28,317 nucleotides of DNA from a bacterium (GTDB taxonomy: Bacteria > B130-G9), in NCBI GenBank assembly GCA_021160245.1, contig JAGHCW010000138.1:1-28317 (forward strand), given 5' to 3'. The notes under the pieces were generated by a model. It worked only from the letters and a program-made list of their open reading frames with translations, searched no databases and had not been told where the DNA came from. Position numbers and translations under genes: made by a program. Position 1 is the first letter of the stretch; every line of letters begins with the position of its first letter. Below are positions 1-28,317 of this stretch, piece after piece.

Positions 1-470
1 CGGTAGCACTGGGGGTCCTCGCGGAGCTGACCCGGAGCCAACTCCCGCTGCCAGAAGGCCGGGGCAGGTGCGGGGGATATTCTGAAGCTCTTGACTATCG
101 TCTGGACCGTTCCGGAAACGACGGAGACCGAGAGCACTTTCGAGCCCAGCGGAAGCCTCTTTGTGAGCACCTTGGCCGGCAAATATGGCTCCCCGGCTTT
201 GCCGATCAGCGTGCATCCCTCAATGAGAACGCGAGACCAGCCGCCCGGCACGCCCATCACTCTCACTTGGCTCTCATTTGCCGAGAAGTGAATGGCTGTT
301 TCGAGCTCCGCCGTCCGAAGCGATTCCCCCAACGACAGCTCTTGAACGGATGTCAGTGGACGGGGACTGCACAGCGATATTGCTGTTGGCTGGCTTGTGA
401 ATCCAAATTGACTCAGACACAGGAATAATGCAACAAAAGGGGTGATAGCATATAGCATACGATACCGCAT
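1..470 (-). CDS. Secreted C25 (gingipain-like) cysteine peptidase, N-terminal fragment
   Basis: The frame opens at ATG 470 on the minus strand and stays open for 156 codons to the window edge, so the gene is truncated here. An AGAGG Shine-Dalgarno motif lies just upstream. Residues 1-30 form a Sec signal peptide (MRYRM, then a hydrophobic run, then TSQPTA). Residues 81-120 carry the hallmark of gingipain-type propeptides: VLIEGC, GKAGEPYLP, then LPLGSKVLSVSV. In that family the propeptide keeps a secreted caspase-fold Cys/His peptidase inactive until export. The catalytic domain lies outside the window, so peptidase activity is inferred. Other secreted proteins can carry this propeptide-like region without a peptidase. 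It is divergent from clpC across a 304-bp gap. Confidence 0.68.
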   Translation of the reverse strand, partial: MRYRMLYAITPFVALFLCLSQFGFTSQPTAISLCSPRPLTSVQELSLGESLRTAELETAIHFSANESQVRVMGVPGGWSRVLIEGCTLIGKAGEPYLPAKVLTKRLPLGSKVLSVSVVSGTVQTIVKSFRISPAPAPAFWQRELAPGQLREDPQCY

Positions 471-774
471 TGCCTCTACCTCTATCTTGTTCGAGAGTTT
501 CAGGGCCGTTTCGTCTAGTTATTGGTTATCCGGCTGCAGAATGCAAGTGGATTCCTCCCCAAGAGAAGTCTCCGCGAATCGGAAATGGGCGAGGGGGAAT
601 GCGGATGCTAGCCCAATTTTTCTGGATAAGCACGGCATCTTGAAAAAGGGAACCGGTGAACCTATGATTGTTATTGTATCGGTATTCACAGTTCATATTC
701 ACAGGAGAATGCGCTCAGGAAGACGAGCTCCACATCGCCGATTCCGATGTAGTTAGCATAATGAGGAGGGGAAC
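471..774. other. Divergent intergenic region, C25 peptidase / clpC
   Basis: No credible gene is seen here. An open frame on the plus strand (442-756) has low-complexity, basic composition and no Shine-Dalgarno site, so I treat it as noise. The region should hold both divergent promoters, but I could not find a convincing -35/-10 pair. The clpC end has a strong Shine-Dalgarno site (GAGGAGGGG, about 762-770). Confidence 0.5.
683..704 (+). repeat. Direct repeat TATTCACAG x2 upstream of clpC
   Basis: TATTCACAG occurs at 683-691 and again at 696-704, a 13-bp period, about 70-90 bp before the clpC start. The spacing is near one helical turn and could suit a regulator dimer. It does not match the CtsR heptad consensus known from Firmicutes clp genes. 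A regulatory role is inference only. Confidence 0.4.
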
Positions 775-3204
775 ATGACAGAACCACAATTCACGAAGAA
801 GGCACAAGAGGCCATCTCGCTTGGCCAGCGGGCGATGAGCCAACTGTCGCAGAGGCAGCTCGATACCGACCATGTGCTTTACGGTCTATTCAACGTCGAG
901 GGCTCCATCGTTCTCCAGATAGCCCATGAGGCTGGGCTGGATTCCGAACAATGCAAGCGGCAAGTTCAGGAGGCAGTCTATAGAAGTCAAATGCCCTCAT
1001 CGGGCGCGCCACAGAGCGGAGGGCAGATCGTGATCACTCCTGACCTCGACGAGGCGTTCAAGGCATCTCAGAAGGAGGCGAAGCGTCTCGGCGACGAGTT
1101 CGTCTCCTCCGAACACCTCTTGATCGGCATCATGTCGATAGAGAATAGCCGAGGCGCGCGCATTATCCGGCAGATTGGCCTTTCGAAAGAGGAGGTCTAT
1201 CTCGCGCTGCAGAAGGTCCGAGGCGCATCCAGGATAACCGATGAGCAAGCTGAGGAGAAGTACCGCTCGCTAATGCGGTTCGGGACGGACCTGACTGAGA
1301 TGGCCAGAGCTGGCAAGCTCTCACCGGTCATTGGGCGGGAGCCTGAGATCAAGCGGGTCATCCAGATACTTTCGCGCAAGACCAAAAACAATCCCGTCAT
1401 CATCGGCGACCCCGGCGTCGGAAAGACGGCCATAGTTGAAGGGCTTGCCCAGAAGATAGTGAATAATGAGATACCGGAGACGCTGAAGGGCAGAAAGCTC
1501 GTCTCGCTGGATTTGGGCCAACTCGTTGCGGGCGCGAAGTATCGAGGCGAGTTTGAGGATAGGGTGAAAGCTGTCCTGAAGGAGGTTAAGGACGGTCAGG
1601 GGCAGATAATACTCTTCATAGATGAGCTGCATACCGTCGTGGGGGCAGGAGCAGCCGAAGGAGGCATGGACGCCTCGAACCTCTTGAAGCCTCCTCTTGC
1701 GAGAGGCGATTTGCAGTGCATTGGGGCGACGACTATCGATGAATATCGCAAGCACATCGAAAAAGACGCCGCTCTTGAGAGACGTTTTGCCCCGATTATG
1801 GCAGACGAGCCGACGATTGAGGCAACGGTCGAGATACTCCAGGGCCTCAGACCCTCATACGAGAGGCATCACAGCGTAAAGATAACCGACAAGGCGCTTG
1901 AGGCGGCCGCCTCGCTCTCTGCGCGATACATCACCGACCGGTTTCTGCCGGACAAGGCAATTGACCTCGTGGACGAGGCGGCCTCAAAAGTCCACATCGA
2001 CGCCATTTACGTTCCGCCTAACATCCAGAAACTGGAGAACGAGCGGCAAGTTCTTGAGAATGAGGAGAGGCAGGCTGCGCTGGATGGGAAGTACGAACAG
2101 GCTGCAATTGCCAAGCAGAAGCGGCTTCAGGTAGAGGAGAAGCTCTCAAAGGCCACGGCGGAACAGAAGATGAAAACGGGCGAGGCGGAGCTCATAGTTG
2201 ACGCGGACCAGATAGCCCAAATCGTCGCCACTTGGACTGGCATACCAGCAAGCAACCTTGTCCGGGGCGAGGTGGAGCGACTTGAGAGGATGGAGGACCT
2301 GCTTCACGAGAGGCTTATCAATCAGAACGAGGCGGTAAGGCTGGTCTCGGAGGCCATAAGGAGGAGTCGCGCTGGGCTTTCGGACCCAAAACGCCCGATA
2401 GGCTCGTTCATCTTTCTGGGCCCGACAGGAGTCGGCAAGACTGAGCTTGCAAAGGCGCTCGCTGAGCTTCTATTTGACGACGAGGAGATCATGATCCGCA
2501 TTGACATGTCGGAATTCATGGAGCGGTTTGACGTCTCCAAGATGATAGGCGCGCCGCCCGGATATGTCGGCTACGATGAGGGCGGCCGGCTAACGGAGGC
2601 CGTTCGTCGAAGACCCTACTCAGTTGTGCTTCTGGACGAGATTGAAAAAGCCCACCCCGAGGTTCAGAATGTCCTATTGCAGGTGTTGGACGACGGTCGC
2701 CTCACCGATGGCAAGGGCCGGGCTGTGAACTTCAAGAACACGGTGATTATTATGACCTCGAACATCGGCAGCGAGCTTTTGCACAACTTATCTCGGGATG
2801 ATGGCGATGAGCGCACGAGGTCCGAATACAAGGCGACGCATGATGCCGTGCTGGCAAGGCTAAGAGAATCGTTCCGACCGGAGTTCCTCAATCGTGTTGA
2901 CGAGATAGTCTTCTTCAGACCGCTCGGGGAGAAGGAGGTCAGGCAGATCGTGGATTTGCTTCTCAGTGGCCTTGAGCCTCGGCTCAAAGACAACGAGCTC
3001 TCGCTTGAGGTTGACGATGACGTCAAGGAGCTTCTGGCCAGGGAGGGCTTTGATCCCCAATATGGCGCCCGACCACTCAAACGAGCCATCCAGCGACTTG
3101 TCGAGAATCCCCTGGCCTCGCATATTATTCGAGGCGAGTTCGCCGGCAAATCGAAGGTGCGGGTGCAATTGAAAAATGGGATGATAGAGTTCACTCCCGG
3201 GTAG
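775..3204 (+). CDS. clpC: ATP-dependent Clp unfoldase subunit, ClpC type
   Basis: A two-ring Hsp100 AAA+ unfoldase of 809 residues, the usual ClpC length. In order: the double Clp-N repeat (1-150); AAA-1 with Walker A GDPGVGKT (211-218) and Walker B FIDEL (281-285); a short coiled-coil middle region with a UVR-like stretch (about 418-457); AAA-2 with GPTGVGKT (549-556), Walker B (about 617-622) and the Clp C-terminal small domain. The short UVR-type middle region fits ClpC rather than ClpB, whose M domain is much longer. ClpC normally unfolds substrates for ClpP. However, the segment after TSNIGS (661-690) shows no [LIV]GF tripeptide, the usual ClpP-docking loop. ClpP partnership is therefore doubtful. 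It follows a strong Shine-Dalgarno site and appears monocistronic. Confidence 0.93.
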
Positions 3205-3253
3205 GCATGCATTGTCCTTGAATAGTCATTCTTTCGGGCTTATCTTCACGGCG

Positions 3254-3273
3254 TATTTAGTATTATTTAGTAT
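3254..3273 (+). repeat. Tandem 10-mer TATTTAGTAT x2
   Basis: Two perfect, directly adjacent copies of TATTTAGTAT, followed by a partial echo (CTAGTAG). The tract is AT-rich and lies in the 220-bp gap between clpC and the retropepsin cluster, about 150 bp before that cluster's first start codon. It could be promoter or operator DNA. No function is proven. Confidence 0.45.
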
Positions 3274-3372
3274 CTAGTAGTGTTTATCTAGGTTCTGCTG
3301 TGCGGGGATAGGTACAGGAATCCATGATACAGCTAGTGATGTCTCGCCGGATTCCGATAGTATTCAAGAACC

Positions 3373-3388
3373 GCGGAATTAATTCCGC
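3373..3388. promoter_or_regulatory. 16-bp perfect palindrome GCGGAATTAATTCCGC
   Basis: This 16-bp sequence equals its own reverse complement and is followed on the plus strand by CTTTT. It lies about 170 bp after clpC and 36 bp before the GTG of the next gene. It can be read as a short-stem terminator for clpC (weak U-tract) or as an operator for the downstream cluster. The sequence alone does not decide. Confidence 0.45.
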
Positions 3389-3424
3389 CTTTTGGTGAGT
3401 TCTTGATTCAGGAAGGGGCTCTGC

Positions 3425-4078
3425 GTGAATAATATAGAAATCAAGGCAAAGCAGTTCAGCGTGAGGATAGACGGGAAGTTCAATCCTGCGATCCTCAACC
3501 ACGACTTTCTCGTGAAGATTAACGCTATCCCGCATGATACAGGGCTGCCGGAGTCCACAGTTATTCCAGTTATGGCCTCCCTTGATTACAGCAAGCTGGG
3601 CGTCAGAGTCGTAGTGGATTTAGAGCATTTTCAAGTGTCTCAAGAAGATGATTCCGAGCCTGGAGTGGCAATCAGATTAGCGAAGTCCTATATAGGAAGG
3701 CTTGGGGATACACCTGTCGAACGACTTCTGTTCAATTTCTGTGGTGATGTAGTATTCAGGGAGACAGCAAGCGTCGCTGATTTCGAGGCTTGGTTATTGA
3801 GAGACAAAGCGTCGCTGATTTCGAATCTTGGCGCAACTAAGTTATCCGTAATGGTGCAATTGCGATATGATTTCGATGAATTCACCGCGACTACGAGAAT
3901 GGGACCTATCGACCCAGAACATGAGAGCATGAATTTCCTCTCTTGCTATGAGAAGAACCTTTCGAAAGCGCAAGATGTCGTTTCGTTGCTTGACAGCGAA
4001 TCGATTGTCTCAAGAATAATGAAGGCCCCTAGTTCGCAGCTTAGAGATTTCTGCATGGGAAGGGAAGCGCGTGAATAG
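3425..4078 (+). CDS. Uncharacterised protein, first gene of retropepsin cluster
   Basis: 217 residues from a GTG start with AAGGGG 6 nt upstream. There is no signal peptide or membrane segment, so it is probably cytoplasmic. I do not recognise the family. The N-terminal part (about 10-110) alternates beta-strand-like segments (FSVRIDGKFNPAILNHDF, VRVVVDLEHFQV) and ends in PVERLLFNFCGDVVF; the C-terminal third is polar and helical. Its last 8 nt overlap the next gene, which indicates translational coupling. An internal DNA duplication (see separate entry) is read in two frames, so the middle of the protein may have been remodelled or damaged. By eye the cluster looks less G+C-rich than its neighbours. 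Function unknown. Confidence 0.75.
   Translation: MNNIEIKAKQFSVRIDGKFNPAILNHDFLVKINAIPHDTGLPESTVIPVMASLDYSKLGVRVVVDLEHFQVSQEDDSEPGVAIRLAKSYIGRLGDTPVERLLFNFCGDVVFRETASVADFEAWLLRDKASLISNLGATKLSVMVQLRYDFDEFTATTRMGPIDPEHESMNFLSCYEKNLSKAQDVVSLLDSESIVSRIMKAPSSQLRDFCMGREARE
3761..3831 (+). repeat. Imperfect tandem duplication inside the unknown gene
   Basis: AGCGTCGCTGATTTCGA plus a further 7 nt occurs at 3770-3793 and again at 3808-3831; the 24-nt copies differ at two positions. Both copies are preceded by GAGACA. The 38-bp offset is not a multiple of three, so the copies are translated in different frames: SVADFEAW in the first, ASLISNLG in the second. In the frame of the first copy, the second copy would soon meet TAA. 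Confidence 0.75.
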
Positions 4079-4709
4079 AACAGACTGCTCATTATCTACT
4101 GAAATCGATCCGGTGGTTTCGTCTTTTCCTAGCAAGCACTCTCTGGAAGCACAGATTGGCCGCTTCTTTGCATCACATCCATTAGGACATCCACAACCAT
4201 CAGGTCACAACACGTTGATCTATGCCCTCGCATTGGCGAACAACAGACAGCAGTTTGCATTGAATCGCAAGCCAGATCTCTGGGCCGAAAAAGATGTCCG
4301 CAAATACTTCTCTTCCGGGGACAAGAGGGTGGGAGCTCTGGATTGGCCCATGCCGGGCGAAACTGGCGCCGTTCACAAGTGTGGCTCCCTACATGAAGAG
4401 CAATTAATGCGGGATCATGCAGCTGTTGAGGAGAAGCCGAAGCGCCACCGCCTTCCACCTGTTTCGGAAGACAAGAGCATACAAGCGTACAAGAGACTGT
4501 TGCCGGCACTTCTTAGGGATCACGAATCTGAATTCGTGGCGTTTGCTGAAGGCGAGTTAATTGGGACTAATCCCGATCGCGAGGAACTACGCAAACTTGC
4601 CCGCTGCCTGCATCCCGGCAAATCGATTCTCATAACGAGAATTCAAAAACAACGTCGCGCGGTTCGCATATTAAGCCCTAGACGAGGCCTTTCCAGGGCA
4701 TCTGCCTGA
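4071..4709 (+). CDS. Uncharacterised protein with DUF5678-like C-terminal domain
   Basis: 212 residues from GTG 4071, overlapping the previous gene by 8 nt, with GAAGGGA about 5-10 nt upstream. Residues about 138-192 (LLPALLRDHESEFVAFAEGE, then ELRKLA and ILITRIQ) match the pattern I know as DUF5678: a small alpha/beta domain with 'VA..dGe' and a closing beta-strand. DUF5678 is often encoded next to retropepsin-like proteases, as here. The first 130 residues are unrecognised and of odd composition. Translation might instead begin at ATG 4407, giving a DUF5678-only protein of about 100 residues. The stop overlaps the next ATG (TGATG). Role unknown; an accessory to the protease is inference. 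Confidence 0.65.
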   Translation: MNRTDCSLSTEIDPVVSSFPSKHSLEAQIGRFFASHPLGHPQPSGHNTLIYALALANNRQQFALNRKPDLWAEKDVRKYFSSGDKRVGALDWPMPGETGAVHKCGSLHEEQLMRDHAAVEEKPKRHRLPPVSEDKSIQAYKRLLPALLRDHESEFVAFAEGELIGTNPDREELRKLARCLHPGKSILITRIQKQRRAVRILSPRRGLSRASA

Positions 4710-5089
4710 TGCAATTCGGATACCATCATGATCATGAGCCTGCCGCCCCCGTTGCAAGCGTCGAATTCTCCAATCCGCTGACGGGCGAATCGGTAGAGGT
4801 ATTCTGTTGCATTGATACAGGCGCGAACGTGTGTTGTCTTCCGATTTCTATCATTGAGGACCTGGGTGAAACGGAATTCGACTTTCAACTACTGGAGGGT
4901 GTGGGTGCGGAGGCCTCTGATGCCCGTTTTCATACCTTGGATGTTGGATTCTGCGGCAGAACTGTGCGCGATCTTCAAGTTGGCGAGCTCCCCGAGCATG
5001 GGTGCCAAAACCCTCTCCTCGGCCGGGACGTCCTCAACCAGTTTGTTGTGACGCTAAACGGCCCGGAGCTCGTCTGCGAAATCCAATAG
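4709..5089 (+). CDS. Retropepsin-like (clan AA) aspartic protease
   Basis: 126 residues, the size of a single-lobe retropepsin that must dimerise to form the active site. Residues 33-44 hold the catalytic motif CIDTGANVCCLP with Asp36-Thr37-Gly38. Residues 103-118 hold the second hallmark, hydrophobic-hydrophobic-Gly followed by a strand (LLGRDVLNQFVVTLNG). No signal peptide or membrane anchor is present, so it is predicted to be cytoplasmic, unlike membrane-anchored PerP/SpoIIGA-type relatives. The ATG overlaps the upstream stop codon, so it should be translationally coupled to the DUF5678 gene. Substrates are unknown. Five cysteines flank or lie near the active site, which is unusual for so small a protein. 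Confidence 0.85.
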   Translation: MQFGYHHDHEPAAPVASVEFSNPLTGESVEVFCCIDTGANVCCLPISIIEDLGETEFDFQLLEGVGAEASDARFHTLDVGFCGRTVRDLQVGELPEHGCQNPLLGRDVLNQFVVTLNGPELVCEIQ

Positions 5090-5103
5090 ACGCATTTAGG
5101 CAG

Positions 5104-5134
5104 TTCTAATGAGGCTTTCCCGCCTCGTCAGAAC
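5104..5134. terminator. Bidirectional hairpin between convergent genes
   Basis: GTTCTAATGAGGC pairs with GCCTCGTCAGAAC around a TTTCC loop, with one mismatch and one G-U pair. It sits between the retropepsin stop (5089) and the convergent porin gene, overlapping the porin stop codon. There is no U-tract on either side, so termination by this hairpin is inferred from position and stem strength. Confidence 0.6.
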
Positions 5135-6303
5135 CAGACGAGGAAATCCGCCTGCACCTTGTAGCGATGATCACGCGGGCCGAACGCTGGCTGCGTCAAG
5201 TAACCCGCAAGACTAAGCGTCGCGCTCTTGAACACTTGGTAGCGAAAACTGGTGATGTGGCCCTTACGGTTGGCGCGGATGTCGGAATCGGCGAAGTCCC
5301 CGGGCACAGCGTTTGGCTCAACGTAAGCATACTGGTACCTAAACTCCCAGTCATGCATCGCCTCGCACTTGCCGACATTCAAAATGGCGCTCACCGCCTC
5401 GTTCTTGCCCCTATACCAAGTCGTGTCAGCGTCGCCGTTGTTCTTGGCATAATCAAGCGTCAGCACAACCGGGACATCGCGGATGCTCGTGCCGATGGCG
5501 CCCAGCAGGTCTGCCACGCGAAAGTCCCTCGCAGAGAGAATGGTCTTGCCATCGATCGTTGTCGTTGGATTGCCGTGCGCCGCAGTGAAGTACTCCTCAT
5601 ACTCCTCGAATATGTACCCAGCTAGGGAGAATGTGAACCAGAAGGAAGCGAACTCGCATTTCCCAGAGCCCTGGAGAGCGAGCAGAGTCACGTCGTGCTC
5701 GGTGTCCCATTTGTTCTCGACCAGGAAGAACTGGCCAGAGGAAAGCGAAATCTCCGGGCAACCGGGCCCTGTTCTGTAATTCTCAACTAGACCCTCCATG
5801 CTGACATCTGCATCCCACAGGATATTCGTATGCAAAAATGGGTTCTTGATTTTGCCACCCAGCACCGTCAAAGAGGGGAACCATTTGGGCGTATATTCGA
5901 CATAAGCAAGGTCTATCCAGAGCGACTTCTCGCTAAAATTGTTGTCAAAAGTCTCGTCTCTTGAGGCCGCCGCCGATGTTGTGCCCGACGCCAGTCTGAA
6001 CGCCAGCCTCAGCTCTTGGTTCACGAGATTCTTTTCAAAACCAAAGCGCAGCCTAAATCTCCCCCTGCTACGATCGTTCTTGCGGTACTCCCCATTCGCC
6101 TCGATGTCCTCCCATTCGCCATCGTAGCGGAGTCTGACATCGGCTCCGAATGTGAGCCCTTTCAGCCAGGCCAGGCCCTCGTCATCGAACCACTCGTCGA
6201 TCGTGCTCTTGCTTTTCTCCTCGGCCGGAGTCGCCGCAAACGAAGCCATGCAGGCCATTAGTGCAGTCAATAGAACAACAGGAATTATGAACAACCCGCG
6301 CAT
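5128..6303 (-). CDS. Putative outer-membrane porin (Porin_5-like)
   Basis: 391 residues from ATG 6303, which has GGGAG 8 nt upstream; an ATG at 6318 adds five residues but has a weaker site. The signal peptide MRGLFIIPVVLLTALMACMASFAA is followed by alternating beta-strand segments. The order matches putative porins: GADVRLRYDGEWED, DRSRGRFRLRFGFEKNL, a strand and loop with DNNFSEKSLWIDLAYVEYTP, then LGGKIKNPF and ILWDADVSMEG. The last residues LVWF give the terminal aromatic needed for BAM-dependent insertion. It should form a general diffusion channel in the outer membrane; the substrate is unknown. No operon partner is visible. Confidence 0.85.
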   Translation of the reverse strand: MRGLFIIPVVLLTALMACMASFAATPAEEKSKSTIDEWFDDEGLAWLKGLTFGADVRLRYDGEWEDIEANGEYRKNDRSRGRFRLRFGFEKNLVNQELRLAFRLASGTTSAAASRDETFDNNFSEKSLWIDLAYVEYTPKWFPSLTVLGGKIKNPFLHTNILWDADVSMEGLVENYRTGPGCPEISLSSGQFFLVENKWDTEHDVTLLALQGSGKCEFASFWFTFSLAGYIFEEYEEYFTAAHGNPTTTIDGKTILSARDFRVADLLGAIGTSIRDVPVVLTLDYAKNNGDADTTWYRGKNEAVSAILNVGKCEAMHDWEFRYQYAYVEPNAVPGDFADSDIRANRKGHITSFRYQVFKSATLSLAGYLTQPAFGPRDHRYKVQADFLVWF

Positions 6304-6449
6304 TATTATAGCTCCCATCTCTAAGTTAGCGACGTTTCGTCAGGAGCACATCGCTCAAGTCTCCAAACAGCTGGATATATAGCCACAGATGAGATGTGAT
6401 ATAAAGAGGCAAATGTTTATGTCGTTCGTCTAACTATCAGGAGGCTTGC

Positions 6450-7409
6450 ATGACCCAGGAACGACAGGTGATTCTCGAGGCGCGAGGGCTTTCCAAGACG
6501 TTCTTGTCGAAAGAGGGCCTCTTCAAAAAGCATAGGCTCACCGCGGTTGATTCGCTCTCTTTTCCGGTCATAAACGGCGAGACATTTGCCGTTGTCGGCG
6601 AATCTGGTTCCGGGAAAACCACACTAGCCATGCTCCTGACGAGATTGCTCAACCCGGACGCCGGCGAGATTCGCTTTGAGCAAAGAGATGTATTCTCGCT
6701 CGATAAGGCCGGACTTCGAGCGTTCAGAAGGTCGGTTCAGATGGTCTTTCAAGACCCGTTCGCGTCACTTGATCCCAGATTCAAGATAGGTCACACAATA
6801 GCGGAAGGAATGATAATCCATCGCCTCGGCAGCAAGCCCGAGCGCGAGCGACGGGTATTTGAGCTGCTTGAACTTGTGGGTCTGCCGACAGAATCTTACT
6901 ATAAATATCCCCACGAGTTCTCCGGAGGCCAAAGGCAGAGAATCTGCATCGCAAGGGCGCTAGCTGTTGAGCCCAGGCTTATCGTCGCGGATGAGCCCGT
7001 CTCCGCCCTCGACGTCTCGGTCCAATCCAAGATACTGAATCTCCTGGCCGATCTGAAGAAAAAGAAGGCCCTAACCTACATTATCATCGCCCACAACCTG
7101 AGGATGGTTGCTAAGCTCGCGGAGACGGTCGCGGTTATGTACCTCGGCAGAATAGTCGAGCTCGCGCCCGCCTCAAGCCTCTTTGCGGCTCCCTTCCACC
7201 CATATACAAAGCTCCTCTTGCAGTCGATCCCCTCGCTTGGGCTTAAACCCAACGAACAGCCTCTCGTGCCTCAAGCAGAGACGGCGCCCGAAGTCCGAGG
7301 CTGCCGATTCCGCAATCGCTGTCCCGAGTCGCTTGCTATTTGCAGCGAAAGCGAGCCCGAGCTTAAGAAGGTGGGCGAAGGGCGCCTCGTCGCGTGTCAT
7401 CTGTACTAA
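6450..7409 (+). CDS. Oligopeptide/dipeptide ABC transporter ATPase (OppF/DppF family)
   Basis: 319 residues with all ABC ATPase motifs: Walker A GESGSGKT (50-57), Q-loop in VFQDPFASLDPR (99-110), signature SGGQRQR (158-164), Walker B LIVADEP (177-183) and H-loop His215. The C-terminal Opp/Dpp extension is present, with the conserved Cys pattern in GCRFRNRCPE and VACHLY. In the family, two such ATPases (D and F) power a peptide importer together with two permeases and a binding protein. None of those is encoded alongside, so this is an orphan subunit or its partners lie elsewhere. The H-loop reads AHNL rather than the common SHDL. AGGAGG about 6-11 nt upstream of the ATG gives a strong start. 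Confidence 0.92.
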   Translation: MTQERQVILEARGLSKTFLSKEGLFKKHRLTAVDSLSFPVINGETFAVVGESGSGKTTLAMLLTRLLNPDAGEIRFEQRDVFSLDKAGLRAFRRSVQMVFQDPFASLDPRFKIGHTIAEGMIIHRLGSKPERERRVFELLELVGLPTESYYKYPHEFSGGQRQRICIARALAVEPRLIVADEPVSALDVSVQSKILNLLADLKKKKALTYIIIAHNLRMVAKLAETVAVMYLGRIVELAPASSLFAAPFHPYTKLLLQSIPSLGLKPNEQPLVPQAETAPEVRGCRFRNRCPESLAICSESEPELKKVGEGRLVACHLY

Positions 7410-7536
7410 GCGAGCAGGTACATCCTTCGGCCCATCCGTAAAAATGTGTTGTAATCGCAACGGCGTTTGACTATCTTGAGGGTCTGGGGGCAATCGCTCG
7501 TCGGTTTGTTCGCGACGCTTTTTGGGGTAGTCGGCG

Positions 7537-8973
7537 ATGCAATGGACACTTGCTGCATTCATTCAATATCTGTCAACCAGGACGTTGCTGAGATACGCAA
7601 CGGCGATAGGGCTTCTAGTGCTTGCTCTTGCGATTGCTCAGGCCAGTTTTGGGGCCTTGAGAATGGATGCCTTCAGGGTAAGCGGCATAGACCCCGTTGA
7701 GTATTACGTATATCTCCCGTCGTTGTTCTTTGATGGGGACCTCAGCTTTGAGAACGAATACTTACACTTCTCGCGCGAGTTCCTTGTGTCCGGGCACTGG
7801 CCAAAGACGGCGTCTGCTCTGCGAGTAAATCCCCGTGGGCCCGGCATGGCCATCGCTCAGACGCCTTTCTATTGCGCGGCCTACGTCATCTTGGCGATCA
7901 AGAACCGATCTCTCCCTTTGCCGCAACGCTGCAAGTATATGCCGATTTTCGAACACGCGTGGTACGTCGGGAATATCTTCTGGACAGCGCTCGCGGCCTT
8001 CCTACTCGCCTGGTGGTTGAAAAGAGATGTTGGGATTAGGCGCCCGCTTTTAGTGGCGATGTTCTTCCTTTTGTCCACGCCAATTCTCTATTATGCCTTT
8101 CCACTCTCCCCGATGTCCCACGGCGTCAGCCTCGCCATCATCTTGTTGATGCTGCTTTGTCTCGGAAAGTGGGAAAGGACGCTCGACGGTATATGGCTTT
8201 TCGCCGCCGGATTCTGTCTGGGATTTGCGGTTTCAGTGCACTTGCTGAATGCTGTCTATGTCTTTTTTCTTGCCCCATATCTTTACTTCACACGTCGGCG
8301 TCAACGAGAGTTGGCTCATTCCCCCAGTGCGACAAACACGAGGCGGCTGATCAGATACTCGGGGCTAATCTGCCTCGGCGCATTTATTGCCACTTTGCCG
8401 CATATTTTGGGCCATAAGCTGCTCTTCGGAGCCATTTTCCTCAATCCATATCGTCCCGATTGCGCCACCGCCCTGTTCTCGATTTTTCCTTCGAACTTCC
8501 TGACGGCCTTCAAAGTGGCATTCTCACTGAAGCACGGCTTCATCATCTGGCATCCGATCTTGGGTATTGCGCTAGTGGGCGCGCTCTGGGCTTGGCTACG
8601 GGGCAGCACAATAAGGGAACTCTCGATCTCAGGGCTCTCGGTGATTCTCGCGACTTGGGCGCTCCTCAGCGGTTTCGTCAACTGGTGGGCGGGCTGGTCA
8701 TTCGGGAACCGCCTCTTCATAACCGTCTATCCCTTCTTTGCTCTCGGGATAGGTGTGCTTGTTGACAGCTTTCTGAGGGACAAGCAGCCCTGGAAGGTTC
8801 CGGTTCTCCTCTTGCTGGCCGCCGGCTTCATTCTCTGGAACATGCTCTTTTTCATCCAATACAAGCTCGGCATCATACCCCGGGGCGAGGAGATTACATT
8901 CTATGAGTACTTCTGGCAAAAACTGATACTGCTTCGCCATCTCGCATCTGGCCATCTGGCCTTGCCGGTTTAG
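7537..8973 (+). CDS. Polytopic GT-C-type membrane glycosyltransferase (predicted)
   Basis: 478 residues with about ten or eleven hydrophobic segments (for example 18-36, 143-161, 168-188, 219-251, 272-292, 340-355, 393-410, 417-435). After the first segment, a loop holds SGIDPVEYYVYLPSLFFDGDLSFENEY (split here by its key residues Asp52, Asp66, Asp68), the acidic first-loop arrangement of GT-C enzymes that use polyprenyl-phosphate sugars. WWAGWSFGNRLF (383-394) is another motif I associate with this group. It probably transfers a sugar to a lipid or protein acceptor on the periplasmic side; donor and acceptor cannot be told. The ATG follows GGGGTAG. It could equally be annotated only as a hypothetical membrane protein. 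Confidence 0.7.
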   Translation: MQWTLAAFIQYLSTRTLLRYATAIGLLVLALAIAQASFGALRMDAFRVSGIDPVEYYVYLPSLFFDGDLSFENEYLHFSREFLVSGHWPKTASALRVNPRGPGMAIAQTPFYCAAYVILAIKNRSLPLPQRCKYMPIFEHAWYVGNIFWTALAAFLLAWWLKRDVGIRRPLLVAMFFLLSTPILYYAFPLSPMSHGVSLAIILLMLLCLGKWERTLDGIWLFAAGFCLGFAVSVHLLNAVYVFFLAPYLYFTRRRQRELAHSPSATNTRRLIRYSGLICLGAFIATLPHILGHKLLFGAIFLNPYRPDCATALFSIFPSNFLTAFKVAFSLKHGFIIWHPILGIALVGALWAWLRGSTIRELSISGLSVILATWALLSGFVNWWAGWSFGNRLFITVYPFFALGIGVLVDSFLRDKQPWKVPVLLLLAAGFILWNMLFFIQYKLGIIPRGEEITFYEYFWQKLILLRHLASGHLALPV

Positions 8974-9078
8974 AAAATTGATTTTTGACGCGGGCCAATG
9001 TGCAAACTCACCCCGCTCTCCTGACGGCGATTTCCACGAATTGAGGCTGTGAACAGCCCAGAGCAACAGCCAACGCGA

Positions 9079-9258
9079 GGGGTGTGATATCAGATTGTAG
9101 GTGATCCACTAAGATGGGGAGGAAACCACGAATGGATACGAATGCGTGATAGAATCTTCTTCTTCGTGTGTCTTCGTGCCCTTTGTGGTTCCGTAGATTC
9201 GAATGACGGCGGCAATACAAATACTGCAGGCATTACCTACAATCTGAGGTCACACCCC
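9079..9258. repeat. 180-bp MITE-like inverted repeat
   Basis: The left arm 9079-9102 begins GGGGTGTGATATCAGATTG; the right arm 9235-9258 ends CAATCTGAGGTCACACCCC. The arms pair at 22 of 24 positions by eye. They enclose about 130 bp that contain a second, different inverted repeat. No transposase gene is present and no clear target-site duplication is visible, so a non-autonomous element is inferred. Confidence 0.7.
9124..9190. repeat. Inner imperfect inverted repeat of the CACGAA type
   Basis: AACCACGAATGGATACGAA on the left is mirrored imperfectly by TTCGTGTGTCTTCGTGCCC and GTGGTT on the right. This wording (CACGAA / TTCGTG runs flanked by AACCAC / GTGGTT) is recognisable as a dispersed intergenic repeat found in many environmental bacterial genomes. 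It is often mis-annotated as small ORFs containing 'KGHEDT'. Confidence 0.6.
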
Positions 9259-9274
9259 AAACCGGACTCGTAAC

Positions 9275-9303
9275 TTGACATGGGCCGCTGCGATCTTGAT
9301 AGT
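9275..9303 (+). promoter_or_regulatory. Candidate sigma-70 promoter for resB-ccsA-gmhA
   Basis: A perfect -35 TTGACA (9275-9280), a 17-bp spacer and a -10 GATAGT (9298-9303, 4 of 6 matches). It would give a leader of about 55-60 nt before the resB GTG. It lies just outside the right arm of the inverted repeat. Confidence 0.55.
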
Positions 9304-9367
9304 TATGGCAATCAGGGGCCACTTGGTCGGCCTATAGGAAACCATAGAAGAGAAGGTTAGGTAGTTA

Positions 9368-11167
9368 GTGGACGAGAACGGCAAGGCAGGTCAAGTTCCC
9401 ACACGCCACTCTACATCAATCCGCGGCTGGGTTGCGGCAGTTATTCTACTAGTCGTCGCCGTGGTGGTGGGCTATGCGGCCACGTTCTTGCCCTATGACC
9501 AGGCCATGTCAACCATTTACACGCGCCCCTGGTTTGCAGCCATATTCGTCGCTTTTGCCGCAGCCCTTGTAATGTACGTCGCCACTTGCCGGCGGCGTTC
9601 GGGTCGCGTCGCTCTTCTTCTCATTCATGTTGGCGTTCTCGTGATAATCCTGGGGGGCTTTGTGACCTTTGGATTTGCTATCAGAGGGACTCTTGTGATT
9701 GAGGAGGGGAAAAGCGCCGATTCGTTCGCGCTTGACGATCTGAGGCTTTCAGCCACGCTGGGCGGGGAAGAGGCCGCAACCTCGCTCGGGCCTTTTCTGA
9801 ATGACGAAGACGAGAGCTGCGACCTGGACGCCAGAATGCCCATTGCCTCCGGGAGGATTGTGGTCTCCGCTGAGCGATATGTGCCTAACCCGAAGGAGGT
9901 TTTGCCCAGATTATCCCAGCTCAGTGAGGACGGATGCGCCCCCGCCATTGAGCTGACCGTCGAGAGAAACGGCAGGACCGGAAGACTGTCTCTGCTTGCC
10001 GATGATCCTATGAGATCGAGAGATTCCTTCGAGGGGCTGGAGTTTGAGTTCATTTTCGTCGCGGATAAGGACAAGTACAGCAGTTTCCTGAGCGGTCTTG
10101 CAGCAAATCAAGCGACGGAGGCCGTGACGATACCTCGGCCACCAAGAGAGCGGCTAGTTATCTCATCAGGCGATGCCGCAGAGCAGACAATAGAGCTTGC
10201 GCCCGGCGACGCCAAGGTGGGATACACCGCGCGCTTGCGCGGACGAGAGGGCCAAATACGAATACTCCGCTATCTCCCCGACTTCGAGATGGGACCTAAC
10301 ATGCAGGCTCGCTCCAGAAGCAACGAGCCGAACAATCCGGCCATCCAAGTTGAGGCACGAATTGACTCCATAACGAGCACAGTTTGGCTTTTTGGGAAGA
10401 TAGCGGCATTTCACAAACCATCGCTGCCAGGAGGCATCAGCATCACCTACAGCATTGGCGCATCCGATCAAACGCAATCCAAGCAAGGAGCGACTAAGAG
10501 AATAGTCCTTCTCTCCGCGCCTCAAGAGCCCTATGCAGTCATTTCTGGGACTTCGCTTCAAGGACAGGCGAGACTCGGCGAGTCCATCGAGATAGACGGC
10601 GACTCAACTGCTCGCGTTATCATTGAGCAGTTTTTCAGCAACGCTCGGGAGACCTTCGAGGTCATTGAGGGCGAGGGTGGTAGAGGCGATATTCCGAAGT
10701 GCGTCCGCGTCGCTATCTGGGATGCTTCCGGGAAATTAGTACAGCGGATCTGGGCGCCGGAGGATACTGAGATAGCCGTGCCCACGCCGCAAGGAGAGAT
10801 TACGCTCTTGCTCTTCACTCCGAGTCGGCCACTCGGTTTCGAGCTATTTCTTGAGAAGTTCGAGGCGCGAAAGCACCCGGGGAGTAGGATGCCCTCGGCA
10901 TACATCAGCACGGTTAAGGTGACGGATAAGAGACTGGGAACGGCCATAGACTACACGATAAGCCCAAATCATCCACTCGCTCGTGGGGGCTACAAGCTCT
11001 ATCAATCTGCATTCGACAAGACTGACGAAGGCGCCTTCGTGTCGATACTCGGCGTCAGTCGAGACCCGGGCGCAACCGGCTTTTACATCGGCTCTATTTG
11101 CCTCATCTTGGGCCTATTGCTTCGTTTCTATCTCGGCCATCTGCGAATAGTCAGGATGCAAAAGTGA
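9368..11167 (+). CDS. resB: Cytochrome c biogenesis protein ResB (CcsB) family
   Basis: 599 residues from GTG 9368; a stop codon lies two codons upstream, so no longer start exists. Three N-terminal membrane segments (21-40, 54-73, 81-103) are followed by a large periplasmic domain and a final segment (about 573-590), the ResB layout. His87 in LLIHVGVLVIILGG matches the conserved His of the third segment. In system II maturation, ResB/CcsB works with CcsA to export haem and attach it to CxxCH motifs of apocytochromes. The stop codon overlaps the ccsA start (TGATG), so the two are translationally coupled. The periplasmic part is divergent and recognised mainly by context. GAAGAGAAGG lies about 12 nt upstream, a slightly long spacing. 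Confidence 0.85.
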   Translation: MDENGKAGQVPTRHSTSIRGWVAAVILLVVAVVVGYAATFLPYDQAMSTIYTRPWFAAIFVAFAAALVMYVATCRRRSGRVALLLIHVGVLVIILGGFVTFGFAIRGTLVIEEGKSADSFALDDLRLSATLGGEEAATSLGPFLNDEDESCDLDARMPIASGRIVVSAERYVPNPKEVLPRLSQLSEDGCAPAIELTVERNGRTGRLSLLADDPMRSRDSFEGLEFEFIFVADKDKYSSFLSGLAANQATEAVTIPRPPRERLVISSGDAAEQTIELAPGDAKVGYTARLRGREGQIRILRYLPDFEMGPNMQARSRSNEPNNPAIQVEARIDSITSTVWLFGKIAAFHKPSLPGGISITYSIGASDQTQSKQGATKRIVLLSAPQEPYAVISGTSLQGQARLGESIEIDGDSTARVIIEQFFSNARETFEVIEGEGGRGDIPKCVRVAIWDASGKLVQRIWAPEDTEIAVPTPQGEITLLLFTPSRPLGFELFLEKFEARKHPGSRMPSAYISTVKVTDKRLGTAIDYTISPNHPLARGGYKLYQSAFDKTDEGAFVSILGVSRDPGATGFYIGSICLILGLLLRFYLGHLRIVRMQK

Positions 11168-12711
11168 TGAGGCGCCTCGTTTTCGCGTGGGCAATTGGCT
11201 TGCTGTTGCTTCTCGTCCTTGTCCTCTACGATATGTACCCTTCAACGGCTCCTATGCCCGAGGGATTCGCATCTTTTGCGGAAGAAGTTGGCGAGGCGAA
11301 TCAAGAGCTGGGCGTCCTTGCGGTTCAGCACAAGGGGCGATTCAAGCCCGTTGACACATTCGCTCGCGAGAATCTGCTCGAGGTTTTTGGGGAGACTAGC
11401 CTCGGACGCCACGCCCCGACGCTTATTGTGCTTGATTGGGCACTTTCTCCCGATGCTTGGCTTGATGCAGCGATCATAAAGATCGAGCCAGCTCTTCGGT
11501 CTGAGCTCTTGAGTAGCGGCGAATCTCCGGGAAAAGAGCACATCTCGCCTCATCAGCTGGAAGAGATACTGAGCCATCGCAAAGCCTCGATGTCGATGGC
11601 CATGGGCTCGCATCAGGGCCCACTCGCGAGGTCTTGGATGAGGCAGAGAAGAAGGCTGAGCACCTTCAAATCGCTTGCGGAAAACATGAGGCTCTTCCCT
11701 CTTGCCGGGCAAGAAGAATGGCAATCGCTTGGCGGCGCGCTCTCGGACGAGCATTCTGCGCTGCATGGCTCATGCAAGATGTTTGCCGAGTCGCTATCTG
11801 CGCGCAACGGCGCTCATTTCAGGAAGGCGACCGCAGATCTACTGCAGGTTGTGAGCTCGATTCGGGACAGCTCGTACCCTCCGGCATGGCGCCTGAGGCT
11901 TGAACTGCTTTATCAGAGAACACGACCAATCGGCATTTTGACTATTATCTACCTGCTCGCGGCAATCGTATGTGCGATGGGACATTTTGTGCCCTCAAAG
12001 AGGGCTCTCAGAGCAGGCGTTATTATGCTTTGGGCGGCGACCATCTTTCACATTCTCGCCCTGACATTGCGCGCCATCTTTGCCGAGAGGGCCATGGCGA
12101 GCAACACTTTTGAATATATCATCATGACGACAGTTATGACCTCCATTGCCGGGCTGGTCATGATGCTGAGGAAAAAAGAGGTTATCTACGCGACAATCGC
12201 CGCCTCGTTGGTCGGCATTGCCCACGCGGCGACATCGCTCTCGCCCCTTTGGGACAGGATCAGCCCTCTGGCGCCGGTGCTGCAGAGCAAATGGCTGAAG
12301 TACCACGTTAGTTCCGCGGCGCCTGCTTACGGTGTCTTGTATCTTGCTTGCGGCATTTCTATTGTGTTCATAATCCTACGCGGTAAGGGGAGTCCAAAAC
12401 TCACCGCCAACCTGTCTAATGCCAATTTCAAGCTGATTCGGCTGGGCTTTTTTCTACTCACAATTGGGATAATTACCGGGGCAACCTGGGCGGACAAGGC
12501 TTGGGGAAGGTATTGGGGATGGGACCCCAAAGAGAGCTGGAGCCTCGTCGCGTGGTGCATATACTGCGCTTTCTTGCATCTTGGCTTCAGCGCTTCAGGC
12601 AAGAGTCGCCACATTTTGCTGGCGGTCATTGCTATTGTCGGCTTCATTGCGGTCTTATTCACATTCATAGGCGTGAACTACATCCTAAGCAGCCTGCACA
12701 GTTACGGATAA
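11167..12711 (+). CDS. ccsA: Cytochrome c biogenesis protein CcsA (ResC)
   Basis: 514 residues from ATG 11167, which overlaps the resB stop; a longer open frame from 11098 would run inside resB. A signal-anchor (8-21) leads into a periplasmic region of about 230 residues containing LAVQHKGRFKPVDTFARE (51-68), an extension often fused to CcsA in this type of operon. The C-terminal half is polytopic with the haem-handling WWD signature: WADKAWGRYWGWDPKESW (441-458). Candidate haem-ligand histidines are His295, His380 and His471. It exports haem and, with ResB, joins it to periplasmic cytochromes c. No cytochrome gene is visible in the window. Confidence 0.92.
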   Translation: MRRLVFAWAIGLLLLLVLVLYDMYPSTAPMPEGFASFAEEVGEANQELGVLAVQHKGRFKPVDTFARENLLEVFGETSLGRHAPTLIVLDWALSPDAWLDAAIIKIEPALRSELLSSGESPGKEHISPHQLEEILSHRKASMSMAMGSHQGPLARSWMRQRRRLSTFKSLAENMRLFPLAGQEEWQSLGGALSDEHSALHGSCKMFAESLSARNGAHFRKATADLLQVVSSIRDSSYPPAWRLRLELLYQRTRPIGILTIIYLLAAIVCAMGHFVPSKRALRAGVIMLWAATIFHILALTLRAIFAERAMASNTFEYIIMTTVMTSIAGLVMMLRKKEVIYATIAASLVGIAHAATSLSPLWDRISPLAPVLQSKWLKYHVSSAAPAYGVLYLACGISIVFIILRGKGSPKLTANLSNANFKLIRLGFFLLTIGIITGATWADKAWGRYWGWDPKESWSLVAWCIYCAFLHLGFSASGKSRHILLAVIAIVGFIAVLFTFIGVNYILSSLHSYG

Positions 12712-12739
12712 GAGGCGCCAAGAAGGGAGGAACTGCGGA

Positions 12740-13312
12740 GTGCTCGACTTCATCAACAGGTATCTTCAAGAGATAAGGGAAACGATAAATGAGATGCCAG
12801 CCGAGAAGATAAATGAGGTAGTTGACATAATCTTCGAGGCGTACAAGCAGAACAAATGCCTGTTCATCTTCGGCAATGGCGGCAGCGCCGCGACGGCATC
12901 CCACGTGGCCTGCGACATGGCAAAGGGGACAGCGATGCCGGATAGGCGGCGGTTCAAAGTGCTTTGCCTCTCCGACAACGTGCCCTTGATCACTGCATGG
13001 GCAAATGACACGGACTACCGAAACACATTTGGTGAGCAGCTCAGAAACTTCGTTGAGCCAGGGGATGTGGCCCTGGGCTTAAGCTTCTCGGGGATGTCGC
13101 CGAACGTGATCAACGCGTTCAAGACTGCAAACGAGATGGGCGCGACCTCAATTCTCTTCTCGGGGAGAAGCGGCGGCGAGGCGCGAAAGGTTGCGGGGGT
13201 GCATATACTTGTTCCGAGCGACCACATGCAGCAGATTGAGGACATCCACGCCATGCTCTGCCACATAATTTTCGTCTCATTCAAGGAGAGAATGGCACAG
13301 GTGTCATGCTAG
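12740..13312 (+). CDS. gmhA: SIS-domain sugar-phosphate isomerase, GmhA-like
   Basis: 190 residues from GTG 12740 with GAAGGGAGG 9 nt upstream. The SIS fold is clear: FGNGGSAATASHVACDMAKG (44-63), LSDNVPLITAWANDTDY (77-93), SFSGMSPNVINAF (115-127), and a C-terminal helix with EDIH (167-170). GmhA converts sedoheptulose 7-phosphate to D-glycero-D-manno-heptose 7-phosphate for LPS core or other heptose glycans. In E. coli GmhA the helix after GNGGSA carries a catalytic Glu (A-A-E); here the aligned residue appears to be Asp59 (A-C-D). The exact sugar is therefore uncertain, and 'SIS isomerase' is the safer name. Only 28 bp separate it from ccsA, so it probably shares that transcript. No other heptose gene is nearby. 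Confidence 0.8.
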   Translation: MLDFINRYLQEIRETINEMPAEKINEVVDIIFEAYKQNKCLFIFGNGGSAATASHVACDMAKGTAMPDRRRFKVLCLSDNVPLITAWANDTDYRNTFGEQLRNFVEPGDVALGLSFSGMSPNVINAFKTANEMGATSILFSGRSGGEARKVAGVHILVPSDHMQQIEDIHAMLCHIIFVSFKERMAQVSC

Positions 13313-13370
13313 CCTGAATCCACGTCGGCGGGCCAAGAGGCTGAGAGATGCCTCGAAGCTGGCGTTGTGA

Positions 13371-13395
13371 ATGGGCGGGGCGTGTCTCCGCCCAT
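13371..13395. terminator. GC-rich hairpin after gmhA
   Basis: ATGGGCGG pairs perfectly with CCGCCCAT around a 9-nt loop. It lies between the convergent gmhA (ends 13312) and the TPR/ILEI gene (ends 13496). There is no U-tract, so it may act with Rho or only as an mRNA 3' end stabiliser. Confidence 0.5.
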
Positions 13396-13495
13396 CGGTA
13401 TATTTGGGCAGACGCAAGGCGTATCACTACATATAGCATATCCCGTGGCTTTGTCGCGGCCATCTCCGTTGAGAAGCGACCTATTGGAAAGCGGC

Positions 13496-16400
13496 CTAGT
13501 CCCCGGTTACGAGTAATGACGCTTGATCGTACTCGCCTCGATAGAAAGCCATCGATTTCTTGCTCTTGAGGCCAATCAGCACTAGATTGCGATAGACGTC
13601 ATGAGGCAATCTCTTCCGTCTGACATTTGCCTGAATGGCGTTGGTGAGCACGAGTCCTATCTTCTGCGCGGTGTTGCTGGCGAGGGAGAGAATGATGATC
13701 GTCCCATTCGGAAGGGCAGTAAGCGACTCGGCAATGGCCCGCTCATCGTGGACACCGAATGTTCTCGATGAGAGCACAGCGCCGCTCGTTGGATTGACAG
13801 CGGTTAAGGCCCAGCCATTGCGGGCCATCACCGTCCTCATCCCGTTTACAAAATGGGGTGTTCTGCCATCAGATGATGCGGCGAAGATGGCCTCTATCGC
13901 TGTCATTTGGAGCGACTCGTCAAGCTCCTTCAGGCGGCGTCGAAGTGGGATTGGCAACATATCGGCGCCTGTGATGTAGTTCCTCTGCGCGCTGTGATAA
14001 TCACCGGTGGTGGCTTGGAGAACGGCCTTTGCGAAGTATCCGGAGGCATTTTCCTTGAGCTTGATGCTCTTGGAGTAGGCGTCTATCGCCTCATTGAACA
14101 TCGAGCACTCGGAGAGCCTTCTACCCAACAGGTTGAAGAAGATGTAGTCGTCAACTCGGATGTTCGGGACTACTTTCGTTACAAAGGGCTCGCTTCCTAG
14201 TGGTAATCTTCTTATGAAACGGTAATTTCCGCCGGAAAAGAACTCGCTCAGTGATGAGGCGCATTTGGCAAAATCACCGGCGGCCGCTGGCGCTAGAGCT
14301 GAGATGAACTCCGTGAGCCCCGCTCTGATACTCGACTTCTTAGGAATAGCGGCAATAATGCTTCTGCCCAGGTCGGTCTTCTCGATTGCATGGCCCGACT
14401 CTGCTCCCTTTGCCCCGATCAAAGCGTATGACCAGCGGAATCTGGACGAGAAGAGGTCTCCTCGCAGTTTTCCCCCCCACGGGTCCAGAGTCACCCCGGA
14501 AATCTTGGATACCCATTCAGCCCAGGAGATCTGTTGCGCCGGGCTGTTGTCTGCTCCGAGCGCGGAAAGGGCGGATTCTGTCCATCCTTTGGCTCTATAG
14601 GCGCCGTCTCCGAGGACTGATATTGCGACAATTGTGTTCGCAGGTAGCGAATCCACATAGTCTTTGAGCCGCTTCTCAGACCGGCGGTCTGACCCCACCG
14701 AGAAGCTCATAGATTCGGCGATAGCGCCGCCGTCGGAGTTCATCCTCGCGAGGTTGTAGCCCGAGGTTAAGTTGGAGACCTGACACGTGTCGATGAATAT
14801 ATCGCCGGCGGAAACTTGATATGAGCCGCTGCTGACACAGGACATCTCAACAGGCGCATCAATCCCAGCCTGGCCTTGCGGCCCTTCACGTACAAGGTCA
14901 ACCGGACGCAAAGAAATGCTTGATAGAAGGAACTTCTGCATAGGCGCCGCCTCGTCTCTTGACTTTGCCTGCAGAGAATGAAGGTCAAAGATGAGCTTGA
15001 GTGTGTGAAGATTTGCATCAAGATGAAGAACCTTGGCAAAATGTTCTTTAGTGGGCTGAAGAGGCAGAATCTCTTCCGGCCGATCATCTAGTAGGAGAGC
15101 CAATACGGGCTCAAAGCGTGATTGAATCGCCAAAGGCGTCAATTCAAGTTCTAGGAGATAGTAGCCGGATTGAGCTATGTCCAATGCTAATGAGGCGCCG
15201 TCTTGACACGCGATGCCCGGCATCCCCGAGAACACTCCGCTTTCATCTTTTCCCGAGAGCAGGAATGCCCGGCACTTGTTATCCTCGTCCGGAAGGGGAA
15301 TGCGACCGATCTGTGTATCTAAAGGGCGCTCCGCGGAATCTGTCGGCGCTCTTGATAGCAATGTGGCAAATGAAGAGATGTCATCGAAATCGAGGCCGAG
15401 GCGGTCTCGAATAATAGAGATTTGATTGATTGCTATCGTTGAGTTCTTGTCGGGAGGGGCATTCGCCCAAAGGTGCATGATGCTGCCGATATGGCGACTA
15501 TCGAGGCGCAAGGCGGCCTTGAATGCCTTTTTCGCCTGTCGTGTTTTGCCGGTCATTTCCGCTAGAAGGCCGAGCTCATAATGCGTCCCAGCCTCGTTGC
15601 CTTTACCTTTGATGACCTTTTTACTGCCCCGCCACCCGTCCAGAAGGAGCTTCTTCCCCTCAGGAGCACTACCATCAAGCTGCCAAGCACAACGGAGAAA
15701 ATCCTCAAAATCGTCCAACTGTAACGCAGTGCGCGCCCGACCCAATATAAGGGCCGGCTCGGAATTGGAGAAACAGCTCGCTAGCCGGAATACGTTGTTG
15801 GCCCTCTTGATGTCATTTGCGGCCTCAAGTGCCTCCGCAAGGCGCCCAAAAATAGAGCCCACCGCATCTGACATGGGGTCCGCCGCCAGGGCGCTTGCCA
15901 GAGCAACCAACGCTTCCTGCTCCATAGAAGCCCGTGCATAATTCAGACCGAGCTTAAGTTCCACTTGTTGGACGTCATCCGATTTTGACAGTAGCGGAAG
16001 CACCCGCTTATAGGCAGATATCGCCTGGCTCGATTTGTCCTGTGCAGCATACAAATCACCGAGTCGCTCAAGCAATTCGCCGTCGGCCGGGCCATTCTCG
16101 GCTTTTGCGCTCAGAAGAGTCGTGGCCTCATTCAATTTGCCGCACTGCTCAAGAACATTCGCAAGCTCGAGGATGTCCTTCTTATTTTCAGGCAGTAAAT
16201 CCCCCCAAAGTGAGGTTCCTATCAGCCGATCAACCTTGACTAGTCGCTCCCATATCTGAGGCGCGCCTGCCTTAATAGCCTTTTTATAGAGCTTCTGCGC
16301 GCCGTCGCTATCGGCAGAGGCCATCAACTGGTTTGCCTTCTGTGCCCAAAGCGTGGCAATTCTGAATCGGTCGAATGTCGAGGAGACCGTTGGGTCTGAT

Positions 16401-16906
16401 GGATTGTCCGCGCCTATAAGGACCACCTCGGTTACGGGAAGGTCCGGGCGCAGGGCGGTGGCCTTATCAATGGTCTGGAACCATATAGCGTCGATCTTCT
16501 CCCAGACATCACGCTGCTCACGGTCTATTAGGACTGGTGCGCCTGGGATTGTGAGCTGGAATTCCGCACTTACAACAGCGAGCTTCCCGTCGCGGCCTAT
16601 TGTGACCGACTCGATTGTGTAATTCGTTATGACAGGGCCTGCAAAGCCCAGGTGTTTGCCGGTTGTCATTGACAGACGATAACGCTCTCTCAGTTCAGGG
16701 GACATCATTGAAATGAGCTTTTGTGTGTCACCTTTGACCTTGGCGTCCCAGTATTCTTCGGCCCTTTCATACAGGTCAAGTGCGGCCCGGAAGCTATCCT
16801 CATCTTCCACGCCGACAACCGCAACGAGTCGGCTGCAATAAACCGACAGCAACAGAGCAAAGAAAAGAGAGATTAGTTGAGCTAACTTAGGAAAGGAAGT
16901 TCGCAT
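13496..16906 (-). CDS. Exported TPR protein with two ILEI/PANDER-like domains
   Basis: 1136 residues; GAGGAG lies about 9 nt before the ATG. Order: signal peptide or anchor (1-24); a possible NTF2/SnoaL-like region (38-160); TPR-type helical repeats (185-475); a beta-sandwich resembling carbohydrate-binding modules (about 540-668, GYYLLELELTPLA, LHTLKLIFD); a first ILEI/PANDER-like domain (695-845, with FSVGSDRRSEKRLKDYVDSL, a P-A-N-T-I-V strand, GDGAY and RFRWSYALIGAKGA); more TPR-like helices (915-985); and a second, shorter ILEI-like domain (1017-1130, SLTALPNGTIIILSLA, RNLVLIGLK). ILEI (FAM3) domains are best known from animal secreted and glycan-binding proteins but also occur in bacteria. 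The domain calls are from motif memory, not a search. It probably forms an operon with the upstream TPR lipoprotein (63-nt gap). Likely an envelope binding or scaffold protein. Confidence 0.8.
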   Translation of the reverse strand: MRTSFPKLAQLISLFFALLLSVYCSRLVAVVGVEDEDSFRAALDLYERAEEYWDAKVKGDTQKLISMMSPELRERYRLSMTTGKHLGFAGPVITNYTIESVTIGRDGKLAVVSAEFQLTIPGAPVLIDREQRDVWEKIDAIWFQTIDKATALRPDLPVTEVVLIGADNPSDPTVSSTFDRFRIATLWAQKANQLMASADSDGAQKLYKKAIKAGAPQIWERLVKVDRLIGTSLWGDLLPENKKDILELANVLEQCGKLNEATTLLSAKAENGPADGELLERLGDLYAAQDKSSQAISAYKRVLPLLSKSDDVQQVELKLGLNYARASMEQEALVALASALAADPMSDAVGSIFGRLAEALEAANDIKRANNVFRLASCFSNSEPALILGRARTALQLDDFEDFLRCAWQLDGSAPEGKKLLLDGWRGSKKVIKGKGNEAGTHYELGLLAEMTGKTRQAKKAFKAALRLDSRHIGSIMHLWANAPPDKNSTIAINQISIIRDRLGLDFDDISSFATLLSRAPTDSAERPLDTQIGRIPLPDEDNKCRAFLLSGKDESGVFSGMPGIACQDGASLALDIAQSGYYLLELELTPLAIQSRFEPVLALLLDDRPEEILPLQPTKEHFAKVLHLDANLHTLKLIFDLHSLQAKSRDEAAPMQKFLLSSISLRPVDLVREGPQGQAGIDAPVEMSCVSSGSYQVSAGDIFIDTCQVSNLTSGYNLARMNSDGGAIAESMSFSVGSDRRSEKRLKDYVDSLPANTIVAISVLGDGAYRAKGWTESALSALGADNSPAQQISWAEWVSKISGVTLDPWGGKLRGDLFSSRFRWSYALIGAKGAESGHAIEKTDLGRSIIAAIPKKSSIRAGLTEFISALAPAAAGDFAKCASSLSEFFSGGNYRFIRRLPLGSEPFVTKVVPNIRVDDYIFFNLLGRRLSECSMFNEAIDAYSKSIKLKENASGYFAKAVLQATTGDYHSAQRNYITGADMLPIPLRRRLKELDESLQMTAIEAIFAASSDGRTPHFVNGMRTVMARNGWALTAVNPTSGAVLSSRTFGVHDERAIAESLTALPNGTIIILSLASNTAQKIGLVLTNAIQANVRRKRLPHDVYRNLVLIGLKSKKSMAFYRGEYDQASLLVTGD

Positions 16907-16969
16907 ACTACTGCTCCTCGATCGGTGTTAGGAGTTGGGAAGATTGCCTCGGGCTTGGCCACTTGCGTC

Positions 16970-18337
16970 CTAGTTGCCCTGGTTTGAGCTCTGGTCTTCA
17001 GATTTCTTGGCCGGCTCATACTTTGGCGTCCATTCAGGGGGAAGGTCGCTTGCGACCCTTTCGATTTCCTCAATCAGTGCTTCTGGAGGATCTAGTCTCA
17101 GCGCGGACTCGAGGTCTGCCTTCACGGAAGCCATGTCTCCATTCGCTTTATGAATCTGCGCACGATGAATGCGAATCGCCGCCTCGCTCAGCTTGTCACC
17201 TTTGGGGATGCAGTCAAAAGCTTCATTCGCGTATTTCATTGCGCTTTCAAGGTCGCCTTGTAGTCGCTTGAGAAAGGACATTTGGTCTAGCAACCGGGGC
17301 CTCTGGGAAGAGTCGGCGAATGAAAGAGCCTTCTCCACGACTGACTCAGCCTCATCCAGACCTTCCTTCCGCTCAATTGCAAGGGAGGCCAGCCCGATAT
17401 AGGCATTCATGTAACGCGGGGCAGTCTCAATACACTTTCTGTATATCTCCGTTGACCGGTCAGACTTCCCGATCGAGGTGTAAAACGTCGCGACCTTGTT
17501 CATCAATGCGGCGTTGACGGGGTCCAATGCCATCGCTTTTTCAAAGTCCTTGGCGGCTTGCTCATTTTTCTCCAATCGCTCATTAAGCAGGCCAAACCTA
17601 TAGTAAACCTCCGAATCGTCAGGGAATTGTTCCTTTGCCTTCAGCGCAATGACTCTAGCTTTTGGGGAATCGCCCTGCAAGAAATAGACATCGAATAGCC
17701 CAAGAAAGGACTTCTTGCGGATCGAGTCGTCCGGGGGCATCATCTCGACAAGTCTTTTATAGAACTGTTCCGCCTCGTCAAGCTTCACAAGCTGCGTGCA
17801 TATTGAGGCATTATTGAGTAAAATTCCGGGGTCGTTCGGCGAGAGCTCCAGCGCTCTCTTGGACGCTACGAGGGCCTTCTCGATCTGGCGAACAGACATA
17901 TAGACCGCAGATAGATAACTCCACGCTTTTGCATCGTCTGGCTTGATTTCCGTCAACTGCTTCCAAAGCGGCATTGCCTCATTCATTCGCTTCTGCCGAA
18001 GGTAGAGGATCGCGAGATTCCGTATCGCCTTGGAGAAATCAGGCTTGAGGCGCAGAGCCTCTTTGATTTCCCTTTCACCCATGTCATCCTCGCCCTTTAG
18101 AAGGTAGGCGAACCCAAGACCGTTATGGGCTTCGGCGTAGTTGGGGTCCACTTCGATGGCTTTATTGAATAGTGCAATGGCCTCGTCGGTTCTCCCCTGT
18201 TTGCCAAGCTGGCGTCCCTTTTCGTACTGCTTGCGAGCTTCCTGCGAATCCGCGCAGCCAATAAGTGTCAGCAAGAGAAGGGCGAGAAGAATTACTGGTG
18301 TGGACGCTATTGCCCTGTTTGATATAGCTCGATTCAA
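16970..18337 (-). CDS. TPR-repeat lipoprotein
   Basis: 455 residues from a TTG at 18337. A longer frame exists from ATG 18394, but it would read through the terminator of the preceding gene. The TTG has GGGGGA 7 nt upstream and gives a well-proportioned lipoprotein signal: basic N-terminus, hydrophobic core and lipobox LIGC with Cys28. Residues about 35-430 are tandem TPRs (AIALFNKAIEVDPNYAEAHN, MPLWKQLTEIKPDDAKAW and many similar units). The C-terminus is charged and disordered (KKSEDQSSNQGN). TPR lipoproteins usually scaffold envelope complexes. It is the first gene of a probable operon with the ILEI-domain protein; the partner is therefore a likely binding target, by inference. Confidence 0.88.
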   Translation of the reverse strand: MNRAISNRAIASTPVILLALLLLTLIGCADSQEARKQYEKGRQLGKQGRTDEAIALFNKAIEVDPNYAEAHNGLGFAYLLKGEDDMGEREIKEALRLKPDFSKAIRNLAILYLRQKRMNEAMPLWKQLTEIKPDDAKAWSYLSAVYMSVRQIEKALVASKRALELSPNDPGILLNNASICTQLVKLDEAEQFYKRLVEMMPPDDSIRKKSFLGLFDVYFLQGDSPKARVIALKAKEQFPDDSEVYYRFGLLNERLEKNEQAAKDFEKAMALDPVNAALMNKVATFYTSIGKSDRSTEIYRKCIETAPRYMNAYIGLASLAIERKEGLDEAESVVEKALSFADSSQRPRLLDQMSFLKRLQGDLESAMKYANEAFDCIPKGDKLSEAAIRIHRAQIHKANGDMASVKADLESALRLDPPEALIEEIERVASDLPPEWTPKYEPAKKSEDQSSNQGN

Positions 18338-18356
18338 ACCAATTTCCCCCGAGATC

Positions 18357-18384
18357 AAAAAAATGCCCGACTGAATAGCCGGGC
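18357..18384 (-). terminator. Rho-independent terminator after secreted protein A
   Basis: On the minus strand GCCCGGC and GTCGGGC form a 7-bp stem (one G-U pair) with loop TATTCA, followed by ATTTTTTT. It lies 38 bp after the stop of the 18422-18850 gene. It separates that gene from the TPR lipoprotein operon and fixes the latter's start downstream of it. Confidence 0.85.
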
Positions 18385-18421
18385 ACAAACCCATGAAGAC
18401 TACGCAAAGAAATCAGTTGGA

Positions 18422-18850
18422 CTAGAATCCACCGTCCTGGCGATAAGCTGGCACCGCATAACCTGTTGAAGTCATCTCGTTATAGATAACGAGATATGGG
18501 TGCAAATAGCCACCATCCTGAACACGGAACAGCACTGAACCGTAACCGGCTGTGGTGGGAATCCAGACTGGAACTGTTGCGACTGTGGAGAACATAAGCT
18601 GCTCGCCGGCGCGGATATTGTACATATCACCAGTAGTATCCGAGCACGGGCGGCCGCCGTCATCCATGAAGCGCAGATACAGAATGTCATTAGTCTCCTC
18701 AGAACCGTTCACGAAGACCAGAAGACTGTACCAATTACCACCGCTCTGCCAATACGGGAAAATGCCCCTTCCGCCGGCGTCATCCCAGTCAGCAAATGCC
18801 AAGCTTCCGAGAAGCAGCAATCCAACTGTAAGAACCAAAATCTTCTTCAT
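18422..18850 (-). CDS. Small secreted protein A of an unrecognised paralogous family
   Basis: 142 residues from ATG 18850. An in-frame GTG at 18862 overlaps the Shine-Dalgarno AAAGGAGGTG, so the ATG is preferred. Signal peptide MKKILVLTVGLLLLGSLAFA, then a mature part of 122 residues beginning DWDD. The mature part looks all-beta: FPYWQSGGNWYSLLVFVNGS, ILYLRF, VLFRVQDGG, then LVIYNEMTSTG and a final GGF. I do not recognise the family. A paralogue at 23940-24368 aligns without gaps over the whole mature region (about 53 of 122 identical by eye). It has one Cys (against four in the paralogue), its own promoter and a strong terminator, suggesting an independently and perhaps highly expressed exported protein. 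Confidence 0.88.
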   Translation of the reverse strand: MKKILVLTVGLLLLGSLAFADWDDAGGRGIFPYWQSGGNWYSLLVFVNGSEETNDILYLRFMDDGGRPCSDTTGDMYNIRAGEQLMFSTVATVPVWIPTTAGYGSVLFRVQDGGYLHPYLVIYNEMTSTGYAVPAYRQDGGF

Positions 18851-18951
18851 ATATCGATTCACCTCCTTTCCCTGAACACTTCAAATTTTACAACTTGCAG
18901 AGGTAAAACCTCCGTGTTTAATCGTTCTCAATGACCCCAATCGACGGAGTC

Positions 18952-18979
18952 TATATATTGCACATGCAATAGTTGGTAA
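18952..18979 (-). promoter_or_regulatory. Candidate promoter with palindromic spacer, secreted protein A
   Basis: On the minus strand: TTACCA (18979-18974), 16-bp spacer, TATATA (18957-18952). The palindrome TATTGCA-CA-TGCAATA (18956-18971) overlaps the spacer and the start of the -10, a typical operator position. The leader would be about 95 nt and contains a small hairpin (GAGGT-TTT-ACCTC, 18900-18912). The -35 is weak (4 of 6). Confidence 0.42.
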
Positions 18980-19384
18980 TATAACCTATCACTAAAGGGT
19001 GTGTCAAGCCTTTTCTAGCACCACCTTTTGCTGTTTTGTAATCATCTCTTAACTGAATATACGCAAGATAGGTGCCAATTGTCAAGCTGCATACAGAGAA
19101 ACCGCCGAGCATGACCCTTAGTGTGCCTATATAGCCGCCTAAAGGACGAGCCCCGACCGTCTGCGAAAAAAATAATGCCAAATAGCATCCTGAACTTGAA
19201 GATGAAATGCAGCGATTTTGTCCCAAATGGGCCAACTTGGCCCACACAATTGTCCCATTTGGGACAAAATCGCACCCAGAGAAGCCACAATACAATGGAT
19301 GTTTTCCTGGCCCGGCCGAGAATATCATGCTCATCTGTCGCAATTATCGCATCGTGGCGAAGGCGAGCCCGCCTCGGCCGACTG
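18980..19384. other. Intergenic region without a credible gene
   Basis: About 400 bp between the secreted protein A promoter and the small ORF at 19385. Overlapping frames on both strands here have no Shine-Dalgarno site, and their composition is explained by the inverted repeat at 19212-19273 (phrases such as FVPNGT and CPKWDN). The region is AT-rich on the left and G+C-rich near 19360. Confidence 0.5.
19212..19273. repeat. Perfect 20-bp inverted repeat with nested palindrome
   Basis: Left arm 19212-19231 (GCGATTTTGTCCC...) and right arm 19254-19273 (...GGGACAAAATCGC) are exact reverse complements over 20 bp, separated by 22 bp. The left arm's end also pairs inwards: TGGGCCAA-C-TTGGCCCA (19228-19244). 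The two foldings are mutually exclusive at the inner TGGG. No U-tract follows. It could be a dispersed intergenic repeat, a recombination site or a structured RNA. Confidence 0.8.
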
Positions 19385-19735
19385 CTAGTTATCGTATTCA
19401 TCTTTGAAAAGGTCCACATCTGATCTGTAAGCATCGGCATTTTGAAGCAATAATCTTAGCTGATCAGCACAATAAATACAGCCCAGGTCATTTCTGTACA
19501 ATATCTTTCCGTGCAAATTAAGCCTTGAGAGTCCGAGCTGGCTCGCCCTCTGCAACAGGTCATTATCAGAAACTTGGTCAGCTGCCGACATTGAGGCAAA
19601 TGGATTGGGAAGAAGCATTGTTGTCTTTTTAGAACGACTTGGACCAAGCGGCCGGTAGTGCTTCACACACGTTGTGTGAGTTGTTGAGATGAGAAATAAG
19701 GTAACCAGACAAACAAGCGACATTCGATTATCCAT
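19385..19735 (-). CDS. Small hypothetical exported protein (weak)
   Basis: 116 residues from ATG 19735, with AAAGG about 11 nt upstream. The N-terminus has a hydrophobic segment after MDNRM (SLVCLVTLFLISTTHT) that could be a signal peptide or anchor. The rest is unrecognised; it includes a CxxC pair (GCIYC) and a Leu-rich helix (ADQLRLLLQNADAY). No homologue comes to mind and the composition is only moderately protein-like, so this may be spurious. It is divergent from the TPR gene at 19876. Confidence 0.38.
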   Translation of the reverse strand: MDNRMSLVCLVTLFLISTTHTTCVKHYRPLGPSRSKKTTMLLPNPFASMSAADQVSDNDLLQRASQLGLSRLNLHGKILYRNDLGCIYCADQLRLLLQNADAYRSDVDLFKDEYDN

Positions 19736-19875
19736 AAATAGCTTGGCCTTTCACCTTGATCTTGAGCTCTTTTCGCACTTAGACTAAAGGAGCATAATTG
19801 TACAAGTAGGATAAGCAGAAGAACTTGCGTAGTCGAGAGTTTTCCTATGGCGATGACATTCCAAGGGATTCGATG

Positions 19876-22014
19876 ATGAAGCGAGATTGCATTGCACATG
19901 TTGTATGTCTAATCGTCGCTCTTGCCAGCCTAGCCGTATGTTGCACCGAGGCCGATTGCGCCGCAAGCGCACCCGATATCTATAAGACCGCCACCGGCGC
20001 GATGAGAGACGAGCTGTGGGATTTCGCTGGGCGTGAGTTTGAGACATTGTTAAAAGCATACCCGAAGGCGAAACAGGCGGAATCATCCACGTACTATCTA
20101 GGGTTCTGCGACTTTCAGAGAAAACACTACAAGACAGGCGCTCATCATCTAGACTCTTATCTGTCGCGCTGGCCGAAAGCCGAATTTGCTCGAGAGTCCA
20201 AATTCTATCTTGGGCGTTGCCTGCTCGAGATTGGTCAGCCTGAAAGAGCGAAACTGCTGTTTGAGAATGTCGCTTCAACTAAGCATGAGTTGCGGATTGC
20301 CGCCACATTCTGGCTGGGCCGGGCGCACCTCACGTTGGGACACTTTGCTGAGTCGCGCGACCTGTTCGCTCTAGTCGTTCAGTCAAAGGACCCGGCATAT
20401 TCGGAGACAGCGGTTTATGAACTGGCGCGGGCAGATTCTGAGGGAAAGAATTATCTGAAGTCCATTAAGACCGCATTGCGCCTCGTCCAGACTAGTAAGG
20501 ACAAGGAGGTGTTGACGCAGACGCGTCTTCTGCTGGCGATAAATCACTTTCATATAGAGAAATTCCATCTGGCGATCTCATACGCGCGCAAGGTGATTGA
20601 TGTCGTTGACGAGGGCGAAGAAAGATGGAAGAGGGCCATTGTCGTGCTCGCAGAAAGCTATCGACTCTCAGGGCAGCATGAAGAGGCCTTCGCCGCCTTT
20701 GGCCAGTATCTCAAAGTCGCAGCAGCTGATGACGCGGCTGGCTGGGCGGCAGAGCGAGCCACAAGAAGCCTCATCTCCTCCGAGAAATATGACGAGGCTC
20801 AAGCATTCTTGGCGCACTGGAAAAACAAGCTCGCGGAAGAGACCATCTGCGAATTGGCGTTTGCTCTCGCCGATCATCAACGCGCTCTTGGGAGAACGAC
20901 CGAGTCGATGGACGCCTTACGGTTGGCATACGGGGCTATGTCTTCAAGGAAGTTCAAGCTTTCGACGGGATTGAGGCTTGCCGACGCATATTTCAAGTCC
21001 GCAGATTACGCCAAGGTACTGTTAGTTCTGAAGCCGCTCTTGCCGTCCGGCTCGCTGGTTGAGGATAAAGACCTCATCGTCTCCGCGCTGCTGCTAGTCG
21101 GAATGTCCGATGAAGCCCTCAATGGCTTGGCTGATGCAGAGAGGGCCTACCGCCTCATACTGAGTTTGGAGCCAAGTCGCGAGCAGGCTGAGCTAGCTAG
21201 CAGCAGATTGATTGAGGTGCTTCTTCGTCGAAACAACATTGATAGCGCTATCGTGGAACTTGACGCGATCAAAAGACTCTCCGGGACAACAGCTGACTAC
21301 GCGAAATTGGCCGCGCAAATCGTGGATTATCTATCCAAGCGAAACCTAAACCAGCGAGCTGTTGCCTCGGCAAAGGAATATGTTCAGAAGCTCTCATCAA
21401 GTCTCGTAGGCAGCGGGAAACAGAGCGGAGAGCATCTGCGAGCGTTTCTTCGCAGATTGTCCGAATCTAATCGGTGCCTCGTGCTTCAACAGCTCGTGGA
21501 AACCTTGAAGCCCGAGCCCCAACATTCCGCCAGGGCCGAAGTTCTGCTGTCTGCCGCCGAATGCTACTTCGGCCTTCACGAGTATGCTAGCGCAAGCACG
21601 GTCTATTCCGAAGTCATCGATGAATACCGCAATACTCCGCAGGCCGCCGTCGCTCTTGGCAGGCTGGGAACCATCGCCTTTGAGGCGGGGAACTATGCTG
21701 AGTCGCTCGAGGTCTTCGAAAAGGCTCGCGAGGGGGTCGATGAGGCGCCGTTCGGCATAGTCTATATGATTGCGGAGTCGCTTTTTAGGCTGGGTAAGCT
21801 GCCGGAGGCTCTCGCGGAATACGAGGCCCTGATTAAGATGCCAGATTGCCGGAAGCAGGTTCTTCAAAACGCCATCTTGAAGGGGGCGATCATCTGCGAG
21901 GAACTCGGGATGCTCGCAAAGGCCCGTGAGGGATTCAAGGCCTGCGCATCGATGGATTTCGACAAGACAGCTGCCTCAATTGCAAAAAAGCGGCTGGCTC
22001 GATTGGGCGACTGA
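19876..22014 (+). CDS. Exported TPR-repeat protein (tol-pal/BamD-like helical repeats)
   Basis: 712 residues from ATG 19876, with AAGGGA 7 nt upstream; a longer frame from TTG 19825 adds 17 residues without a signal. Signal peptide MKRDCIAHVVCLIVALASLA, cleavage probably near ADCAA. The mature protein is TPR-like throughout: EFETLLKAYPKAKQAESSTY, YLGFCDFQRKHYKTGAHHLD and later units such as AAECYFGLHEYASASTVYSE. The first units resemble YbgF/BamD-type TPRs, which have 'A..L..YP.s..A..A.y.LG' spacing. Such proteins scaffold envelope assembly, but no Pal, Tol or BAM gene is nearby, so the role is open. It converges with the beta-helix gene, with only 11 bp between stops. Confidence 0.85.
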   Translation: MKRDCIAHVVCLIVALASLAVCCTEADCAASAPDIYKTATGAMRDELWDFAGREFETLLKAYPKAKQAESSTYYLGFCDFQRKHYKTGAHHLDSYLSRWPKAEFARESKFYLGRCLLEIGQPERAKLLFENVASTKHELRIAATFWLGRAHLTLGHFAESRDLFALVVQSKDPAYSETAVYELARADSEGKNYLKSIKTALRLVQTSKDKEVLTQTRLLLAINHFHIEKFHLAISYARKVIDVVDEGEERWKRAIVVLAESYRLSGQHEEAFAAFGQYLKVAAADDAAGWAAERATRSLISSEKYDEAQAFLAHWKNKLAEETICELAFALADHQRALGRTTESMDALRLAYGAMSSRKFKLSTGLRLADAYFKSADYAKVLLVLKPLLPSGSLVEDKDLIVSALLLVGMSDEALNGLADAERAYRLILSLEPSREQAELASSRLIEVLLRRNNIDSAIVELDAIKRLSGTTADYAKLAAQIVDYLSKRNLNQRAVASAKEYVQKLSSSLVGSGKQSGEHLRAFLRRLSESNRCLVLQQLVETLKPEPQHSARAEVLLSAAECYFGLHEYASASTVYSEVIDEYRNTPQAAVALGRLGTIAFEAGNYAESLEVFEKAREGVDEAPFGIVYMIAESLFRLGKLPEALAEYEALIKMPDCRKQVLQNAILKGAIICEELGMLAKAREGFKACASMDFDKTAASIAKKRLARLGD

Positions 22015-22025
22015 TCTGACGAAAG

Positions 22026-23624
22026 CTAAGGAACGAGATAATGGTAGCCTAAATCCACAATACCAGTATCGAGGAGGCCACCTACCTGGGTGGTCCTATC
22101 GCTCAAGCCGGCATCCACAGATGATTTACTCCCGGCATCTATACAAGGGCTCTCCGCGGCAAGGTAGTATCCTCCGAATGGCCCGGTCCTGAATTTGGGG
22201 TTTTCTGAGAAGTTGCCCTCGCCTTCGGGCATATCGTTCTCGACGTCGCAGTAGGTTACTGTCGCCTCGTCCCACACGTTGCTCTCGTTCGCCCAGAAGA
22301 TGCAGTCGGTGATTGTTGGCAACGGCCCATAGCGCCAGCGGCAATTGATTCCACCGCCGCCCGAAGTAGCAGAGTTCTGACTGATCGTGCAGTTGTCAAT
22401 CGAGGCAGTCGAATCCTCACACCAGAGGGCGCCACCAGTATCGCCCGCTGAGTTGCCAGTAATCGTGCAGTTCCGTATGGTCGGGGAGCCTCGGAACCAG
22501 CAAATCCCACCGCCCCATCGGGCAGCATTCTGCTCGATCGTGCAGTTTTCGATTATCGCCGAGGTGTCCGCACAGTAAATGCCTCCACCGGTATAGTATT
22601 CTGCTGAATTGGCACTAATCGTGCAGTTCTTTATAGTCGGTGAGCCATACCAGCAGTAGATTCCTCCTCCGCTGCCATATTCAATGTTGTCGCTGTAGTT
22701 GTTGTTGATGATGCAGTTCTGAATCATCGCCGAGGAGTTCTTGCAGTAGATTCCCCCCCCGCCGATTCTTGAAGCCGCCGAGTTTCCAGTGATCGTGCAA
22801 TTCCTGATCGTCGGCGAAGAATCCTTACAGTTAATACCACCGCCCTCTTCATCCGTCCGTCCATTTGTGATCGTGAACCCGTCAATTGTGGAGTCATCTG
22901 CGCCCACCACGACGTGGCCATCTGAACCGCCGTCAATTATGGTCTCGTTCAGCTCCATGTCCCGTTCCCAGTTCTGAGCAGAGTACCCGCCGTAAAGGTC
23001 AACAAAGGACCTCATCTCGATATTCTCTTCATAGATTCCTGCCGCGACGCATATAGTCTTCGGATTCCCAGGCACAGCAATTGTTTGCTCAAGGGCATAA
23101 GTGAGGCTCTTCCAGGGATTGCTCTGCGAGCCGTCGCCGGTGAGGTCCGAGCCGTCTGTGCTCACATAGAAGTCTGCATCATCATGGGACTCAAAGCTGA
23201 ACCGGGCAGAACTGATCTCTCCAATAACGTCCTGGGTGTCCGGCTCGGTTACCGCGGCAAACCAGAAGTAGTCCCCAGCCGGGAAGTCATCGGCAAAGGT
23301 GTGATTGAAGACGTTGACATCTCCCGATGACCATCCCTGAGAGAGCGGGAAATGGCTGAGATAGGGACGCCAGCTCTGATCCAGCCAGGGAAGGAAGAAG
23401 AGCGGGGAACCGGCCCAATCAGGGCAGCCAACACCAAGATAGACATCAACTGTCGCTTCCGGTTCCGGGTTCGCCAGACTGGCCATTACCTCCATCTGGT
23501 CGCCTGCCCTGTAGACGCCCTGATTGGTGAAAACAGAAATTGGGATCAGCGGCTCCTGAGCCAAAGCAAGAGAACCCATTCCCACAAGAACCAATCCAAC
23601 TGCCAAAATCATAAATCTCTTCAT
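22026..23624 (-). CDS. Secreted right-handed beta-helix (pectin-lyase-fold) protein
   Basis: 532 residues from ATG 23624, directly behind GGGAGGGG; the longer frame from 23684 lacks such a site. Signal peptide MKRFMILAVGLVLVGMGSLALA. Residues about 23-146 look like an Ig/macroglobulin-type beta domain (VFTNQGVYRAGDQMEVMASL). Residues about 150-200 match DUF1565-type starts (DFYVSTDGSDLTGDGSQSNP, WKSLTYAL). Residues about 230-445 form six clear coils of pattern 'S-P-T-I-R-N-C-T-I..NSA...GGGIYC', like polymorphic outer-membrane (PMP) repeats. The C-terminus (SPCIDAGS, GIVDLGYHYLVP) resembles choice-of-anchor Q domains. The fold serves polysaccharide lyases and adhesins; no catalytic residues could be assigned. 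Probably a surface adhesin or glycan-binding protein. Confidence 0.87.
   Translation of the reverse strand: MKRFMILAVGLVLVGMGSLALAQEPLIPISVFTNQGVYRAGDQMEVMASLANPEPEATVDVYLGVGCPDWAGSPLFFLPWLDQSWRPYLSHFPLSQGWSSGDVNVFNHTFADDFPAGDYFWFAAVTEPDTQDVIGEISSARFSFESHDDADFYVSTDGSDLTGDGSQSNPWKSLTYALEQTIAVPGNPKTICVAAGIYEENIEMRSFVDLYGGYSAQNWERDMELNETIIDGGSDGHVVVGADDSTIDGFTITNGRTDEEGGGINCKDSSPTIRNCTITGNSAASRIGGGGIYCKNSSAMIQNCIINNNYSDNIEYGSGGGIYCWYGSPTIKNCTISANSAEYYTGGGIYCADTSAIIENCTIEQNAARWGGGICWFRGSPTIRNCTITGNSAGDTGGALWCEDSTASIDNCTISQNSATSGGGGINCRWRYGPLPTITDCIFWANESNVWDEATVTYCDVENDMPEGEGNFSENPKFRTGPFGGYYLAAESPCIDAGSKSSVDAGLSDRTTQVGGLLDTGIVDLGYHYLVP
22335..22823 (-). repeat. Coding tandem repeats of the beta-helix, two alternating coil types
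   Basis: Six coils of about 25-30 codons. At the DNA level a recurring GATCGTGCAGTT/AATCGTGCAGTT word (plus-strand reading) marks most coils at intervals of about 75-85 bp. The coils alternate SPTI[RK]NC with SA[MI]I[QE]NC-type turns (the sixth is TASIDNC), implying growth by duplication of a two-coil unit. Confidence 0.7.
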
Positions 23625-23852
23625 TTCCCCTCCCACTGTTGCGATTTTGCGAGTGTCCAGATTGCCAAACAACGGCTTAATCACACCCCTTCGTTCAAGA
23701 TCAAAGCCGAAAGTAAGATGCCTGCGCCGGGGGAGATAAGGCCCCCTCGATTCTATACCCTCCCCCCAGATATGCTGCTCTCTGAGAAACCTCTAACAAG
23801 AATGACTAGAGCATTCCCCCCTTATATAAATCAGCCTGCACGAAAGAGGTGG

Positions 23853-23914
23853 AAAACGCTCTTCGACTCTGCGGGAAACAAGGCAAAGCCCCGAATTCCC
23901 AGCAGGGCGAAGAG
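23853..23914 (-). terminator. Long hairpin terminator after secreted protein B
   Basis: On the minus strand CTCTTCGCCCTGC pairs imperfectly with GCAGAGTCGAAGAG, with further GGGAA/TTCCC pairing inside, and is followed by CGTTTTCC. It lies 26-90 bp after the stop of the 23940-24368 gene and before the beta-helix gene on the same strand, so it should separate their transcripts. Confidence 0.65.
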
Positions 23915-23939
23915 TCAAAGTCGGTGACGCTCAAAAGGT

Positions 23940-24368
23940 CTAGAACCCGTGCTCCTGATTGAAGACTGGAACATCGGAACCTGTGGAGGTCAACTCATTG
24001 TAGATCAAAGCATATACTTGGATGGGAGCGCCATTCTCAAGGCGGAACTTTATGTATCCGCAACTTGCCGTTAAGAGCATGGGATAGCCTATGCCCTCCT
24101 TTGAGCAAATCAATAGCTGCTCGCTTGGCCTGATGCTGAACATGTCTGCAAAGACAGAGGAGCAAAAGTTCCCTTGCCTATCGCAGAACCGCACGTAGAT
24201 TAACTCATAATCCGATTCAGACCCGTTAACAAAAACCAGAAACGTGTACCAATCCTCAGCCGCCTGCCAATAGGGAACCAAGCCTCTCACAGCCGCGTCT
24301 TCCCATGTAGCAAGCGAGACTCCGGATAGCATGAGAAATACTATAGTTAGCATGACTAGCTTTCTCAT
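23940..24368 (-). CDS. Small secreted protein B, paralogue of 18422-18850
   Basis: 142 residues, exactly the length of paralogue A. Signal peptide MRKLVMLTIVFLMLSGVSLA; mature part 122 residues starting TWED. The shared core is PYWQ, WY, LVFVNGSE, YxRF, CS, DM, IR, EQL, FR, IYNE-TSTG, VP and the terminal GF. Unlike A it has four cysteines (in FCD, FCSS, ICSK and SCGY), which could form disulphides after export. AGGAGG precedes the ATG by 10 nt. Family and function are unknown. The conserved aromatic FPYW/VPYW and YNExTSTG ends suggest a compact beta-sandwich. A strong promoter and a hairpin terminator make it a one-gene transcript. Confidence 0.88.
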   Translation of the reverse strand: MRKLVMLTIVFLMLSGVSLATWEDAAVRGLVPYWQAAEDWYTFLVFVNGSESDYELIYVRFCDRQGNFCSSVFADMFSIRPSEQLLICSKEGIGYPMLLTASCGYIKFRLENGAPIQVYALIYNELTSTGSDVPVFNQEHGF

Positions 24369-24470
24369 CTACTCCATACCTCCTGTTGCGGTATTATGGC
24401 TTCAAGCATCGGAACAATCGTAAGCTGCAATTTTTGCTAATCTCCATGGGTAAAAGTACCCTTATTGGGA

Positions 24471-24499
24471 ATTATAAAGCACCAGATGCGGAATGTCCA
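24471..24499 (-). promoter_or_regulatory. Strong sigma-70-type promoter for secreted protein B
   Basis: On the minus strand: TGGACA (24499-24494, 5 of 6), 17-bp spacer, TATAAT (24476-24471, perfect). The transcript would start near 24464 with a leader of about 95 nt. A hairpin GGGTA-CTTT-TACCC (24448-24461) lies at its extreme 5' end, where it could protect the mRNA. Confidence 0.75.
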
Positions 24500-24561
24500 C
24501 TATCAATATAGTGGGATTAAACGCGTTGTGCCGGAAAACCTGCTCTGATACATTCCTGCCC

Positions 24562-25233
24562 ATGTCATCTGAACAACACATTGCGTCGGCAATTGCAGAG
24601 CTTGGCCTTTCCATTCACGAATCTAGGGTCTCGCGCCTCGCCCATTTCGTGGACTTGTTGCTCGAATACAACAAGAGAACATCCTTGACAGCTCTAAAAA
24701 CGGGCGAGGAGGTTGTCAGGAACCTGTTGGCCGATTCGCTTGCCGCTTCAATGGCTATGGGATTCGATTTGTCGCGGGAGTGCTTGGATTTGGGAGCAGG
24801 AGGTGGTTTTCCATCGATAGTTCTTTCGATAGCCTTCGATGGCAAGGCGTGGGTGGCAGTGGAGCGGAACAAGAGAAAAGCGGCGTATCTTAAGGCAGTA
24901 GCCCGTTCCCTCGCGATAGAAAGATATACTGTAATGCCGAGCGATCTCTGCCAAATCGCATACTCACAGGAGATGACACAGCGATTTCACCTTGTGACTA
25001 TACGCGGAGTGCGACTCGACACCAAAATCATCCGAGCAATCAAATCGGTCGCCGCTCCGGGCGCCTCAATCATTCGCTATGGCCACGGCGTCGATGAGTC
25101 GCTGCTAAGGGTTTACTGTGGCGCGAGGTGCGAATCCCAAGGGGAGAAATCGATCTCAGCTGAGGCGATGGGGAGGCGCATTCGGATCGAGCATGATGGT
25201 TATGATGAGTTTGGGGGCGATATCGAGGCTTGA
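24562..25233 (+). CDS. rsmG: 16S rRNA (guanine-527-N7)-methyltransferase RsmG (GidB), divergent
   Basis: 223 residues from ATG 24562. The longer frame from 24493 would start inside the divergent promoter; neither start has a clear Shine-Dalgarno site. Family landmarks: an N-terminal helix pair ending in LLLEYNKRTSLTAL (32-45), the SAM-binding loop LDLGAGGGFPSIVLSI (75-90), and VERNKRKAAYLKAVA (100-114), where GidB proteins have the residues that contact SAM. RsmG methylates G527 of 16S rRNA using S-adenosylmethionine; loss is known to confer low-level streptomycin resistance in other species. The second half is divergent (TIRGV replaces the usual SRA motif). Position directly before parA-parB is the classic arrangement; mnmG is not in the window. 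Confidence 0.85.
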   Translation: MSSEQHIASAIAELGLSIHESRVSRLAHFVDLLLEYNKRTSLTALKTGEEVVRNLLADSLAASMAMGFDLSRECLDLGAGGGFPSIVLSIAFDGKAWVAVERNKRKAAYLKAVARSLAIERYTVMPSDLCQIAYSQEMTQRFHLVTIRGVRLDTKIIRAIKSVAAPGASIIRYGHGVDESLLRVYCGARCESQGEKSISAEAMGRRIRIEHDGYDEFGGDIEA

Positions 25234-25249
25234 TGTTTCACGTGAAACA
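25234..25249. promoter_or_regulatory. parS: parS centromere site TGTTTCACGTGAAACA
   Basis: A perfect 16-bp palindrome matching the bacterial parS consensus (TGTTNCACGTGAAACA). It lies immediately after the rsmG stop codon and about 250 bp before parA; one further base pair on each side also matches. ParB loads here as a CTP-dependent clamp and spreads, and ParA then moves the nucleoprotein complex. I saw no second copy in the window. Confidence 0.95.
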
Positions 25250-25447
25250 TACATGTCCAGCAGCCCTTTCTCAACATCCTCTTCATAGAATCTGATCTGC
25301 ATCTCACCATTGCACCTTCGCGTCGCGTTTGCTACATTCTAAAAATGTCAGCTTTGTGCGTCGCTGTCGGACGTTAAGGCACCCAGCAGACACCGGAATA
25401 ATGGCCGGCCCATAGCACGGTTGATTTGGAATCGGGCGCGTCGCTAA

Positions 25448-25476
25448 TCGACCGGTCGCTTGGTTGCATGTAGAAT
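25448..25476 (+). promoter_or_regulatory. Candidate promoter of parA
   Basis: TCGACC (4 of 6), 17-bp spacer, TAGAAT (5 of 6), giving a short leader before the parA GTG at 25503. The rest of the rsmG-parA gap (25250-25447) shows nothing beyond parS and a trivial 5-bp hairpin. Confidence 0.4.
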
Positions 25477-25502
25477 ATTTGCGCTCATAAGGGAGCTTAG
25501 CG

Positions 25503-26315
25503 GTGACATATATAGTCGCGATCGTCAACCAGAAGGGCGGTGTGGGGAAAACGACAACAGCCGTTAATTTAGCCGCCGGCCTCGCCCTTGCCAACAAAAC
25601 GCCGCTTCTTATCGACATGGACCCCCAAGCGAACGCGACCATGACACTCGGTCTGGTTCCAGAGAGCCTTGAGTTCACAGTCTATGACGCCCTCATTAAG
25701 ACTAAAACCACATCAAAAGCAATCACACTAACCGAGATTGAAAACCTATCCATTCTACCCGCAAATTCCGACCTCGTCGCCGCCGATCTCCAGCTAGCAT
25801 CGGATAAAAGACGCGTATTTCGCCTATCGAAGGCCCTTGCCACCGTGCGAGACCAATTCACACACATCATCATCGACAGCCCGCCGTCGCTTGGCCTTCT
25901 TACAGTCAATTCCATCTGCGCCTCGGATAGCATCCTGATCCCCCTGCAATGTGAGTACTACGCGCTTGAGGGCCTATCTAGAACGCTTGAGGCGCTTCAG
26001 ACATTCAGGAAGCGACTCGGGCTTGACCTCAGCATCGCCGGAATGCTGCTTACTATGATGGACTCCCGGACAAAGCTCTCCGCGGAAGTCGCCTCAGAGG
26101 TCCGCAGACACTTCCCTGATAAGGTCTTCTCGACCATAATCCCCAGGAATGTCCGGGTAGCAGAGTCGCCCGGCCATGGGAAACCAGTTATCACCTACGA
26201 CGTCGCATCCAGAGGGTCAAGAGCATTTCTAAGTCTAACAAAGGAGTTCTTGGAACATGAGCGAAAAGAAGAGACTAGGTCGAGGGCTAGACGCAATCTT
26301 GGGCGAGTCGTCTAA
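25503..26315 (+). CDS. parA: Chromosome-partitioning ATPase ParA (Soj)
   Basis: 270 residues from GTG 25503 with AAGGGAG 8 nt upstream. The deviant Walker A is KGGVGKTT (11-18, signature lysine 11 and catalytic-loop lysine 16). Switch I is DMDPQAN (38-44), and Walker B/switch II is IIDSPPSLGLLT (123-134). There is no N-terminal helix-turn-helix extension, so it is the small chromosomal Soj type. It dimerises on ATP, binds DNA non-specifically and is cleared by ParB, which drives origin segregation. Its last 59 nt overlap parB in another frame, a tight coupling. The C-terminal tail is Arg-rich (TRSRARRNLGRVV), which may help DNA binding; this is partly forced by the overlap. Confidence 0.97.
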   Translation: MTYIVAIVNQKGGVGKTTTAVNLAAGLALANKTPLLIDMDPQANATMTLGLVPESLEFTVYDALIKTKTTSKAITLTEIENLSILPANSDLVAADLQLASDKRRVFRLSKALATVRDQFTHIIIDSPPSLGLLTVNSICASDSILIPLQCEYYALEGLSRTLEALQTFRKRLGLDLSIAGMLLTMMDSRTKLSAEVASEVRRHFPDKVFSTIIPRNVRVAESPGHGKPVITYDVASRGSRAFLSLTKEFLEHERKEETRSRARRNLGRVV

Positions 26316-27105
26316 TCCAGGTGAGGCGCAGCCCACCGTCATTGAGATTGACCTCGACCTCATCACGCCCAACAAGCAACAGCCGAGGCAGCGATTTGAT
26401 GGAGATGAGCTCTCGACGCTGGCTCAATCAATAAGGCAAAGCGGCGTCATTCAGCCGATTCTGCTGAGAAGAATGGCCGATGGCTATGAGATCATCGTCG
26501 GGGAACGTCGCTGGAGAGCGGCTCAATCTGCCGGCCTCGCTAGAATACCGGCAATAGTCCGCGACCTATCCGATTCTCAGATGCTGTCCACCGCCCTGAT
26601 CGAGAACGTTCAGCGGGCAGACTTGAATTCCTTGGAGATAGCAATCGCTTATGAGAGACTCGTTACAGACGCCGGACTCTCTCATGCTCAAGTGGCCAAG
26701 TTCGTCGGAGTCACTAGAAGCTCGGTCACGAACTACCTAAGGCTCTTAAGCCTGCCGGAGAGCATCAAGAGCGATCTGCTCGATGAAAAGCTCTCAATGG
26801 GGCATGCACGCGCCCTTCTTGCGCTTGATAGTGCCAGGAAGCAACGCGCGCTGGCCGATATGATCATAGCTCGGGACCTTTCCGTCCGTCAGACGGAGAA
26901 GCTCGTGCGAAATATGACCACTCCAACGCCGGTGGCCCCGCCCAAGCCAACTCCTGAGCTTGACGCCATCCGGGATGAACTCCGCGGCCTGCTGGGCACA
27001 AAGGTCGCCATCACTGGCACCAGAAAGGGCGCCGGCAGAATCCAGATTGAATACTACTCTCATCAAGACCTCGAAAGGCTTCTATTAATCCTGAGGGGAG
27101 AGTAA
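26257..27105 (+). CDS. parB: Chromosome-partitioning protein ParB (Spo0J), CTPase clamp
   Basis: 282 residues, normal length, with AAGGAG about 10 nt before the ATG inside parA. Order: N-terminal ParA-interaction peptide (KKRLGRGLDAIL, 4-15); the ParB/Srx CTP-binding domain (about 28-120) with GERRWRA (82-88) and ENVQR (116-120); a helix-turn-helix for parS (LSHAQVAKFVGVTRSSVTNY, 141-160); a short linker rich in Pro (about 222-232); and the C-terminal dimerisation domain. It loads on parS (25234-25249), slides as a clamp and stimulates ParA. All motifs look intact. Confidence 0.97.
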   Translation: MSEKKRLGRGLDAILGESSNPGEAQPTVIEIDLDLITPNKQQPRQRFDGDELSTLAQSIRQSGVIQPILLRRMADGYEIIVGERRWRAAQSAGLARIPAIVRDLSDSQMLSTALIENVQRADLNSLEIAIAYERLVTDAGLSHAQVAKFVGVTRSSVTNYLRLLSLPESIKSDLLDEKLSMGHARALLALDSARKQRALADMIIARDLSVRQTEKLVRNMTTPTPVAPPKPTPELDAIRDELRGLLGTKVAITGTRKGAGRIQIEYYSHQDLERLLLILRGE

Positions 27106-27106
27106 C

Positions 27107-27463
27107 ATGGCCTCCGCGGCCAAGACCGCGCTCAGCGCCTACCTGGGCAGAGGAACAAAATTCAAGGGCGAGCTTCGTTTCTCCGGCATTCTCCGAATCG
27201 ACGGTATCCTCGAGGGCCAAATCCTTTCCGAAGGCACTCTTTCCATTGGCGAAAGTGGCGTGGTCAAGGGCGAGATCAAGGTCGGAGAGCTTCTCATAAG
27301 CGGAGTAGCCGACGGCGTGATTGAAGCGACAAGATTAATCGACGTGGCGGGATCCGGCAAGCTCTTCGGCAGACTTCTCGCCCCATCCATTCACATCGCG
27401 GAGGGCGTAGTCCTCCAGGCTGAAGTCCGCGTCGGGGCGCCAGACAGGAAGCCGTTCCAGTGA
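27107..27463 (+). CDS. Bactofilin (polymer-forming cytoskeletal protein)
   Basis: 118 residues, the usual bactofilin size. The start ATG follows the parB stop by one base, with GGGGAGA upstream inside parB. The whole protein is a DUF583-type right-handed beta-helix: repeated short turns such as GTKFKGELRFSGILRIDG, LEGQILSEGTLSIGES, VKGEIKVGELLISG, and ending AEGVVLQAEVRVG. Bactofilins polymerise without nucleotides into filaments under the inner membrane. In Myxococcus, bactofilin filaments scaffold the ParABS machinery, so the position right behind parB suggests, but does not prove, a segregation-linked role. The tail DRKPFQ is short, unlike bactofilins with long Pro-rich ends. Confidence 0.93.
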   Translation: MASAAKTALSAYLGRGTKFKGELRFSGILRIDGILEGQILSEGTLSIGESGVVKGEIKVGELLISGVADGVIEATRLIDVAGSGKLFGRLLAPSIHIAEGVVLQAEVRVGAPDRKPFQ

Positions 27464-27506
27464 AGCCATCGACACCCCGGAACAGGAAACGAATAAGAGA
27501 AGATCG

Positions 27507-28317
27507 ATGAGCCACAGATTCAGCATAGCCGCCATCATCGTAAGGTATGCGAAAGACTCCAAGATCGCGGATTGCCTCGCCTCGTTGAGGTCGTCCACAA
27601 GACCCCCTGACGAGGTATGCGTTATCGACAATCGCCCCTCTGACGGGCTAATCGACGCCATGCGCAGCCAGTTCCCGCAAATGAATGTCTTTGGCCAGAA
27701 GCACAATATCGGATTTGCCGCCGGCTGCAACGAGGGCATTCGACGGACGCAATCTGACTTGCTGCTAATCCTCAATGATGACAGCTATCTTCATCGGGAA
27801 TGCATCGAGCGGCTTGCCAGGGAGTTCGATGACACCCCCAGGCTTGCTGCCTGCCAGCCCAAGATACTCGCGGCGGCTGACCATGAGATGTTTGAATACG
27901 CCGGCTGCTCGGGCGGATTTCTGGATATGTTCGGCGTCCCTTTCCTTCGCGGTCGGATACTCGACACAGTGGAGCGAGATTGCGGCCAGTATGGGGACGT
28001 GCGAGAGATACTCTGGGCTTCCGGAGCCGCTTTTATGATGAGTCGCTCCGTGCTTTCTGACGTCGGCCTCTTTGATGAGGTGTTCTTTGCACACATGGAG
28101 GAGATCGATCTGTGCTGGCGCATGCATCTTATGGCCTATCTTGTTAAGGTCATACCTGATGCGGTCGCATACCATTTTGGAGGCGGAACACTCGCTTATG
28201 AGAGTCCGCTTAAGACGTTCTTCAATTACAGGAACAACTGGCGCATGTTGCTGAAGAACTTCTCCCTCTGGCCCCTGGTTGTCGTGATACCCGCGAGGCT
28301 CGCATTGGACCTCTGCA
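27507..28317 (+). CDS. Family 2 glycosyltransferase (rhamnosyltransferase-like), 3'-truncated by window
   Basis: Open from ATG 27507 (AAGAGAAG upstream) to the right edge, 270 codons seen. A GT-A fold is clear: SIAAIIVRYAKDSKIADCLA start; VIDNRPSDG (39-47); HNIGFAAGCNEGIR (66-79); the nucleotide/metal-binding LILNDDSY (87-94, Asp91/Asp92); ASGAAFMMSRSVLSDVG (171-187); then FDEVFFAHMEEIDLCWRMHL (189-208), which holds the catalytic acidic motif; and YRNNWRMLLKNF (241-252) near the membrane-associated end. The group includes WbbL-like rhamnosyltransferases that add a sugar to polysaccharide or glycolipid on the cytoplasmic face. The real donor is unknown. It is 43 bp after the bactofilin gene and could be co-transcribed with it. 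Confidence 0.9.
   Translation, partial: MSHRFSIAAIIVRYAKDSKIADCLASLRSSTRPPDEVCVIDNRPSDGLIDAMRSQFPQMNVFGQKHNIGFAAGCNEGIRRTQSDLLLILNDDSYLHRECIERLAREFDDTPRLAACQPKILAAADHEMFEYAGCSGGFLDMFGVPFLRGRILDTVERDCGQYGDVREILWASGAAFMMSRSVLSDVGLFDEVFFAHMEEIDLCWRMHLMAYLVKVIPDAVAYHFGGGTLAYESPLKTFFNYRNNWRMLLKNFSLWPLVVVIPARLALDLC

Follow-up and report, generated by a model that had tools for sequence, protein, structure and literature searches.

The three genes ORF1, ORF2 and ORF3 found at positions 3425–5089 of the window (the whole analysed stretch of 28,317 bp; accession no. JAGHCW010000138.1) are best explained as a tripartite toxin-antitoxin (TA)-like module, which resembles the SecB-dependent TAC systems but does without SecB and carries a soluble retropepsin-type aspartic protease in the effector position. 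We put the probability of this explanation at about 0.5. Toxicity of the retropepsin and a chaperone role of ORF1 are parts of it that we infer.

All three genes were found on the forward strand as tightly coupled, intact reading frames, i.e., ORF1 (3425–4078, 217 aa) and ORF2 (4071–4709, 212 aa), both with predicted GTG starts, and ORF3 (4709–5089, 126 aa) with an ATG start. Reading of the sequence confirmed the positions and overlaps of the original prediction (8 nt between ORF1 and ORF2; 1 nt, TGATG, between ORF2 and ORF3). A purine-rich, ribosome-binding-like sequence, AGGAAGGGG (3410–3418, + strand), was read directly in front of the ORF1 GTG. The perfect 16-nt palindrome GCGGAATTAATTCCGC (3373–3388), located 36 nt upstream of ORF1, could be a candidate operator or the end of an upstream transcript; the probability of finding it by chance in the 220-nt gap was 0.004, and the whole window contains three perfect 16-nt palindromes. 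It is enclosed by a second inverted repeat (CAAGAAC ... GTTCTTG, 3364–3404). Downstream of ORF3, the strong hairpin that had been predicted was found to be present (5103–5134, + strand; −18.2 kcal/mol, z −2.3, with 6 out of 200 shuffled sequences folding equally well), but it overlaps a convergent porin gene at its end, has no T-tract and was not scored as a terminator. Elsewhere in the window, at 25234–25249, the perfect palindrome TGTTTCACGTGAAACA was observed, which equals parS, the canonical binding sequence of ParB; this identity suggests a location of the window close to the replication origin.

Sequence comparisons confirmed the prediction of ORF3 as a soluble retropepsin (Pfam PF00077/MEROPS A2). 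It scored 20.7 bits against PF00077, exactly at the cut-off of 20.7, and 30.2 bits against TIGR03698 (clan_AA_DTGF), under the curated cut-off of 57.35. The catalytic motif Asp36-Thr37-Gly38 (4814–4822, + strand), read from the sequence, is embedded in CCIDTGAN as a D-T/S-G motif in a hydrophobic strand, and its DTG was invariant in the alignment of relatives. The LLGRD motif (residues 103–107; 5015–5029, + strand) corresponds to the retropepsin C-terminal hydrophobic-Gly-Arg signature and aligns with VIGRN of HIV-1 protease, which was the sole and weak match (E 0.33) in a single-sequence PDB search, aligned via these two motifs. A profile of six ORF3 relatives matched the FIV, RSV and HTLV proteases and Rickettsia ApRick in the PDB. 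An AlphaFold monomer of ORF3, based on an alignment of six sequences, was of very low confidence (pLDDT 37). The earlier view that a soluble retropepsin with DTG is unusual in bacteria did not hold, since TIGR03698 matches were present in 32 of 290 sampled genomes and RimB is a known example (PMC11957791); soluble bacterial retropepsins are thus not rare. A role of the window proteins as known defence proteins was rejected, as the PADLOC search gave weak matches only for ORF3, namely to a generic 'protease' model and to PDC-M08B/M52B (E 0.012–0.023). As a lead, the retropepsin of locus L003 in genome G049 matched PDC-M08B and PDC-M52B at E 0.0073 and 0.0007, respectively.

The predicted recurrence of retropepsin-DUF5678 pairs was borne out far above chance. 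Among the 290 genomes, five DUF5678 matches had a same-strand retropepsin directly downstream (G004, G042, G049, G066, and G140) compared to 0.006 expected, assuming random placement and rounded genome sizes. Five of the six ORF3 relatives from genome contigs were preceded by a short DUF5678-like gene overlapping them by 11–14 nt, L073 and L075 among them being near-identical; the sixth lies close to a contig end and showed no gene in front of it. In a second retropepsin subtype (IDTGF/IDTEF), the upstream partner has 84–90 residues and was likewise DUF5678-like (93%). Such pairs were found in Chloroflexota, Omnitrophota, cyanobacteria and others, mostly without a third gene, and many sampled soluble retropepsins had no DUF5678-type partner. 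In L050 (G001:C1:14192-14485), from the same family as the window genome, the gene immediately before the retropepsin encodes a HicB-type antitoxin (PF15919). In L073 and L075, the DUF5678-retropepsin pair adjoins HicA- and HicB-like genes; these are the near-identical loci, from Omnitrophota and Desantisbacteria assemblies that may represent a binning error or shared contigs. Classification of DUF5678 itself as HicB-like was unsupported (8% in a profile comparison).

ORF2 was predicted to be DUF5678-like, and this was upheld at a level below Pfam detection. No Pfam match was obtained at E≤1, the gathering score of DUF5678 (PF18929) was not reached, and NCBIfam gave nothing of note; a Pfam profile scan of the window's own genome likewise gave no DUF5678 match. 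By hhalign comparison with 26 DUF5678 segments from other genomes, ORF2 residues 147–192 (4509–4646, + strand; 46 columns) were DUF5678-like at 90% (E 1.6e-6), compared to at most 1.3% for five shuffles. We propose that this domain is an antitoxin or partner domain and that ORF2 is an antitoxin-like protein. Relatives of the N-terminal extension (residues 1–146; 4071–4508, + strand) were undetectable in Pfam, NCBIfam and sequence searches. As in the DUF5678-retropepsin pairs elsewhere, ORF2 is located directly upstream of, and overlaps, a soluble retropepsin gene, whereas those pairs lack an ORF1-family gene and their DUF5678 partner is usually only 62–109 aa. In L003, the DUF5678 protein preceding the retropepsin has an N-terminal region of 330 residues of unrecognised kind, which may stand in for ORF1 functionally as a fused part; no ORF1-family gene was found in G049.

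The 217-residue ORF1 had been described as an unrecognised partner. This holds in that neither ORF1 nor its family matched any model in Pfam, NCBIfam or PADLOC, a few weak, partial database matches of the family being disregarded. ORF1 is no orphan, as weak matches in cyanobacteria led to a family whose HMM (62 members, window sequence left out) scored ORF1 at 30 bits (E 6e-8), whereas the top score among 5000 shuffled sequences was 5.4. Judged from these scores, ORF1 is a clear member of an undescribed family that is common in cyanobacteria and is not peculiar to retropepsins. Of 386 cyanobacterial genomes sampled, 65 carry a family gene. Members also occur on about 20 plasmids of cyanobacteria and, besides the window genome, in 3 of 289 other sampled genomes. 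ORF1 is divergent (18–22% identity to the family) and was the sole member detected in its own genome. The earliest weak match, in L005, was rejected as a membrane protein frame. SecB was rejected as an identity of ORF1, the hhalign probability of the family being 0.1% against a SecB alignment of two sequences only (E. coli SecB, identical to PDB 5jtl, was used). AlphaFold of ORF1 alone gave very low confidence (pLDDT 32). The alignments used for fold prediction left out loci taken from genome-wide searches and from annotated records.

Each of the three genes was single-copy in its own genome, and none of them was found in a search of three genomes of the same family. Their GC3 was 0.50–0.58 compared to 0.65–0.69 in four neighbouring genes. 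The original suggestion of a small mobile module is weakly supported by this lower GC3, by the absence from the three same-family genomes and by the presence of relatives on plasmids, but neither transposase nor repeat evidence for mobility of the three genes was found. Viral, phage or plasmid origin of the trio was rejected after searches of viral contigs, plasmids and phages: ORF1, ORF2 and the ORF3 profile had no matches in viral contigs, ORF3 had none in plasmids or phages, and ORF1 and ORF2 gave chance-level matches only in plasmids. The lower GC3 together with the divergence of ORF1 could also indicate a decaying remnant of transferred genes on which selection has been lost; we consider this very improbable, as the three frames, their overlaps, the DTG and LLGRD motifs and the ribosome-binding-like sequence are all preserved.

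ORF1-family genes recurred in two settings, directly in front of genes for giant secreted adhesins and at the head of tight three-gene operons; many others stand alone. On plasmids, the gene is often located directly upstream of a gene for a very large secreted protein, the giant neighbours being of CARDB, Ig-like and polymorphic membrane protein type. In one plasmid case two genes lie in between, and in two cases a peptidase-domain ABC transporter and a prolyl isomerase are encoded beside the ORF1-family gene. This position is expected of a helper for clients that are hard to fold, and suggests that the adhesin-linked ORF1-family genes encode a dedicated secretion or folding helper. In seven loci on cyanobacterial plasmids (L123, L124, L126, L127, L130, L135, and L136), a giant adhesin-like gene, in some cases >30 kb, was observed immediately downstream. 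On an Oscillatoria plasmid (L128), the ORF1-family gene is located downstream of polymorphic-toxin parts (AHH, Imm11, HINT).

An automatic classification, dependent on ORF calls, placed the ORF1-family gene first in a tight operon of three genes in 9 out of 92 distinct loci, window included; L141 is a looser tenth case. The third gene encodes a PIN-domain effector in G050 and G089 and an effector of the 'LLYRAI' family in five operons (four cyanobacterial loci and one Picosynechococcus plasmid, on which a type I restriction locus surrounds the module). In L216, genes 2 and 3 matched PDC-M32A (C-terminal part) and PDC-M32B (E 4e-4 and 2e-4, respectively) of the PDC-M32 candidate anti-phage system in PADLOC, whereas ORF2 and ORF3 of the window had no such match. 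In gene 2 of five related modules the N-terminus was hypervariable and the C-terminus conserved; for example, L212 and L213 showed 29% identity in the N-terminal part and 90% in the C-terminal part. ORF2, with its unmatched N-terminus and recognisable C-terminal domain, is built in the same way. Relatives of L141 gene 1 were not found in plasmids, phages or viral contigs, those of the L216 effector not in phages or viral contigs, and those of the L213 effector not in viral contigs.

Co-occurrence in other genomes was found for the retropepsin-DUF5678 pair, but in the sampled genomes, a small fraction of those available, the exact trio was found once, in the window only. This single occurrence, and the frequent location of ORF1-family genes before giant adhesins or alone, would agree with an accidental arrangement in which function resides in the DUF5678-retropepsin pair and a gene normally serving adhesins came to lie in front of it. 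Such an accident seems improbable to us in view of the 8-nt overlap between ORF1 and ORF2, of gene sizes and order that match those of eight other tight family operons, and of the detection of no other family member in the genome.

A similar organization was observed for TIGR04255 ('sporadTIGR04255'), of which no mention was found in the literature searched. The TIGR04255 gene encodes about 250 aa and overlaps gene 2 by 1–17 nt in 12 of 18 loci examined. Recurrently in the TIGR04255 loci (L150–L169), gene 2 is antitoxin-like and is followed by a HEPN-, PIN- or PemK-like or other third gene. The HEPN-like third genes of five loci were mutually similar, and one showed a weak PDB match to HEPN proteins; the PIN and PemK labels were assigned by eye, and a PDB search gave no confirmation for the PemK-like gene. 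One TIGR04255 module is present in the window's own genome (L162; G000:C2:21174-21926). TIGR04255 genes have the appearance of a third TA-system component that has gone unrecognised, and they share with ORF1 a first gene that overlaps an antitoxin-like gene 2, followed by an effector gene. They differ in that neither ORF1 nor its relatives matched the NCBIfam model of TIGR04255 (cut-off 30 bits), profile similarity being remote only. A comparison of the two profiles scored 27.3, above all of 150 column shuffles (at most 18.3) and the reversed profile (13.2), yet with an hhalign probability of only 11%, and remote homology between ORF1 and TIGR04255 is suggested by it.

The antitoxin of a SecB-dependent TAC system carries a variable extension through which it depends on a chaperone dedicated to it; chaperone and extension can be transferred together between TA systems (PMC5105189). 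Like M. tuberculosis HigBA1-SecB(TA) and CmdTAC (PMC5105189; PMC11618068), the modules described here are three-gene operons with diverse toxins or candidate toxins, an antitoxin-like protein with a variable extension and a dedicated third protein from a wider family that serves other clients too. The hypervariable gene-2 N-termini of ORF1-family modules resemble the chaperone-addiction sequences of TAC antitoxins, which are likewise variable (PMC5105189). In contrast to TAC, ORF1 has no detectable SecB similarity, the order in the window would be helper-antitoxin-toxin, the extension is N-terminal instead of C-terminal, and the effector is a retropepsin. Since the layout of the window (helper, extended antitoxin-like protein, effector) follows the same logic as TAC, a TAC-like mechanism is proposed by analogy.

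According to this proposal, the DUF5678 domain of ORF2 would bind the retropepsin and keep the protease inactive, and the extension of residues 1–146 would make ORF2 unstable or slow-folding and so dependent on ORF1 as a chaperone-like helper. Titration of ORF1 or loss of ORF2, caused by stress or phage, would free the retropepsin, which might then dimerise and cut a host or phage protein, so that growth would stop. The module would thereby be analogous to SecB-dependent TAC, with a helper that is unrelated or only very distantly related, and with a protease replacing the RNase.

The TA-like function that had been suggested originally is partly supported, as it fits the layout of the ORF1 relatives and of the TIGR04255 modules. 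ORF1-family genes were repeatedly shown to head three-gene operons whose last gene encodes a toxin-type effector, DUF5678 was shown to be a recurrent upstream partner of retropepsins, and in L050 a retropepsin takes the place behind a HicB-type antitoxin gene. Against it stand the single occurrence of the trio, the 83 out of 92 family loci that are not tight three-gene operons, the absence of SecB similarity, the many soluble retropepsins without a partner and the absence of an ORF1-family gene from G049. To our knowledge, DUF5678-retropepsin pairs have no established toxicity or antitoxin activity, which also counts against a TA-like function.

Other retropepsins of bacteria have been characterized. 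The cytoplasmic RimB, of RimABK, strips glutamates from RpsF and stimulates RimK in regulated processing (PMC11957791), and the Rickettsia protein APRc was suggested to act on surface proteins (PMC4140852). Both share with ORF3 a single retropepsin domain with a DTG-type motif and, presumably, a homodimeric form, but neither is known from a TA-like operon. RimB supports an alternative in which ORF3 is a protease with a regulatory, non-toxic role. A specific substrate would then be presented to it by the DUF5678 protein, acting as adaptor or regulated inhibitor (cf. RimB and its partners RimA and RimK), and ORF1 would assist folding or belong to the regulated complex; the DUF5678-retropepsin pairs without a third gene also agree with this. 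We regard it as possible though rather unlikely, because ORF1 relatives accompany PIN toxins and defence-candidate genes, and because the trio is single-copy and missing from genomes of the same family, unlike a conserved regulator.

In the literature search, no paper was found that ties retropepsins to TA or anti-phage systems. A wider generalization from the TA-like module would make the retropepsin a TA toxin, DUF5678 an antitoxin domain, and the ORF1 family and TIGR04255 a new SecB-independent class of TA-dedicated chaperones, used with many types of toxin and with secreted adhesins as well; we advance it tentatively and consider it doubtful as a whole. If the retropepsin is truly a toxin, it would be of a kind not previously known, and a retroviral-type protease would join the list of TA effectors. 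DUF5678 would gain a function, and the ORF1 family and TIGR04255, both uncharacterised, would be explained as general third components of TA operons.
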